From positions 4,625,057-4,689,056 of the forward strand of contig NZ_KB913029.1 in the NCBI RefSeq assembly GCF_000384115.1: a stretch of DNA of 64,000 bases. The letters run 5' to 3'. Both the position numbers and the translations under genes were made by a program. Shown one piece after another: positions 1-64,000 of this stretch. A model generated the notes under the pieces. It searched no databases and was not told where the DNA came from. It worked only from the letters and a program-made list of their open reading frames with translations. Position 1 is the first letter of the stretch. Every line of letters begins with the position of its first letter. The stretch comes from Sporichthya polymorpha DSM 43042 (GTDB taxonomy: Bacteria > Actinomycetota > Actinomycetes > Sporichthyales > Sporichthyaceae).

Positions 1-652
1 CGGTCTCCAGGTCGGCGACCGGGACGACCTGCTGGGCGATGCCGAGTCGGCCGGCCTCATCGGCGTCGATCCAGCGGGAGGTGGCGCAGATCTCCAGGGC
101 GCGGGAGTAACCGACGCGGTCGACCAGCGGCTTGGTGCCGGTGAGGTCGGGGACCAGGCCGAGCGCGTTCTCCTTCATGCAGAACTTGGCGTCGTCGGCG
201 GCGACCATGAGGTCGGCGGAGAGCGCGAGCTGGAACCCGCCGCCGACGGCCGCGCCCTGGACCGACGCGATGGTGATCCAGCGCGGGTCGCGCATCCAGA
301 GGAAGCCCTGCTGCCAGATGCCGACCTGGTCGGCGATGCCCTGGTCGTCGAGCGGGGTCATGATCGACCCCATCGACCCCTCACCGGGAACGCCCTCGGG
401 GCTCGCGAGACGCAGGTCCAGGCCGGCGCAGAACGTCGGGCCGTCGCCGCGGATCACGACGACGCGGACGCCCGCGGGCAGCAGCTCCGGCACCGCGGCG
501 AGGGCGAGCCACATCGTCGGGGTCATCGCGTTGCGCCGGTCGGCGCGGTCGAGGACGACCGTCGCGACGGCCCCGTCCACCTCCAGGCGGATCCCGCCGG
601 CGGCGAGGGCGTCGGACTGCACCGGGTTCCCGGCGGACGTAGCAGAGGTCAT
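1..652 (-). CDS. Enoyl-CoA hydratase/isomerase family protein (crotonase), 3' end outside window
   Basis: The translation from ATG at 652 is a crotonase-fold protein: VVLDRADRRNAMTP near the N-terminus, GDGPTFCAGLDL as the first oxyanion-hole segment, and QGAAVGGGFQLALSADLMVA as the second. Family members hydrate or isomerise acyl-CoA thioesters; the exact substrate cannot be told from sequence. About 217 codons are visible and the C-terminal helices lie beyond the left edge. A TAGGGT -10-like hexamer (659-664) sits six bases from the ATG, which suggests a leaderless transcript. It is transcribed divergently from the small membrane protein gene at 809. Confidence 0.9.
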   Translation of the reverse strand, partial: MTSATSAGNPVQSDALAAGGIRLEVDGAVATVVLDRADRRNAMTPTMWLALAAVPELLPAGVRVVVIRGDGPTFCAGLDLRLASPEGVPGEGSMGSIMTPLDDQGIADQVGIWQQGFLWMRDPRWITIASVQGAAVGGGFQLALSADLMVAADDAKFCMKENALGLVPDLTGTKPLVDRVGYSRALEICATSRWIDADEAGRLGIAQQVVPVADLET

Positions 653-808
653 GGCCGAACCCTACTGAGACACGCGCGGCTCTTTGACCGATGGCTGCTG
701 GTCCGAAGGGCCCGAATCCGCTCTGGGTGGGAACGCAGACCGGCGACCCGGGCTCGAAGCGCTCAGGAGCCCCGCACCGGGGCACACCAACGAGCAGACG
801 GGGGAACC

Positions 809-1252
809 TTGAGCACCGAGCAGCACACGCAGAACGCGCAGAACTCGTCCGGCGCCATCCAGTTGTCGGTCCTGAACCGTCAGCAGCAGATCGCGGCGGG
901 CAGCATGGTGGTCGTCGCGATCGCGGCGTTCCTGCCCTGGGTCTCGGTGTTCGGCCTGAGCGTGGCCGGCATCGAGGGCGACGGGAAGCTGACGCTCCTC
1001 GCCGCACTCGCCGGGCTGGCCGCCCTGGCGTTCGGCACCGACGTGATCGGGCGGCGCAAGCTTCCGCAGCCCGCCTACGTCGCCGTCTCCGGCATCGCGG
1101 GCGCGATCGTGGCGATCGTCGCGATCGCCGACCTGAACGAGTTCGCCGCGTTCGGGCTCTACCTCACGCTGTTCGGCGGGGTGGCCTGGGCCGCCGCGCT
1201 CGGGTGGGAGTTCCTCGCGGGTCGCAAGGCCGCTGCGGCCGACGCCGCCTGA
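809..1252 (+). CDS. Small integral membrane protein, unknown function
   Basis: A 147-residue protein with a polar Gln/Asn-rich N-terminus (about residues 1-28) and roughly four hydrophobic segments (near 32-52, 62-77, 90-107 and 115-135). I recognise no catalytic motif. The TTG start at 809 is chosen because a G-rich ribosome binding site (800-804) precedes it and the hydrophobic core begins soon after. The gene converges on the HTH gene at 1332-1547, and the two share a strong hairpin terminator. Function unknown. Confidence 0.7.
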   Translation: MSTEQHTQNAQNSSGAIQLSVLNRQQQIAAGSMVVVAIAAFLPWVSVFGLSVAGIEGDGKLTLLAALAGLAALAFGTDVIGRRKLPQPAYVAVSGIAGAIVAIVAIADLNEFAAFGLYLTLFGGVAWAAALGWEFLAGRKAAAADAA

Positions 1253-1270
1253 GGTCCCGCAGAACGAACG

Positions 1271-1308
1271 TGAGCCGGCTGGGGCGCTCTCGCGCTCCAG
1301 CCGGCTCA
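1271..1308. terminator. Bidirectional hairpin terminator between convergent genes
   Basis: A perfect 12-bp inverted repeat, TGAGCCGGCTGG (1271-1282) and CCAGCCGGCTCA (1297-1308), is separated by 14 bases. It lies between the stop codons of two convergent genes. There is no T-run, as is usual in high-GC actinobacteria. Confidence 0.75.
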
Positions 1309-1331
1309 GTCCGTTCGGAGAAGTCTCGGCG

Positions 1332-1547
1332 TCAGGCCTTGACCTTGCCCCGGGTGGCGCCGCCGCGGCCGCGGAGGGTCACACCCGACTCCGTCAGCAT
1401 GCGGTGGACGAACCCGTAGGAACGTCCGGTCTCCTCGGCGAGGGAGCGGATGCTCCGCCCCTGGCCGTACTTCTTCTTCAGGTCCGCGGCAAGACGCTCT
1501 CGCGCGGTGCCGGTGACCCGGCTGCCCTTCCGCAGGGTTTCGGCCAC
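1332..1547 (-). CDS. Small helix-turn-helix protein
   Basis: A 71-residue basic protein starting at GTG 1547. Residues about 20-55 form a recognisable helix-turn-helix (LAADLKKKYGQGRSIRSLAEE, then GRSYGFVHRMLTESG), followed by a basic Gly/Arg tail. Small HTH proteins of this size next to an ABC-F ATPase are conserved in actinobacteria. DNA binding is inferred from the fold; no target is known. A leucine-poor, lysine-rich composition is consistent with a nucleoid- or promoter-binding role. Confidence 0.75.
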   Translation of the reverse strand: MAETLRKGSRVTGTARERLAADLKKKYGQGRSIRSLAEETGRSYGFVHRMLTESGVTLRGRGGATRGKVKA

Positions 1548-1739
1548 GTGGTGCCTCCGATCGAACTGTCGCTCAAACGCGAACCGGTCTCTGACCCCGA
1601 GACCTGCATGATCGGCGGGAAAGTGGGTGTCGTTGAGGGCGTTCGGCGAAAGTGATGACGCCTGCTACATGACGATCTGGCAGATGTCATGACCGATCGG
1701 AACGAATCGGGCAGAACCCCGGAAAATCCGGAAAAGCGA

Positions 1740-3338
1740 TCACGCAAGCGCCACAAGATCCGCATACTCGTCGCCCCAGAGGTCCTCGATGCCGTCCGGC
1801 AGGAGGATGAGCTTCTCCGGGTTCAGGGCCTGCACCGCACCCTCGTCGTGGGAGACCAGGACGATCGCCCCGGCGTAGCGCCGCAGGGCGGCGAGAATCT
1901 CCTCGCGGCTGGCGGGGTCCAGGTTGTTCGTCGGCTCGTCGAGCAGCAGGACGTTCGCGCTGGAGACCACCAGCGCCGCCAGCGCGAGCCGCGTCTTCTC
2001 CCCGCCCGAGAGGACGCCCGCGGGCTTCTCGACGTCGTCGCCGCTGAACAGGAACGAGCCGAGCAGCTTGCGCAGGTCGGTCTCGGACATGTCGGGCGAC
2101 GCGGACTGGATGTTCTCCAGCACCGTTCGCTCCGGGTCGAGCGTCTCGTGCTCCTGGGCGTAGTACCCGATCTTCAGCCCGTGCCCGGGCACGATCTCAC
2201 CCGTGTCGGGTTGCTCGACGCCGGCCATCATGCGGAGCAGCGTCGTCTTGCCGGCGCCGTTGAGGCCGAGGATGACGACCCGCGCGCCGCGGTCCACGGC
2301 GAGGTCGACGTCGGTGAAGACCTCCAGGCTGCCGTAGGACTTCGACAGCCCGGTCGCCATCAGCGGGGTCTTGCCGCAGGGCGCGGGCTCCGGGAAGCGG
2401 ATCTTGGCGACCTTGTCGGCCTGGCGCGGGCCCTCCAGGTTGGCGACGAGTGACTCGGCCCGCCGCAGCATGTTCTGCGCCGCGACCGCCTTGGTCGCCT
2501 TGGCGCGCATCTTGTTCGCCTGCGCGGTGAGCTCGGCCGCCTTCTTCTCGGCGTTCGCGCGCTCGCGGTGCCGCCGCCGCTCGTCGGTCTCCCGCTGCTG
2601 CAGGTACGCCTTCCACCCGACGTTGTAGACGTCGAGCGCGCAGCGGTTCGCGTCGAGGTGGAAGACCTTGTTGACGCACTGCTCGACCAGCGCGACGTCG
2701 TGGCTGATCACGATCAGCCCGCCCGGGAACGACTTGAGGTAGTCCCGCAGCCAGACGACCGAGTCGACGTCGAGGTGATTCGTCGGCTCGTCGAGCAGCA
2801 GCGTCTCCGCGCCGGAGAACAGGATCCGTGCCAGTTCGACGCGGCGGCGCTGACCGCCCGAGAGCGTGTGCAGCGGCTGACCGAGGACGCGCTCGGGCAG
2901 CCCGAGACTGGCGGCGAACGAGGCGGCCTCGGACTCGGCCGCGTAGCCGCCCTTCGCGACGAACTCGGCCTCCAGGCGGGAGTACCGGCGCATCGCCTTC
3001 TCGTGCGTCTCCGGGTCCGCGCTGGCCATCTGGCCCTCGGTCTCGCGCATCCTCATGACGATCTCGTCGAGACCGCGCGCGGACAGGATCCGGTTGCGGG
3101 CGAGCACGTCGAGGTCGCCGGTGCGCGGGTCCTGGGGCAGGTAGCCGATGTCGCCGGAGCGGGTCACCGCACCGGCGGCGGGCTGGCCCTCCCCCGCGAG
3201 CACCTTCGTCAGCGTCGTCTTGCCGGCGCCGTTGCGGCCCACCAGGCCGACGCGGTCGCCGGGGCCCACACGGAACGTCGCAGCGCCGAGCAGGAGCCGC
3301 GCCCCCACCCGCAGCTCAAGTCCGGTCGCGGTGATCAT
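1740..3338 (-). CDS. ABC-F family ATPase (ribosome-associated type)
   Basis: A 532-residue soluble protein with two ABC ATPase domains and no membrane segments. Domain 1 has Walker A GRNGAGKTT (about 34-42), signature LSGGQ (159-163) and Walker B LLDEPTNHLD (181-190). Domain 2 has Walker A GLNGAGKTT (358-366), LSGGEKTR (443-450) and LLLDEPTNNLD (464-474). The 236-322 linker is charged and helical, like the ribosome-contacting PtIM segment of ABC-F proteins. These act on the ribosome in translation quality control or antibiotic protection rather than in transport. ATG 3338 is chosen because ABC homology begins at once; the frame is open upstream but low in complexity. Confidence 0.92.
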   Translation of the reverse strand: MITATGLELRVGARLLLGAATFRVGPGDRVGLVGRNGAGKTTLTKVLAGEGQPAAGAVTRSGDIGYLPQDPRTGDLDVLARNRILSARGLDEIVMRMRETEGQMASADPETHEKAMRRYSRLEAEFVAKGGYAAESEAASFAASLGLPERVLGQPLHTLSGGQRRRVELARILFSGAETLLLDEPTNHLDVDSVVWLRDYLKSFPGGLIVISHDVALVEQCVNKVFHLDANRCALDVYNVGWKAYLQQRETDERRRHRERANAEKKAAELTAQANKMRAKATKAVAAQNMLRRAESLVANLEGPRQADKVAKIRFPEPAPCGKTPLMATGLSKSYGSLEVFTDVDLAVDRGARVVILGLNGAGKTTLLRMMAGVEQPDTGEIVPGHGLKIGYYAQEHETLDPERTVLENIQSASPDMSETDLRKLLGSFLFSGDDVEKPAGVLSGGEKTRLALAALVVSSANVLLLDEPTNNLDPASREEILAALRRYAGAIVLVSHDEGAVQALNPEKLILLPDGIEDLWGDEYADLVALA

Positions 3339-3432
3339 GCCTTGACGGATTCTAGGCGGCGCCGATTTTCTAGGCTGACGCTGCCCGCGCCCAATCCAGT
3401 CCCGGGGATGGCCGCGTAGGGAAGGCGTACGC

Positions 3433-4362
3433 ATGCTCGGAATCGATCCGAACCCGGACCTGTTCGGTCCGGCGCTCGTGATCGGCCTGGCCAACGCCGG
3501 AATCTTCAGCGTCCTCGCTATCGCGCTGGTGCTCACCTACCGCATCAGCCGCACGATCGGGTTCGTCCACTACGGCATCGCCGTCGTCGGCGCGTACGGG
3601 TACTACCACTTCACCGTCGAGTACACGATGCCCGGCGCGGTCGCCCTGGTCGTGCTTCTGGGCATCGGCGCCGGGGTCGGCGCCGCCTACGGCCTGGTGA
3701 TGATGAACTCACGCATCGCGTTCCTGCCGCCGCTGACGCTCTCGACGGTCTCGATCGCCGCGATGCTGATCATCGGCGCGATCGCGACCGAGAACTTCCC
3801 CGTCGCACCCGACGTCGCGATCAGCGCGAGCCCGTTCGGCGAGAGCAGCTTCCGCGTCTGGGGCTTCAACGTCACCGCGCACCGGTTCGCCTGCCTCGTG
3901 ATCAGCCTGATCCTCGTCGGGCTCGTCTCGCTCTACCTCAACCACACCCGCGCCGGGGTCAACGTCCGCGCGATCAGTGACGACGTCGAGGCCGCGCGGT
4001 GGTCGGGGATCCGGCTGTACCGGATCGGCGTCGGGTCCTACGCCGCCGCCGGCGCGATGTCCGCGCTCGCGGGAGCGCTGCTCGCCCCGCTCGCGGGCAC
4101 CGACCTGTCCGCGATCCTGCTCGTCTTCTTCCGCGCGCTGACCGTCGCCGTCGTCGGGGCGTTCAGCAGCCCGGGGCTCGCGCTGTTCGGCGCGATCGTG
4201 CTCTCGACCATCGACTCCTTCGCGAGCACCTCAGCGCTCGGGGAGATCAACCCCGCGACCCGCGAGGGCATGATCTTCGCCGCGATGGTGATCACCGCAC
4301 TCGCCGTCGCCGCCTGGCGGAGCCGGTCCTCGCCCCGCAGCGTCTGGGCGGTGCGGACATGA
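3433..4362 (+). CDS. Branched-chain amino acid-type ABC transporter permease (LivH-like)
   Basis: A 309-residue inner-membrane permease with about eight hydrophobic segments and the LivH-type loop NHTRAGVNVRAISDDVEAARWSG, which contacts the ATPase. A GAAGG ribosome binding site precedes ATG 3433. Its stop overlaps the start of the next gene (ATGA), and livH, a livM-livG fusion and livF form one operon. The family imports hydrophobic amino acids or, in related systems, urea and short amides. No periplasmic binding protein gene is present nearby, so the substrate is unknown. Confidence 0.9.
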   Translation: MLGIDPNPDLFGPALVIGLANAGIFSVLAIALVLTYRISRTIGFVHYGIAVVGAYGYYHFTVEYTMPGAVALVVLLGIGAGVGAAYGLVMMNSRIAFLPPLTLSTVSIAAMLIIGAIATENFPVAPDVAISASPFGESSFRVWGFNVTAHRFACLVISLILVGLVSLYLNHTRAGVNVRAISDDVEAARWSGIRLYRIGVGSYAAAGAMSALAGALLAPLAGTDLSAILLVFFRALTVAVVGAFSSPGLALFGAIVLSTIDSFASTSALGEINPATREGMIFAAMVITALAVAAWRSRSSPRSVWAVRT

Positions 4363-6365
4363 CCGCGGCCGTGCGCACAGACCTCGACGCGCCCAGCCGC
4401 CGGGCCCGGCCGCTGCTGTCGTTGCTGCGGCAGCCGCTGAACCTCGTCGGCGCGGCCGTCGCGATCGGCTGGATCTTCTTCGCCCCCGACTACCGCGTCT
4501 TCACCGTGACGACGGGCCTCGTGATCGGCGTCCTCGCGCTCGGCCTGATGGTGATGGTCGGCTGGGGACGCGAGATCAACCTCGCCGCGGCCGGCGTCTA
4601 CGCGACCTCGCTGTACCTGGGCTCGTGGGTCTACCGCCCGGGACCGAACGGGTGGGGCCATCCCCTCGTGATCGCGATCGTCGTCTCGGTCGCAATCGGG
4701 ATCGTTCTGATGGTCGCGGTCGCGCTGTTCAGCGTCCGGCTCTCCGGCGTCTACGTCATGGTGTTCACGCTCGGCGTGCAGATCCTCGTCGAGCGCATCG
4801 TGTTCACGCAGTACCGGCTGACCGGCGGCGACCAGGGCCTGACGACGCCGAGCCCGCACATCTTCGGCTACGAGGTCTCCAGCCACGACGACCGCGCGTT
4901 CTACCTGTTCATACTCTCCGTCGTCGCGCTCGTGCTCGCGTTCCTGCAACGGCTGCGGCACTCGCCGCACGGTCGGGCGATCCTGCTGATGGGCGCGGAC
5001 CAGCAGGCGGCCGTCGCGGTCGGGGTGCGTCCGCTGCGGACGCGGGCGCTGGCGTTCGCGGTGTGCGGCGCGCTCGGCGGCCTCGCCGGGATCCTGGCTG
5101 CGACGCTCTACGGCAGCACGCCGGGAACGGTGAACTACACCGCGACGACGTCGCTGCTGTGGCTCTCGATCGCGATCCTCGGCGGGTTCGACTCGATGGT
5201 CGGCGTGCTCGCGGTCGCCGTCGCGTTCCAGTACATCCCGTTCCAGCTCGAGAAGCTGCACATCAACTACCAGCTGCTGGCGGGCATCTCGCTGCTCGCG
5301 GGCGTGCTGTGCGGCTCACGTGGACTGGGCGGGCGGATGCAGGACGTGTATCGGCGGTTGCGGTTCGGGCCGGCAGCGCAGCGCCGGGCCCGGCGTCCGT
5401 CGTCGTTCACCGCGGGAGCCGAGGTTCTGGCCCGCGCCGACGGACTCACCGAACTGCGCGAGATCGGGCCGAGCGACGAGGTCCGGCAACGCTCGCTGGA
5501 GACCCTCGACCGCTGGTTCCCACCGCGCCGCCCGGAACCGATCGCCCTGACGGCCGAGGACGTCGCCGTCGCGTTCGGCGGCGTCCGGGCGCTGCGCGGC
5601 GCGAGCATCGAGGTGCCGACGGGTTCGTTCACCGGCCTGATCGGCCCGAACGGCGCGGGCAAGACGACGCTGTTCGACGTCGTCTCCGGGCTGACCCGGC
5701 CGGACACCGGCGTCGTGCGCATCTTCGGCGAGGACGTGACGCGCCTGCGACCGTGGGAGCGCGCCGGGCTCGGGATGACGCGCACCTTCCAGACGACGCG
5801 CATCGTCAAGGAACTCTCGGTCGCGGACAACCTGCTCGCGGGTGCGGGGCTGCGGATCTCGGGCAACCTGCCGCAGTTCGTCGCCGGGATGCCCGCGCAG
5901 TGGCGGCAGGTCCGGGCGGCCGAGGAGGCGGCCTGGGCGATCGCGTGCCTGCTCGACATCGAGCGCTACTGGGACGAGCGGGTGGGCGAGGTGGAGTTCT
6001 CCGCCCGGCGGCGGACCGAACTCGGCCGCGCCCTGCTCTCCGGCCCGCAGATCCTCCTGCTCGACGAACCGACCTCCGGCCTCGACCCCGCGTCCTCCGG
6101 CGCGCTGATCGGCCTGGTGCGGCGACTGCAGGCCGACCTCGGGCTGACCGTTCTGCTGGTGGAGCACTACGTCAAGGCCGTGTTCGAGAGCTGCGACCTC
6201 GTCTACGTTCTGGCGGAGGGTCAGATCTTGGCGCACGGCGACCCGGAGCACGTCGTGGCCGACCCCGGCGTGCAGGAGCGCTACCTCGGCGCCGGACACG
6301 ACGCGGCAGCGATCCCGTGGCGCAAGCGTGTCGCGGGCGAGCAGGCGGGGGTGGGCCGTGACTGA
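4359..6365 (+). CDS. LivM-LivG fusion: ABC transporter permease joined to ATP-binding domain
   Basis: A 668-residue protein. Residues about 25-325 are a LivM-like permease with many hydrophobic helices and the coupling loop RHSPHGRAILLMG. A charged linker of about 65 residues follows, then a LivG-like ATPase with Walker A GPNGAGKTT (about 428), Walker B LLLDEPTSGLDP (about 566) and H-loop LLVEHYVKAV. The ABC signature is degenerate: EFSARRRTELGRAL where LSYGQQRRLEIARAL is usual. The ATG at 4359 overlaps the livH stop. The fusion fixes permease and ATPase stoichiometry in one chain. Confidence 0.88.
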   Translation: MTAAVRTDLDAPSRRARPLLSLLRQPLNLVGAAVAIGWIFFAPDYRVFTVTTGLVIGVLALGLMVMVGWGREINLAAAGVYATSLYLGSWVYRPGPNGWGHPLVIAIVVSVAIGIVLMVAVALFSVRLSGVYVMVFTLGVQILVERIVFTQYRLTGGDQGLTTPSPHIFGYEVSSHDDRAFYLFILSVVALVLAFLQRLRHSPHGRAILLMGADQQAAVAVGVRPLRTRALAFAVCGALGGLAGILAATLYGSTPGTVNYTATTSLLWLSIAILGGFDSMVGVLAVAVAFQYIPFQLEKLHINYQLLAGISLLAGVLCGSRGLGGRMQDVYRRLRFGPAAQRRARRPSSFTAGAEVLARADGLTELREIGPSDEVRQRSLETLDRWFPPRRPEPIALTAEDVAVAFGGVRALRGASIEVPTGSFTGLIGPNGAGKTTLFDVVSGLTRPDTGVVRIFGEDVTRLRPWERAGLGMTRTFQTTRIVKELSVADNLLAGAGLRISGNLPQFVAGMPAQWRQVRAAEEAAWAIACLLDIERYWDERVGEVEFSARRRTELGRALLSGPQILLLDEPTSGLDPASSGALIGLVRRLQADLGLTVLLVEHYVKAVFESCDLVYVLAEGQILAHGDPEHVVADPGVQERYLGAGHDAAAIPWRKRVAGEQAGVGRD

Positions 6366-7053
6366 GCGCGCCGAGCCCCGCCTGAGCCTGCGCGGCCTGC
6401 GCTCCGGCTACGACCGGGTGCCGGTCGTCTTCGACGTCGGCCTGGACGTGAACCCGGGCGAGATCGTCATCCTCGTCGGCGGCAACGGAGCCGGGAAGTC
6501 GACGCTGCTCCAGACCGTGATGGGAACCGTCGCGGTGCTCGGCGGGGACGTCCGCTACGACGGTCGGTCGATCGCGCGGTGGCCGGTGGCCCGCCGCACC
6601 CGGGCGGGGATCAGCTACTCCCCCGAGGGCCGCCGCGTGTTCCCGACCCTGACGGTGCGTGAGAACCTCGACGCCGGGGCCTCACACGTCCCGACCCGCC
6701 GGCTGCCTGAGCGGCGCGCCGAGGTGTTCTCTTACTTCCCGACACTCGCCGATCGCTCTGCCCAGATCGCCGGCACGCTCTCCGGCGGCGAGCAGCAGAT
6801 GCTCGCGATCGGCCGCGCGCTGATGACCGACCCGGCGCTGATCCTCGTCGAGGAACCGTCCCAGGGCCTGGCGCCGGTCATCGTCGACCGCGTGTACGCG
6901 ACGCTGCAGAAGATCTGCCTCGACCGCGGAACCTCGGTCGTCATCGCCGAGCAGTTCCAGCAGCTGCGCGCCCACGACTGCGACCGCGTCTTCGTCATCG
7001 ACAAGGGCGAGGTGCGGCCGTACACCGCGGCCCCGGCGGCCGAACCGACCTAG
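6358..7053 (+). CDS. Branched-chain amino acid-type ABC transporter ATP-binding protein (LivF-like)
   Basis: A 231-residue ATPase with Walker A GGNGAGKST, signature LSGGEQQMLAIGRAL and H-loop VVIAEQFQQL, where Gln replaces the usual His-containing segment. Walker B reads ILVEEPSQGLAP, with Glu in place of the canonical Asp, a substitution seen in some LivF-like proteins. GTG 6358 is chosen because it follows a GGGG-rich site and overlaps the end of the upstream fusion gene by eight bases; homology starts a few codons later. It should pair with the fused LivG domain to energise the transporter. Confidence 0.88.
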   Translation: MTERAEPRLSLRGLRSGYDRVPVVFDVGLDVNPGEIVILVGGNGAGKSTLLQTVMGTVAVLGGDVRYDGRSIARWPVARRTRAGISYSPEGRRVFPTLTVRENLDAGASHVPTRRLPERRAEVFSYFPTLADRSAQIAGTLSGGEQQMLAIGRALMTDPALILVEEPSQGLAPVIVDRVYATLQKICLDRGTSVVIAEQFQQLRAHDCDRVFVIDKGEVRPYTAAPAAEPT

Positions 7054-7062
7054 TCTGGGCGG

Positions 7063-8022
7063 ATGCGAGCCTCCGGCGCTCTCGCTCCGCTCGCCGCGGC
7101 GGCGCTCCTCGTCGCCTGCTCGGGCGACGCCGAACGCACCCCGTCGCCGGCCCCCAACCCGCCACCGGTCAGCGGGGCGGAGGTGACGCCGACACCGTCC
7201 CCCGTGCCTCCGCCGGAGTTCGACGCCGCGTCCGCGGAGCGCACCGTGCGCGACCTGGCCGGCAGGATCGGGCCGCGGGAGGCGACGAGCGCGGCGTTCC
7301 GGCGGGCAGCCGCGCAGGTCGCCGACCGCCTCCGGGCGATGGGGTACACCGTCACCATGCCCGAGTTCCGCGTCCCGGCCGGGAACTCCTGGGGCGTCGA
7401 CGTTCCCGCCGGGACGACGCGCAACGTCGTCGCCACTCCCCCGGACCTCGCGCCCGACGCCGAGCACGTCGTCGTCGGTGCCCACCTCGACACCGTGCCC
7501 CAGGCACCGGGGGCGGAGGACAATGCCTCCGGCGTCGCGGTGCTGCTCGAGCTCGCGCGGATGGCCGCCGCGGCACCGGACGCACTGCGCAGGCCGGTCG
7601 TCTTCGTCGCCTTCGGCGCCGAGGAGCCCCGCGGACCCGGCGACGACCGGCACCACTACGGATCTCGCGAGTACGTCGCGGACCTGACGGAGGCTCAGCG
7701 CGAAACGATCACCGGAATGGTCTCGCTCGACCGCGTCGGGGTCGGCACGGTGGTGCCGGTGTGCAACGGCGGGGCCGGCACTCCCGCGGTGGCCCGGGAG
7801 CTGCGGTCGGCGGCACGCGCCGCGGGTGTCCCCGTCCGCGACTGCGGGTCCAACCGCTCCAGCGACCACTGGTCGTTCGAGAAGGCTCGGATCCCCGCCG
7901 CCCGCCTCGGATCGACGCCGTACGCCGGGTACCACTCCGCGCAGGACCGGCCGGCCGTCGTGGCCCGGGCGCAGCTCGACCGCGTCGGGCGTCTGATGTG
8001 GGCCTGGCTCACCGGGGACTGA
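7063..8022 (+). CDS. M28 family zinc aminopeptidase, lipoprotein
   Basis: A 319-residue protein with a lipoprotein signal peptide ending in lipobox LLVAC (Cys about residue 19), then a Pro/Ser-rich spacer. The M28 core carries the expected metal ligands: His and Asp in GAHLDTVP, Asp in AEDNASG, Glu pair in FGAEEP, Asp in SLDRVG and His in GYHSAQDRP. It probably removes N-terminal amino acids from peptides outside the membrane. A TAGTCT hexamer overlapping the livF stop lies six bases from the ATG, so an independent leaderless promoter is likely. Its 3' end overlaps the convergent CapA-like gene by 14 bp. Confidence 0.88.
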   Translation: MRASGALAPLAAAALLVACSGDAERTPSPAPNPPPVSGAEVTPTPSPVPPPEFDAASAERTVRDLAGRIGPREATSAAFRRAAAQVADRLRAMGYTVTMPEFRVPAGNSWGVDVPAGTTRNVVATPPDLAPDAEHVVVGAHLDTVPQAPGAEDNASGVAVLLELARMAAAAPDALRRPVVFVAFGAEEPRGPGDDRHHYGSREYVADLTEAQRETITGMVSLDRVGVGTVVPVCNGGAGTPAVARELRSAARAAGVPVRDCGSNRSSDHWSFEKARIPAARLGSTPYAGYHSAQDRPAVVARAQLDRVGRLMWAWLTGD

Positions 8023-9121
8023 CCGAGCCCGGACCCCAGATCCGACGCAGGATCGCCCGCCCCTGGTCCGAGCTGCGGTCCAGGACGCGCGGGGCGAAGT
8101 CTGCCCCGATCCGGTACGGCACGAAGGTGGTCCGGTCGACCGTGGCGTCGCCGTCGAGCGCCCGCAGCGTGACCTCGAGGATCACTCCTTGCTGGGTCGG
8201 GACCGAGAAGTCCATGTCGAAGACGAAGTTGCCGAGCGAGTACGCGACGAAGCTCGACCCGATGCGTTCGGCCGCCTGCACCACGTGGGGGTGGCTCCCG
8301 ACGACGAGGTCCGCCCCGGCGGCCACCAGCGCGCGGGCCACCCGCCGCTGGTCGCGCACCGGGACGTGCGTGTACTGCTCGCCCCAGTGCGGGAGTACGA
8401 GGACGGCGTCGGTCCTCGCGTCGAGGTCGCGGATCGCGTCGGTCATCGCGCGCAGGTCCGTCTCGCTCAGGTCGCCGAGCCGCGGCTGCATCGCCAGGGT
8501 CACGGCGCCGGGACGGCGCTCCCCCACCCGCGGGGTCTCACCGATCGCGTTGAAGGCCAGCACCCCGACCCGCAGTCCGTTCGCCTCCAGCACCACGGGC
8601 TCGCGGGCGTCCGCCGCGTCGGCGCCCGCGCCCACCGTGGCGAACCCCGCCGCGCGCAGCCGGCGCACCGTGTCGACGAGCGAGCGCGCCCCGAAGTCCC
8701 CGACGTGGTTGTTCGCCAGCGACAGCAGGTCGAACCCCGCGAGCTCCAGCCCGTCCAGCACGGCGGGGTCCGCGCTGAACGAGTCCTCGCCCTGCGTGGG
8801 CCGGCCCAGCCGCGACAGCGTCGACTCGAACGTGCCGATCGTGAGGTCCGCCCCCGCCAGCCGCGTCGCGGTCGGCCGCAACGGCCCCGCGGGGTCGTCC
8901 CGGATCGCGGCCCCGACCCGCCGCCCGAGCATGACGTCCCCGACGATCGCGAGCCGCGCCTCCCGCACCGTGGTCCCGGCCGGCGTCGCACTCGCGCCTG
9001 GCACCGTCGCGGTCGCCGCCGGCGCGGGCAGCGTTCCCGTCCCCTCGTCGCTGCAGGCGCCGACGCTCCCCAGGACCCCCGCAGCCAGGAGAACCGCCAC
9101 CACCGCGACCGGCGCGCGCAT
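8009..9121 (-). CDS. CapA-like metallophosphatase-fold lipoprotein (PGA_cap family)
   Basis: A 370-residue lipoprotein with lipobox GSVGAC and an Ala/Pro/Thr spacer, followed by the PGA_cap domain: GDVMLGRR near residue 60, SLANNHVGDFG, LPHWGEQYTHVP and GSHPHVVQ. Relatives include poly-gamma-glutamate capsule protein CapA, whose fold is calcineurin-like; in actinobacteria many copies are unrelated to capsule and their substrate is unknown. A TAGGGT -10-like hexamer (9128-9133) is six bases upstream of ATG, and palindrome arrays start 26 bases upstream of the start. Confidence 0.85.
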   Translation of the reverse strand: MRAPVAVVAVLLAAGVLGSVGACSDEGTGTLPAPAATATVPGASATPAGTTVREARLAIVGDVMLGRRVGAAIRDDPAGPLRPTATRLAGADLTIGTFESTLSRLGRPTQGEDSFSADPAVLDGLELAGFDLLSLANNHVGDFGARSLVDTVRRLRAAGFATVGAGADAADAREPVVLEANGLRVGVLAFNAIGETPRVGERRPGAVTLAMQPRLGDLSETDLRAMTDAIRDLDARTDAVLVLPHWGEQYTHVPVRDQRRVARALVAAGADLVVGSHPHVVQAAERIGSSFVAYSLGNFVFDMDFSVPTQQGVILEVTLRALDGDATVDRTTFVPYRIGADFAPRVLDRSSDQGRAILRRIWGPGSVSPR

Positions 9122-9146
9122 ACCTCGACCCTAAGCGCCCCTGCAC

Positions 9147-9236
9147 TGGAGATGACATCTCCAACGAGATCGCCGATTCCAGTGGAGATGACATCTCCAA
9201 CGAGATCGCCGATTTCCCGTGGAGATGTCATCTCCA
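9147..9236. repeat. Three iterated palindromes GGAGATG-A/T-CATCTCC upstream of the CapA-like gene
   Basis: The 15-bp palindrome GGAGATGACATCTCC occurs at 9148-9162 and 9184-9198, and its inverse-centre form GGAGATGTCATCTCC at 9221-9235. Copies are spaced 36 and 37 bp. The spacer AACGAGATCGCCGATT is identical after copies 1 and 2, so the array arose by tandem duplication. Copy 1 sits about 34 bp upstream of the predicted leaderless start of the CapA-like gene, over its -35 region. It could be an operator array or an intergenic repeat family. Confidence 0.85.
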
Positions 9237-9243
9237 GGTGGGC

Positions 9244-9882
9244 TCAGGCGGGGTCGGTGAGGTGGATCGTCACCGCGCGGAAGCGGGCGGGCGTGGAGCG
9301 GAGGACGTCGAGGCGGGGGTCGGGGACGGGAAGGAACCGCGGCTCGACGGGGACGTCCCGCAGCGGCGCGAGGGCCCGGTCGGCGAGGACGCGGTCGACG
9401 GCCTTGCGCTCCCCGCCCAGGACGAGGGCGTCGAGGTCGCCGGCGACCGGGACGAGGATCCGCGCCGCGGTCTCGGCGGCGGCGTCGAGGGCCTGGTCGG
9501 CCTGGTTGGCCCGGCGCCGGGCGAAGCGCTGCTGGGACCAGCCACCGGCCGCGGTGCGGCCCTGGACGTGCCGGGACCCGACCTTGGACTCCGTCAGCGC
9601 CGGGCCGACGAAGACGCCGGCCGCGAACCCGCCGAGCCGGACGAGCAGCACACCCACCCTCCGCTCGGCGACCGCGTGCGCCGCGAGCGCCGCCACGGGG
9701 TCACCGGCCGGGGCCCAGAGACGGAGGAACGGCGGCACGCACTCAGCGACCGTCCCGTTGCCGCCGACCGCGCGCACGCCGTCCGTCGTCGCCGAAACCT
9801 CCGTCAGACCGTCGTTCCGGTCGGCGAAGTTGGCGAACCACCGTGGGATGCGCTCCGCCTCGACCTCGACGGATCGCACCAC
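9244..9882 (-). CDS. acVLRF1-type peptidyl-tRNA hydrolase (actinobacterial Vms1-like release factor)
   Basis: A 212-residue protein with the eRF1-like fold signature of actinobacterial Vms1-like release factors. The catalytic loop GRTAAGGWSQQRFARRR (about 108-124) replaces the GGQ motif of classical release factors. Proteins of this family are proposed to hydrolyse peptidyl-tRNA on stalled large ribosomal subunits. The gene is three bases downstream of sufT and probably the last gene of the suf transcript, although a link with Fe-S assembly is not established. Start is one of two adjacent GTG codons at 9882/9879. Confidence 0.82.
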   Translation of the reverse strand: MVRSVEVEAERIPRWFANFADRNDGLTEVSATTDGVRAVGGNGTVAECVPPFLRLWAPAGDPVAALAAHAVAERRVGVLLVRLGGFAAGVFVGPALTESKVGSRHVQGRTAAGGWSQQRFARRRANQADQALDAAAETAARILVPVAGDLDALVLGGERKAVDRVLADRALAPLRDVPVEPRFLPVPDPRLDVLRSTPARFRAVTIHLTDPA

Positions 9883-9885
9883 GAC

Positions 9886-10206
9886 CTAGACGTTGAACCC
9901 GAGTGCGCGGAGCTGCTCGCGGCCGTCGTCGGTGATCTTGTCGGGGCCCCACGGGGGCATCCAGACCCAGTTGATGCGGAAGTCCGCGACGAGGCCCTCG
10001 AGGGCGGCGCGGGTCTGGTCCTCGATCACGTCGGTCAGCGGGCAGGCCGCGGACGTCAGGGTCATGTCGATGGTCGCGATGTTCGACTCGTCGACGCTGA
10101 CCCCGTAGACGAGGCCGAGGTCGACGACGTTGATGCCGAGCTCCGGGTCGACGACGTCGCGCAGGGCCTCGGTCAGGTCGTCCTCGGTCGGTGCGCTGGT
10201 GGTCAT
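9886..10206 (-). CDS. sufT: SufT-like DUF59 metal-sulfur cluster maturation protein
   Basis: A 106-residue DUF59 (MIP18) protein: VVDPELGINVVDLGLVYG near residue 18, and the conserved Cys in TSAACPLTD. SufT/PaaD-type proteins assist transfer of Fe-S clusters to apoproteins. It overlaps sufU by four bases (ATGA), so translation is probably coupled, and it closes the canonical suf gene set here. Confidence 0.92.
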   Translation of the reverse strand: MTTSAPTEDDLTEALRDVVDPELGINVVDLGLVYGVSVDESNIATIDMTLTSAACPLTDVIEDQTRAALEGLVADFRINWVWMPPWGPDKITDDGREQLRALGFNV

Positions 10207-10688
10207 GTCGTAGCTCCGTTCGCGAGCGATTGTGCCGTTTCAGTGCTTGTCTTTCCGACGGCTTGCGCCGTCGCGTCCTTCCAGGCCATCCAGGAAAGCA
10301 ACGCGCACTTGATGCGGGCGGGGTACTTCGAAACTCCGGCGAAGGCGACCGCGTCCTCGAGGACGTCCTCGTCCGGGGTGGCCTGACCCTTGGACTGCAT
10401 GAGGGCCAGGAACTCCTCGTGCACGGCCATGGCCTCGTCGAGGGTCTTGCCGATGAGCAGCTCGGTCAGCACCGAGGCCGAGGCCTGGCTGATCGAGCAG
10501 CCGAGGCTGTCGTACGAGACGTCGGCGACCTTCCCGTCGACCATGTGCACCCGCAGCGTCACCTCGTCGCCGCACGTCGGGTTGACGTGGTGCACCTCGG
10601 CCTCGAACGGGTCCCGCAACCCCTTGTGCCGGGGGTTGCGGTAGTGGTCGAGGATGATCTCCTGGTAGAGCGCGTCCACATCACTCAC
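10203..10688 (-). CDS. sufU: SufU, sulfur-accepting Fe-S assembly protein
   Basis: A 161-residue IscU-fold protein of the SufU type. The three metal/sulfur cysteines appear in NPTCGDEV, SLGCSISQAS and RIKCALLSW, and the SufU-specific insertion between the second and third cysteine is present. SufU accepts persulfide from SufS through zinc-ligand exchange. It starts at GTG 10688, four bases after sufS, and overlaps sufT. Confidence 0.95.
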   Translation of the reverse strand: MSDVDALYQEIILDHYRNPRHKGLRDPFEAEVHHVNPTCGDEVTLRVHMVDGKVADVSYDSLGCSISQASASVLTELLIGKTLDEAMAVHEEFLALMQSKGQATPDEDVLEDAVAFAGVSKYPARIKCALLSWMAWKDATAQAVGKTSTETAQSLANGATT

Positions 10689-10692
10689 GGCC

Positions 10693-11958
10693 TCACGCTC
10701 CCCTCGAGAAGAAGGCCTTCACGGCGTCCAACCCCTCGACGAGGGCATCAATTTCCTCGGGCTTCGTGTAGAGGTAGAACGAGGCGCGGGTCGACGCGGT
10801 GACGCCGAACCGGGCGTGGACCGGACGGGCGCAGTGGTGGCCGCCGCGGACAGCGACGCCGCGCGAGTCGAGCACCTGCCCGACGTCATGCGGGTGAATG
10901 TCACCGAGCTCGAAGCTGATGGCCCCGCCACGGTCGACGTTCTCGGTCGGGCCGAGGATGCGCAGCCCGTCCACCTGCTTCAGTGCGTCGAGCGCGTACC
11001 CGGTGAGCGCGTGCTCGTGGGCGCGGATCGCCTCCATGCCGATCGCCGACAGGTAGTCCAGCGCGACACCGAGCCCGACGGCCTGCACGATCGGCGGGGT
11101 TCCGGCCTCGAAGCGGTGCGGCGCCGGCGCGTAGGTCGAGCCCTCCATGCGGACGATCTCGATCATCTCGCCGCCGCCGAGGAACGGCGGGAGCTGGTTG
11201 AGCAGTTCCGGCTTCGCGACCAGCACGCCGATGCCCGTCGGACCGCACAGCTTGTGCCCGGTGAACGCGACGAAGTCGGCCCCGAGCGCGGTGAGGTCCA
11301 CCGGCATCTGCGTCACGGACTGGGAGGCGTCGACGACGACCAGCGCGCCGACCTCGTGCGCCCGCCGCGTGATCTCCTCGACGGGGTTGACCGTGCCGAG
11401 CGCGTTCGACACCCACACGACCGAGACGACCTTGGTCCGCTCGGTGATCAGGTCGTCGATGTTCGACAGGTCGAGCCGGCCCTCGTCCGTGATGCCGAAC
11501 CACCGCAGCGTCGCGCCGGTCCGCTCGCACGCGAGCTGCCACGGCACGATGTTGGAGTGGTGCTCCATCTCGGTGATGACGACCTCGTCACCGGGACCGA
11601 ACCCGTACGGATCGCCCGCGTTCGCGAGGACGTTCGCCACCAGGTTGAGCGCCTCGGAGGCGTTCTTGGTGAAGATGACGCCGTCGCGGCTGGGCGCGTT
11701 CACGAACGCCGCGACCTTGTCGCGGGCGCCCTCGAACGCGGCCGTCGCCTCCTCCCCGAGCTGGTGCGCCGCGCGCGCCACGTTGGCGTTGTGCAGCGCG
11801 TAGTGCTCGGAGATCGCATCGATCACCGACTGCGGCTTCTGCGACGTGTTCGCCGAGTCCAGGTAGACCAGCGGACGGTCGTCCGCGAGGCGCCGCTCCA
11901 GGATCGGGAAGTCGGCCCGGATCTTCTCCAGGTCGAGCAGCCCCGCCAGCTGAGCCAC
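10693..11958 (-). CDS. sufS: SufS cysteine desulfurase
   Basis: A 421-residue group II cysteine desulfurase and PLP enzyme. The Schiff-base lysine is in FTGHKLCGPTG, the PLP-binding His in TEMEHHSNIVPW, and the catalytic Cys in RGGHHCARP near residue 376. It converts cysteine to alanine, leaving a persulfide for SufU. It lies two bases downstream of sufC, within the suf operon. Confidence 0.96.
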   Translation of the reverse strand: MAQLAGLLDLEKIRADFPILERRLADDRPLVYLDSANTSQKPQSVIDAISEHYALHNANVARAAHQLGEEATAAFEGARDKVAAFVNAPSRDGVIFTKNASEALNLVANVLANAGDPYGFGPGDEVVITEMEHHSNIVPWQLACERTGATLRWFGITDEGRLDLSNIDDLITERTKVVSVVWVSNALGTVNPVEEITRRAHEVGALVVVDASQSVTQMPVDLTALGADFVAFTGHKLCGPTGIGVLVAKPELLNQLPPFLGGGEMIEIVRMEGSTYAPAPHRFEAGTPPIVQAVGLGVALDYLSAIGMEAIRAHEHALTGYALDALKQVDGLRILGPTENVDRGGAISFELGDIHPHDVGQVLDSRGVAVRGGHHCARPVHARFGVTASTRASFYLYTKPEEIDALVEGLDAVKAFFSRGA

Positions 11959-11960
11959 CG

Positions 11961-12722
11961 TCAGGCTCCGGCCTTAGCGAGGAAGCGCTCGTAGCCCTCG
12001 GCCTCGAGCTGCTCGGCGAGCTCCGGGCCACCCTCCTCGACGAACCGGCCGCCGACGAAGACGTGGACGAAGTCCGGCGAGATGTAGCGCAGGATCCGGG
12101 TGTAGTGCGTGATCAGCAGCAGACCCTTGTCGCCGCCGGAGCGGAACCGGTTCACGCCCTCCGACACGACCTTGAGCGCGTCGATGTCGAGACCGGAGTC
12201 GGTCTCGTCGAGGATCGCGACCTTCGGGTTCAGCAGCTCCAGCTGCAGCGTCTCGTGGCGCTTCTTCTCACCACCGGAGAAGCCCTCGTTGACGTTGCGC
12301 TCGGCGAAGGACGGGTCCATCGCGAGCGCGTCCATGGCGCCCTTGACGTCCTTGACCCACGTGCGCAGCTTGGGGGCCTCGCCGTCGATCGCGGTCTTCG
12401 CGGTGCGGAGGAAGTTCGAGACGCTCACGCCCGGAACCTCGACCGGGTACTGCATCGCGAGGAAGAGCCCGGCGCGGGCGCGCTCGTCGACGCTCATCGC
12501 GAGGACGTCCTCGCCGTCGAGCGTGATGGTGCCGCTCGTCACCTGGTACTTCGGGTGCCCCGCGATCGTGTAGGCCAACGTCGACTTGCCCGACCCGTTG
12601 GGGCCCATCACGGCGTGGGTCTCGCCCGCGTTGATCGTCAGGGTGACCCCCTTGAGGATCTCCTTGACGCCCTCAGGCGTCTCGACCGAGACGTGAAGGT
12701 CCTTGATAGCCAGGGTGCTCAT
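11961..12722 (-). CDS. sufC: SufC, Fe-S assembly ATPase
   Basis: A 253-residue ABC-type ATPase of the SufBCD scaffold. Walker A GPNGSGKST, SufC-type signature FSGGEKKRHE and Walker B AILDETDSGLDIDALK are visible. ATP hydrolysis drives conformational change in SufB-SufD during cluster assembly in the cytosol. A 78-bp gap holding a GC hairpin separates it from sufD, the only real gap in the operon. Confidence 0.96.
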   Translation of the reverse strand: MSTLAIKDLHVSVETPEGVKEILKGVTLTINAGETHAVMGPNGSGKSTLAYTIAGHPKYQVTSGTITLDGEDVLAMSVDERARAGLFLAMQYPVEVPGVSVSNFLRTAKTAIDGEAPKLRTWVKDVKGAMDALAMDPSFAERNVNEGFSGGEKKRHETLQLELLNPKVAILDETDSGLDIDALKVVSEGVNRFRSGGDKGLLLITHYTRILRYISPDFVHVFVGGRFVEEGGPELAEQLEAEGYERFLAKAGA

Positions 12723-12778
12723 ATCTTTGAAGCTCTTCTCTGATGGGCGATCAGTTGCGGTTGTCTTCGGGGGGTCGT

Positions 12779-12797
12779 CGGGGGGCGGAGCCCCCGA
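12779..12797 (-). other. GC hairpin in sufD-sufC intergenic gap
   Basis: On the transcribed strand the 78-bp gap contains GGGGGC-TCC-GCCCCC with partly paired flanks. Within an operon such a stem may act as a partial terminator, an RNA-processing or stability element setting sufC-S-U-T level relative to sufB-D. Role is inference from position only. Confidence 0.45.
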
Positions 12798-12800
12798 CTG

Positions 12801-13901
12801 TCAGTTAAGGGTCTTGGCGAGCTCGGCGTCGATCTTCTGCAGCAGCCGGGTCTGGACGATCGGGACCCCGATCCGGCCGATGATCTCGCCGAAGAAGCCG
12901 CGGACGACCATGCGGCGGGCCTCGTCCTCGCGGATGCCGCGCGACTGCAGGTAGAACAGCTGCTCGTCGTCGAAGCGACCGGTGGCGCTGGCGTGACCCG
13001 CGCCGGCGACCTCGCCGGTGTAGATCTCCAGGTTCGGGACGGAGTCCGCAGAGGCTCCGTCCGTCAGCAGCAGGTTGCGGTTGAGCTCGTACGTGTCGGT
13101 CCCGGTCGCCTCGGCGCCGATGATGACGTCGCCGATCCAGACCGTGTGCGCCTTGTCGCCCTGCAGCGCGCCCTTGTAGGCGACGTTGCTGCGGCAGTTC
13201 GGCACCGTGTGGTCGATCCGCAGCCGGTGCTCGAGGTGCTGGCCGGCGTCGGCGAAGTACAGGCCGAGCATCTCGGCGTCGCCGCCCTGGGCCGTGTAGT
13301 GCACCTGTGGGTAGAGGCGAACCAGGTTCCCGCCGAACGTGACCGCGATGGCCTTGACCTTTGCGTCGCGGCCGAGCGAGATCCGCTGGTGCGCGAGGTG
13401 CACGGCGTCGTCGGCCCAGTCCTGCACGCTGACCAGCGTCAGGTTCGCGCTGTCGCCGACGTGCACCTCGACGGTGCCGGCGTACGTGGCCGAACCCAGG
13501 TGGTCGAGCACGACCGTCGCGACCGCGAACGGCTTGACGTCGATGACGATGTGCCCGAAAGCGGCGCCGTCGGCGTCCTCACCGCGGACGGTGATGACCG
13601 TCGGAGCCGGCTCCAGTTCCTGAGGCACCGTCACGACCGTGGCCGTCTGGATCGCGGTGAACGCCGCCTCCGCGACCCGGTCGGTGGGGGCGCCGACCTT
13701 TCCGACCCGCGGGTCGTCGCGACCCACGGTCTCGACGGTCACGCCCTCACCGGCGTCGACGGACACGACAACCTTGCCGTCGCCCTTCGCGGTCCCGTCG
13801 TGCAGACCGCGCAGGCGACGCATCGGGGTGAAGCGCCACTCCTCCTCGCGACCGGTCGGTACCGGGTGGGAAAAAGAATCGGGCAGAACAGGGGTGGTCA
13901 C
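12801..13901 (-). CDS. sufD: SufD, Fe-S cluster scaffold subunit
   Basis: A 366-residue SufB/SufD-family protein starting MTTPVLPDSFSHPVP and ending with the family block SRGIREDEARRMVVRGFF. It includes GREEEWRFTPMRRLRGL near the N-terminus, typical of SufD. It forms the SufBC2D scaffold with SufB and SufC. The GTG start at 13901 shares one base with the sufB stop (TAGTG), which indicates coupled translation. Confidence 0.95.
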   Translation of the reverse strand: MTTPVLPDSFSHPVPTGREEEWRFTPMRRLRGLHDGTAKGDGKVVVSVDAGEGVTVETVGRDDPRVGKVGAPTDRVAEAAFTAIQTATVVTVPQELEPAPTVITVRGEDADGAAFGHIVIDVKPFAVATVVLDHLGSATYAGTVEVHVGDSANLTLVSVQDWADDAVHLAHQRISLGRDAKVKAIAVTFGGNLVRLYPQVHYTAQGGDAEMLGLYFADAGQHLEHRLRIDHTVPNCRSNVAYKGALQGDKAHTVWIGDVIIGAEATGTDTYELNRNLLLTDGASADSVPNLEIYTGEVAGAGHASATGRFDDEQLFYLQSRGIREDEARRMVVRGFFGEIIGRIGVPIVQTRLLQKIDAELAKTLN

Positions 13902-15310
13902 TAACCCACAGCCCCTTCCATCTGGAGCTCGATCAGGCGGTTCAGCTCGAGGGCGTACTCCATCGGAAGCTCTCGGGCGATGGGCTCGACGAAGCCGCGG
14001 ACGATCATCGCCATGGCCTCGTCCTCGGACAGGCCGCGGCTCATCAGGTAGAACAGCTGGTCCTCGGACACCTTGGAGACCGTCGCCTCGTGGCCGAGCG
14101 CCACGTCGTCCTCGCGGACGTCGACGTACGGGTACGTGTCGGACCGGCTGATCGTGTCGACGAGCAGCGCGTCGCAACGCACGGTGGACTTGCTGTGGTG
14201 TGCGCCCTCCTGGACCTTGATCAGCCCGCGGTAGGAGGTGCGGCCGCCGCCGCGCGCGACCGACTTGGAGACGATCGAGCTCGACGTGTGCGGCGCGGCG
14301 TGGACCATCTTGGCGCCTGCGTCCTGATGCTGGCCCTCGCCCGCGAACGCGATCGAGAGAACCTCACCCTTGGCGTGCTCACCGGTCATCACGACGCCGG
14401 GGTACTTCATCGTGACCTTGGAGCCGATGTTGCCGTCGACCCACTCCATGGTCGCGCCCTCCTGGGCCATGGCGCGCTTGGTGACCAGGTTGTAGACGTT
14501 GTTCGACCAGTTCTGGATCGTCGTGTAGCGGCAGCGGCCGCCCTTCTTCACGATGATCTCGACGACGGCGGAGTGCAGCGAGTCCGACGAGTAGATCGGC
14601 GCGGTGCAGCCCTCGACGTAGTGCACGTAGGCGTCCTCGTCGACGATGATCAGCGTCCGCTCGAACTGACCCATGTTCTCGGTGTTGATCCGGAAGTAGG
14701 CCTGCAGCGGGATGTCGACATGCACGCCCTTCGGCACGTAGATGAACGAGCCACCGGACCAGACCGCGGTGTTCAGCGCGGAGAACTTGTTGTCTCCGGC
14801 CGGGATGACCTTGCCGAAGTACTCCTGGAAGAGCTCCGGGTGCTCCCGCAGGCCCGTGTCGGTGTCGAGGAAGATGACGCCCTGCTCCTCGAGGTCCTCA
14901 CGGATCTGGTGGTACACGACCTCGGACTCGTACTGCGCGGCGACGCCGGCGACGAGGCGCTGCTTCTCGGCCTCGGGGATGCCCAGACGGTCGTAGGTGT
15001 TCTTGATGTCGTCGGGCAGCTCGTCCCAGGACGTGGCCTGCTTCTCCGTCGACCGGACGAAGTACTTGATGTTGTCGAAGTCGATGCCCGACAGGTCGGA
15101 CCCCCACGTCGGCATCGGCTTCTTCTCGAAGAGCTTCAGCCCCTTGAGGCGGAGGTCGAGCATCCACTCGGGCTCGCTCTTCTTGGCCGAGATGTCGCGG
15201 ACGACGTCCTCGCTCAGGCCCCGGCGGGCGCTCGCGCCGGCGACGTCCGGGTCGGCCCAGCCGAAGTCGTATCGGCCGATGCCTTCAAGTGCGTCGGCGG
15301 TGCTGGTCAT
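13901..15310 (-). CDS. sufB: SufB, Fe-S cluster scaffold subunit
   Basis: A 469-residue protein with SufB hallmarks: [57 protein letters not shown] and the terminal [21 protein letters not shown]. It is the cluster-building subunit of SufBC2D. ATG 15310 follows a GGAAGGA ribosome binding site and overlaps the sufR stop by four bases (ATGA). Confidence 0.96.
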
Positions 15311-16035
15311 GAGGTGGTCCTTCCGGTGGTTGCGACCGTTGGTACGTAGGTGGTGCACACGCCGTCGCCGTGGGCGATGGTGGCGAGACGTTGCACATGC
15401 GTGCCGAGCAGGCGGGCGAATGCCTGGGTCTCGGCCTCGCACAACTGGGGGAACTGCTCGGCCACATGGGCGACCGGACAGTGGTGCTGGCAGACCTGCT
15501 CGCCGAGCGCACCGCCCGGGGCGGGCCTGATGCTCGCGGCGTAGCCGTCCGCCGAGAGGGCCTCGGCGAGGACGGCCGGCCGGTCGGCCGGGTCCGCCTG
15601 CTCGACGACCCGGCGGTACCGCTCCTCGAGCTCCGCGACCCGGCGGGCCGCGAACTGCTCGACGGCGTGCACGCCCGCGGTCTCGGCCAGGAAACGCAGC
15701 GCGCTCGCGGCGAGGTCGTCGTAGGCCTGGACGAAGTGGTGCCGGCCCGCGTCGGTGACGACGAAGACCTTTGCCGGGCGACCGCGGCCCCGGTGAGCGT
15801 GCCCGCGCGGCTCGGCCTCCTCGATGACCCCGTCGGCGAGCAGCGCGTCGAGGTGACGGCGCACGGCGGCGGGCGTGAGTTCGAGCTGAGCGGCCAGGTC
15901 GGCGGCGGTCGAGCGTCCGTTCTCCAGGATCGCGCGCGCGACCTTCTCGCGCGTCCCGGCGGTGACGTCCTCGACCGGCCCGAGGTCGCGTGCGGGCGCC
16001 TCGGTCACGGAGTTGGGGTCACGGACGGTTTTCAC
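15307..16035 (-). CDS. sufR: SufR, Fe-S sensing repressor of the suf operon
   Basis: A 242-residue winged-helix regulator: DNA-binding region about residues 20-90 ([20 protein letters not shown]) and a C-terminal cluster-binding motif C-x3-C-x12-C in [20 protein letters not shown]. In mycobacteria SufR holds a 4Fe-4S cluster and represses its own operon. GTG 16035 is chosen because a -10 TAACAT and -35 TTGGGC (17-bp spacing) place the transcription start on that codon; an alternative GTG lies at 16008. The first gene of the operon, it overlaps sufB by ATGA. Confidence 0.92.
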
Positions 16036-16069
16036 AACGCCGATGTTACCTAATTCGGCGGGGAGGCCC
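16032..16069 (-). promoter_or_regulatory. Leaderless sufR promoter with overlapping SufR-type operator
   Basis: Reading the minus strand, -35 TTGGGC, a 17-base spacer and -10 TAACAT are followed by seven bases and the GTG start. The inverted element ACATC-N5-TGTGA (16046-16032) overlaps the -10 and the start codon. It resembles the ACACT-N5-TGTGA SufR site reported for M. tuberculosis, with the right half exact and the left half matching three of five. Autorepression is inferred. Confidence 0.7.
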
Positions 16070-16104
16070 AACCAAAAGGGACAACTTCACCACAGAATGG
16101 TTGG

Positions 16105-16123
16105 GTAGGCAAGGCTTGCCTAA
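16105..16123. promoter_or_regulatory. Candidate DtxR/IdeR iron box between sufR and ABC exporter
   Basis: GTAGGCAAGGCTTGCCTAA is a nearly perfect palindrome centred on 16114. It matches the iron-box frame AGGnnAG-S-CTnnCCT exactly at conserved positions, with CA/TG in the variable core. It lies 70 bp upstream of sufR and 51 bp upstream of the ABC exporter start, so it could regulate either or both genes in response to iron. Confidence 0.65.
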
Positions 16124-16173
16124 CCTGGATCACCCGCACGGGTGACCTCCACCCCCTCCCTACACTGACCGCC

Positions 16174-17091
16174 GTGTCCGGGCCCGCCATCGCGATCGCC
16201 GGCCTGCGCAAGAGCTACGGCGGGCGGGCCGCGGTCGACGGGCTCGACCTGACCGTCGAGCGCGGGGCGATCACCGCCGTTCTCGGCCCGAACGGGGCCG
16301 GCAAGACCACGACGCTGGAGATCTGCACCGGCCTGCGGACCGCCGACGCCGGCTCCGTGCAGGTCCTCGGCCTCGACCCCCGACGCGACCGCGCCGCGCT
16401 GATGCCCCGCCTGGGCGTGATGCTGCAGGCCGGGGGGATCTACTCCGGCGCGAAGCCGGTCGAGATGCTCCGGCACGTCGCCGCGCTGCACGCGAACCCG
16501 CTCGACCCCGAGGAGTTGGTCGAGCTCCTCGGCCTCGACGGCGCGCGCCGCACGACCTACCGGCGGATGTCCGGTGGGGAGAAGCAGCTGCTCGCGCTCG
16601 GCCTCGCCCTCGTCGGCCGGCCGGAGCTCGTGTTCCTCGACGAGCCGACCGCCGGGCTCGACCCGCACGCCCGACGCCGGACCTGGGACCTGATCGCCGG
16701 GCTGCGCGATGCCGGCGTCACCGTCGTGCTCACCACGCACCTGATGGACGAGGCGGAGTCCCTCGCCGACTGCGTCCACATCGTCGACCAGGGCCGCTTG
16801 CTGGCGACCGGGACGCCGGCCGACCTGACGCGGGCCGGCAACGCGCTGACCTTCTCGGCCCCGCCCGGCCTGCCCGTCGCGACGCTGACCGGCGCCCTGC
16901 CCGAGGGCACGGAGGCCACCGAGCCGACGCCCGGGCACTACCTGGTCTCGGGCCCGATGGACCCGACGACCCTGGCCGCGGTCACCGCCTGGTGCGCGGA
17001 CCTCGGCGTCATGCCCGACGGCCTGTCGGTCGAGCGCCGCTCGCTCGAGGACGTGTTCCTTGAGCTGACCGGCCGGGAGCTGCAGGCATGA
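16174..17091 (+). CDS. ABC exporter ATP-binding protein
   Basis: A 305-residue ATPase with Walker A GPNGAGKTT, signature MSGGEKQLLALGLAL, Walker B LVFLDEPTAGLDPHAR and H-loop VVLTTHLMDEAE, typical of DrrA/CcmA-like exporters paired with ABC-2 permeases. It starts at GTG 16174, with TACACT (16161-16166) seven bases upstream, suggesting a leaderless transcript. The permease overlaps its end by ATGA. The conserved position between sufR and ctaA hints at a link with heme or membrane cytochrome assembly, but the substrate is unknown. Confidence 0.9.
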   Translation: MSGPAIAIAGLRKSYGGRAAVDGLDLTVERGAITAVLGPNGAGKTTTLEICTGLRTADAGSVQVLGLDPRRDRAALMPRLGVMLQAGGIYSGAKPVEMLRHVAALHANPLDPEELVELLGLDGARRTTYRRMSGGEKQLLALGLALVGRPELVFLDEPTAGLDPHARRRTWDLIAGLRDAGVTVVLTTHLMDEAESLADCVHIVDQGRLLATGTPADLTRAGNALTFSAPPGLPVATLTGALPEGTEATEPTPGHYLVSGPMDPTTLAAVTAWCADLGVMPDGLSVERRSLEDVFLELTGRELQA

Positions 17092-17849
17092 GCCTCGACC
17101 TCTCCCCCGCCCCCGGCGCCGCTTCCCTCGGCCGGATGGTGCGCGCCCAGGCCGCGTTCGAGACCCGCCTGATGCTCCGCAACGGCGAGAACCTGCTGCT
17201 GACGGTGATCATCCCGACGCTGCTCCTGATCGTGTTCGCGAGCGCCGACGTCATCGACACCGGCCCCGGCGAGCGCATCGACTTCCTCGCGCCGGGCATC
17301 CTCGCCCTCGCGGTGATGTCGACAGCGTTCACCGGGCAGGCCATCGCCACCGGCTTCGAGCGCCGCTACGGCGTGCTCAAACGCCTCGCGGTCTCGCCGC
17401 TCCCCCGCTGGGCGTTGCTGACCGGGAAGACGCTCTCGGTGCTGGTCGTCATCGCCCTGCAGCTGGTGCTGCTCACCGTCACCGCCTTCGCCCTCGGCTG
17501 GGACCCCGTCGGCTCGGTCGGCATGGTCGTGCCGTTGCTCCTGCTCGGGGCCGCCGCGTTCAGCGGGCTCGGGCTCCTCATGGCCGGCACCCTGCGCGCC
17601 GAGGGCACCCTCGCCGCGGCGAACCTGGTCTACCTCGTCCTGCTGCTGTGCGGGGGCATCGTCATCCCCCTCGACAAGTTCGGCGGCGCCGAGGACGTCC
17701 TCGAGTTCACCCCCGCCGCCGCCCTCGCGACCGGCCTCCGGGACGTCTTCACCGGCGCCGACCCCACCCCCGGGGCCCCCCTCGCCGTCCTCGCCGTCTG
17801 GGCCGCCCTCAGCCTCACCGCCGCCGCCCGCTGGTTCCGCTGGGACTAG
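17088..17849 (+). CDS. ABC-2 type exporter permease
   Basis: A 253-residue membrane protein with six hydrophobic segments; the ABC-2 motif region includes FERRYGVLKRLAVSPLPRWALLTGKTLS. It partners the upstream ATPase, which it overlaps by four bases. The stop codon is followed by a very GC-rich spacer and two palindromic repeat units. Confidence 0.9.
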   Translation: MSLDLSPAPGAASLGRMVRAQAAFETRLMLRNGENLLLTVIIPTLLLIVFASADVIDTGPGERIDFLAPGILALAVMSTAFTGQAIATGFERRYGVLKRLAVSPLPRWALLTGKTLSVLVVIALQLVLLTVTAFALGWDPVGSVGMVVPLLLLGAAAFSGLGLLMAGTLRAEGTLAAANLVYLVLLLCGGIVIPLDKFGGAEDVLEFTPAAALATGLRDVFTGADPTPGAPLAVLAVWAALSLTAAARWFRWD

Positions 17850-17920
17850 CGCCGGCCCGCCCCGCCCCGGCCCCGGCCCCGCCCCGGCCCGGCCCCGGGA
17901 CGGCCCCGGCCCCGGACGCA

Positions 17921-18055
17921 ACTTCTCCTGCCTGGCGCGCCCATCCCGCGCCCTCGATAGGCGCGCCCCGCCGAAGAAGTCGAACCCCGGGCTCGTCCTC
18001 TCCGGCCTGGCGCGCCCATCCCGAGGTCCCGATAGGCGCGCCGCGCCGAAGAAGA
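17921..18055. repeat. Two-unit GGCGCGCC palindromic repeat, copy A
   Basis: Two imperfect palindromes of about 60 bp lie head to tail (17921-17980 and 17991-18055). Each has the form CTTCTCCTGCCTGGCGCGCC-CATCCC, a short centre, then GATAGGCGCGCC followed by CGCCGAAGAAG. Inner arms GGCGCGCC-x-ATC/GAT-x-GGCGCGCC and outer CTTCT/AGAAG can pair. They sit between the convergent ends of the ABC permease and the DUF559 gene. A nearly identical pair occurs inverted at 20296-20430. Confidence 0.9.
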
Positions 18056-18070
18056 TGCGACCGCGCGGCC

Positions 18071-18970
18071 TCAGGAGCACCGGCGGAGCATCGCGGCGAC
18101 CTGGGCGGCGGTGCGGTCGGCGTACTTGTACACGTCCGCGGCCCCGTAGCGGAGGAGCGGGAAGTTCCCCACGACCAGCAGGCGGTTCTCGCGGACGAGG
18201 TCGGCGGCGTGGTGGTCGGGGTCCTGGTGCTGCTCCCCGTCGTACTCCAGGCCGAACGGGACGCGGACGGGGTAACCCATGTCCGGGATGCCGAGGAGCT
18301 CACCGTCGGGGCCGTAGATCGGCTCGTTGAGCAGCGGCGGCTCGTCGACGCCGCGGTACACGATCACCAGGCGGAGCCGGGACTCCATCATCGAGCGGGC
18401 GCGGGTCCGGGCCAGTTCGAGCGCGGCGCGGACTCTGCGGACGTAGGGCCAGTGCGGCCGTTCGTCGGCGTACCGGTTCAGGCCGTGCTTGGTGACCAGG
18501 CCCCGGTAGAGGAAGGCGTCCGCCCAGACCGTGGCCTCCATGCGCGAGGAGCGGGTCATGAGGCCGAAGCAGGTCCGCTCCGGGTTCGTGACCGGGATGC
18601 CGTGCCAGGTGCCGATGTCGCCCTCGTCGACGACGAGGCGGCTCGTGCGCACCCCGGCCTCGCGGTACTCGCCGCGATTGGGCAGGGCCAGGTGCAGCGG
18701 GACGGTCTCGCCGGGTGGCGGCGTCCAGACTCCGAACAGCCACGCGGCGGTGAGACCCGTCGCCACCGCGTCGGCCGGTGCAGCCAGCCGCAACGCCTCG
18801 AAGCGCAGCTCGTCGGTCAGCTCGACCAGGTGATACACGTACACGCTGCGGAAGAGCCGGACCCAGCACTTCGACGCCAGTTGGTGACGCGTCAGGCCGG
18901 CGGCGAACGCGGTGTTCTGGTGGAACGGCCCGACCGTCAGCTCCGGCGGGACGAACGGCCGCGGGGGCAT
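18071..18970 (-). CDS. DUF559-type endonuclease-like protein with AbiEi-like N-terminal region
   Basis: A 299-residue protein. The N-terminal half (QNTAFAAGLTRHQLASKCWV, then RLFRSVYVY) resembles the winged-helix domain of AbiEi-type antitoxins. The C-terminal part (about 195-299) is DUF559/Vsr-like: IPDMGYP, then FGLEYDGEQHQDPDHHAADL, a potential PD-(D/E)xK core. Such proteins are common accessory genes in actinobacteria, with unproved nuclease activity. It interrupts the usual order ABC exporter-ctaA and is bracketed with ctaA by inverted GGCGCGCC repeats, which suggests later insertion. Confidence 0.75.
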   Translation of the reverse strand: MPPRPFVPPELTVGPFHQNTAFAAGLTRHQLASKCWVRLFRSVYVYHLVELTDELRFEALRLAAPADAVATGLTAAWLFGVWTPPPGETVPLHLALPNRGEYREAGVRTSRLVVDEGDIGTWHGIPVTNPERTCFGLMTRSSRMEATVWADAFLYRGLVTKHGLNRYADERPHWPYVRRVRAALELARTRARSMMESRLRLVIVYRGVDEPPLLNEPIYGPDGELLGIPDMGYPVRVPFGLEYDGEQHQDPDHHAADLVRENRLLVVGNFPLLRYGAADVYKYADRTAAQVAAMLRRCS

Positions 18971-18971
18971 G

Positions 18972-19151
18972 TCACGCGCGCCGGGGCGGCGCAGCGGTGC
19001 GGCGGCGCCGGGTCAGCCGGTACGGCTCGAGGAGGACGACGTCCGCGTCCGGGCGCTCGGCATCGGCCTCGGCGGCCGCGGCGTCCGACCCCTGCCAGCT
19101 GATCACGCCCACGAGAACGTCGGCCTCGCGTCGTTGACGGCGCTGTCCCAT
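18972..19151 (-). CDS. Small Arg-rich protein translationally coupled to DUF559 gene
   Basis: A 59-codon reading frame from ATG 19151 with a strong AGAGGGGG site six bases upstream. It encodes a basic start (MGQRRQRREADVLVG), an acidic centre and an Arg-rich tail ending PPRRA. Its stop is one base from the ATG of the DUF559 gene, so the two are probably co-translated. I recognise no family; it could be a real small partner or only a leader peptide. Confidence 0.5.
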   Translation of the reverse strand: MGQRRQRREADVLVGVISWQGSDAAAAEADAERPDADVVLLEPYRLTRRRRTAAPPRRA

Positions 19152-19261
19152 TGCGAACCCCCTCTGATGTCGGTGAGGGGAGGAGGCAACAACGGCGCGA
19201 CGTGGTTACGCGACCGAAGGTTCTGGATCTGTGGATAACTGACGTCGACGGCGCCGCGCGG

Positions 19262-20227
19262 TCAGGCCGGGACGACCGCCGTCCGGCCTTCGGGCTCGGG
19301 GGTCGGGAGGGGCGCCGTGCCGCGGACGCGCATCGCCAGCACGAGCCGGACCGTCGCGATCACGAGGCAACCGGCGCCGAACATGTGCAGCCCGACGAGC
19401 ACCTCGGGCAGGTCGGTGAAGTACTGCACGTACCCGAGGACGCCCTGCGCCAGTTGGACGGCGAGCATGACCCGCGCGGCGACGACCACCTCGCGGGGTG
19501 CGCCGGTGCGGACGAGCAGGACGTTGAGCAGCACGGTGCCCAGCACGAGCGCGAGAACCGTGTCCGCGTGGATCATCGAGAACAGGTGGGTGTCCAGGCC
19601 GGTCCGCGGGGCGTCGACGTCGCCGGCGTGCGGGCCGCTTCCGGTCACGATCGTGCCGAGATAGAGCACGACCGCGGTGAGCGCGAGCAGCCCGAGCGCC
19701 AGCTGTTGCGCCCGTGGTGAGACCACCCGGACCGGCGGTTCGTCGCCCTCGCCGATGCGGCGGTAGAGCACGGTCGCGAGACCGATGAGGACCATCGACA
19801 CCAGCAGGTGGCCCATGACGACCCACGGGTTCAGGTCGGTCAGCACCGAGATGCCGCCGATCACCGCCTGTGCCGGGATGCCGACGAACAGCACGACCGC
19901 GAGGCGCCGCAGGTCGGTCCGCGCCGGCCGGGAGCGCCAGACGCCGATGAGCGTCGCCAGGGCCACCGCGCCGAGCACATACGTCAGCAGTCGGTTGCCG
20001 AACTCGATCTGCTCGTGCAGGCCGAGTTCTCCGGTCGGCACGAACGAGTCCTCGTGGCACCGCGGCCAGGTCGGGCAGCCGAGGCCGGAGCCGGTCAGGC
20101 GCACCGCGCCGCCCGTCACGACGATCCCGACGTTCGCGACGATCGACGCCAGCGCCAGGCGCCGCAGGCCCACGGTCCCGGGCCGGAAGCGCTCGGACGC
20201 GCGCGCGGCCTGCAGCGGATTCACCAC
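19262..20227 (-). CDS. ctaA: Heme A synthase (CtaA/COX15)
   Basis: A 321-residue membrane protein with eight hydrophobic segments in two four-helix halves. Heme-ligand histidines appear in GLHEQIEFGNRL, VVMGHLLVSM, FSMIHADT and VGLHMFGAG, and the loop Cys pair is CPTWPRC. It oxidises the C8 methyl of heme O to give heme A for aa3-type cytochrome oxidase. It lies downstream of ctaB on the same strand, separated by the repeat element at 20296-20430. Confidence 0.94.
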   Translation of the reverse strand: MVNPLQAARASERFRPGTVGLRRLALASIVANVGIVVTGGAVRLTGSGLGCPTWPRCHEDSFVPTGELGLHEQIEFGNRLLTYVLGAVALATLIGVWRSRPARTDLRRLAVVLFVGIPAQAVIGGISVLTDLNPWVVMGHLLVSMVLIGLATVLYRRIGEGDEPPVRVVSPRAQQLALGLLALTAVVLYLGTIVTGSGPHAGDVDAPRTGLDTHLFSMIHADTVLALVLGTVLLNVLLVRTGAPREVVVAARVMLAVQLAQGVLGYVQYFTDLPEVLVGLHMFGAGCLVIATVRLVLAMRVRGTAPLPTPEPEGRTAVVPA

Positions 20228-20295
20228 GTCATCGTAGGTCGGGCCTCAGGGCCTCCCGCGCCCCGGACGGCCCTCCCCGGCGAGACCCTCGCCTC

Positions 20296-20430
20296 ATCTT
20301 CTCCGGCGGGGCGCGCCTATCAGGGGCCTGGGATAGGCGCGCCAGGCAGGAGAGGACGAGCACCGGGCTCAACTTCTTCGGCGCGGCGCGCCTATCGAGG
20401 GCGTGGGATGGGCGCGCCAGGCAGGAGAAG
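20296..20430. repeat. Two-unit GGCGCGCC palindromic repeat, copy B (inverted relative to copy A)
   Basis: Units at 20296-20355 and 20372-20430 are the reverse complement of the 17921-18055 pair, with only scattered differences. The linker GAGCACCGGGCTCAACTTCTT corresponds to copy A's linker, so the two-unit element moved or duplicated as a block. It lies in the 243-bp gap between ctaB stop and ctaA start; it may form strong hairpins in the ctaB-ctaA transcript. Confidence 0.9.
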
Positions 20431-20470
20431 ACGCGCACCCAGGCGTGGCCCGGGGGCCGGGGGCGACGGG

Positions 20471-21412
20471 TTAGAAGAGGACCGCGTCGACGGCGATGAC
20501 GAGGAACAGCAGGGCGAGGTAGCTGTTCGAGAGGTGGAACAGGCGCATCGGGGAGAGGTGGACGCCGGTGACGCCGCGGCGGACGCGGGCGAGGAGGAGG
20601 TGGGACTCGGCGAGGATCACGGCGCCGAAGATCGCGGCGGCGGCGGGGTAGAGCCAACCGGTGTTCGCGACCGGCCACAGGGCCAGGGAGCAGAGCACGG
20701 TGGCCCAGGTGTAGATCGTGATCTCGGTGATGACCCGGCGCTCGGTGGCGACGACGGGCAGCATCGGGACCCCGGCGGCGGCGTAGTCCTCCTTGTAGCG
20801 CATGGCGAGCGCCCAGAAGTGCGGCGGCGTCCAGAAGAACACCACCAGGAAGAGGATGACCGGCGCCCAGTCGAGGGAGTTGGTGACGGCGGTCCAGCCG
20901 ATCAGCGGCGGGAAGCAGCCGGCGGCACCGCCCCAGACGATGTTCTGCGACGTACGCCGCTTGAGGAACATCGTGTAGCCGAAGACGTAGAACAGGTTCG
21001 CGGCGAGCGCGAGCGCGGCGGAGAGCCAGTTGACGGCGAGGCCGAGCAGCAGCGTCGCCGCGATCCCCAGCACGACGCCGAAGACGAGCGTCTCCCGCGC
21101 CGAGACCCCGTGCATCGGGAGCGGACGACGCCGGGTGCGGCGCATCTGCAGGTCGATGTCGCGGTCGAGGTAGCAGTTGAGGACGTTCGCGCTGGCGGCG
21201 GCCATCGTCCCGCCGACGAGGGTGGCGAGCACGAGCCAGAGGTCGGGCACTCCCCGCTCGGCGAGGAACATGACCGGCGCCGTCGTCACGAGCAGCAGTT
21301 CGATGATGCGCGGCTTCGTCAGGGCGACGTAGGCCCGGACCGTGTCGCCGAAACCGCGCCGGCCGACAGTGACCTGAACCCCGGGAGCGGGGGTGAGATC
21401 GACAGTGGTCAC
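20471..21412 (-). CDS. ctaB: Protoheme IX farnesyltransferase (heme O synthase, CtaB)
   Basis: A UbiA-family prenyltransferase with about nine hydrophobic segments. The first Asp-rich motif is [18 protein letters not shown] and the second region is [15 protein letters not shown]. It adds farnesyl to heme B, giving heme O for CtaA. GTG 21412, preceded by GAGG, yields 313 residues, near family length; an upstream GTG at 21487 would add 25 Arg/Ala-rich residues. It is divergent from tkt. Confidence 0.93.
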
Positions 21413-21671
21413 TCGTACCTCGGGGGCGGTCGCAAAGGTGGTCACGCCCATGCCGGCTCCGAACGGGCGGCGACGAGCGGCACTCACTGTAACCCCGCGC
21501 CTCGGCCCCTCCGGCGCTCGGGTGCCGATTGCTGCGTCACACCGCGCGAAGGGGCTCGGATAGGGTCGGTTCCCGGCCAGTCAACACCGGCGTCAACACA
21601 CGTGTCGAATGACGTGAGGGTCCCCGGGAAGCGGGGTCAGGTCGGAAACTTCCCGAGAGGAGACCGTCGTA

Positions 21672-23759
21672 GTGAGCCCGTCGAAGAGCAGTCTCGACCC
21701 GGCGTGGTCGGACCTGGACGCGCGCGCGGTGGACACCGCCCGCATCCTCGCGATGGACGCGGTGGAGGCGGCCGGCAACGGCCACCCCGGCACCGCGATG
21801 AGCCTCGCCCCCGCGGCGTACCTCACCTATCAGCGGCTGCTGCGCCACGACCCGACCGACCCGAACTGGCTGGGGCGTGACCGCTTCGTCCTCTCCTGCG
21901 GGCACTCGAGCCTGACGCAGTACGTGCAGCTCTACCTCTCGGGCTACGGGCTCACGCTCGACGACCTGCGCCACCTGCGCCAGTGGGGTTCGCTGACCCC
22001 GGGTCACCCGGAGCACGGCCACACCGCCGGCGTCGAGACGACGACGGGCCCGCTCGGCCAGGGCGTCGCGACCGCGGTCGGCATGGCGATGGCGGGCCGC
22101 CGCACGCGCTGCCTGTTCGACCCCGAGGCCCCGCCCGGCGAGAGTGTCTTCGACCACACCGTCTACGTGTTCGCCTCCGACGGCGACATGGAGGAGGGCG
22201 TCGCGTCCGAGTCGTCGAGCCTCGCGGGCACCCAGAAGCTCGGCAACCTCGTCGTCCTCTACGACGACAACCAGATCTCGATCGAGGGCGACACCTCCGT
22301 CGCGTTCACCGAGGACGTGCTCGCGCGGTACGCCGCCTACGGCTGGCACACGCAGCGGGTCGAGGACGCGAACGACGTCGAGGCTCTCCACGCCGCGTTG
22401 ACCGCCGCCCGGGACCACCTCGACGCCCCGAGCATCATCGCGATGCGCTCGATCATCGCCTGGCCCGCGCCGAACGCGCAGAACACCGGCAAGTCCCACG
22501 GCTCCGCGCTCGGCAAGGACGAGGTCGCCGCGACCAAGGAGGTGCTGGGCTTCGACCCGGCGCAGTCCTTCCAGGTCGACGACGAGGTCCTCGCCCACGC
22601 CCGCGGCGTCGTGGACCGCGGCCGCGCCCTGCACGCCGAGTGGGACACCCGCTACCAGGCCTGGCGTGAGGCCCACCCCGAGCGCGCCGCCGAGCTCGAC
22701 CGCATGCGCGCCCGCCGACTCCCCGAGGGCTGGGCGGCGAAGCTGCCCGAGTTCGGAGTCGGCAAGGCCGTCGCGACCCGCAAGGCCTCCGGCGAGACGC
22801 TGAACGCGATCGCCGCCGTGGTCCCCGAGCTCTGGGGCGGCTCGGCCGACCTCGCCGAGTCGAACAACACCTGGATCGAGGGCGAGCCCAGCTTCCTGCC
22901 CGTCGGGTCCACCGTGAAGAACGCCGACCCGGCCGGGCGGAACATCCACTTCGGGGTCCGCGAGTTCGCGATGGGCGCGGCGATGAACGGCATCGCGCTC
23001 GACGGGACGTTCCGCCCCTACGGCGGCACCTTCCTCGTGTTCTCCGACTACATGCGCGGCGCGGTCCGCCTCGGCGCGCTGATGAAGCAGCCGGTCGTGC
23101 ACGTCTGGACGCACGACTCGATCGGCCTCGGCGAGGACGGCCCGACGCACCAGCCGATCGAGCATCTGTGGGCGCTGCGCGCGATCCCCGGCCTCGACGT
23201 CGTCCGCCCCGGCGACGCGAACGAGACCGTCGCCGCGTGGCGGACGATCCTTGAGAACCCGAACGGCCCGGCCGCGCTGGCGCTGACCCGCCAGAACCTG
23301 CCGACCCTCGAGGGCACCTCCGCCGAGGGCGTCGCCCGCGGCGGGTACGTCCTGGCCGAGGCCGGCTCCGGCCTGCCCGACCTGATCCTGATCGCCACCG
23401 GGAGCGAGCTGCAGCTCGCCGTCGAGGCGCGCACGGCGCTCGAGGCCGAGGGCGTCCCCACCCGCGTCGTGTCGATGCCGTGCGTCGAGTGGTTTCACGC
23501 GCAGGACCAGTCCTACCGCGACACCGTCCTCCCGCCGCGGGTGAACGCCCGCGTCGCCGTCGAGGCCGGCATCGCCCAGGGCTGGTGGCGCTACGTCGGC
23601 GACGGCGGCGAGGTCGTGGGCATCGAGCACTACGGCGCCTCCGCCCCCTACGCCACGCTGTTCGAGCAGTTCGGCATCACCGCACCCGCGGTCGTCGCGG
23701 CTGCGCACCGCTCACTCGCCCGTACCCGTGGCGAGAAGGGCTCCAAGACCGGCAACTGA
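21672..23759 (+). CDS. tkt: Transketolase
   Basis: A 695-residue thiamine-diphosphate enzyme. N-terminal AAGNGHPGTAMSLAPAAYL, TPP-binding DGDMEEGVASESSSLAG followed by DDNQISI, and pyrimidine-domain HDSIGLGEDGPTHQPIEHL are all present. It transfers two-carbon ketol units in the non-oxidative pentose phosphate pathway. GTG 21672 follows GAGAGGAGA. It is the first gene of the tkt-tal-pgi-zwf-opcA-pgl cluster. Confidence 0.96.
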   Translation: MSPSKSSLDPAWSDLDARAVDTARILAMDAVEAAGNGHPGTAMSLAPAAYLTYQRLLRHDPTDPNWLGRDRFVLSCGHSSLTQYVQLYLSGYGLTLDDLRHLRQWGSLTPGHPEHGHTAGVETTTGPLGQGVATAVGMAMAGRRTRCLFDPEAPPGESVFDHTVYVFASDGDMEEGVASESSSLAGTQKLGNLVVLYDDNQISIEGDTSVAFTEDVLARYAAYGWHTQRVEDANDVEALHAALTAARDHLDAPSIIAMRSIIAWPAPNAQNTGKSHGSALGKDEVAATKEVLGFDPAQSFQVDDEVLAHARGVVDRGRALHAEWDTRYQAWREAHPERAAELDRMRARRLPEGWAAKLPEFGVGKAVATRKASGETLNAIAAVVPELWGGSADLAESNNTWIEGEPSFLPVGSTVKNADPAGRNIHFGVREFAMGAAMNGIALDGTFRPYGGTFLVFSDYMRGAVRLGALMKQPVVHVWTHDSIGLGEDGPTHQPIEHLWALRAIPGLDVVRPGDANETVAAWRTILENPNGPAALALTRQNLPTLEGTSAEGVARGGYVLAEAGSGLPDLILIATGSELQLAVEARTALEAEGVPTRVVSMPCVEWFHAQDQSYRDTVLPPRVNARVAVEAGIAQGWWRYVGDGGEVVGIEHYGASAPYATLFEQFGITAPAVVAAAHRSLARTRGEKGSKTGN

Positions 23760-23799
23760 CCGATCGTCAGACTGCCCGTAGGCAAGGAGAAGGAAGATC

Positions 23800-24918
23800 G
23801 TGGGAACCGAGAATCTGCGCCGCCTCTCCGAGGCGGGCGTCGCCATCTGGCTGGACGACCTCTCACGTGAGCGCCTGCAGAAAGGCACGCTCGCGGCGAT
23901 GGTGCGCGACTCCTACGTCGTGGGCGTGACGACCAACCCGTCGATCTTCCAGAACGCGGTGTCCAAGTCCGACCTGTACGACCCGCAGGTGCACGACCTC
24001 GCGGTGCGGGGCGTGCACGTCGACGAGGCGGTCCGCTCGATCACCACCGCCGACGTCCGCGAGGCGTGCGACGTCCTGCGCAGCGTGTACGACGCCAGCG
24101 ACGGCGTCGACGGCCGCGTCTCGATCGAGGTCGACCCCCGCTTCGCGCACGACACCGACAAGACTGTCGCCGAGGCCCGTTTCCTGTGGTGGGCGGTCGA
24201 CCGGCCGAACCTCTACATCAAGATCCCGGCCACCGTGGCAGGCCTCCCGGCGATCGCGCAGTGCCTGGCCGAGGGCATCAGCGTCAACGTCACGCTGATC
24301 TTCTCCCTCGAGCGCTACCGCGCGGTGATGGACGCCTTCCTCGACGGCATGGAGCGCGCCCAGAAGGCCGGGCTCCCGCTGGAGCGGGTCGGGTCGGTCG
24401 CGAGCTTCTTCGTCTCCCGCGTCGACACCGAGATCGACAAGCGCCTGGACAAGCTGGGCACCGACGAGGCCAAGGCGCTGCGCGGCAAGGCCGCCGTCGC
24501 CAACGCACGTCTGGCGTTCGAGGCCTACGAACAGATCTTCGCCGGACCGCGCTGGACCGCGCTGGCCGACGACGGCGCCAAGCCGCAGCGCCCGCTGTGG
24601 GCCTCCACCGGCGTCAAGGACCCGGCCTACGCGGACACCCTCTACGTCGACGAGCTCGTCACCGCCGGCGTGGTCAACACGATGCCGGAGGCCACGCTCG
24701 ACGCGGTCGCCGACCACTCCGCCGCGACCGGCGACACGGTCCGCGCGCACTACGCCGAGGCCAAGCAGGTCCTCGCCGACCTCGCCGCGATCGGCATCGA
24801 CTACGACGACGTCGTGAACCTGCTCGAGCGCGAGGGCGTCGAGAAGTTCATCTCCGCCTGGAACGACCTGCTCGGCTCCGTCGGCGCCGAGCTGACCCGC
24901 CTGGGGGGCGAGGAGTGA
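23800..24918 (+). CDS. tal: Transaldolase
   Basis: A 372-residue actinobacterial-type transaldolase. [13 protein letters not shown] is the N-terminal signature and the Schiff-base lysine is in [12 protein letters not shown]. It exchanges dihydroxyacetone units between sugar phosphates. The GTG start follows AAGGAGAAGGAAG; the stop overlaps pgi by four bases (GTGA). Confidence 0.96.
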
Positions 24919-26585
24919 CGACGAGCGACAAGGCACCCAACCCGTTCAACACCTACGCCCAGGAGGGCGGGGGCTGCCGCGTCCGTCTGTCCGGCGAGGA
25001 GGTCCGGGCCCCTGCCGGGTTCGCGCTGCGCGCCGCGTCGGTCCACGAGGTCGTGCAGCGCCTCGCCGCCAAGGACGCCACGCTCTGGGGTGACGCGGCG
25101 GCCGAGGAGGCCGCGATCCGGCTCGGCTGGCTGGACCTGCCGACCAGTTCGCGCGAGCTGCTCCCCCGCATCGCCGAGGTCCGCGAGCGCCTGCAGGCCG
25201 ACGGTCTCGACCACGTCGTGCTCGCGGGCATGGGCGGTTCGTCGCTCGCGCCCGAGGTGATCTGCCGCAACGCCGGTGTCGAGCTCACCGTCCTCGACAC
25301 CACGGACGCCAACCAGCTTCGCCGGACCCTCGCCGACCGCCTCGACCGCACGGTGGTCGTGGTGGCGAGCAAGAGCGGTTCGACCATCGAGACCGACAGC
25401 CACCGCCGCGCCTACATCCAGGCCTTCCGCGACGCGGGCTTGTCCGACGAGCAGATCGCGGCGCGCTTCGTCGTCGTCACCGACCCGGGTTCGGCCCTGG
25501 AGGAGATCGCGACCGAGGGCAACTACCGGGCGGTGTTCCTCGCCGACCCGAACGTCGGTGGCCGGTACAGCGCGCTGTCCGCATTCGGCCTCGTGCCGAG
25601 CGGTCTCGCCGGCGCCGACGTCGCGAAACTGCTCGACGAGGCCGCGGAGCTCCGTCCGGCGCTGGAGCAGCTCGGCGACAACCCGGGCCTGCTGCTCGGG
25701 GCCGCGCTCAGCGGCGCGGCGACCCACAGTCGGGAGAAGCTCGTCCTCGCCAACGCCGACCCGGCCCTGGAGGGCTTCGGCGACTGGGTCGAGCAGCTCA
25801 TCGCCGAGTCCAGCGGCAAGGAGGGCAAAGGCCTCCTCCCCGTTATCGTCGAGAGCACGGACGCCCCCGGCTGGGCGGACATCGGTCCGGACGCGGTGCG
25901 CGCCACCCTCGGCGACGTCGACGGCTCGGAGATCCGGATCACCAGCGGTCCGCTCGGGGCGCAGTTCCTGCTCTGGGAGTGGGCGACCGCCTTCATGGGC
26001 TGGGGCCTGCACACGAGCCCGTTCGACCAGCCCAACGTGACCGAGTCCAAGGACAACACCGCGCGGCTGCTCGAGTCCGCTGTCGACGGCGTCCTCGACG
26101 TGCCGGCGCCGCTGTTCACCGACGGCCCCATCGAGGTCCACGGCGACGAGGCGCTCCTCGGCGAGGCGAAGTCGCTCGTCGACGCGCTTGAGCTGATTCT
26201 GCGTCAGGTCCAGCCGACGGGGTACCTGGCCCTCATGGCCTACCTCGACCGGTTCGCCGACGCGGACATCGCCCGCCTGCGTCCCGCGCTGGCGAGGCTG
26301 CTCGCCGGGCCACAGGTCACCTTCGGCTGGGGCCCGCGGTTCCTGCACTCGACCGGGCAGTTCCACAAGGGCGGCCAACCGGTCGGTGTCTTCCTGCAGA
26401 TCACCGGTGCGGTCGAGGAGGACCTGCCGATCCCGGGCCGGCCCTACAGCTTCTCGACGCTGCAGATGGCGCAGGCGCTCGGCGACCTCGGAGCTCTCCA
26501 GAGCCGCAACCGCCCGGCGCTCCGCCTCCATCTCACCGACCGTAAGGCGGGCATCGACACGCTGCTCGCGGCCTTCGGTGCGTGA
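24915..26585 (+). CDS. pgi: Glucose-6-phosphate isomerase
   Basis: A 556-residue sugar isomerase with two SIS domains. [13 protein letters not shown] is the phosphate-binding loop, followed by [21 protein letters not shown] and the active-site region [13 protein letters not shown]. It interconverts glucose 6-phosphate and fructose 6-phosphate. GTG 24915 overlaps the tal stop; both the length and the close pairing with transaldolase fit actinobacterial operons, where the two occur side by side or fused. Confidence 0.94.
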
Positions 26586-26609
26586 CGGCCGGTACGGAAC
26601 GGGAGAGGC

Positions 26610-28130
26610 ATGACGGCGAATCCGCTCCGCGACCCGCGCGACAAGCGCCTGCCGCGGATCGCGGGGCCGTGCAGCCTCGTCGTCTTCGGCGTCACCGGCG
26701 ACCTCGCGCGCCGCAAGGTGATGCCCGCGATCTACGACCTGGCCAACCGCGGGCTGCTGCCCCCGGGCTTCTCGCTCGTCGGGTACGCGCGCCGGGACTG
26801 GGAGGACCAGGACTTCTCGAAGGTCGTCCACGACGCGGTGAAGCAGAACGCGCGGACACCCTTCCGCGAGGAGACCTGGGCGGCACTGTCCGAAGGCATG
26901 CGCTTCGTCCCTGGCGACTTCGGTGACGACGCCGCGTTCGCGACGCTCGCCAAGACCCTCGCCGAGCTCGACGAGAGCCGCGGCACCGGGGGCAACCACG
27001 CGTTCTACCTCTCGATCCCGCCGAAGTTCTTCGCCGAGGTGGTCGGCCAGCTCAAGGAGCACGGCCTCACCGACTCGCACGGCGACTCGTGGCGCCGCGT
27101 GGTCGTCGAGAAGCCGTTCGGTCACGACCTCGCGAGCGCCCGGGAGCTGAACCGCATCGTCGAGGAGGTCTTCCCACCGTCGTCGGTGTTCCGGATCGAC
27201 CACTACCTCGGCAAGGAGACAGTGCAGAACATCCTGGCGCTGCGCTTCGCGAACCAGCTCTTCGAGCCGATCTGGAACCGCAACTTCGTCGACCACGTGC
27301 AGATCACGATGGCCGAGGACATCGGGATCGGCGGCCGCGCGGGCTACTACGACGGCATCGGCGCCGCCCGCGACGTCCTGCAGAACCACCTGCTCCAGCT
27401 GCTTGCGCTCACGGCGATGGAGGAACCGGTCTCCTTCTCCCCCGACGACCTGCGCGCGGAGAAGGAGAAGGTGCTCTCCGCGATCCGGCTGCCCTCCGAT
27501 CTCGCGGCCTCGACGGCCCGTGGGCGCTACACCGCCGGGTGGCAAGGCGGCGAGAAGGTCGTCGGCTACTGCGAGGAGGAGGGCATCCCCGCCGACTCGA
27601 CCACCGAGACCTACGCCGCCGTGAAGCTCGAGCTCGACACGCGCCGCTGGGCCGGGGTGCCGTTCTACCTGCGCACCGGTAAGCGCCTCGGCCGACGGGT
27701 CACGGAGATCGCGCTGGTCTTCCAGCGGGTGCCGCACCTGCCGTTCGAGACGACCGCGACCGAGGAGCTCGGCCAGAACGCCCTGGTCTGCCGGATCCAG
27801 CCGGACGAGGGCACGACGGTGCGCTTCGGCTCGAAGGTGCCCGGCTCCGCGATGGAGGTCCGGGACGTGACGATGGACTTCGCCTACGGCGGCGCGTTCA
27901 CCGAGAGCTCACCCGAGGCGTACGAGCGGCTCATCCTCGACGTCCTGCTCGGCGACCCGCCGCTGTTCCCTCGCGCGCGTGAGGTCGAGCTGTCGTGGCA
28001 GGTCCTCGACCCCATCGAGGAGTTCTGGGCGACCCAGGGTCCGCCCGAGGGGTATGCCGCGGGCACGTGGGGTCCGCCGAGTGCCGACGAGCTGCTGGCG
28101 CGGGACGGCCGAGTTTGGCGGCGCCCGTGA
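26610..28130 (+). CDS. zwf: Glucose-6-phosphate 1-dehydrogenase
   Basis: A 506-residue enzyme. The nucleotide-binding segment is [17 protein letters not shown], the substrate Lys is in [12 protein letters not shown], and the catalytic motif is [15 protein letters not shown]. It commits glucose 6-phosphate to the oxidative pentose phosphate pathway, producing NADPH. ATG 26610 follows GGGAGAGG; the stop overlaps opcA (GTGA). Confidence 0.96.
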
Positions 28131-29044
28131 GTGAGATCCTGACCAACACCACCGCGTCGGCGATCGGGCGCGCGCTGATCGCGGCCCGCCGCGCCGGCGG
28201 GAGCCAGGCGACGGGGCAGGTCCTGACGCTGGTCGTCGTGACGGACGGCGAGGAGCATGCCGAGGCGGTCGAGGCGGCGGCGCGGAGCGCGGCCGAGCAC
28301 CCCGCCCGGATCCTCGTCGCCCGGCGGCGGCCGGACTCGTCCCACGCCCGGCTCGACGCCGAGGTGTGCGGCAGCGGTGAACGTGGCCCGGGCGAACTGG
28401 TCGTGCTGGACCTGCACGGCGAACTGGCCGCGCACGGCGGTTCCGTCGTGCTGCCGCTGCTGGGCCCGGACGCCCCGGTCGTGACCTTCTGGCCCGGCGA
28501 ACCGCCGGACGACCCCGCTGCCGACCCGATCGGCGCCCTGAGCCAGCGGCGCATCACCGACCTCGCGTCGGCCACCGACCCGCGCGCCGCGCTCGCCCGG
28601 CGGGCGCAGACCTACGCCGAGGGCGACACCGACCTGTCCTGGACACGCCTGACCCGCTGGCGCAGCGTCCTCGCCGCCGCCTTCGACCAGCCGCACGCCG
28701 CCGTCGAGAGCGGCGTCGTGGCCGGGGAACCCGACAGCCCGAGCACGGAGCTTCTCGCGCGCTGGCTCGAGCTCCGGCTCGCTGTCCCCGTCGAGCGCCG
28801 GACCTCCGACGGGCCCGGCCTGACCGAGGTTCGCCTGGGCACCCCGGACGGCGAGATCGCGGTCGTGCGCACCGACGGTGCGCTCGCCACGCTGTGCGCC
28901 CCGGGCTGGCCCGAGCGCCCGATCGCGCTCCCCCGCCGCCCGCTCCCCGAGCTCATGGCGGAGGAACTGCGCCGCCTCGACCCGGACGAGATCTTCGCCG
29001 AGTGTCTCGCCGCCGCACCGTCACGCACAGGAGCACCCGCATGA
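28127..29044 (+). CDS. opcA: OpcA, glucose-6-phosphate dehydrogenase assembly protein
   Basis: A 305-residue OpcA-family protein, with [22 protein letters not shown] and [19 protein letters not shown] as characteristic blocks. OpcA supports activity and oligomerisation of Zwf. It starts at GTG 28127, overlapping zwf by four bases, and its own stop overlaps pgl, so the three are likely co-translated. Confidence 0.93.
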
Positions 29045-29820
29045 CCGCCACCGTCCTCGTCCACCGCGACCCGCCGACCCTCGCCGCCGCCGTGGCGGCG
29101 CGGCTCGTGACCCGGCTCGTCGACGCGCAGGCGGCGACCGGGCGGGCCTCGGTGGTGCTCACCGGCGGCAGCGTCGGCATCGCGACCCTTGCGGCCCTGG
29201 CGGACATGCCGGCCCGCGACGCGATCGACTGGCGCAACCTCGACATCTGGTGGGGCGACGAGCGCTTCCTGCCACTCGGGCACGCCGACCGCAACGAGAC
29301 CCAGGCGCGCGAGGCCCTGTTGGACAAGGTCGGCGTCGACCCGGCGCGCGTGCACCCGATGCCCGCGAGCGACGGCCCCGACGGCGACGACCCGGAGGCG
29401 GCAGCCGAACGCTACGCGGCGGAACTTCAGGCGGCGGCGCGGCCGGAGGACCACGGCATCGCGCCGAGCTTCGACGTGTGCCTGCTCGGAGTCGGCCCGG
29501 ACGGGCACATCGCCTCGCTGTTCCCCGAGAAGCCGGCGTTGTACGAGGAGGTCCGCTCGGTCGTCGGTGTCCGGGGATCCCCCAAGCCGCCGCCGACGCG
29601 CATCAGCCTGACGATGCCGACGATCCGCGGCGCCAAGGAGGTCTGGTTCGTCGTCGCCGGCGAGGACAAGGCCTCGGCGGTGCACCTCGCGCTCTCCGGC
29701 GCGGGCCCGATCCAGATCCCCGCCGCCGGCGCATCGGGTCGGTCGCGGACCCTCTGGCTGCTCGACCGGGCCGCCGCGTCGAAGCTCCCGCCGGCGCTCG
29801 CGCGCCTGGCATCCCCCTGA
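29041..29820 (+). CDS. pgl: 6-phosphogluconolactonase
   Basis: A 259-residue enzyme with VVLTGGSVGIATLAAL, WWGDERFLPLGHADRN and LLGVGPDGHIASLFP, all hallmarks of 6-phosphogluconolactonase. It hydrolyses the Zwf product. ATGA overlap with opcA. A short stem (TGCCTC/GAGGCA, 29824-29841) follows the stop and separates it from the convergent HEPN gene. Confidence 0.95.
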   Translation: MTATVLVHRDPPTLAAAVAARLVTRLVDAQAATGRASVVLTGGSVGIATLAALADMPARDAIDWRNLDIWWGDERFLPLGHADRNETQAREALLDKVGVDPARVHPMPASDGPDGDDPEAAAERYAAELQAAARPEDHGIAPSFDVCLLGVGPDGHIASLFPEKPALYEEVRSVVGVRGSPKPPPTRISLTMPTIRGAKEVWFVVAGEDKASAVHLALSGAGPIQIPAAGASGRSRTLWLLDRAAASKLPPALARLASP

Positions 29821-29823
29821 CGC

Positions 29824-29841
29824 TGCCTCAGTCCGGAGGCA
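29824..29841. terminator. Short hairpin between pgl and HEPN gene
   Basis: TGCCTC-AGTCCG-GAGGCA forms a six-pair stem just after the pgl stop and seven bases from the stop of the convergent gene. It probably acts as a weak bidirectional terminator. Confidence 0.45.
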
Positions 29842-29848
29842 ACCTGCC

Positions 29849-30271
29849 CTAGACGCAGGCCGCCTGCGGGCACGGGACGTCGAGCATCGCGGCGACGAGG
29901 GCGACGAAGGTCGCGGCGTCGCGCAGAAGATCGTCGGCCTCGCGGGCCGTCACGGCGCGGGTGAGGCCGGCCTCGGCGGCGGCGCGCTTGCCGGCGTTGG
30001 CGGCGAAGAACGCGGCCCACTCCGAGAGCTCCGGCGCGACGACGACGAGCAGCTCCCATGCCGAACGCGGCCGGCGCCGCTTGCCCGTCACCGGCTGGGC
30101 GCGGACCGCGAGGACCGCCGCCGCGCCGCGGAGGGCGGCGAGATGGGCGGCGGCGTAGCGGTCGACGGGACGGGTGGCCACGTTCGCCGCGTTCAGGCAG
30201 TGGCCGGCGGCGTTCAGCAGCTCCTGCGCCCCGGAACGCGGCGCGGCCGGGTGCTCGATGACCAGGCTCAT
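29849..30271 (-). CDS. SAV_6107-family HEPN domain protein
   Basis: A 140-residue all-helical protein. LLNAAGHCLNAANVATRPVD leads into RYAAAHLAALRG, where R38-x4-H43 fits the R-phi-xxx-H motif of HEPN RNases. The C-terminal SAWELLVVVAPELSEWAAFFAANAG block is typical of the SAV_6107-type family in actinobacteria. ATG 30271 follows GAGGAG at ideal spacing. A perfect LexA box lies about 146 bp upstream. RNase or toxin activity is inferred from the motif only, and no partner antitoxin gene is adjacent. Confidence 0.8.
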   Translation of the reverse strand: MSLVIEHPAAPRSGAQELLNAAGHCLNAANVATRPVDRYAAAHLAALRGAAAVLAVRAQPVTGKRRRPRSAWELLVVVAPELSEWAAFFAANAGKRAAAEAGLTRAVTAREADDLLRDAATFVALVAAMLDVPCPQAACV

Positions 30272-30650
30272 GTCGACTCCTCGTTCTCCCGTGCGGCCCC
30301 GGGCGAACGACCGGGGCCGGGCTCTCCCACCGGGCCGGGCGGGCGGGGGTCGAGGCCGGCCGCCCGGCCGGTGAGTGGTGTCGAACCGGCCCGAGCGACC
30401 GCGGGGGGTCAGTCGCTCGAACATCTGTTCGACACGGAGAACAGTACCCCCCACCCCCGACAATCTGGCAAGCACCCATTCCCCCGGCGCGCCGCCGCCC
30501 GAAAAATTTGTCCGGTTCGTCCGGTAAACCGATCTGCGCCCCCCGGCGTCTCCTGTGCAGTTCCACACCGCACGGCCATACCGAGTTGCCCCAACACCGA
30601 GTTGCCCACCCGAGTAGCCGAAGAACTGCCCGACACCCCAGGGGGAAGAG
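30272..30650. other. 379-bp noncoding region between HEPN and AMIN-like genes
   Basis: No credible reading frame is present. It holds a LexA-type box (30417-30432), a GAGCGAC/GTCGCTC hairpin adjacent to it (30393-30418), several GGCCGG-type stems nearer the HEPN gene, and a minus-strand TTGCCA, 19-base gap, TACTGT promoter candidate upstream of the LexA box. The right end carries the GGGGGAAGAG ribosome binding site of the AMIN-like gene and a duplicated CCGAGTTGCCC (30579-30609). Confidence 0.7.
30417..30432. promoter_or_regulatory. LexA (SOS) box
   Basis: TCGAACATCTGTTCGA is a perfect 6-4-6 palindrome that matches the mycobacterial/actinobacterial LexA consensus TCGAAC-N4-GTTCGA. On the minus strand it falls just downstream of a TACTGT -10-like hexamer, facing the HEPN gene, so LexA would block that promoter until DNA damage. 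Control of the divergent AMIN-like gene, 219 bp away, is less likely. Confidence 0.8.
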
Positions 30651-31151
30651 ATGTTCCAGCTCCGCAACCGCAAGACCGCCGTCGCCGCCCTCGCCGCGAC
30701 CGCACTCGCCGGCACCGGCCTGGTCGGCGTCGTCGCGTCCGCCGACGCGGCCGCGAAGACCGCCACGGTTCAGAACCTGCGCACCGGCGCGCACAGCACC
30801 TTCGACCGCGTGGTCATCGACTACACGGGCAAGAAGCCGACCGTGAAGCTCTCCCTCGTCAACAGCCTCTACAGCTGCGGCAAGGGCGACAAGCTGACGA
30901 TCCCCGGCGACAAGATCCTCAAGATCGACCTGACGCCGGCTCAGGCCCACAACGACAAGGGCAAGAGCACGTACTCCGGCCCGGGCCGTCTGTCGACCGC
31001 CAACTACAACCTGTCGACCCTCAAGGGCGTCCGGATGGCGTGCGACTTCGAGGGCCACGTGACGTTCGGCGTCGGCGTCAAGAACCTCAAGAGCTACAGC
31101 GTGAGCCACCTGACGAACCCGAAGCGGGTCGTCGTGGACCTCAAGCGCTGA
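30651..31151 (+). CDS. Secreted AMIN-like domain protein
   Basis: A 166-residue exported protein: basic N-terminus, hydrophobic segment to about residue 30 and an ASADA-type cleavage region, with no lipobox Cys. The mature part has FDRVVIDYTGKKPTVKLS and NPKRVVVDLKR, features of the actinobacterial AMIN-like family, a beta-rich envelope domain. Two cysteines (YSCGK, MACDF) could form a disulfide. A strong GGGGGAAGAG site precedes ATG. Function unknown. Confidence 0.75.
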   Translation: MFQLRNRKTAVAALAATALAGTGLVGVVASADAAAKTATVQNLRTGAHSTFDRVVIDYTGKKPTVKLSLVNSLYSCGKGDKLTIPGDKILKIDLTPAQAHNDKGKSTYSGPGRLSTANYNLSTLKGVRMACDFEGHVTFGVGVKNLKSYSVSHLTNPKRVVVDLKR

Positions 31152-31201
31152 CGCTCAGTCAGATCATCGTTCCGGCGGGAGATCGCAGCAAAGCAGACAG
31201 G

Positions 31202-32086
31202 TCAACGCATCCGGCCGGTCGCCCGCGGGCGGCCGGCCGGGTTCGTTCCGAACCGCTTCTGCACGAGCTGGTTGGCCGCGGCCAGACCCTTGGCGAACGG
31301 GGTCGGCGCGAGGCGTTTGAACGCGTACAGCAGCCGGGTCTCGACGTGCGGCAGCAGCAGGAACTTCCGCCGGTCCACGGCCCGTAACACCTTGCGCGCG
31401 ACGTCGTCGGCGGTCAGCTTCGGACCGGGGAACAGCTCTCCCGCGATGGCCTGACGCGCCATCACCTCGAAGGCCGGGTCGGTCGTCCGCATCGTGTCGG
31501 CGAGGTTGGTCGCGAAGAAGCTCGGGCACACCACGGTGGTCCGGATGCCCAGCGGCTCCAGCTCGCAGCGCATCGTCTCCGACAGCGAGATGACGCCGGC
31601 CTTGGTGACGTTGTAGGACGCCATGTTGCCGAGGTTCATCAGCCCGGCGAGCGAGGCGATGTTGACGACGTGCCCGGCCCCCTGGGCCTCGAACATGGGC
31701 ACGAACGTCCGGACTCCGCGGATCACGCCCTTGAGGTTGATGTCGAGGATCCAGTCCCAGTCGGCCATCGGGATGTCGGAGATCGGGCCGGCGGCGGCCA
31801 CGCCCGCGTTGTTCACGAGGACGTCGAGGCCGCCCCAGTGCTGCGCGCACCACTCCCGCGCGGCGTCCCACGCGGCGTCGTCCCGGACGTCGAGGGCGAG
31901 GAACGCGACCCGGTCCGGGTTCCCACCGCGTTCGCGCAGGCGCTCGGCCAGTTCCAGCCGAGCCAGTTCGCCCGCCGCCGGGTCACGGTCGGTGAGCAGC
32001 ACACGCGCACCGTCGTCGGCCGCTGCGCGCGCGAGGGCGCGACCGAGCCCGGACGCCGCTCCGGTGATCAGGATCCGCCGGTCCAT
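31202..32086 (-). CDS. Short-chain dehydrogenase/reductase
   Basis: A 294-residue SDR. NAD(P)-binding TGAASGLGRALARA, structural NNAG, catalytic Ser region VNIASLAG and Tyr-Lys ASYNVTKAG are present. The C-terminal extension after residue 240 (LLLPHVETRLLYAFKRLAP) resembles SDRs acting on lipid or fatty-acyl substrates. ATG 32086 follows GGGAGGAA. Its promoter contains a palindrome suited to a TetR-type repressor. Confidence 0.88.
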   Translation of the reverse strand: MDRRILITGAASGLGRALARAAADDGARVLLTDRDPAAGELARLELAERLRERGGNPDRVAFLALDVRDDAAWDAAREWCAQHWGGLDVLVNNAGVAAAGPISDIPMADWDWILDINLKGVIRGVRTFVPMFEAQGAGHVVNIASLAGLMNLGNMASYNVTKAGVISLSETMRCELEPLGIRTTVVCPSFFATNLADTMRTTDPAFEVMARQAIAGELFPGPKLTADDVARKVLRAVDRRKFLLLPHVETRLLYAFKRLAPTPFAKGLAAANQLVQKRFGTNPAGRPRATGRMR

Positions 32087-32120
32087 GCGCTGTTCCTCCC
32101 TGGGACGTCCGTCGACCTCC

Positions 32121-32149
32121 ACGCTACGGCACAACTTACTCAGAGTAAA
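32121..32149. promoter_or_regulatory. Palindrome TTACTC-A-GAGTAA over the SDR promoter
   Basis: A 13-bp perfect palindrome (32136-32148) overlaps a candidate minus-strand -35 (TTTACT), which is 17 bases from a TAGCGT -10 (32121-32126). TTACT-centred palindromes of this form are typical operators for TetR-family regulators of lipid metabolism. It also lies upstream of the divergent arsC-like gene. No TetR gene occurs nearby, so the regulator must be elsewhere. Confidence 0.6.
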
Positions 32150-32195
32150 TAACACTGCCGGAGCCGCCGCGGACCGTTGCAATAGGTTCGGCCGC

Positions 32196-32567
32196 ATGGA
32201 GATCTGGCTCAACCCGGCATGCTCGAAGTGCCGTACCGCGGTCGCGGACCTGGACGCCGCGGGCGTTCCCTACACCGTCCGCCGGTACCTGGACGACCCG
32301 CCGACCGCCGCCGAGATCCGCGACGTCCTCGACCGGCTCGGCCTCGAGCCGTGGGACATCGCGCGGACCGGTGAGGCCGTGGCCGGCGAGATCGGGCTGA
32401 AGTCCTGGCCGAAGGACGCGGAGAACCGCGAGCGTTGGATCGAGGCGCTGGCCGCTCACCCCAAGCTGATCCAGCGTCCGATCCTCACCGCCGCCGACGG
32501 CAGCGCGGTGGTCGGCCGCTCGCCGGAGGCGGTGCAGGCCGCGATCGAGGCCGAGCGGAAGGGCTGA
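32196..32567 (+). CDS. ArsC/Spx-family thioredoxin-fold protein
   Basis: A 123-residue thioredoxin-fold protein with ACSKCRTAV (CxxC) at residues 9-12 and the ArsC-family block HPKLIQRPILTAADGSAVVGRSPE, which carries the conserved Arg. It may be a glutaredoxin-type arsenate reductase or a related thiol protein; with no arsenic genes nearby, arsenate specificity is uncertain. TAGGTT seven bases before ATG suggests a leaderless message. Confidence 0.85.
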   Translation: MEIWLNPACSKCRTAVADLDAAGVPYTVRRYLDDPPTAAEIRDVLDRLGLEPWDIARTGEAVAGEIGLKSWPKDAENRERWIEALAAHPKLIQRPILTAADGSAVVGRSPEAVQAAIEAERKG

Positions 32568-32570
32568 GCG

Positions 32571-33176
32571 GTGCGCTTCACCGGGCCCGACGCCCGCGCG
32601 GCGGCCGAGGGCCGGATCAGCGTGCAGTTCCGCCGCTGGGCCGCCCCTCGCGTCATCGCGGGCCGGACCTACCGCACCAACGCCGGCCGGATCGACGTGA
32701 CGTCGGTGCGCGAGATCGACCCGGCGAAGCTGACGAAGGCCGACGCCCGCCGCGCGGGCCGCCCGAGCCCCGAGCAGCTGCTCTCCGAGCTGCCCGGCGA
32801 CCCGGCGCACCCGCTGTGGCGGGTCGAGTTCACCCTCGCGACCGACCCGGACCCGCGCGCCGCGCTCGCCGCCGACGACGCGCTCGACGACGCCGCTGTC
32901 GCGGAGATCACACGACGCCTCGACCGCCTAGACGCGGCGAGCTCGCACGGCGCCTGGACCCGGCAGTACCTGCGGACGATCGCGGAGCAGCCCGGCGTGC
33001 GCGCGCCGGACCTCGCGGCGTCCTACGGTCGGGAGACCCAGCCGTTCAAGATCGACGTCCGCAAGCTGAAGAACCTCGGGCTCACCCACAGCCTCGCCGT
33101 CGGCTACGAGCTCTCCCCGCGCGGGCGCGCCTACCTCGAACGCACGGGCAGCCCCGAGCCCCGCCGCCGGTCGTGA
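32571..33176 (+). CDS. ASCH-like domain protein with C-terminal winged-helix-like region
   Basis: A 201-residue protein. The N-terminal 50 residues (GRISVQFRRWAAPRVIAG, then YRTNAGRIDVTSVREID) look like an ASCH/PUA-like RNA-binding fold. The C-terminal part (TIAEQPGVRAPDLAASYG, then DVRKLKNLGLTHSL) resembles a winged helix. It begins three bases after the arsC-like stop and overlaps the next gene (GTGA). The function is unknown; nucleic-acid or nucleoside binding is an inference from the fold. Confidence 0.72.
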   Translation: MRFTGPDARAAAEGRISVQFRRWAAPRVIAGRTYRTNAGRIDVTSVREIDPAKLTKADARRAGRPSPEQLLSELPGDPAHPLWRVEFTLATDPDPRAALAADDALDDAAVAEITRRLDRLDAASSHGAWTRQYLRTIAEQPGVRAPDLAASYGRETQPFKIDVRKLKNLGLTHSLAVGYELSPRGRAYLERTGSPEPRRRS

Positions 33177-34729
33177 ACTCCCGCTGCGACGTCGCGGTCG
33201 TCGGCGCCGGCCACAACGCACTGGTCGCGGCCTGCTACCTCGCGGGCGCCGGTCTCGAGGTCGAGGTCCTCGAGCGCGACACCGTCGTCGGCGGCGCGGT
33301 CTCCACCGTCGAGCGCTTCCCGGGTCATCGCGTGGATCGCGGCTCCAGCTTGCACGTGATGGTCCGTCATACCGGAATCGTCGAGGAGCTCGGGCTCGGT
33401 GAGTGCGGTCTGCGGTACCTCGACGCCGACCCGTGGGCGTACGCGCCGGGGCCGGACCCGGGCTCCCCCGGCCTGGTGTTCGCGACCGACCTCGACCGCA
33501 CCTGCGACTCCATCGCCGCGGCCTGCGGACCCGCCGACGCCGCGGCGTACCGCGCGCTGATCGCCGACTTCACCCCCGCGTGCCGGCGCATCCTCGACGT
33601 CCTCGCCGGGCCGCCGACCCCGGGCCGGATCGCCCGCAAGGTCGCCACGCTCGGCCGCGCACGCGGCGGTGGTGAGACCTCCCGGTGGTTCCTGCAGCCG
33701 GCCGACCACCTGCTCGACGCCACCTTCCGAAGCGAACGCCTGAAGGCGGCCCTGGCCTGGCTCGCGGCGCAGTCCGGCCCGCCGCCGCACGAGCCGGGCA
33801 CGGTCGGGCACCTGTCCTGGATCGCCCTGATGCACCTGCGTGCCCCCGGGCGGCCGGTGGGCGGGTCCGGAGAGCTCTCGCGGACCCTCGCCGAGCGCCT
33901 GACCCGCTCGGGCGGCCGGCTCCACCTCGGGGACGCGGCAACGGCGGTCACCGTGTCCGCGGGGCGGGTCACCGGCGTGCGGACCGCGAGCGGACGCACC
34001 GTCAGTGCGCGGGCGGTCCTGTCCGGCGCCCACGTCCTGGAGACGCTGGACCTGCTCGCCGCCGCCGGTGTCGAGCCGCCCGGGGTGCGACCGCGGATCC
34101 GGGTCGGCGACGGCATCGGCGTGGCCGTCCGGCTCGCGACCTCGGCGTTGCCGGCCTACGCCGGGGCCTCGGCCGACGCCGGGCACGGCATGCAACTGCT
34201 CGTCACCGACCGCGCCGAGCTGCGCGCGGCCTACGCCGACTATCTCGCCGCCCGGCCTCCGGCGCGGCCGGCGGTGCTCGCCCTGACCCCGACCGTGCAG
34301 GACCCGTCACTCGCTCCGCCCGGCCGCCACACCGTCACGCTGTGGGCGCAGTGGCACCGTTACGACCTCGCCGGACCCGGGTGGGACGAGGTGCGCACGG
34401 CGACCGGCGAGGCGGCGATCGCGCGCGTCGAGGCCTTCTCCCCCGGGTTCGCTGCGGGCGTCGTCGACACCCACGTCCAGACCCCGCTCGACCTCGAACG
34501 CGAGCTCGGTCTGCGTCGAGGCAACGTCATGCACGTCGAGATGGCACTCGATGCGATGTTCGCCCTCCGTCCGGTCCCCGAGCTCTCGGGTTACCGTGGG
34601 CCCCTGCCCGGCCTCTACCTCACCGGCGCCTCGACCCATCCCGGCGGCGGTGTGTTCGGAGCCTCGGGCCGCAGTGCGGCGAAGGTCCTGCTCCGCGACC
34701 TGAAGCGCGCACGAAGATTCCCGAAGTAG
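33173..34729 (+). CDS. FAD-dependent oxidoreductase, phytoene dehydrogenase-related (PYROXD2-like)
   Basis: A 518-residue flavoprotein. The Rossmann motif is VAVVGAGHNALVAACYLA, followed by ERDTVVGGAVSTVERFPGH; the C-terminal FAD block is LYLTGASTHPGGGVFGASG. It resembles the PYROXD2/retinol saturase branch rather than CrtI itself. Proximity to the carotenoid block downstream leaves a role in pigment metabolism possible but unproved. GTG 33173 overlaps the ASCH-like gene stop. Confidence 0.82.
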   Translation: MNSRCDVAVVGAGHNALVAACYLAGAGLEVEVLERDTVVGGAVSTVERFPGHRVDRGSSLHVMVRHTGIVEELGLGECGLRYLDADPWAYAPGPDPGSPGLVFATDLDRTCDSIAAACGPADAAAYRALIADFTPACRRILDVLAGPPTPGRIARKVATLGRARGGGETSRWFLQPADHLLDATFRSERLKAALAWLAAQSGPPPHEPGTVGHLSWIALMHLRAPGRPVGGSGELSRTLAERLTRSGGRLHLGDAATAVTVSAGRVTGVRTASGRTVSARAVLSGAHVLETLDLLAAAGVEPPGVRPRIRVGDGIGVAVRLATSALPAYAGASADAGHGMQLLVTDRAELRAAYADYLAARPPARPAVLALTPTVQDPSLAPPGRHTVTLWAQWHRYDLAGPGWDEVRTATGEAAIARVEAFSPGFAAGVVDTHVQTPLDLERELGLRRGNVMHVEMALDAMFALRPVPELSGYRGPLPGLYLTGASTHPGGGVFGASGRSAAKVLLRDLKRARRFPK

Positions 34730-34769
34730 GCTGCGCACGCGCCGTCCGCGCGGAGAAGGGGAGAACGTC

Positions 34770-35522
34770 GTGACCTACGTCGACAGCTACGCACCCGGCA
34801 TCCCGTGCTGGGTGGACGTCGCCTGCCACGACGCCGCGGCCGGCAAGGAGTTCTACTCCGAGCTCTTCGGCTGGAGTTCGGTGGACGACGAGGACGGCTT
34901 CGCCACGTTCCTCCTCGACGGCCGTCCCGTGGCGGGTCTCGGTCCGTGCCAGAAGGGCACCCGGCCGAGCTGGAACGTCTACATCACGGTCAAGGACGTC
35001 GACGCGTCCGTCGCGACCGTCAAGGCCAACGGCGGCACGCTCATCGCCGGGCCCGGGGACATCCTCAACCTGGGCCGCGGCGCCGCGTGCGCCGACCCGC
35101 AGGGTGGCGTGCTCACGCTCTGGCAGGCCCGCGACCACATCGGCGCGCGCATCACGCGCGTTCCGGGCACCTGGTACTGGTCGGACCTCGTGACGCCGGA
35201 CATCCCGCGCGCCGCCGCGTTCTACACCGCGGTGTTCGGCTGGTCGGTCCGCGGCGCGGACCCGTCGGGCTCGACCGGCGCGGTCGCGATGCTCGGGCAG
35301 CAGGGCGTGGCCGGCTTCTCGCCACTCCCGGCCGGCTCGGCCCCGGGTCCGTACTGGTCGGTGACGTTCCAGGTCGCGGACGTGGACGCCACCGCGGAGA
35401 AGGCCACCAAGCTCGGTGCCTCCGTCGCGGTCGCCCCGATGGACGTCCCCAACGTCGGGCGCTTCGCGGCCATCGCCGCGCCCGGTCGGGAGACGTTCTC
35501 GATCCTGCGGCCCCTGGCCTGA
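34770..35522 (+). CDS. VOC family protein, two glyoxalase-like domains
   Basis: A 250-residue tandem VOC protein: domain 1 about residues 8-120 (CWVDVACHDAAAGKEFYSEL) and domain 2 about 132-248 (YWSDLVTPDIPRAAAFYTAV). It resembles the mycobacterial CFP30B type. The family includes glyoxalases, dioxygenases and resistance proteins; the substrate cannot be inferred. The GTG start follows GAGAAGGGGAG. Confidence 0.85.
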   Translation: MTYVDSYAPGIPCWVDVACHDAAAGKEFYSELFGWSSVDDEDGFATFLLDGRPVAGLGPCQKGTRPSWNVYITVKDVDASVATVKANGGTLIAGPGDILNLGRGAACADPQGGVLTLWQARDHIGARITRVPGTWYWSDLVTPDIPRAAAFYTAVFGWSVRGADPSGSTGAVAMLGQQGVAGFSPLPAGSAPGPYWSVTFQVADVDATAEKATKLGASVAVAPMDVPNVGRFAAIAAPGRETFSILRPLA

Positions 35523-35532
35523 GCGTCGACCG

Positions 35533-36354
35533 TTGCCCGCGCTCGAGACCGCGCGGCGCCCGGACCGGCACCTCGCGGGGGTCCGGCTCGCCTGGGCGCT
35601 GCTCGCGGCGGCCGTCGCCTGTCAGATCGCGTACCCGCTCGTCGCGGGCACCACGCGTGACCGGCTGACGGTCGCCACCGTCACGGTGACCTTCGCCGTC
35701 GTCGTGACCCACCTGGCGGTTCGGTCCGGGGCCGGCGTCGCGCTGCGGACGTTCGGGCTGGTGTGCGTCGCCTCGGCCGCCGTCGAGGCCGTCGGCGTGC
35801 ACACGGGCTTCCCGTTCGGCGAGTACGCCTACGGGGACGGGCTCGGCGCGGAGCTGGCCGGCGTCCCGCTCGTCATCCCGATGGCCTGGTCGATGACGGC
35901 CTACCCGGCGCTGCTCGTGGCGCGTCGGCTGACCCGGGACCGCGGGGCGGTGGCGACCGCGCTCGTCGGCGGCTGGGCCCTCGCGAGCTGGGACCTGTTC
36001 CTCGACCCGCAGATGGTCGAGGAGGGGTACTGGGTCTGGGCCGACCCGACCCCCGCCCTGCCCGGTTCCCCCGACGTCCCGCTGACGAACTACGCGGGCT
36101 GGATCGTCGTCTCGGTGGCACTGATGGCGCTGCTCGACCGGACGGTGCCGCGCGCGTCCGGCGCCTCCGACCCCGGCGACCTCCTGCCCGCGGTCCTCTA
36201 CCTGTGGACCTACGCGGCCCAGGTCCTCGGCAATCTCGCGTTCTTCGACCGCCCCGCGGTCGGGCTCCTCGGCGGCGTCGCGATGGGGGCCGTGGCTCTC
36301 CCCTTCGCCCTCTCCCGGTTCGGCGTTGCCTGGTTCGGCCGGGCACGTCCGTGA
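35533..36354 (+). CDS. CruF-like carotenoid 1,2-hydratase (DUF422 membrane protein)
   Basis: A membrane protein of about 273 residues with seven or eight hydrophobic segments. Characteristic blocks are GFPFGEYAYGDGLGAELAGVP and SWDLFLDPQMVEEGYWVW, shared with CruF-type carotenoid hydratases, which add water at the psi end of monocyclic carotenoids. The start is uncertain; TTG 35533 is used because it lies just after the VOC stop. Its end overlaps the glycosyltransferase gene by GTGA, an arrangement that recalls cruF-cruG. Confidence 0.82.
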   Translation: MPALETARRPDRHLAGVRLAWALLAAAVACQIAYPLVAGTTRDRLTVATVTVTFAVVVTHLAVRSGAGVALRTFGLVCVASAAVEAVGVHTGFPFGEYAYGDGLGAELAGVPLVIPMAWSMTAYPALLVARRLTRDRGAVATALVGGWALASWDLFLDPQMVEEGYWVWADPTPALPGSPDVPLTNYAGWIVVSVALMALLDRTVPRASGASDPGDLLPAVLYLWTYAAQVLGNLAFFDRPAVGLLGGVAMGAVALPFALSRFGVAWFGRARP

Positions 36355-37475
36355 GGTCCCCGGGCCGGGCCGCGGTCGCGGCCGGGGCGCTGCTGTCCCT
36401 CGGCGGCGCGGCGCTGGCGGCGGCGAACGTCGCGACGGTGCGGGTCGCCCGGCCCGACGCCCCGGACGTCCCGCCCGGGCGGCGCGTCTCGGTGCTGCTG
36501 CCGGTCCGGAACGAGGCTGCGGTGGTGGGCCGCTGCCTGCGTGCGCTGCTCGCCCAGGAGGGTGTGGCGGACCTGGAGATCCTGGTCCTCGACGACGGGT
36601 CCGCCGACGGCACGGCCGACCTCGCCCGCGCCGTGGCCGGGGACGACCCGCGCGTGCGCGTCCTGACCGGGGACCCGCCGCCCCCGGGCTGGCTGGGCAA
36701 GCCGCACGCCGGCGCCCGCCTGGCTGCGGAGGCGACCGGCGACGTCCTGGTCTTCGTCGACGCGGACGTCCTGCTGCACCCGCGGGCCGTGGCGGCCGCG
36801 GTCGCGGTGATGGCGGAGTCGGGGCTGAGGCTGCTGTCGCTGATGCCACGTCAGGTCGCCGACTCGCCCGGCGAGCGCCTCGTCCAGCCCCTCCTCGCCT
36901 GGAGCTGGTTGTCGACGCTGCCCGTACGGCCGGCGGAGCACTCACGGCGGCCCTCGACCGCCGCGGCGATCGGGCAGTTTCTCGTCGTGGACCGCGCGAC
37001 CTACGCCGCCTTCGGCGGCCACGGCGCCGTGCGCGACCGTGTGGTCGACGACATCGAACTCGCCCGCGCGGCCAAGCGCGCCGGCCACCGGGCGGGCATG
37101 GTCGTCGGTTCCGACGTCGCGTCGTGCCGCATGTACGCGGACTGGGCCGAGCTGCGGGCGGGCCACACCAAGTGGTTGTGGGCCGCCTTCGGCGCCGGCG
37201 GTCGCGTCGTCCCCGCCGCCGCGGTGTGCGGGGTGCTCCTGCTCCTCGGACCGGTCCCGACCGCCGCCGCCCTGCGCGGGTCCCGCCTCGGGCTCGCCGG
37301 GTACGCCGCCGGCGTCGCGGGCCGTGCCCTCGTCGCCCGCCGCGTCGGCTCCCGCGTCTGGCCCGACGTCCTCGCCCACCCGGCCTCGACCGCCGCCGCC
37401 GCGTTCCTGCTCGCGGACTCCGTCCGCGCCCGCCGCCGCGGCACCCTGACCTGGAAGGGGCGCCCCCTCCCCTGA
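36351..37475 (+). CDS. Family 2 glycosyltransferase, carotenoid-type (CruG/CrtQ-like)
   Basis: A 374-residue membrane-associated GT2: hydrophobic N-terminal segment (about 6-25), VSVLLPVRNEAAVVGRCL, DDGSADGTADLA, the DxD-type VFVDADV, acceptor region VVDDIELARAAKRAGH and RMYADWAELRAGHTKWLW, then C-terminal hydrophobic helices. It most likely glycosylates a hydroxylated carotenoid, given its overlap with the CruF-like gene and the desaturase downstream. Confidence 0.82.
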   Translation: MRSPGRAAVAAGALLSLGGAALAAANVATVRVARPDAPDVPPGRRVSVLLPVRNEAAVVGRCLRALLAQEGVADLEILVLDDGSADGTADLARAVAGDDPRVRVLTGDPPPPGWLGKPHAGARLAAEATGDVLVFVDADVLLHPRAVAAAVAVMAESGLRLLSLMPRQVADSPGERLVQPLLAWSWLSTLPVRPAEHSRRPSTAAAIGQFLVVDRATYAAFGGHGAVRDRVVDDIELARAAKRAGHRAGMVVGSDVASCRMYADWAELRAGHTKWLWAAFGAGGRVVPAAAVCGVLLLLGPVPTAAALRGSRLGLAGYAAGVAGRALVARRVGSRVWPDVLAHPASTAAAAFLLADSVRARRRGTLTWKGRPLP

Positions 37476-37501
37476 CCCCGGCGCAGCTAGGGTGACCGCT
37501 C

Positions 37502-38944
37502 GTGGCGCGGGTGGTGGTGATCGGGGCGGGGCTGTCGGGGCTCGCAGTCGCGCTGCGCCTCGCCCGGCTCAAGCACGACGTGATCGTCTGCGAGCGCGCG
37601 GAGGAACCCGGGGGCCAGGCGGGCCGCTTCGAGCGGGACGGCTTCGGGTTCGACACCGGACCGACGCTCGTCCAACTCCCCGCCGGGTACCGCGACCTGT
37701 TCCGCAAGACCGGGAAGACGACGCCGCTGGAGAGCGTCCTCGACCTCGAGCCGGTGGACCCGGCGATGCGCTGGCAGTTCGCGGACGGTCCGCGCATCGA
37801 CATCCCGAACGCGACCCGCGCCGGGACGATGGAGGTGATCGCGGCCGGCCTCGGCCCGACCGCGGCAGAGGACTGGGACACTTTCCTCGCCACCGGCAGC
37901 GACCTGTGGGCGACGTTCCGGCAGGGGTTCGTCGCCGCCCCACCGACCACGCGCCTGCAGGCGTTGCGGACGAAGACCGGACGGGCCTGGCTCGCCGCGC
38001 TGACGCCGGAGAAGACCCTCAACGACCTGATGAAGCGTCAGCTGCGCGATCCCCGCCTGCGCGCCGTTGGCGGGTCCTACGCGCTCCGGATCGGGTCCGA
38101 CCCGCGCCGCGCGGCCGCGGCGGTCGCCGTCTGGCCGGCGATGGAGCACACCTTCGGCACCTGGCGGGTGGTCGGCGGTATCCGGCGTCTGGTCGACGCC
38201 ACCGCCGAGCGGACCGAGAAGCGCGGCGCGGAGATCCGCTACGGCACCGCGGTCACGGCGATCGAGCACGACGGCGGCGCGGTCCGCGGCGTCCGCCTGG
38301 CCGACGGCACCACGCTCCCCGCGGACATCGTCGTCTCCGCGGTGGATGCCGCGCTCACCGCCGGGTTCCTCGGCCGCCGCCCCGACCGGGGGGATCGCAG
38401 CGCCTCCGCCTTCACCCTGTCCCTGGCCCTCGACGGCGCGGCGGACCACCTGCCCACGATGTCGTTCGGGCTCGACCCCGTCGCGGAACTCGTCGAGGTC
38501 TTCGAAGCCGGTCGGCCGCCGGCGGACCCGACGCTGTTCCTCACCCCCGCCGACGCCCCTGCCGGTGCGAGCGCTCTGACCGTCAGCGTGGTGACGCCCC
38601 GTCACGGAACCGGCAAGGACGAGGTCGACTGGACCGCGACGCAGACCGAGGCGTACGCCCGTCATCTTCTCGGTGTCCTCGACGCCCGCGGGTTCGACGT
38701 CTCGACCCGCCTCCGGTGGTTCGCGGCCCACACGCCCGCCGACGTCGAGCGGCGCTGCGGCTCCCCCGGCGGCGCGCTCGGCGGCGCCGCCCTGCACGGC
38801 CTCAAGGGCGCGATCTTCCGCCCACCGAACACGACCGACGTGAGCGGGCTCTTCCAGGTCGGCGGGTCCGCTCACCCCGGGCCGGGGCTGGCCCTCGCTC
38901 CCCTCGGCTCCGCGTTGGTCGCGGAGACGATCGGCAAGGCCTGA
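37502..38944 (+). CDS. CrtI/CrtD-family carotenoid desaturase-like flavoprotein
   Basis: A 480-residue phytoene-desaturase-family protein: VVVIGAGLSGLAVALRLA, CERAEEPGGQAGRF, GFDTGPTLVQLP and the C-terminal VGGSAHPGPGLALAPLGSALVAE. A second desaturase besides CrtI (42076), next to CruF- and glycosyltransferase-like genes, fits a CrtD-type 3,4-desaturase or a CrtO-like ketolase. TAGGGT (37488-37493) lies eight bases upstream of the GTG start, suggesting its own leaderless promoter. Confidence 0.82.
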   Translation: MARVVVIGAGLSGLAVALRLARLKHDVIVCERAEEPGGQAGRFERDGFGFDTGPTLVQLPAGYRDLFRKTGKTTPLESVLDLEPVDPAMRWQFADGPRIDIPNATRAGTMEVIAAGLGPTAAEDWDTFLATGSDLWATFRQGFVAAPPTTRLQALRTKTGRAWLAALTPEKTLNDLMKRQLRDPRLRAVGGSYALRIGSDPRRAAAAVAVWPAMEHTFGTWRVVGGIRRLVDATAERTEKRGAEIRYGTAVTAIEHDGGAVRGVRLADGTTLPADIVVSAVDAALTAGFLGRRPDRGDRSASAFTLSLALDGAADHLPTMSFGLDPVAELVEVFEAGRPPADPTLFLTPADAPAGASALTVSVVTPRHGTGKDEVDWTATQTEAYARHLLGVLDARGFDVSTRLRWFAAHTPADVERRCGSPGGALGGAALHGLKGAIFRPPNTTDVSGLFQVGGSAHPGPGLALAPLGSALVAETIGKA

Positions 38945-39163
38945 GGGCGCGACCGCGACACCGGCAGCACGGGGGCTTAAACGCCGAGATCGCCGGTGAT
39001 CCAGCCCCCTCAGCAGGATCAACAGCGATCTCGGGACGTCTCACGCGTCCCGACCCGGCGGTGCACCCCGACGGGCCGGACGCGCTCGATCTCCGCCAGG
39101 AACCCGGACCCGGTCGTGCGAGCGGTAGCGCGCCGTCCCCGAATGTCCTGCCGTGTTAGAAGA

Positions 39164-39206
39164 ATCCGCCTCCGGCCGGGTCACGACATCAGCCGGAGGG
39201 GCGGAT
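39164..39206. terminator. Bidirectional hairpin terminator
   Basis: ATCCGCCTCCGGC (39164-39176) pairs with GCCGGAGGGGCGGAT (39192-39206) with a two-base bulge. It separates the convergent desaturase-like gene and CDP-alcohol phosphotransferase gene. The remaining part of the 290-bp gap (38945-39163) shows no gene or recognisable signal. Confidence 0.65.
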
Positions 39207-39234
39207 CCTGCTCAGACGTGCGGCCGGATTCGGT

Positions 39235-39927
39235 TCATCCGTTCGGTTGAGTGCTCCCGGGCCGCAGCGCGTGACGCAACGCGCGGCCGAGCTGCGCGAG
39301 GCCGACCAGTCCGAGCGCGAGCCAGCCGACCGCGCCGCAGAACGCGGCGATCTCGGCGTCGAACTCCCCGACCGAGTTGTGTCCGAGCAGGCCGACGGTG
39401 AGCAGGCCGAGCGCCGTGGCGATCACCCGGGTCGGACGCTCCGCGACGGTGACGACGAGGATGTCGGTCAGCCCACCGGCCCCGGCGCGGGCCCGCGCGT
39501 ACTCCTGGAGCCAGCTGCTCGCGACCGCGCCGGCGCAGACCGGCCCGGGCGCGCCCGCTTCGTACAGGGCGATGCCGAAGAACACCTCCGCGAGCCGGTC
39601 ACCGAGCGAGTCGACGAGGTGCCCCCACCGGCTCGCGCGGCCCGTCAGAACCGCGACGGCCCCGTCGACGCCGTCGAGCACGGCCGAGACGAGCACCAGG
39701 ACGGCGGCGAGCAGACACAGCCGCGGGTCGCTCCCGGCGAGGACCGCCGCCACCCCAGCGACCGCGACCGCGATCGCGGTCAGCGCGTCGGGGTGTACGC
39801 CTCGCAGCGGGAGCGCGACGCGGTACACGAGGTCGAACCACGCGCGCTCGGCGCGCCCCCCGCTGCTCGGGTCGTGGCCCCCGTGTCCCGCGGCCCACGC
39901 AGCGAGGTAGTCCTCGCGCGAGGTCAT
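39235..39927 (-). CDS. CDP-alcohol phosphatidyltransferase family membrane protein
   Basis: A 230-residue membrane protein with about six hydrophobic segments. The family motif is visible as LDGVDGAVAVLTGRAS, followed by WGHLVDSLGDRL, i.e. D-x2-D-G, G-x3-D-x3-D; the usual Ala-Arg pair within the motif reads Ala-Val here. The family transfers an alcohol phosphate from CDP-activated donors in phospholipid synthesis. It lies 13 bases after metF on the same strand; product unknown. Confidence 0.82.
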   Translation of the reverse strand: MTSREDYLAAWAAGHGGHDPSSGGRAERAWFDLVYRVALPLRGVHPDALTAIAVAVAGVAAVLAGSDPRLCLLAAVLVLVSAVLDGVDGAVAVLTGRASRWGHLVDSLGDRLAEVFFGIALYEAGAPGPVCAGAVASSWLQEYARARAGAGGLTDILVVTVAERPTRVIATALGLLTVGLLGHNSVGEFDAEIAAFCGAVGWLALGLVGLAQLGRALRHALRPGSTQPNG

Positions 39928-39940
39928 GACGCGGTGTCAG

Positions 39941-40879
39941 TCATGACGCGCTGTCAGTTCGCGCGGGACCGAGCCCGAGCGCCTGGTAGATCTGCAGGGT
40001 CGAGGTCGAGCGGTTCAGCGTGTAGAAGTGCAGCCCCGGCGCGCCGCCGTCGAGCAGCTTCGAGCACAGTTCAGTGGCGAACTCGACGCCGATGCGGCGC
40101 ACCTCGGCCGCGTCGTCGGCGACCGCCTGCAACCGCTCGGCGAGGGACGCCGGGAACGCGGCGCCCGACAGCTCCGCGAAGCGCTGGATCTGCGAGAGGT
40201 TCGTGACCGGCATGATCCCCGGCAGGATCGGGATCGTGCAGCCGTGCGCCGCCGCCCGGTCGACGAGACGGAAGTAGTCGTCGGCGTCGAAGAAGAACTG
40301 CGTCACCGCGAAGTCGGCGCCGGCCGCGGCCTTGAGCGCGAGGTACTTGGCGTCGGCGTCCAGGTCCGGCGACTCGGGGTGGCCCTCCGGGAAGGCCGCG
40401 ACGCCGACGCAGAAGTCCCCGAGCTCGCGCAGCAGCCGCACCAGCTCGTCGGCGTGCTCCAGCCCCTCCGGGTGCGACTCCCACGGTGTACCCGGCCCGC
40501 CGGCCGGGTCGCCGCGCAGCGCCAGGACGTTGCGGATGCCCGCTCCGGCGAAGCTGCCGATGACCGAACGCAGCTCGGCGCGCGAGGAACTGACGCAGGT
40601 GAGGTGACCGACGGCGGTCAGTGTCGTCTCGGTCGCGATCCGCTCGACGATGCGGACGGTGCGGTCCCGCGTGGACCCGCCGGCGCCGTAGGTGACGGAC
40701 ACGAACGTCGGAGCCAGCGGCTCGAGCTGACGGATCGTCTCGAACAGCGTCCGCTCACCCTCGTCGGTCTTCGGCGGGAAGAACTCGAACGAGTACGACC
40801 GGCCGCCGCTCGCGAGCAGGTCGCGCAGCGTCGCGCCGAGCGTGGACCCCGCGGGTCGCGGGCCGGATCCGGTCGTCAT
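39941..40879 (-). CDS. metF: Methylenetetrahydrofolate reductase
   Basis: A 312-residue MetF: SFEFFPPKTDEGERTL, VSVTYGAGGSTRDRT, NVLALRGDPAGG and FAVTQFFFDADDYF are characteristic. It reduces 5,10-methylene-THF to 5-methyl-THF for methionine synthesis. Its position next to a prenyl diphosphate synthase matches Rv2172c-Rv2173 in M. tuberculosis. TAGCCT nine bases upstream of ATG is a possible -10. Confidence 0.94.
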   Translation of the reverse strand: MTTGSGPRPAGSTLGATLRDLLASGGRSYSFEFFPPKTDEGERTLFETIRQLEPLAPTFVSVTYGAGGSTRDRTVRIVERIATETTLTAVGHLTCVSSSRAELRSVIGSFAGAGIRNVLALRGDPAGGPGTPWESHPEGLEHADELVRLLRELGDFCVGVAAFPEGHPESPDLDADAKYLALKAAAGADFAVTQFFFDADDYFRLVDRAAAHGCTIPILPGIMPVTNLSQIQRFAELSGAAFPASLAERLQAVADDAAEVRRIGVEFATELCSKLLDGGAPGLHFYTLNRSTSTLQIYQALGLGPARTDSAS

Positions 40880-40990
40880 AGTGGACCCAGGCTAGCGATC
40901 GGGGTATCCGCGGACAGGCCGGTCCGTGCCCCGCGACCGGCCAGTGACCTGCGCCACTTCACCCGAGCGACCCGGACGGAGCTGCCCGCC

Positions 40991-42079
40991 ATGACCGCCG
41001 TGGACCCGGCCGATCTGCGCGAGCGGGTGTCCGCACGACTCACGGCCCACCTGGAGCAACGGTCGGGCCTCGTCACCGCGCTCGGGCCCGAGCTCGAGGC
41101 GCCGGTCGCGGTCCTGCGGGAACTCACGACCGGCGGCAAGCTCCTGCGCCCGGCGTTCTGCTACTGGGGCTACCGCGCCGCTGGGGCCCCGGACGGCGAG
41201 GAGATCGTCGCCGCGGCCGCCGCGCTCGAACTGCTGCACGTCAGCGCACTGATCCACGACGACGTCATGGACGGCTCCGACCGCCGCCGCGGCCGCCCCT
41301 CCGCCCACCGCCAGTTCGAGCAGCTGCACCGCACGGCCGACTGGTCCGGGGCGCCGGAGGGCTTCGGGTACGGCGCCGCGATCCTGCTCGGTGACCTCGT
41401 CCTCGCCTGGTCCGACGAACTGCTCCGCGGCTGCGGCCTGCCCGCTGACCGGGTCGCCGCGGGCACCGCGGTCTTCGAGGCCATGCGGACCGAAGTCATC
41501 GCCGGCCAGTACCTCGACCTTGTCGCCCAGTCGGCGGGCGACGCCCCCGCCGGTGAAACCGAGGACGCCGCGCTCTCCCGGGCCCTGCGCGTCCTGCGCT
41601 ACAAGACCGCGAAGTACTCGGTCGAGCGGCCCTTGCAGCTCGGCGCGACCCTGGCTGGTGCCGAGCCGGCGCTGGTCGAGGCCTTCTCCGCGTTCGGCAT
41701 CCCGCTCGGCGAGGCGTTCCAGCTCCGCGACGACCTGCTCGGGGTCTTCGGCGACCCGGAGCGCACCGGCAAGCCCGCGGGCGACGACCTGCGCGAGGGC
41801 AAGCGCACCGTGCTCGTCGCGACCGCGATGACCGCCGCCGACGACGCCGACCGCGCGACGCTGCGCACCCTGCTCGGTGACCCCACCCTCGACGCCGACG
41901 GCGTGGAGCAATTGCGCGACGTGCTCGTCCGGACGGGCGCGGTCGACGAGGTCGAGAAGATGATCGAGCGGCTCACCGCGCAGGCCGTCGACGCTCTCGC
42001 CGACGCCCCCATCGTTGATCCGACGGCCCGTCAGGTTCTCGCCGACCTCGTGGTCGCGGCGACGCAGCGGCACGAATGA
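40991..42079 (+). CDS. crtE: Geranylgeranyl diphosphate synthase (polyprenyl synthetase)
   Basis: A 362-residue trans-prenyltransferase. The first Asp-rich motif is LIHDDVMDGSDRRRG and the second region is FQLRDDLLGVFGDPERTG, plus GGKLLRPAFCYWGY near residue 48. It condenses IPP with allylic diphosphates. Because its stop overlaps crtI by ATGA, the product is most likely GGPP for carotenoids, although orthologues at this position also serve other prenyl needs. Confidence 0.9.
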   Translation: MTAVDPADLRERVSARLTAHLEQRSGLVTALGPELEAPVAVLRELTTGGKLLRPAFCYWGYRAAGAPDGEEIVAAAAALELLHVSALIHDDVMDGSDRRRGRPSAHRQFEQLHRTADWSGAPEGFGYGAAILLGDLVLAWSDELLRGCGLPADRVAAGTAVFEAMRTEVIAGQYLDLVAQSAGDAPAGETEDAALSRALRVLRYKTAKYSVERPLQLGATLAGAEPALVEAFSAFGIPLGEAFQLRDDLLGVFGDPERTGKPAGDDLREGKRTVLVATAMTAADDADRATLRTLLGDPTLDADGVEQLRDVLVRTGAVDEVEKMIERLTAQAVDALADAPIVDPTARQVLADLVVAATQRHE

Positions 42080-43581
42080 GGACCGTCTCCGGACCGACCG
42101 ACCGCGTCGTCGTGGTCGGAGCGGGGCTCGCGGGCCTGTCCGCCGCGCTCCGGCTCGCGGGGGCCGGACGTGAGGTCGTCGTCCTCGAGCGGGAGGACGT
42201 GCCCGGCGGGCGCGCGGGCCGCCTCGACCGCGACGGCTACCGGTTCGACACCGGCCCGACGGTCCTCACGATGCCCGGCCTCGTCGCCGACGCGCTCGAC
42301 TGCGTCGGCGAGGAGCTCGCCGACTGGCTCGACCTGCTCCCCCTCACGCCGGCGTACCGGGCCCGCTTCGCCGACGGCTCGTCGCTCGACGTGCACACCG
42401 ACCCGGACGCGATGGCGGGCGCGATCAGCGAGCTCTGCGGCCCGGCCGAGGCGGACGGGTACCGCCGCATGGTGCAGTGGCTGCACCGCCTCTACCGCTA
42501 CGAGATGCGGGACTTCATCGATCGCAACGTCGACTCCCCGCTCGGCCTGCTCACCCCGAACCTGGCCCGCCTCGTGGCCGCCGGCGGGTTCGGCCGCCTC
42601 GCGCCGCGCGTCGGGCGCTACCTGCACGACGACCGCACCCGCCGGGTGTTCACGTTCCAGGCGATGTACGCGGGCCGGTCCCCCTACGACGCGCTCGCGC
42701 TCTACGCGGTGATCTCCTACATGGACACTGTCGCGGGCGTGTACTTCCCCCGCGGCGGCATGCACGCCCTGCCCGCCGCCCTGGCCGGCGCCGCGACCAA
42801 GCACGGCGTCGACATCCGCTGCGGCACCGAGGTCACCCGGGTCGAGCGGGCCGGCGGCCGGGCGGTCGCCGTGCACACCGCTGCGGGCGAACGCATCGCC
42901 TGCGACGCCCTCGTCCTCACCCCCGACCTGCCGACCGCCTGGCACACGCTGCTGGGCGGCGGCCCCCGCCGGTTGGGCCGTCTGGGGTACTCGCCCTCGT
43001 GCGTGCTCCTGCTGGCGGGGTCCACCACGGCCTACCCCGAGCGGGCCCATCACGAGATCACCTTCGGCACCGCGTGGCGCGAGACCTTCCGCGAGGTCAT
43101 CGAGGAGGGCCGCACGATGTCGGACCCGTCGTTCCTCGTCACCACCCCGACCGCGTCGGACCCCACGCTCGCCCCGCCCGGCCGCTCGTCGTACTACGTC
43201 CTGTTCCCCAGCCCGAACCTGACGGGTCATCAGGACTGGTCGGTGCGCCGGGACGCCTACGTCGAGCAGATGATCGGGACGCTGGAGTCGCGCGGGTACC
43301 CCGGCTTCGGGGCCGGCATCGAGGTCCGCGACGTGACCACCCCGGCGGACTGGGCCGCCCGCGGCATGGCCGCCGGGACTCCCTTCGCCGCGGCGCACTC
43401 GTTCTCCCAGACCGGGCCGTTCCGTCCCCGCAACCTCGCCCGCGGGTGGGAGAACGTCGTGTTCGCCGGCTCCGGGACCGTCCCCGGGGTCGGGGTCCCG
43501 TGCGTGCTGATCTCCGGCCGACTGGCCGCCGAACGGATCACCGGCCCGCAGCGCGAATATCGCTCGCGCGCGTGGCCCTGA
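42076..43581 (+). CDS. crtI: Phytoene desaturase
   Basis: A 501-residue CrtI-type flavoprotein: VVVVGAGLAGLSAALRLA, REDVPGGRAGRLDRDG, YRFDTGPTVLTMP, YFPRGGMHALPAALA and the terminal VVFAGSGTVPGVGVPCVLISG. It converts phytoene to lycopene with FAD. It is translationally coupled to crtE. Confidence 0.93.
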   Translation: MRTVSGPTDRVVVVGAGLAGLSAALRLAGAGREVVVLEREDVPGGRAGRLDRDGYRFDTGPTVLTMPGLVADALDCVGEELADWLDLLPLTPAYRARFADGSSLDVHTDPDAMAGAISELCGPAEADGYRRMVQWLHRLYRYEMRDFIDRNVDSPLGLLTPNLARLVAAGGFGRLAPRVGRYLHDDRTRRVFTFQAMYAGRSPYDALALYAVISYMDTVAGVYFPRGGMHALPAALAGAATKHGVDIRCGTEVTRVERAGGRAVAVHTAAGERIACDALVLTPDLPTAWHTLLGGGPRRLGRLGYSPSCVLLLAGSTTAYPERAHHEITFGTAWRETFREVIEEGRTMSDPSFLVTTPTASDPTLAPPGRSSYYVLFPSPNLTGHQDWSVRRDAYVEQMIGTLESRGYPGFGAGIEVRDVTTPADWAARGMAAGTPFAAAHSFSQTGPFRPRNLARGWENVVFAGSGTVPGVGVPCVLISGRLAAERITGPQREYRSRAWP

Positions 43582-43600
43582 TCCGTGCGATGGTTGGCCC

Positions 43601-43831
43601 ATGACCGAGAACGAGAGCCCCGAGAACACCGCCGCTGCCGACGAGACCGAGGAGCCCGTCGAGGACGTGTTCGCCGGGGACGACCCCAAGGCGAAGTTCC
43701 GCGAGGCGCTGGCCCGCAAGCACGGCGGCGGGGGCAAGGGCGAGCCCAAGGCCGGCGGTGAGTCGAAGGTTCACTCCGCGCACGGTCCCGCGAAGGCGCA
43801 GCGCACGTTCCGCCGGAAGTCCGGCGGCTGA
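43601..43831 (+). CDS. DUF5302 family small protein
   Basis: A 76-residue hydrophilic protein: an acidic N-terminus, then DDPKAKFREALARKHGGG and the conserved C-terminal SKVHSAHGPAKAQRTFRRKSGG. DUF5302 proteins are widespread in actinobacteria, short and probably disordered, with unknown function. The gene follows crtI by 19 bases and converges on the esterase gene. Confidence 0.88.
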   Translation: MTENESPENTAAADETEEPVEDVFAGDDPKAKFREALARKHGGGGKGEPKAGGESKVHSAHGPAKAQRTFRRKSGG

Positions 43832-43870
43832 CCCACCGGCTGGCCCACCGGAGAAGTCCGACCCTTCGGG

Positions 43871-44869
43871 TCAGGACCGCAGCAGCGCGACCAGGGCGTC
43901 GGCGACCGCGGCCTGGCCGGCGGCGTTCGGGTGGACGGGGGCGGCCGGGGAGAGCGGGATCGTCGGCTCGACCCAGCGGACCCCGGGGGCGGCGCACATG
44001 TCGTGCCCGATGCTCGGGGTGTACGTGTCGAGGTAGGTGTTCTTCGTCTTCTCGGCGGCGGTCTGCAGCATCGTGTTGAGCTGCCGCTCGACCTCGTCGA
44101 GGAACTCCATGTCCTCGGCCGAGAACGGCACGCCGGCCGCGAGACAGGCCAGGCGCCCGGCCTCGGTCGTCGGCAGCAGGTTCGGGTAGCCGACCACGAC
44201 GATCCTGGCGAGCGGGGCCTCGGCGCGAATGTTCCCCAGGGCCTGCTCGATCATGACGCCGGAGGCCTCGATGTCCTCGCGGAACTGCTCGCCGTAGCGG
44301 TCCCGGCACGAGCTCCGCTCCTCCAGCGCACCGGCGACGTCGCCACCGAGCACGGCTCCGACCTTGCCCGCGCAGCCGGCGATCGCCGTGGCGAACAGGT
44401 CGTTGTCGTTGCCGCCGATGCCGAGCGTGACCAGCGTGGTGTCCCGGGACAGCGAGTCGAGCTGGGCCGCGACGCCGGGGACCTGCTCCTCGTACAGCGA
44501 CATCGTGTCGGCGCCGCCGCAGCTGACGTCGGTGAGCTCGGCGCCCAGCGTCTTCGCGACCAGGTGCGGGTAGTTTCCCGCGGAGCGACCGCAGACGGCC
44601 GGCGCCGCCGGGTCCACGGGCGGGACCCCGGGGGCGGAGGTGTACGAGTCCCCCAGCGCGACGTAGCGCAGCGGGCCCGCCGGCAGGGCGTCGACCGGCG
44701 CGGCCGGGGCGACCGGCGCGGCCGGGGCGACCGCCGCGTCGGCGGCGACCTGCGCGACGGTCTCCTCGCCGTCCGGCCCGATCTCGTTGGCCACGGCGAG
44801 CGGGATCGCGACCGCGGCCGCCGCGATCACGGCGACGGCAACGGGCAGGAACCGGCGGGGACTGACCAT
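43871..44869 (-). CDS. Secreted SGNH/GDSL-family esterase
   Basis: A 332-residue exported protein. The signal segment spans about residues 6-27, then an Ala/Pro-rich linker with AAPVAPAAPV. The SGNH core shows YVALGDSYTSAPGV (catalytic Ser), GIGGNDNDLF, and the His-containing VHPNAAGQAAVADAL. Six cysteines fit three disulfides, as in streptomycete esterases. ATG 44869 has TACCGT six bases upstream. Confidence 0.88.
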   Translation of the reverse strand: MVSPRRFLPVAVAVIAAAAVAIPLAVANEIGPDGEETVAQVAADAAVAPAAPVAPAAPVDALPAGPLRYVALGDSYTSAPGVPPVDPAAPAVCGRSAGNYPHLVAKTLGAELTDVSCGGADTMSLYEEQVPGVAAQLDSLSRDTTLVTLGIGGNDNDLFATAIAGCAGKVGAVLGGDVAGALEERSSCRDRYGEQFREDIEASGVMIEQALGNIRAEAPLARIVVVGYPNLLPTTEAGRLACLAAGVPFSAEDMEFLDEVERQLNTMLQTAAEKTKNTYLDTYTPSIGHDMCAAPGVRWVEPTIPLSPAAPVHPNAAGQAAVADALVALLRS

Positions 44870-44968
44870 GGCGGGACGGTAACGCGCGGATCCGGTGGGC
44901 GCAGGCGGAATGGCCAGGCCTTTCCCAGGTTCGGGAACACCGGGCCGGCGCCCTTCGTTCGACCTCCC

Positions 44969-45292
44969 GTGACCGCTTTGACCTGCCCCAAGTGCCAGGC
45001 CGAGATGCGCAGCTACGAGCGCAACGGCGTGACCATCGACCAGTGCGCCGACTGCCGGGGGATCTTCCTCGACCGCGGCGAGCTGGAGCGCCTGATCGAC
45101 GCCGAGGCCGGCTACTACGAGAAGCAGGCCCGGGAGCCCGAGCCGCCCCGTCAGCCCGAGCCCCGCTACCAGGAGCCTCGCTACGAGGAGCGCCGGTACG
45201 ACGAGCGCAAGTACGACACCGACGAGCACAAGTACTACGGCGGCTACCGGAAGAAGAAGCGGCACTCCTTCCTCTCCGAGCTGTTCGACTGA
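44969..45292 (+). CDS. zf-TFIIB-type zinc-ribbon protein with Tyr/Arg-rich tail
   Basis: A 107-residue protein. The N-terminal zinc ribbon has CPKCQAEM and CADCRGIFLDRGELERLI, and the tail repeats RYQEP/RYEE/RRYDE/RKYD-type units before a KKKRHSF basic end. The zf-TFIIB domain is a common bacterial small fold of unknown role. GTG 44969 is the first in-frame start before the first CxxC. A strong terminator follows. Confidence 0.82.
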   Translation: MTALTCPKCQAEMRSYERNGVTIDQCADCRGIFLDRGELERLIDAEAGYYEKQAREPEPPRQPEPRYQEPRYEERRYDERKYDTDEHKYYGGYRKKKRHSFLSELFD

Positions 45293-45294
45293 CG

Positions 45295-45333
45295 GCCGAC
45301 GGCCGCCCTACCGGGGACCGGGCGGCCGTCGGC
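45295..45333 (+). terminator. Strong hairpin terminator
   Basis: GCCGACGGCCGCCC (45295-45308) pairs perfectly with GGGCGGCCGTCGGC (45320-45333), a 14-bp stem with an 11-base loop. It lies directly after the zinc-ribbon gene and insulates crtB, whose promoter follows. Confidence 0.8.
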
Positions 45334-45388
45334 GTACCCGCCGCCGCACCCCGTCAGCGGTTCGGCGCGGCCGATTACCCTGCAGGCC

Positions 45389-46393
45389 ATGTCGTCCCGC
45401 GCTGCTCTGGACGCGGCCGGGATCACCGACCCCGCGCTGCGCCGGTCGTACCTGCGCTGCCGGGAGCTGCACGCCCGGTACGGGCGGACCTACTACCTTG
45501 CGACGCTGCTCCTGCCGCCCGCCCGGCGCCCGTACGTCTGGGCGCTCTACGGCTTCGCGCGCTGCGCGGACGAGCTCGTCGACGACCTGGACACGCTCGC
45601 CGGCCCCGCCGACGCCCGGGCGGAACGGTTCGAGGCGTGGGCCGCCGCGCGGCGGGCCGAGTTCGCGCGGGGCGAGAGCGAGGACGCGATCGGGCGCGCC
45701 GCGGTGCACACCGCCCGCACCTGGGGCATCCCGATCGAGCACACCGACGCGTTCCTGGACTCGATGCGGGCCGACCTGACGGTCACGACGTACCCGACCT
45801 TCGCCGACCTCGACGCGTACATGCACGGCTCGGCGGCGGTGATCGGGCTGCAGATGCTCCCGCTGCTGCGCCCGGCCGACCCGGGGGCCGCCGCGGAACC
45901 CGCCCGCGCGCTCGGAATCGCCTTTCAGCTCACGAACTTTCTCCGCGACGTCGGCGAGGACCTGGCGCGCGGCCGGCTGTACCTGCCGCTGGAGGACCTC
46001 GCCGCGCACGGCGTCACCCGGGCCGATCTCGAACGGGGCGCACACACCCCGGCCGTGCGCGACCTGATGGCGTTTCAGGTCCGGCGCGCCCGTGACTGGT
46101 ACGCCGCCGCCGCACCCGGGGTCGCGATGCTCCACCCCGAGAGCCGACCCGCGATCGCCGCCGCCACGCGCCTGTACGCGGGGATCCTCGACGAGGTCGA
46201 GCGCAGCGACTACCGCGTGCTCGACCGCCGCGCCCGCGTCGGCCGGGCGACCCGGCTGCGCGTGGGCGCCGCTGCCTACGTCCGCGCGCGCCGCGCCTGG
46301 CGCTCGTCCAGCCGGGTGCCCAGCCAGGTCCAGACCCCGAGCGTCCAGAGCACGAGCGCGAAGCCGAACAGCAGGTCCTCGACCGGCGCGTAG
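45389..46393 (+). CDS. crtB: Phytoene synthase
   Basis: A 334-residue squalene/phytoene synthase: YGFARCADELVDDLD (first Asp-rich motif), LTNFLRDVGEDLARGRLYLP (second). It joins two GGPP into phytoene. TACCCT (45376-45381) seven bases before ATG suggests a leaderless message. Normal homology ends near AAYVRARRAW; the last 34 codons run antisense into crtYd, giving an atypical Ser-rich tail. Confidence 0.92.
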   Translation: MSSRAALDAAGITDPALRRSYLRCRELHARYGRTYYLATLLLPPARRPYVWALYGFARCADELVDDLDTLAGPADARAERFEAWAAARRAEFARGESEDAIGRAAVHTARTWGIPIEHTDAFLDSMRADLTVTTYPTFADLDAYMHGSAAVIGLQMLPLLRPADPGAAAEPARALGIAFQLTNFLRDVGEDLARGRLYLPLEDLAAHGVTRADLERGAHTPAVRDLMAFQVRRARDWYAAAAPGVAMLHPESRPAIAAATRLYAGILDEVERSDYRVLDRRARVGRATRLRVGAAAYVRARRAWRSSSRVPSQVQTPSVQSTSAKPNSRSSTGA

Positions 46394-46626
46394 ACGATGC
46401 GCCCGTCGCCGAGGAACTGCGGGTCGGCGTCGCCGAGGATCGTGTCCGCGTCGTACCGGACGATCTCGCGGCCGGTCAGCCAGCCGTTCGAGAGCAGTTG
46501 GAAGAACACGATGATCGCGTAGGCGGTCCAGAACGAGGCGCGCGTGAGCAGCCGCGTCCGCAGCACCGCGAGGTCGACGAGGATCGCGACGCCCACCCCG
46601 GCGACCGCGAGCGCGGTGTAGCTCAT
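46276..46626 (-). CDS. crtYd: Lycopene cyclase subunit CrtYd-like
   Basis: A 116-residue, three-helix membrane protein of the heterodimeric lycopene cyclase family. The motif APVEDLLFGFALVLW matches PxE(D/E)xxF. It acts with CrtYc to cyclise lycopene ends; C50 carotenoid cyclases share the fold. It overlaps crtYc by ATGA and, unusually, lies antisense to the last 118 bp of crtB. Confidence 0.85.
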   Translation of the reverse strand: MSYTALAVAGVGVAILVDLAVLRTRLLTRASFWTAYAIIVFFQLLSNGWLTGREIVRYDADTILGDADPQFLGDGRIVYAPVEDLLFGFALVLWTLGVWTWLGTRLDERQARRART

Positions 46627-46955
46627 CGCCCCGTGTCCCAACCCAGCCGCCGCCGGACCGCGCGGACGGCCTCGAAGCTGAACACGACCGCCAGCGGGAT
46701 CACGACGAAGAACGCGACCTCCTCGACCGGCAGCCCGCCGGGCACCTCGAGGCCGAGGGTCTGGTCGGCGTCGAACGACCAGTGGTCGCGCGAGACCGCC
46801 CACAGGTCCCAGAGCAGGAACGGCGTTCCGGCGAGCAGCAGCGTCAGCGCGAGGCGCCGGCCCTGGGCGAGGACGCGTGCCCCCACGAGCCACTCGAGCG
46901 GCACCGTGAGCGCCAGACAGCCGAGCAGCATGGCGAGGTAGGACAGGGCGCGCAC
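46623..46955 (-). CDS. crtYc: Lycopene cyclase subunit CrtYc-like
   Basis: A 110-residue, three-helix membrane protein: WLVGARVLAQGRRLALTLL, WDLWAVSRDHWSFD and LPVEEVAFFVVIPLAV, which carries the PxEE motif. It pairs with CrtYd. GTG 46955 has a GGGAG site nine bases upstream. A 10-bp hairpin lies 66-100 bp upstream of its start. Confidence 0.85.
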   Translation of the reverse strand: MRALSYLAMLLGCLALTVPLEWLVGARVLAQGRRLALTLLLAGTPFLLWDLWAVSRDHWSFDADQTLGLEVPGGLPVEEVAFFVVIPLAVVFSFEAVRAVRRRLGWDTGR

Positions 46956-47021
46956 CGCGTCAGTCTCCCGGCGGCGCCGACCGGGCGCGGCCGGCGGGTC
47001 CGGGAACGGGGTGGACGGACG

Positions 47022-47055
47022 GTGAGGCGCACCGCAGGGGGTCGATGCGCCTCAC
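47022..47055. terminator. 10-bp hairpin upstream of crtYc
   Basis: GTGAGGCGCA (47022-47031) and TGCGCCTCAC (47046-47055) form a perfect stem with a 14-base loop in the 269-bp gap between thiE and crtYc. It could terminate thiE readthrough or be a leader structure of the crtYc transcript. Confidence 0.5.
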
Positions 47056-47189
47056 ACGCCGTTCCTGGCCGGGAACTTCTCGGGGTCTCCGGCTCAGCGG
47101 CGGAATCAGGGGTTCCGCTCCGAAAACGTTAGGGACTCTCACAGCCCGCCGACTCGGACTTGACGCAGCTTTGTGACATCGCCGTAACG

Positions 47190-47205
47190 GCCGTCCCCGG
47201 ACGGC
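47190..47205 (-). terminator. Small hairpin after thiE
   Basis: GCCGTC-CCCG-GACGGC, about 20 bp downstream of the thiE stop, is a short GC stem that may help end the Rv2175c-thiE transcript. Confidence 0.4.
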
Positions 47206-47224
47206 GTAGCGGGCAAGACCTTCG

Positions 47225-47881
47225 TCAGGATCCGGCCGAACGCAGGCGCGTGGCGAAGGCCGCCGCCGCGGCCGCGGGGTCGTCCGCCTCCGTGATCGCG
47301 CGGACCACGACGACGCGGCGGGCGCCCGCTTCGAGCACCTCGTCCAGGTTCTCCAGGTCGATGCCACCGATCGCGAACCAGGGTTTGGGGGTCCGACCCG
47401 CCACATACCGGACGAGGTCGAGACCGGCCGCCGGCCGACCGGGCTTGGTCGGGGTCGCCCACGTCGGTCCCACGCAGAAGTAATCGACCGCCGGGTCGGC
47501 GACGGCCTCCTCGGCCTGGTCCTCGTCGTGGGTGGACCGGCCGATCAGGATCCCCCGGCCGAGCAGCCAGCGCGCGTCGGGGACCGGGAGGTCGTCCTGC
47601 CCGAGGTGCAGCACGTCGGCGCGGGACGCGTAGGCGACGTCGGCGCGGTCGTTCACGGCGTAGAGGCGGCCGTGCCGGGCGGCGGCGTCGGCGAAGACCT
47701 CCAGGGCGGCGAGCTCGTCGCGCGCCTCCATGCCCTTCTGCCGGAGCTGGACGATGTCGACCCCGGCGCCGAGCACGGCGTCGAGGAACTCCGGCAGGTC
47801 GCCCTGCTTCTCGCGGGCGTCGGTGCACAGGTACAGCCGGGACGAGGCGAGCTGGTCACGCACGTTGAGGGCGCCGGGCAT
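47225..47881 (-). CDS. thiE: Thiamine-phosphate synthase
   Basis: A 218-residue TIM-barrel enzyme: [49 protein letters not shown] and [12 protein letters not shown]. It couples the pyrimidine and thiazole halves into thiamine phosphate. It lies 13 bases downstream of the Rv2175c-like gene, divergent from thiOSG, and is not itself behind the TPP riboswitch. Confidence 0.95.
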
Positions 47882-47894
47882 GCGTCCGTCCCGC

Positions 47895-48281
47895 CTAGAA
47901 CCCGAGCGCCTGGGCGCGGCGGCGCACCTCGGTGCCCCGGTTCGCCCGGAGCGCGTCGACCGGGGTGCCGGGCAGCGTGTCGTCGGCGGTGAACAGCCAG
48001 CGCAGGGCCTCGGCGTCGGAGTAGCCCGCGTCGGCCAGCAGCACGAGCGTCCCGGGCAGGCCCTTGAGCACCTGGGGCCCGTCGGGGCCGTCCTGCACGA
48101 ACTGGGCCGGGATCGAGAGCACGTCGCGCTCCCCGCGGCGGCGCGCCAGGAGCTGGCGGTCCTTGAGCAGCGCCCGCACCTTGACCACGTCCGTGCCCAG
48201 CCGCTCCGCGACGTCGGGCACCGTCAGCCACTCGGTGACGGCCGCCTCGACGACGTCGATGCCGTCCTGCGTCTCGCTCAT
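47895..48281 (-). CDS. Rv2175c-family DNA-binding protein
   Basis: A 128-residue protein with a winged-helix N-terminus ([20 protein letters not shown]) and the conserved C-terminal block [20 protein letters not shown], then [14 protein letters not shown]. In M. tuberculosis the orthologue is phosphorylated by the neighbouring kinase PknL and then loses DNA binding. Here the kinase gene (50714) is 2.4 kb away with thiamine genes between. N-terminal Thr4 is a possible phosphosite. Confidence 0.88.
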
Positions 48282-48332
48282 GCCCCCACCCTGTCAAACC
48301 GGCTGACCCCGTAGCCCGGGAGCCTCGCGGGC

Positions 48333-48455
48333 TAGGCTGGCCGGAGCACGCGGGAGCTCGGAGGACCGGGCTGAGAGGGAGGCTGGGCCGTCCGGTGGGA
48401 CGTCTCGAACCGCCTCCGACCGTTGAACCTGCCGGGTAATGCCGGCGAAGGGAGC
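48333..48455 (+). ncRNA. TPP riboswitch controlling thiOSG
   Basis: THI-element landmarks are in order: CGCGGGAGCT at the 5' side, GGGCTGAGAGGGAGG, TTGAACCTG, CCGGGTAATGCCGGCGAAGGGAGC. The promoter hexamer TAGGCT (48333-48338) puts the start near 48345. The 3' strand GAAGGGAG is also the only ribosome binding site for thiO at GTG 48460, so TPP binding should block translation initiation of the operon. Confidence 0.92.
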
Positions 48456-48459
48456 ACCA

Positions 48460-49641
48460 GTGGCGGCACCGACGCAGTCGTTCGACGTCGTCGTGGTCGG
48501 CGGCGGCGTGATCGGGCTGGCGACCGCCCTGCGGGCCGCGGACCGCGGCCTGTCCGTGACCGTCTGCGACCCCGACCCCGGTTCAGGCGCCTCCACCGTC
48601 GCGGCCGGGATGCTCGCCCCGGTCACCGAGGCGCACTACACCGAGCAGGCCCTGGTCCGCCTGACGCTGGACTCCGTCGCCCGCTGGCCACACCTGGCCG
48701 CCGAGCTCCTCGAGCGCACCGGCGTGGACCCGGCCTACCGCGAGTGCGGCACCGTCCTCGCGGCCGCCGACGGCAGCGACCTCGCGCTGGCCACCGAGCT
48801 GCACGCGTTCCAGCGCTCCCTCGGCCTGAGCGTCGACCGCCTCACCTCCCGCGAGCTGCGGAAGCTGGAGCCGATGCTCGCGCCCGGCGTCCGCGGCGGC
48901 CTGTTCGTGGCCGGCGACCACCAGGTCGACCCGCGCCGCCTCGTGCCCGCGCTGCTCGCGGCGGTCCGCGCCGCCGGCGTCGAGCTGTGCGCGCAGCGCG
49001 TCGCGGCCGTCGAGCTCACCGGTGACCGCGCGACCGGCGTCCGCCTGGCCGACGGCACCCGCCGCGCCGCCGGGGCGGTCCTGCTCGCGGCCGGCCCCTG
49101 GGCGGGGGACGTCGACGGCATCCCGCCCGGCGTCGTCCCGGCGATCCGGCCGGTGAAGGGCCAGCTCCTGCGTCTACGGGTGCCGAGCGCGTTGTACCCG
49201 CCGGAGCGGCCGTTCCTGCGGCACAACGTGCGCGGCATCGTCCGCGGCGCGTCGGTGTACCTCGTTCCCCGTGCCGACGGCGAGCTCGTCCTCGGCGCGA
49301 CGATGGAGGAGCAGGGCTTCGACACCACCGTCACCGCGGGCGCGGTCTACGAGCTGCTCCGTGACGCCCGCGAGATCCTCCCCGGCGTCTCCGAGCTCGC
49401 GGTCGCCGAGACGCGCGCCGGGCTGCGGCCCGCGACCGCGGACAACATGCCCGCCCTCGGCGCGACGTCCCTGCCCGGGCTCGTTCTCGCGCTCGGTCAC
49501 TTCCGCAACGGGGTGCTGCTGGCCCCGGTCACGGCGGACGCGATCGCCGCGGTGCTGGCCGGCGAGCCGCTGCCCGAGGTCGCGCAGTTCTTCACGCCGG
49601 AGCGGCTGCTCCGGCCCGCCACCCCGGTGGCCGTCCGATGA
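48460..49641 (+). CDS. thiO: Glycine oxidase ThiO
   Basis: A 393-residue FAD enzyme: VVVVGGGVIGLATALRAA, PGSGASTVAAGMLAP, and the C-terminal TRAGLRPATADNMPALG with LALGHFRNGVLLAP. It oxidises glycine to the imine used in thiazole formation. GTG 48460 is selected because the upstream ATG at 48439 lies inside the riboswitch core; RBS spacing fits GTG. Confidence 0.93.
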   Translation: MAAPTQSFDVVVVGGGVIGLATALRAADRGLSVTVCDPDPGSGASTVAAGMLAPVTEAHYTEQALVRLTLDSVARWPHLAAELLERTGVDPAYRECGTVLAAADGSDLALATELHAFQRSLGLSVDRLTSRELRKLEPMLAPGVRGGLFVAGDHQVDPRRLVPALLAAVRAAGVELCAQRVAAVELTGDRATGVRLADGTRRAAGAVLLAAGPWAGDVDGIPPGVVPAIRPVKGQLLRLRVPSALYPPERPFLRHNVRGIVRGASVYLVPRADGELVLGATMEEQGFDTTVTAGAVYELLRDAREILPGVSELAVAETRAGLRPATADNMPALGATSLPGLVLALGHFRNGVLLAPVTADAIAAVLAGEPLPEVAQFFTPERLLRPATPVAVR

Positions 49642-49865
49642 TGCGCGAGACCGAGGGCGGGACGGTGGTCGTCAACGGCACCGCCCGCGACTTCGAGGCG
49701 GGGACGACCGTGGCCGACCTCGTCTCCGAGATCGTGGGTGACGCGAACGCCAAGGGCGTCGCCGCCGCGCTGAACGGGGCGGTGGTCCCGCGCGGGCGCT
49801 GGCGGCTGCTCGAACTGACCGACGGCGACCGGGTCGAGATCCTGACCGCGGTCCAGGGAGGCTGA
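49638..49865 (+). CDS. thiS: Sulfur carrier protein ThiS
   Basis: A 75-residue ubiquitin-like protein ending in the required GG (TAVQGG). It carries sulfur as a thiocarboxylate to ThiG. ATGA overlap with thiO and three bases from thiG. Confidence 0.94.
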   Translation: MMRETEGGTVVVNGTARDFEAGTTVADLVSEIVGDANAKGVAAALNGAVVPRGRWRLLELTDGDRVEILTAVQGG

Positions 49866-50696
<831 letters not shown>

Positions 50697-50713
50697 GACT
50701 AAACTCCGGCCCC

Positions 50714-52702
50714 ATGGGGGAGCCTGCCGACGCCCTGGTCGGCACCGTGTTGGACGGGCGCTACCGCGTCACGCGCCGCCTGGCGCGCGGCGGGATGGCG
50801 ACCGTCTACGAGGCTGTCGACACCCGGCTGGACCGCGGCGTCGCGGTCAAGGTGATGCACCCCGCGCTGGCCGAGGACAAGGACTTCGTCGAGCGCTTCA
50901 TCCGGGAGGCGCGCTCAGCCGCGCGGCTCTCCCACCCCAACGTCGTCTCCGTGTTCGACCAGAGCGCGGACTCCGGAGCGGTGTTCCTCGCGATGGAGTA
51001 CGTCGAGGGCCGGACGCTGCGGGACTGGCTCCGGGACAAGGGCCGCCTGACCCCGCGCGAGACCTTCGCGGTGATGGAGCCCGTGCTCGCCGCGCTGGCC
51101 GCCGCGCACTCGGCCGGCCTGGTCCACCGCGACATCAAGCCCGAGAACGTCCTGATCGCGGACGACGGTCGCGTCAAGGTCGCCGACTTCGGTCTGGCCC
51201 GCGCCGTCACCGCCGGTGCGAACACCGCGACGTGGGGCGCCCCGACCGGCACGAACACGCTGATCGGCACGGTCGCGTACCTCTCCCCGGAGCAGGTCGA
51301 GAAGGGCCACGCCGACCAGCGCTCGGACGTCTACGCGGCCGGGATCCTGCTCTACGAGTGCCTCACCGGCCTGCAGCCGTTCTCCGGCGAGTCCCCGATC
51401 CAGGTCGCCTACCAGCACGTGCACTACGACGTCCCCCGCCCGTCGGAGGTCCGCCCGACGCTCCCGCCGGCCCTGGACAACCTCGTCCTGCGCTCGACCG
51501 CCCGCGACCCCGACGGCCGCCCCGCCGACGCCGGCGCGTTCCTCGCCGAGACCGTCGCGGTCCGCCGCACGCTGCGCCCCGAGGTGCTGGACGACCTGGC
51601 CGGGGGTGCGCCCGGCGCCGCCCCGGTGCCCGCCCCGGCGCCCGCGCAGGGCTCTCCGACGCTGATGTTCGGCCAGGTGCCCCCAGGGGCGGCTGCCGGC
51701 CCGGACGCGGTCACGGCGGCGATCCGTCGCCCCGGCCCCGCCGGTCCCCCGGCCGGGTCACCGCCCGGCAGGCCGGCCGCGGCGGGCGTGCCCCTGGCGG
51801 TCCCAGCCCGGCTGCAGCGCCGGCGCCGGCGCGGCTTCCTGGCGCTGCTGGCGGTGCTGGTGACGACCTTCGCCGTCGGCATCGGCGCCTGGCAGGTCGC
51901 GGTCGGCAGCTCGGTGACCACCCCGAGCCTGCTGAACCTGACCCGCGAGGAAGCCCTGGTCAAGGCCGAGGAGGCGGGGCTGAAGGTCCGCTTCGCCGAG
52001 GAGGAGCACGACGAACTCGTCCCGAAGGGCCAGGTGCTGCGCACCGACCCGCAGCCGGGGCGCAAGATCTCCGAGAGCGGCACGATCGTCGCCGTGCTCT
52101 CCGCCGGTCCGGAGCGCTACGCGGTGCCGGACCTCGCCGGCGAGACCGTCGAGGACGCCAAGAAGCGCCTGGCCGAGAACAACCTGACGGTCGCCGACGA
52201 GCAGGGCCAGAAGTACAGCGACTCCGTGCCCGAGGGCCGCGTGCTCGCGACCGATCCACCCGCCGGCAAGGAGCTGCGCCGCGACGCCGTCGTCAAGCTG
52301 ATCGTCAGCCGGGGCGCGAAGCCGATCAGCGTGCCCGACGTGGTCGGGCGCAGCCTGCAGGAGGCCACGGACCTGCTGACCTCGGCCGGCTTCAAGGCGA
52401 CCTGGACCGAGCAGGTCGACGACTCGGTCCCGTCCGGCACCGTGCTGTCGCAGAATCCCGGTCCGAACCGCAAGCTTTCGAAGGGCAGCACGATCGAGCT
52501 GGTCGTCTCCAAGTCGGACCTGGTCGAGGTGCCCCGCGTCATCGGCATGGACGTCGACGACGCCGAAGACCTCCTGGAGAGCCTCGGCTTCGACGTCGAC
52601 GTCCGGCGGAGCCTGTTCGGCGGGGACCGGGTCGTGTCCCAGGATCCGGAGCCGGGCTCGCGTGTCCCGCCTGGGACCCGGGTCACACTGCGCGTGTTCT
52701 GA
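50714..52702 (+). CDS. Transmembrane Ser/Thr protein kinase with four PASTA domains
   Basis: A 662-residue receptor kinase. Kinase domain about 10-285: K46 in VAVKVMHP, HRD at 138-140, DFG at 158-160, Thr-rich activation loop, GTVAYLSPEQ (185-194). A Pro/Ala-rich juxtamembrane segment precedes an RRRRR stop and one membrane helix (about 375-395). Four extracellular PASTA repeats follow (about 397-662), expected to sense peptidoglycan or lipid II. The position matches M. tuberculosis pknL, which lacks PASTA. TAAACT is eight bases upstream of ATG. Confidence 0.94.
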   Translation: MGEPADALVGTVLDGRYRVTRRLARGGMATVYEAVDTRLDRGVAVKVMHPALAEDKDFVERFIREARSAARLSHPNVVSVFDQSADSGAVFLAMEYVEGRTLRDWLRDKGRLTPRETFAVMEPVLAALAAAHSAGLVHRDIKPENVLIADDGRVKVADFGLARAVTAGANTATWGAPTGTNTLIGTVAYLSPEQVEKGHADQRSDVYAAGILLYECLTGLQPFSGESPIQVAYQHVHYDVPRPSEVRPTLPPALDNLVLRSTARDPDGRPADAGAFLAETVAVRRTLRPEVLDDLAGGAPGAAPVPAPAPAQGSPTLMFGQVPPGAAAGPDAVTAAIRRPGPAGPPAGSPPGRPAAAGVPLAVPARLQRRRRRGFLALLAVLVTTFAVGIGAWQVAVGSSVTTPSLLNLTREEALVKAEEAGLKVRFAEEEHDELVPKGQVLRTDPQPGRKISESGTIVAVLSAGPERYAVPDLAGETVEDAKKRLAENNLTVADEQGQKYSDSVPEGRVLATDPPAGKELRRDAVVKLIVSRGAKPISVPDVVGRSLQEATDLLTSAGFKATWTEQVDDSVPSGTVLSQNPGPNRKLSKGSTIELVVSKSDLVEVPRVIGMDVDDAEDLLESLGFDVDVRRSLFGGDRVVSQDPEPGSRVPPGTRVTLRVF

Positions 52703-52804
52703 ACCACGTCCGTTCGTAACTTTGCGTAATCACTGCTGGTTACGGACATGTGTCGACTCGTCCGTTCCGCCATCTGGCGGACGGACTCTTGACGGGGCCT
52801 CACA

Positions 52805-52823
52805 GATGCTTAGCCTTACCTAA
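52805..52823. promoter_or_regulatory. DtxR/IdeR iron box upstream of bfd
   Basis: Read on the minus strand, TTAGGTAAGGCTAAGCATC matches the 19-bp iron-box consensus TTAGGTTAGGCTAACCTAA at about 14 positions, with the AGG-AG-G-CT core intact. It lies 36 bp upstream of the bfd start codon, where an iron-loaded repressor would block transcription. Confidence 0.75.
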
Positions 52824-52858
52824 GGAAGCGGTTCCGCCCGTCAGCCGGAGGCACGCAC

Positions 52859-53068
52859 GTGTTCGTCTGCATCTGCAACGCCGTGACCGAGGACGACATC
52901 CTCGGGGCTGTTGACGCAGGTGCGCGCTGTGTGCGTAGCGCCTGCGAGGCGACGGAGGCCGCGAGCAACTGCGGGTCGTGCATCGACCGGGTCGAGGACC
53001 TCGTCACCACCGCGGTCAGCGGGTGCCCGCGGCGGATCCTCAGCGGCACTCTCGCCGCCACCGCCTGA
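52859..53068 (+). CDS. bfd: Bacterioferritin-associated ferredoxin-like (2Fe-2S) protein
   Basis: A 69-residue BFD-like protein with CICNAVTEDD near the N-terminus and NCGSCIDRV near residue 37, giving the C-x-C...C-x2-C ligand set of the 2Fe-2S cluster. Bfd reduces the core of bacterioferritin to mobilise stored iron. It precedes bfr and has its own iron box; the GTG start follows GCCGGAGG. Confidence 0.9.
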   Translation: MFVCICNAVTEDDILGAVDAGARCVRSACEATEAASNCGSCIDRVEDLVTTAVSGCPRRILSGTLAATA

Positions 53069-53112
53069 CCTTCTCCCGGGCTCTCAGCGGCCGGTCACAG
53101 AGCGTCATTTCC

Positions 53113-53171
53113 TGAGGTCAGGCTGCCCTTTCCTGGGTTTCCGAAGGGTCGGCGAGGGCAGCCTTCCCTTC
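53113..53171. promoter_or_regulatory. Two tandem iron boxes upstream of bacterioferritin
   Basis: TGAGGTCAGGCTGCCCTTT (53113-53131, centre 53122) and GCGAGGGCAGCCTTCCCTT (53153-53171, centre 53162) both retain AGGnnAG-S-CTnnCCT. Centres are 40 bp apart. In mycobacteria IdeR activates bfrB through tandem upstream boxes, so iron-dependent activation of bfr is the likely role. Confidence 0.65.
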
Positions 53172-53258
53172 GATGACAAGCGTGGAATTCGTCGCTACCG
53201 TCGGGTCCGCCGACGCCCCGGCCGCCACGCACACCCGCCCCGGAAGGACCCCGTTTTC

Positions 53259-53741
53259 ATGATCGGCGACCCTGAGGTCATCGCCCTGCTCAACGAGCAG
53301 CTGACGAGCGAGCTGACGGCCATCAACCAGTACTTCCTGCACGCGAAGATGCAGCAGAACTGGGGCTACACGGAGCTCGCGAAGAAGACCCGGCACGAGT
53401 CCATCGAGGAGATGGAGCACGCCGAGGAAATCACCGACCGCATCCTGTTCCTCGAGGGCCTGCCCAACTACCAGAAGCTGCTCCCGCTCAGCATCGGGCA
53501 GACGGTGCGCGAGCAGTTCCAGGCCGACCTGAACATCGAGCTCGCGGTCGTCGCCCGGCTGCGCCCGGGCGTCATCATGTGCCGCGAGAAGGGCGACCAC
53601 ACGAGCGCGAACCTCCTGGAGAAGATCCTCTCCAGCGAGGAGGAGCACATCGACTACCTGGAGACGCAGCTCGCGCTGATGGACTCCCTCGGCGAGGCGC
53701 TCTACCTCGCGCAGTGCGTCGAGCGGCCGCCGTCCAACTGA
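53259..53741 (+). CDS. bfr: Bacterioferritin (heme-type)
   Basis: A 160-residue ferritin-like protein. Ferroxidase ligands are visible: Glu in LTSELTAINQYFLH, Glu/His in SIEEMEHAEE, Glu in NIELAVV, and Glu/His in SSEEEHIDYL. Met in EEMEHAEE is the heme-ligand Met52 equivalent, so heme binding is expected. It stores iron in a 24-mer. ATG 53259 has GGAAGGA upstream. A 17-bp hairpin terminator follows. Confidence 0.95.
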   Translation: MIGDPEVIALLNEQLTSELTAINQYFLHAKMQQNWGYTELAKKTRHESIEEMEHAEEITDRILFLEGLPNYQKLLPLSIGQTVREQFQADLNIELAVVARLRPGVIMCREKGDHTSANLLEKILSSEEEHIDYLETQLALMDSLGEALYLAQCVERPPSN

Positions 53742-53780
53742 CCCGCTGTCCCGCGGTTGCACCGCCCGCAGCCGCGCTTC

Positions 53781-53819
53781 TCGGGGCCGGTACCGAAGCA
53801 AGTTCGGTACCGGCCCCGA
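53781..53819 (+). terminator. 17-bp perfect hairpin terminator after bfr
   Basis: TCGGGGCCGGTACCGAA (53781-53797), a five-base loop GCAAG, and TTCGGTACCGGCCCCGA (53803-53819). It is the strongest stem-loop in the window and ends the bfd-bfr region. Confidence 0.85.
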
Positions 53820-53892
53820 TGCGTGCTCCGGCTCCCCCGGCGAGTCTTGACACGCGAGGACAATCGTCCTCACCCCACTACGGGAGGCGACC

Positions 53893-54201
53893 ATGCCGGG
53901 GTTCATCCAGACCGTCACGTACACGACCAGCCGGATCGACGAGGTGCGCCGACTCGGCGAAGAACTGCGGGACCGCCGGGTGGCGGCCGGCGACGGGCCG
54001 AAGCCCGTCCAGATCTCCATCTGCGCGGACCGCGACGTCCCGAACCGCTACACGACGATCATCGAGTTCGCCTCGTTCGAGGAGGCGATGGAGAGCTCGA
54101 ACCACCCGGAGACCCACGAGTTCGCGCAGCAGATGCACAAGCTGTGCGACGGGCCGCCGGCGTTCAGCAACCTCGACGTCCTCGACCAGATGCGGCCGTA
54201 G
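53893..54201 (+). CDS. ABM-like dimeric alpha/beta-barrel protein
   Basis: A 102-residue protein with an alternating alpha/beta pattern: FIQTVTYTTSRIDEVRRLGE, VQISICADRDVPNRYTTIIEF and SFEEAMESSNHPETHEFAQQM. The pattern resembles the antibiotic-biosynthesis monooxygenase/EthD superfamily of small dimeric barrels. No catalytic residue can be named. ATG has an upstream GGGAGG. Function unknown. Confidence 0.72.
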   Translation: MPGFIQTVTYTTSRIDEVRRLGEELRDRRVAAGDGPKPVQISICADRDVPNRYTTIIEFASFEEAMESSNHPETHEFAQQMHKLCDGPPAFSNLDVLDQMRP

Positions 54202-54229
54202 GGCTCACCCGGAGCGGCCGTCAGAGCAG

Positions 54230-55246
<1,017 letters not shown>

Positions 55247-55249
55247 GGG

Positions 55250-56587
55250 TCAGTGGCTGTACTCGCGGTACATCCGCGCCACCTCGAACGCGAGGTCGAG
55301 CGACTGCGTCCGGTTGAGGCGCGGGTCGCACGCGGTCTCGTAGCGTTGCGACAGGTCGGCTTCGTCCAGGACGTAGCCGCCGCCGGTGCACTCGGTGACG
55401 TCGTCACCGGTGAGCTCCATGTGGATCCCGCCCGGGTGGGTGCCGAGCGAACGGTGCACCTCGAAGAAGCCGCGGACCTCGTCGAGGACGTCCTCGAACT
55501 TGCGGGTCTTGTAGCCGTTGGCGGCCTCGTAGGTGTTGCCGTGCATCGGGTCGCAGACCCAGCCGACAACAGCACCGGAGGCGGTAACCTTGTCGACCAG
55601 GCGCGGCAGGTTCTCGCGGACCTTGCCGGTGCCCATGCGCGTGATGAAGGTCAGGCGGCCCGGCTCGCGGTCCGGGTCGAGGGCGTCGATCAGCGCGAGC
55701 GCGTCGTCGGCCGTCGCGGTCGGGCCGAGCTTCACCCCGATCGGGTTCCGGATCTTGCGGAGCAGGTCGATGTGCGCGCCGTCGAGGTTGCGGGTGCGCT
55801 CACCGATCCAGAGGAAGTGCCCGGAGACGCCGTAGGGCTGCCCGGTGCGGGAGTCGATCCGCGTCAGGGCCCGCTCGTACTCGAGCAGCAGCGCCTCGTG
55901 GCTGGAGTAGATGTCGACGCTGGAGAGCGCGTCGGTGTCGACGCCGCAGGCCCGCATGAACTCCAGGGCGCGGTCGATCTCCGCCGCGAGGGCCTCGTAG
56001 CGCTGCCCGACCGGGGAGTCGGCGACGAAGTCCTGGTTCCAGGCGTGGACCTGGCGCAGGTCCGCGTAGCCACCCTTGGTGAACGCGCGGACGAGGTTCA
56101 GCGTCGCCGCGGACGCGTTGTACATCTTCACCAGGCGCTGGGGGTCCGGGATCCGGGCGTCGGCGGTGAACTCGATGCTGTTGACGGCGTCGCCGCGGTA
56201 CGACGGCAGCTCGACCCCGTTGCGCTTCTCCACCGGGGACGACCGGGGCTTCGCGTACTGCCCGGCGAACCGGCCGATCTTCACGACCGGAACCGAGCCG
56301 GCATAGGTGAGCACGACGGCCATCTGGAGCAGCGTCTTCAGCTTCGCCCGCAGCGCGTCGGCCCCGCGGACGTCGAACGACTCCGCGCAGTCCCCGCCCT
56401 GGAGCAGGAACGCCTCGCCCCGCGCGACCGCCGCCAGCCGCTCCTTGAGCTGGTCGCACTCCCCCGCGAACACCAGCGGCGGCAGCGACTGCAGTTCAGC
56501 CACCGCCGCGGCCAGCGCCGCGGCGTCGGGATAGTCCGGCTGCTGCAGAGCAGGCAGCTCCCGCCAGGTGTCCAGGTCGGTACTCAC
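55250..56587 (-). CDS. aroG: Class II 3-deoxy-7-phosphoheptulonate synthase
   Basis: A 445-residue plant-type DAHP synthase: FLLQGGDCAESFD, KIGRFAGQYAKPRSSP, GVKLGPTATADDALALI, RMGTGKVRENLPRL and GWVCDPMHGNTYEA, which provide metal (Cys, His, Glu, Asp) and PEP-binding residues. It catalyses the first step of the shikimate pathway. It sits near the kinase gene as in M. tuberculosis Rv2176-Rv2178c. Confidence 0.95.
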   Translation of the reverse strand: MSTDLDTWRELPALQQPDYPDAAALAAAVAELQSLPPLVFAGECDQLKERLAAVARGEAFLLQGGDCAESFDVRGADALRAKLKTLLQMAVVLTYAGSVPVVKIGRFAGQYAKPRSSPVEKRNGVELPSYRGDAVNSIEFTADARIPDPQRLVKMYNASAATLNLVRAFTKGGYADLRQVHAWNQDFVADSPVGQRYEALAAEIDRALEFMRACGVDTDALSSVDIYSSHEALLLEYERALTRIDSRTGQPYGVSGHFLWIGERTRNLDGAHIDLLRKIRNPIGVKLGPTATADDALALIDALDPDREPGRLTFITRMGTGKVRENLPRLVDKVTASGAVVGWVCDPMHGNTYEAANGYKTRKFEDVLDEVRGFFEVHRSLGTHPGGIHMELTGDDVTECTGGGYVLDEADLSQRYETACDPRLNRTQSLDLAFEVARMYREYSH

Positions 56588-56668
56588 GGGTATGAGGGTA
56601 CGTCGCCCCCGCTCCGCGCCTGAAATCGGTTATTGCCCGGTACGCCCGGGCCCGTCCTGCCTTTTGTC

Positions 56669-57694
56669 CTAACCGAAGAAGACTTCGGCCTCGGAGTAGA
56701 GGCTGGGGTCGACGAGCTTGAGCTCGCGGGTGGCGTCGTCGAGGGGGACGCGGACGATGTCGGTACCGCGGAGGGCGACCATCTTCCCGAAGTCCTTGTC
56801 GTGGATCGCGTCGATGGCGTGGAGCCCGAAGCGGGTGGCGAGCCAGCGGTCGAAGGCGGTCGGGGTGCCGCCGCGCTGGACGTGGCCGAGGACGACGGCC
56901 CGGGACTCGGCCCCGGTGCGGGTCTCGATCTCCTTCGCGACACGGTCGCCGATGCCGCCGAGGCGGACGTGACCGAAGGCGTCCTTCTCCCCGGAGACGA
57001 GTTCCATCGTCCCCTCCTTGGGGACGGCGCCCTCGGAGACCACGACGATCGGCGCGTAGTGGCTCTGGAACCGGCTCTCGATGAGCTTGCAGACGCGTCC
57101 GATGTCGAAGGGGACCTCGGGGATGAGGATGAGGTTCGCTCCCCCGGCCATGCCGGCGTGCAGGGCGATCCAGCCGGCGTGACGGCCCATCACTTCCACG
57201 ACGAGAGCGCGGTGATGCGACTCGGCGGTGGTGTGAAGCCGGTCAATGGCCTCGACCGCGATGTTCACCGCGGTGTCGAAGCCGAACGTGTAGTCGGTGG
57301 CGCCGAGGTCGTTGTCGATGGTCTTCGGGACGCCGACGACCGCGATGCCGTCCTCGTGCAGGCGGGTGGCGACGCCCAGGGTGTCCTCGCCGCCGATGGC
57401 GATCAGCGCGTCGATGCCGAGGTCGGCGAGGTTCTTGCGGATCCGTTCGATCCCGCCGTCGACCTTCACGGGGTTCGTGCGCGAGGAGCCCAGGATCGTC
57501 CCGCCGCGGGGCAGGATTCCGCGCACTTCGGGGATGCCGAGCGTCTGCGTCTTGTTCTCCAGCGGGCCGCGCCAGCCGTCACGGAACCCCACGAAGGAGT
57601 GCCCGTACTGATGGACCCCCTTGCGCACGACCGCTCGAATGACCGCGTTCAGACCCGGGCAGTCGCCCCCGCCCGTGAGCACGCCGATGCGCAT
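56669..57694 (-). CDS. pfkA: 6-phosphofructokinase (group III; signature of PPi-dependent type)
   Basis: A 341-residue PFK: GVLTGGGDCPGLNAVIRA, PKTIDNDLGATDYTFGFDTA with the catalytic Asp, VVEVMGRHAGWIALHAG and HVQRGGTPTAFDRWLA. The phosphate-donor loop reads IGGEDTLG, placing Asp where ATP enzymes have Gly104, and Lys precedes TIDND at position 124. Those two residues mark PPi-dependent enzymes. ATG 57694 has AGGAGG upstream. Confidence 0.93.
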   Translation of the reverse strand: MRIGVLTGGGDCPGLNAVIRAVVRKGVHQYGHSFVGFRDGWRGPLENKTQTLGIPEVRGILPRGGTILGSSRTNPVKVDGGIERIRKNLADLGIDALIAIGGEDTLGVATRLHEDGIAVVGVPKTIDNDLGATDYTFGFDTAVNIAVEAIDRLHTTAESHHRALVVEVMGRHAGWIALHAGMAGGANLILIPEVPFDIGRVCKLIESRFQSHYAPIVVVSEGAVPKEGTMELVSGEKDAFGHVRLGGIGDRVAKEIETRTGAESRAVVLGHVQRGGTPTAFDRWLATRFGLHAIDAIHDKDFGKMVALRGTDIVRVPLDDATRELKLVDPSLYSEAEVFFG

Positions 57695-57842
57695 GCACTG
57701 CCTCCTGCTCACCCGTGTGTTTGGCCCTGAACCAGCCGTGGCGTCGGATGACGATCAACTTACCGGTGCCCGGTTTCCCGGGTCGGACACTGGACGCCGG
57801 GGCGGTCGTTGACGCATCCTGCAGATACGGCACAGGGCCACC

Positions 57843-57864
57843 GCCCGAGCCGTAGGGCTCGGGC
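57843..57864. other. Hairpin upstream of small membrane protein gene
   Basis: GCCCGAGCC-GTAG-GGCTCGGGC is a nine-pair stem ending 19 bases before the ATG at 57884. It may be a 5' leader structure or a terminator of unrelated readthrough. Confidence 0.45.
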
Positions 57865-57883
57865 CGGGCGGAAGGAGTCCGGC

Positions 57884-58102
57884 ATGGGTCAACCACTGTC
57901 CGGCACGGAGTCGCTGGTCATTCTTCTCGCGTGCACAGCCGCGATCCTGCTGCTGACGTACGTCTGGGCGGCCTCGAATCGCCGCCCCGTGCGGCGCCGG
58001 ACCGTCAGTGGCCGGCCGGCCGTGCCCTACTGGCACACGCCGACCGGGCTTCAGGACGAACGCGGGATCGTCGCCATCGAGCGACCCGCACCGCCGATCT
58101 GA
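57884..58102 (+). CDS. Small single-pass membrane protein, unknown
   Basis: A 72-residue protein with one hydrophobic segment (about residues 10-30, SLVILLACTAAILLLTYVWA), then a basic stretch NRRPVRRR and a Pro-rich polar C-terminus (PYWHTPTGLQDERG). A GAAGGAG site precedes ATG. The positive-inside rule places the C-terminus in the cytosol. No family recognised. Confidence 0.65.
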   Translation: MGQPLSGTESLVILLACTAAILLLTYVWAASNRRPVRRRTVSGRPAVPYWHTPTGLQDERGIVAIERPAPPI

Positions 58103-58134
58103 CGCTCTCCCGCCGGAACAACGCCGGAGGTGAG

Positions 58135-58160
58135 CCGGGCGCCCTAGTAGGGGCGCCCGG
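58135..58160. terminator. Bidirectional terminator between small membrane protein gene and rbpA
   Basis: CCGGGCGCCC (58135-58144), loop TAGTAG, GGGCGCCCGG (58151-58160). The stem overlaps the rbpA stop codon and lies between convergent genes. Confidence 0.75.
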
Positions 58161-58494
58161 TCGCACGCAGCTTGTCGAGGGCCTCGGCGAGGATCGCCTC
58201 GCCGTCGGCCTCGCTGCGGCGCTCGCGCACGTACGCGAGGTGGGTCTTGTAGGGCTCGTTGCGCGGCGGGGACGGCGGGGTGTCGCGATCCTGGCCGGCG
58301 GGGAAACCGCAGCGCGGGCAGTCCCAGAAGTCCGGGGCCGTCACGGTGCCGTCGTCGGCGAAGCTGGGCCGGGTCTCGTGCCCGTTGGCGCACCAGTAGG
58401 AGATCCAGAACCGCGGAGCGGAATCGCCACGCTCCGCCTCGCCCATCGGGCCCGCCCCGACACGGCTGCCCCTGATCGCGTTGCCACTTGCCAC
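58144..58494 (-). CDS. rbpA: RNA polymerase-binding protein RbpA
   Basis: A 116-residue RbpA: N-terminal ASGNAIRGSRVGAGPMGE (basic sigma/DNA-contact tail), the core WCANGHETRPSF and WDCPRCGFPAG with zinc-ligand-like Cys/His, and the C-terminal sigma-interaction domain YKTHLAYVRERRSEADGEAIL. It stabilises RNA polymerase-promoter open complexes with principal sigma factors in actinobacteria. GTG 58494 follows TAGGAGAA. Confidence 0.95.
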   Translation of the reverse strand: MASGNAIRGSRVGAGPMGEAERGDSAPRFWISYWCANGHETRPSFADDGTVTAPDFWDCPRCGFPAGQDRDTPPSPPRNEPYKTHLAYVRERRSEADGEAILAEALDKLRATGRPY

Positions 58495-58607
58495 GAGAGT
58501 TCTCCTACGGTCCGTTCTGGGGGTGCGGCGCCGGGCGGGTGCGGCGGCCGCGGTGGTGCTGTGCCCGCTGTCGTGCCGGCCCGGTGGTGGTGCCGGTGGT
58601 GGTGCGG

Positions 58608-58838
58608 CTAATCCTTCAGCAGCAGGAGCAGACCGATGCAGGCCGCGCTCCAGACGATGACGACGATGTAGGTGATCCGGTCGAGGTTGCGCTCGGCAAT
58701 CGACGAACCGCCGAGCGAGGACGAGACACCGCCGCCGAAGAGGTCGGACAGACCGCCGCCCTTGCCCTTGTGGAGCAGGACGAGCAGCACGATCAGCACG
58801 CTGGTGATCAGCAGCAGGATCTGGAACGCGGTCTCCAC
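58608..58838 (-). CDS. secG: Preprotein translocase subunit SecG
   Basis: A 76-residue protein with two membrane helices (about 4-22 and 54-74) flanking the Gly-rich loop HKGKGGGLSDLFGGG, typical of SecG. It assists SecYE-dependent export. It lies downstream of tpiA in the conserved gap-pgk-tpiA-secG order. Confidence 0.95.
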   Translation of the reverse strand: METAFQILLLITSVLIVLLVLLHKGKGGGLSDLFGGGVSSSLGGSSIAERNLDRITYIVVIVWSAACIGLLLLLKD

Positions 58839-58954
58839 GAAGGTCCTTCACTTAGAGGCGGTCGAGCACTGCGGACTCCCGGCCCGACGAGCGGCGCCAT
58901 CCTAACCCGGCACGGGCGATTCACCCGCGACGTAGGGCGCGGATCCGGCCCGGC

Positions 58955-59773
58955 TCAGGCCTTTTGCGCGGCGGAGTGGTAACGCACGATCTTCACGAAT
59001 TCGTCCGCCTGGAGGCTCGCGCCGCCAACGAGGGCCCCGTCGACGTCCGGCTGCGCCATGATCGCGGCGACGTTGTCGCCCTTCACCGAGCCGCCGTAGA
59101 GCACCCGGACGGTCTCGGCGAGCTCTTTTGAGTAGAGCTCACCGAGGCGTCCACGGATCGCGCCGCAGACCTCCTGCGCGTCCTCGGGCGTCGCGACCTC
59201 GCCGGTGCCGATCGCCCAGACGGGCTCGTAGGCGACGACGAGGTCGGCGGCGTTCTTCTCCGGGACGCCGTCGAGGGCGCCGTCGAGCTGGGCCAGCGTG
59301 TGGCCGACGTGCTCCCCGGCCTGGCGGACGTCGAGCCCCTCACCGACGCAGAGGATCGGGCGCAGCCCGTGGCGGAACGCCGCCTTCACCTTCGCGTTCA
59401 CGACGGCCTCGTCCTCGCCGTGGTACTGCCGGCGCTCGGAGTGTCCGACGATCGCGTAGGTGCAGCCGAGCTTCGCGAGCATCACGCCGGACACCTCGCC
59501 GGTGTACGCGCCGGCGTCGTGGGCCGAGATGTCCTGCGAGCCGTAACTGAAGCGCATCTTGTCGGCGTCGACCAGCGTCTGCACCGAGCGGATGTCGGTG
59601 AACGGGACGAGCAGCGCGACCTCGACGGACTCGAAGTCCGGGTCGTCGAGCGAGAAGGCGAGCTTCTGCGTGAGGGCGATGGCCTCGAGGTGGTTGAGGT
59701 TCATCTTCCAGTTGCCCGCCATCAGCGGCGTGCGACCGTCCCGCTCCGGGGCGCCCTTGGGCTCCTTGGCCAT
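58955..59773 (-). CDS. tpiA: Triosephosphate isomerase
   Basis: A 272-residue [18 protein letters not shown] (Lys), [11 protein letters not shown] (His), [21 protein letters not shown] (Glu) and [12 protein letters not shown]. It interconverts DHAP and GAP. ATG 59773 is four bases after pgk. An N-terminal extension ([16 protein letters not shown]) is short and charged. Confidence 0.96.
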
Positions 59774-59777
59774 GTGC

Positions 59778-60968
59778 TCAGTCCTCCAGTGCGAGCAGAC
59801 CGGGCAGGGCCTTGCCCTCGAGGTACTCGAGGCTGGCCCCACCGCCGGTGGAGATGTGGCCGAACGCGGCCTCGTCGAATCCGAGCGTCCGCACCGCTGC
59901 CGCGGAGTCGCCGCCGCCGACGACCGAGAAGCCCGAGCCGTCGACGAGAGCCTGCGCGACCGCGCGGGTGCCGGCCGCGAACGGGGCCATCTCGAACACG
60001 CCCATCGGACCGTTCCAGAAGATCGTCGCCGAGGACGCCAGCGCCGCGGCGAACGCCTGCCCGCTCTCCGGGCCGATGTCGAGACCCATGCGGTCCGCAG
60101 GGATCGCGGAGGCCGGCACGACGACCGCGTCCGCGTCGGTGGCGAAGCGATCGGCCGCGACGATGTCGGTCGGCAGCAGGAGCTCGACACCGCGCTTCTC
60201 GGCCTCGGCGAGGTAGCCCTTCACGGTCTCGATCTGGTCGGCCTCGAGCAGCGAGGTCCCGACCTCGTACCCCTGCGCGGCGAGGAAGGTGTACACCATC
60301 CCGCCGCCGACGAGGATCTTGTCGGCGAGACCGAGCAGGCGGTCGATGACGGCGAGCTTGTCCGAGACCTTCGAGCCGCCGAGCACGACCGCGTACGGGC
60401 GCTGCGGGTTCTCGGTGAGGCGGCGCAGCACCTCGACCTCGTTGCGCACCAGGTCGCCGGCGGCGTGCGGCAGCAGCCGCGCAACGTCGTAGACGCTCGC
60501 GTGCTTGCGGTGCACGGCGCCGAAGGCGTCGCCCACGTAGGCGTCCGCGAGGGCCGCGAGCTCGGCGGCGAACGCGCCGCGCTCCACGTCGTCCTTCGAC
60601 GTCTCGGCCGCGGAGAACCGGACGTTCTCCAGCAACGCGATGCCCCCGTCCGCGAGGCCGGCGACGGTCGCCGTCGCCTGCTCCCCCACGACCTCGGGGC
60701 TGAAGGCGACCGGCGTGCCGGCCAGCTCCGCCAGCCGCTGCGCGACCGGGGCCAGGGAGTACTTCGGGTCCGGCGTGCCCTTCGGGCGGCCGAGGTGCGC
60801 GCACACGACGACGCGCGCACCGGCGTCGGCTAGCTGCCGGATCACCGGCAGGCTGGCCCGGATCCGGCCGTCGTCGGTGATGCGAGAGCCGTCCAGGGGC
60901 ACGTTGAGGTCCGAACGGACCAGAACCCGCTTGCCGGAGAGGTCGCCGAGATCCGCGATCGACTTCAT
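59778..60968 (-). CDS. pgk: Phosphoglycerate kinase
   Basis: A 396-residue enzyme: [62 protein letters not shown] and [15 protein letters not shown]. It generates ATP from 1,3-bisphosphoglycerate. ATG 60968 is used; the upstream frame has no homology. It lies 35 bases after gap. Confidence 0.96.
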
Positions 60969-61003
60969 CGCTGCTGTCCTACTCGCCTGGTGCTTCGCCG
61001 GAC

Positions 61004-62050
<1,047 letters not shown>

Positions 62051-62140
62051 CTAGTGGCACTGCTGACTGTGCTGCTGAACCTACCCCTGGCCTGGTGTCG
62101 TCGCTCTGACAGGTGCCCCGGGCGGGGCAATCCACGCGAA

Positions 62141-62162
62141 TCGGTTGCACGCCGGTGCAACC
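62141..62162. promoter_or_regulatory. Palindrome CGGTTGCAC-GCCG-GTGCAACCG in the gap/PHM-like intergenic region
   Basis: A perfect nine-bp inverted repeat with a four-base centre sits 17 bp upstream of the ATG at 62180, between divergent genes. Its size and symmetry fit a LacI- or TetR-type operator, or alternatively a 5' hairpin. No candidate regulator gene is adjacent. Confidence 0.5.
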
Positions 62163-62179
62163 GGACGGATCGTGGTGTG

Positions 62180-63244
62180 ATGCGGACCTCTCGGTGGTGG
62201 CGGGCCGGCGGCCTCGTGCTCGCCGGGGCCCTGGCGGTGGCAGGAACGACGATCAGCGGGTCGGTCCGGGCGGACTCATCCGCGGACACATCCGCGGACA
62301 CATCCGCCGGCGCGGCCGCGGGCGAGACTGCAACCACGGTCCGGGTCGGGCCGTTCGTGCTGCCGCCCGCGCCGATGGGCGAGGCGCACGTGAACCGGCC
62401 GATCCCGAGCATCCCGAAGCCCTGCGAGGACTGCTTCATCACCGCGATCGAGCCCCGCTTCGTGACCGCGGACGGGCAGCGCGCGGACATGAGCAAGGGC
62501 CTGATGCTCCACCACGTCGTCATCACCGAGCCGGGCGCCACCGACGTCACCTGTGGCCGCAACGGCGTCGGCGCCCTGGGCCGGCGGCTGTTCGCCGCCG
62601 GCGACGAGCGGACGCCGATCCGCCTGCCCGACGGCTTCGGCTTTCGCGTCCAGCCGGGACCGTGGGCCGGGATCATCGAGATGATGAACCACTCGGACAC
62701 CCCGCAGGTGGTGTTCTTCGAGACCGTCGTCCACCACGTCCCGGCCTCGACGCCCGGCATGAAGCCGGTGACGCCGGTGTGGCTCGACGCCGCGAACTGC
62801 GGGACGTCGGAGTTCGCGGTCCCCGCCGGCAAGTCGGCCACCCCGTGGACCTGGACGTCGTCGCTGACCGGACGCATCGTCGCCGCGGGCGGCCACGTCC
62901 ACGCCGGCGGCGTCGGCCTGACGCTCGACAACGTCACGACCGACCAGCGGATCTGCTCCTCCCGCGCGGGCTACGGCACCGGCGCGATGGAGGGGATGAT
63001 CTCCCGGATGTCGACGTGCAGCTGGGACTCCCTCGGCGCCCTGCACGCCGGCGACGAGCTGCTGCTGACCAGCCTCTATCACGCCCACGAGGCCATGAAC
63101 GACGTCATGGGCATCATGCTGATCGCCGTCCACGAGACCGACGACGTCGACGGCGGCACCCGCGCCCCCGAATGGATGCGCCGCACCCCGCAGACCCACG
63201 TCCCCGGCTCCGGGCATCACGGCGGCCCGGGCCACGGGCACTGA
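62180..63244 (+). CDS. Secreted His-rich protein, PHM/SURNod19-like fold
   Basis: A 354-residue exported protein with a signal segment at about 8-30 and a SADTSADTSA repeat just after. Paired histidines recall copper-binding PHM-type proteins: MLHHVVI (111-112), VVHHVPAS (185-186), GGHVHAGG (239, 241), LYHAHEAMNDVM (301, 303). Cysteines CEDC, TCGR, NCGTS, ICSS, TCSW suggest disulfides. The tail HHGGPGHGH may bind metal. Enzymatic activity is unproved; distant similarity to the stress-upregulated Nod19 family is my best guess. Confidence 0.7.
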   Translation: MRTSRWWRAGGLVLAGALAVAGTTISGSVRADSSADTSADTSAGAAAGETATTVRVGPFVLPPAPMGEAHVNRPIPSIPKPCEDCFITAIEPRFVTADGQRADMSKGLMLHHVVITEPGATDVTCGRNGVGALGRRLFAAGDERTPIRLPDGFGFRVQPGPWAGIIEMMNHSDTPQVVFFETVVHHVPASTPGMKPVTPVWLDAANCGTSEFAVPAGKSATPWTWTSSLTGRIVAAGGHVHAGGVGLTLDNVTTDQRICSSRAGYGTGAMEGMISRMSTCSWDSLGALHAGDELLLTSLYHAHEAMNDVMGIMLIAVHETDDVDGGTRAPEWMRRTPQTHVPGSGHHGGPGHGH

Positions 63245-63261
63245 TCTCGCGAAAGACGCGG

Positions 63262-63627
63262 TCAGCTCTCCGGAGTGATGCGGTCCAGCATCGCCACGAT
63301 GGTCGCCATTCCCTGACCCATCGTCGCGAATCCGGTCCGGACCTCGGACTCCAGGATGTCGAGTCGACCCTCCACCCCGGACAGCCGACCCTCCACCCCG
63401 GACAGCCGACCCTCCACCCCGGACAGCCGACCCTCCACCCCGGACAGTCGTCGGCCCTGTTCGATCTGGGTCTCGCGCAAGGCGTTCAACAACGAGGTGT
63501 TGGCCCGCACGCCGGCGGCGAGCGAACCGACCTCCTCGTAGGCCGCCGCCGCCAGTTGGCGTGCGGCGGAGGCTTCGTGCTCGACGGCGGTCAAGCGCGC
63601 CAGGATCTCGTTCTCCCCCGATGTCAT
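63262..63627 (-). CDS. Coiled-coil protein with exact RLSGVEG heptad repeats
   Basis: A 121-residue helical protein with a coiled coil at about 5-105. Residues about 59-86 consist of four identical RLSGVEG heptads, encoded by nearly identical 21-bp DNA units, followed by RLDILESEVRTGF. No membrane segment. It could be an oligomerising partner of unknown function. The 3' end converges on the PHM-like gene. Confidence 0.72.
   Translation of the reverse strand: MTSGENEILARLTAVEHEASAARQLAAAAYEEVGSLAAGVRANTSLLNALRETQIEQGRRLSGVEGRLSGVEGRLSGVEGRLSGVEGRLDILESEVRTGFATMGQGMATIVAMLDRITPES
63364..63449. repeat. 21-bp tandem repeat within the coiled-coil gene
   Basis: The unit CCGACCCTCCACCCCGGACAG is repeated about four times with perfect identity; the last copy diverges at one position. 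Each unit encodes one heptad. Copy number should vary by slippage. Confidence 0.88.
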
Positions 63628-63697
63628 GCCGGGATGCTACGAACCTGGAGCGGCTCGGACCAGAGGTGCACTGGACCTGTGGACAAGCCGGGACTTC

Positions 63698-64000
63698 TTA
63701 CGGGACGAGCATGTCCGGGGTGAGGTTGGCCTCGGTGCCGGGGATGCCCATCTCCTGAGCCTTCTTGTCGGCCATGGCGAGCAGGCGACGGATGCGGCCG
63801 GCGATGGCGTCCTTGGTCAGGGGCGGGTCGGAGAGGGCGCCGAGCTCCTCGAGGCTGGCCTGCTTGTGCTCGACGCGGAGCTTGCCGGCGGAGGCGAGGT
63901 GGTCGGGGACGTCGTCGCCGAGGATCTCCAGCGCACGGGCGACGCGGGCCCCGGCGGCGACGGCGGCGCGGGCCGAGCGACGCAGGTTGGCGTCGTCGAA
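63698..64000 (-). CDS. whiA: WhiA sporulation/cell-division regulator, C-terminal part
   Basis: The last 100 residues of WhiA, reading [17 protein letters not shown] at the window edge, then the helix-turn-helix [35 protein letters not shown] and the terminal MLVP. WhiA acts with WhiB to control division genes in sporulating actinobacteria. The 5' part, carrying the LAGLIDADG-like domain, lies outside the window. It is in the conserved order whiA-gap. Confidence 0.95.

Follow-up and report, generated by a model that had tools for sequence, protein, structure and literature searches.

The HEPN_SAV_6107 gene of Sporichthya polymorpha DSM 43042 stands behind a perfect LexA box that recurs upstream of its relatives, and encodes a HEPN-fold protein that lacks the canonical HEPN RNase site. 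In several other lineages the gene shares operons with error-prone DNA polymerases, and we propose that its product is an accessory to the translesion synthesis that damage induces, that is, to the SOS mutasome, a role to which we assign a probability of about 0.62. Judging from its promoter sequence, the gene would be repressed by LexA and is probably also activated by PafBC. The features discussed here (Table 1) lie in a 64,000-nucleotide stretch of contig NZ_KB913029.1, hereafter the window; the one-contig 5.5-Mb genome is referred to as the host genome.

Table 1. Features of the HEPN_SAV_6107 locus (window coordinates), with the surveyed loci that carry a second box-like palindrome
Feature	Position	Strand	Basis
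HEPN_SAV_6107 gene, 140 aa, ATG at 30271, stop at 29849	29849..30271	-	PF18726
Shine-Dalgarno sequence GAGGAG, 5 nt before the HEPN ATG	30277..30282		
Untranslated leader, 145 nt, GC-rich, predicted fold	30272..30416	-	folding computation
LexA (SOS) box TCGAACATCTGTTCGA, perfect TCGAAC-N4-GTTCGA palindrome	30417..30432	.	motif scan
-10 element TACTGT, toward HEPN gene	30441..30446	-	promoter alignment
PafBC (RecA-NDp) motif TGTCGG-N10-TA-N3-T, exact match to published consensus	30441..30462	-	motif scan
-35-like element TTGCCA, begins 39 nt before box	30466..30471	-	promoter alignment
Divergent AMIN-like gene	30651..31151	+	PF24837, E 1.1e-33
Loci with second box-like palindrome	L087, L089, L103, L112, L116; L092, L102, L104		

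The initial annotation had described an exact SOS box about 146 bp upstream of a SAV_6107-type HEPN gene, and both statements stand: the complete palindrome occurs at this one place in the window, and the distance from box to ATG measures 145 bp. When up to three mismatches to the exact 16-mer are allowed, the window has five matches, against 0.35 expected. Across the host genome, the 14-mer core CGAAC-N4-GTTCG is found at 37 places, compared with two for a reversed-pattern control, and 14 of the 37 have the full 16-mer box. The genes behind full boxes include recA, lexA (divergent from a LysM gene), imuA' (NF058630, 168 bits, cut-off 65), imuB, alkB (an alkB-type 2OG-Fe(II) oxygenase gene), DUF222 genes and the HEPN gene; dinB is preceded by a one-off box. 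In M. tuberculosis, RecA-dependent genes are of the same kinds, with lexA, alkB, imuA'-imuB-dnaE2 and HNH endonucleases among them (PMC8151990). With a consensus SOS box at its promoter, the HEPN gene is a predicted member of the LexA regulon of the host genome. About eight DUF222-type genes in the same genome each have a perfect LexA box directly upstream and, some being near-identical paralogues, may constitute a large SOS-controlled paralogue family.

Conservation of the box was assessed by counting perfect 12/12 matches within 900 nt upstream of the HEPN domain, with the 900 nt downstream of the gene as control. A search of this kind had been suggested along with the original description, and the outcome bears it out. 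Perfect upstream boxes were present at 36/48 loci of class-wide relatives (downstream control, 0/46), at 70/80 named GTDB loci (3/77) and at all 30 loci of a second, order-wide draw (0/30), so that the pooled control amounts to 3/153. We therefore consider it very probable that the SAV_6107 HEPN family as such is under SOS control. Three named Streptomyces loci and eleven further loci, probably also from Streptomyces, retain the HEPN gene with no upstream LexA box; there, LexA control appears to have been lost or changed, consistent with the main text of a LexA study of S. venezuelae, which does not mention HEPN (PMC9380542). A weaker box-like palindrome some 60-75 nt upstream of the perfect box recurs in Dactylosporangium and Klenkia.

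The promoter proposed earlier to read into the HEPN gene, TTGCCA/TACTGT, is likewise there: the two hexamers are separated by a 19-bp spacer, in a layout common to related HEPN promoters. The TACTGT hexamer ends 8 nt before the box, which thus lies over the expected transcription start. A standard sigma-70 scan found no promoter upstream of the HEPN gene because these hexamers and their spacing fall outside the rule of the scan. When 144 distinct upstream segments were aligned on the box, a fixed layout emerged: counted back from the box, TTGAC stands at 36-42 nt and TGTC(A/G) at about 30 nt, and TAnnnT has its end at 8-10 nt. In the window promoter these elements are TTGCC at 39, TGTCG at 30 and TACTGT, whose end is at 8. 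The first reading, which had only the -35/-10 pair, overlooked the PafBC element at -26. This motif, defined by the consensus TGTCGG-N10-TA-N3-T of PMC8151990, has one exact match in the window against 0.09 expected and reads toward the HEPN gene, as would be expected of a PafBC-regulon gene. Its TGTC(A/G)(G/C) form was found in 34/144 related HEPN promoters, against 0.065 expected in shuffled sequences. Genes that combine an SOS box with a RecA-NDp motif have been described (PMC8223512). The promoter family presented here would couple repression by LexA to a PafBC-type element, the spacing between the two sites being constant. Leader and box together (30272-30432, 161 nt) are predicted to fold at -91.5 kcal/mol (z = -2.5, with 3/200 shuffles as good), a modest signal, and the leader sequence is partly kept in two genomes of the same genus.

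The HEPN_SAV_6107 gene is present in a single copy in the host genome, and its product belongs to PF18726 (E 2.8e-36; 124.4 bits with a gathering cut-off of 27.2; positions 1-97 of 98). The AF2 model consists of six helices (pLDDT 91.9), and its structural matches run end to end. The best of them place the protein in the HEPN superfamily, with Z 14.9 for 2hsb (rmsd 2.4 over 116 residues) and Z 12.8 for the sacsin HEPN domain. HepT toxins follow at Z 8-9, and HepT, Csm6 and AbiV together span Z 8-10.

That similarity to HepT, Csm6 and AbiV is part of what favours a damage-induced RNA-cleaving or dormancy effector, the role put forward in the initial annotation, in which R38-x4-H43 would form the RNase site. 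The two residues are indeed present, and R38 is invariant in 170/170 distinct family sequences. Position 43 is less constant, with H in 149 sequences, Y in 18 and Q in 3; the 21 sequences that lack the histidine include Pseudonocardia, Amycolatopsis and Allokutzneria loci, all with a perfect box, so that SOS control is independent of the R-x4-H pattern. In the model, R38-x4-H43 lies on helix 2, away from the canonical site: the catalytic R102/H107 of HepT map near residues 95-108, just before the last helix, by an estimate from collinear ranges rather than a residue-level superposition. At that position R96 is kept in 165/170 sequences, and none of the 165 has a histidine +4 to +7 after it. 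The protein thus has the HEPN fold but not the RNase site that is canonical for HEPN domains (R-x4-6-H before the last helix), in line with the listing of the SAV_6107 family as lacking an RNase motif (Anantharaman et al., PMC3710099). There is no linked antitoxin gene; the sole PADLOC match, to PDC-M05B, is weak (E 0.0015), and a defence-system reading was dropped accordingly. With the motif away from the catalytic position and residue 43 variable, we reject RNA cleavage as the best explanation and regard it as unlikely. What survives of the original proposal is the damage control, given the conserved box and the host regulon, whereas neither the RNase motif nor dormancy is borne out. The conservation of R38 and H43 perhaps marks a binding face.

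The gene neighbourhoods point to translesion DNA synthesis. We surveyed 60 related genomes, 48 of which have the HEPN gene. In many genomes the box and the HEPN gene are 200-600 nt apart, the intervening gene being DUF6504 (PF20114, E 7e-19), and the order under the box is DUF6504, HEPN, a DnaE2-family polymerase and DinB, often with a methyltransferase. DUF6504 lies immediately upstream of HEPN in 19/48 genomes, and in Pseudonocardia the upstream gene is a marginal DUF6504 relative only. A DnaE2-type polymerase is encoded within 10 kb downstream of HEPN in 18/48 genomes, on the same strand in all 18 and at 520 bp or less in 17. DinB was found near HEPN in 11 of the 48 genomes. ImuB was near it in 4, and relative to the cassette HEPN can lie on either side. 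In Dactylosporangium, Virgisporangium and Stackebrandtia (Micromonosporales) and their relatives, HEPN precedes imuA'-imuB-dnaE2; in two genomes it stands on the other side of this cassette.

Two kinds of polymerase are involved. The dnaE2 of the Micromonosporales cassettes encodes a true DnaE2, with 61-65% identity to that of the host, whereas the DnaE-family polymerase of the DUF6504 operons is about equally distant from host DnaE1 and DnaE2 (27-34% identity). Among the 60 genomes, 29 have the second DnaE2-type polymerase and 26 have ImuB, with zero overlap, and DUF6504 accompanies this polymerase in 25/27 genomes. DnaE2B and ImuA/ImuB are likewise mutually exclusive (PMC12926913), and from this context we infer that the operon polymerase is DnaE2B, an assignment made by neighbourhood rather than by tree. 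Both ImuB-C and DnaE2 have been established as components of mutasomes (PMC3765255, PMC6511836, PMC12926913). In several lineages HEPN is operonic with ImuB-C, DnaE2-type or Y-family genes. The similarity of DUF6504 to the ImuB tail is weak (hmmsearch best 14 bits with a tiny database; hhalign probability 5%), and the equation with ImuB-C accordingly leans on PMC3765255 and PMC6511836.

The host genome belongs to the ImuB class, and its HEPN gene stands alone with the box kept: imuA'-imuB-dnaE2 lies at 3.57 Mb, dinB at 1.67 Mb and HEPN at 4.655 Mb. The presence and absence of HEPN and mutasome across the genomes did not discriminate, the profile being uninformative because polymerase cassettes are near-universal. 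The HEPN gene is often found just upstream of the cell-division (dcw) cluster; at four loci and others, HEPN is followed by DUF3040, in some cases after DinB or a methyltransferase, and, as far as the sequence was read, by mraZ. One contig filed as a Spirochaetaceae metagenome-assembled genome carries an actinobacterial HEPN operon and is probably mis-binned.

HEPN operons with polymerases in several lineages fit an accessory of error-prone polymerases. In the mechanism that we envisage, LexA bound to the box just downstream of the -10 element would block transcription in the undamaged cell. Upon damage, RecA on single-stranded DNA would bring about LexA cleavage, while PafBC, activated by single-stranded DNA, would bring RNA polymerase to the -26 motif, and expression of HEPN would coincide with that of imuA'-imuB-dnaE2 and dinB. 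The protein is probably a helical-bundle dimer; it would then bind either the assembly of error-prone polymerases or nucleic acid where forks have stalled, and modulate polymerase access or activity. More specifically, SAV_6107 HEPN might be an unrecognised dedicated subunit or regulator of both actinobacterial mutasome types (ImuA'-ImuB-DnaE2, and DUF6504/ImuB-C with the second DnaE2 type and DinB), controlled by LexA and PafBC together, a tentative proposal that we put slightly below even odds.

Several observations weigh against a mutasome role. The host and 19 other of the 48 HEPN genomes have HEPN more than 10 kb from these polymerase genes; HEPN is missing from mycobacteria, which have imuB-dnaE2, and from several small genomes with DUF6504 and the DnaE2 type, and Streptomyces has HEPN without the box. 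The polymerase neighbours could owe their position to common regulation and not to a common machinery.

LexA control in one species is already known, if the identity of the gene is as we suppose. In C. glutamicum, cg2381 is given as a conserved hypothetical gene of the LexA regulon (Jochmann 2009, as cited in PMC5055667), and its induction by ciprofloxacin (M = 3.86) equals that of recA (PMC5055667). The mraZ gene of this species is cg2378 (PMC5055667), three locus numbers from cg2381. Presumed Corynebacterium genomes in our set (small, of one genus, in the mycobacterial family) have the order HEPN-DUF3040-mraZ, and C. glutamicum has a PF18726 match; taken together, gene order and match indicate that cg2381 is probably the orthologue of the HEPN_SAV_6107 gene. 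The position two genes upstream of mraZ in these genomes, the recurrence of HEPN-MTase-DUF3040 in other families, and the rank of the gene among the most induced LexA genes of C. glutamicum, next to divS (PMC5055667), would also suit an SOS cell-cycle checkpoint, in which HEPN delays division or envelope synthesis under damage in the manner of DivS or YneA. In many genomes, however, the same neighbourhood also contains dinB and DnaE2-type genes, the host already has an SOS gene with a LysM domain beside lexA, and the HEPN protein has no membrane or FtsZ-binding features; we judge a checkpoint to be about as improbable as RNA cleavage.

Nor do we favour a nucleic-acid-binding regulator of the SOS response itself, one that modulates RecA filaments, for example, and has no connection to polymerases. 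The conserved arginines of the family (R38, R48, R57, R96, R110 and R117) would suit such a protein, and RNA binding has been proposed for non-catalytic HEPN domains (PMC3710099). In the neighbourhoods examined, however, there is no recurrent linkage to recA, recX or lexA, and the linkage that is seen is to DUF6504, the DnaE2 type, DinB and ImuB, which makes this regulator, too, an improbable candidate. That the box mainly controls the divergent AMIN-like gene, with HEPN a bystander, is highly improbable: the box does lie between the two divergent genes, about 218 bp from where the AMIN-like gene starts, but it accompanies HEPN relatives through differing neighbourhoods, at a fixed distance after a promoter reading toward HEPN. 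The AMIN-like protein has a signal-like N-terminus, and from its position upstream of both genes the box may exert dual control.

These observations connect a protein family of actinobacteria that had no explanation with the SOS response and with error-prone DNA polymerases, and thereby suggest a function that can be tested. Were it a mutasome factor, SAV_6107 HEPN would open a new way to influence damage-induced mutagenesis beyond the mycobacteria, and would be a further HEPN fold that lacks the canonical RNase site, here at work in the metabolism of DNA and not of RNA. The mutasome link, the double promoter, the HEPN identity and the breadth of LexA control appear to be unreported in the literature that we found.

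Among known systems, DivS, YneA and Rv2719c, the SOS division inhibitors, resemble SAV_6107 HEPN as small LexA-controlled accessory proteins. They carry LysM or membrane features, and in the host their place is already filled by the LysM gene beside lexA. MNT-HEPN toxins (HepT, SO_3166) share the fold, whereas SAV_6107 HEPN has no MNT partner, lacks the canonical motif and is LexA-controlled. The cg2381 gene is a closer parallel, an SOS-induced conserved hypothetical near mraZ, where related genomes carry HEPN; in the literature found it is not described as HEPN or mutasome-linked. The ImuA'-ImuB-DnaE2 mutasome of the M. tuberculosis type is also LexA-controlled, is operonic with HEPN in the three Micromonosporales genera named above, and is represented in the host by a cassette with its own LexA boxes; HEPN, however, is no described component of it, is absent from the sampled mycobacterial genus and is unlinked to the cassette in the host. 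The putative DnaE2B-[ImuB-C]-PolY mutasomes of Actinobacteria (PMC12926913) similarly encode DUF6504 (a standalone ImuB-C-like protein), a DnaE2-type polymerase and DinB together, and the polymerase set of the HEPN operons occurs in genomes without ImuB, as reported there for DnaE2B. Although the literature found does not mention a HEPN subunit of these mutasomes, in the operons described here HEPN is encoded between DUF6504 and the polymerase.
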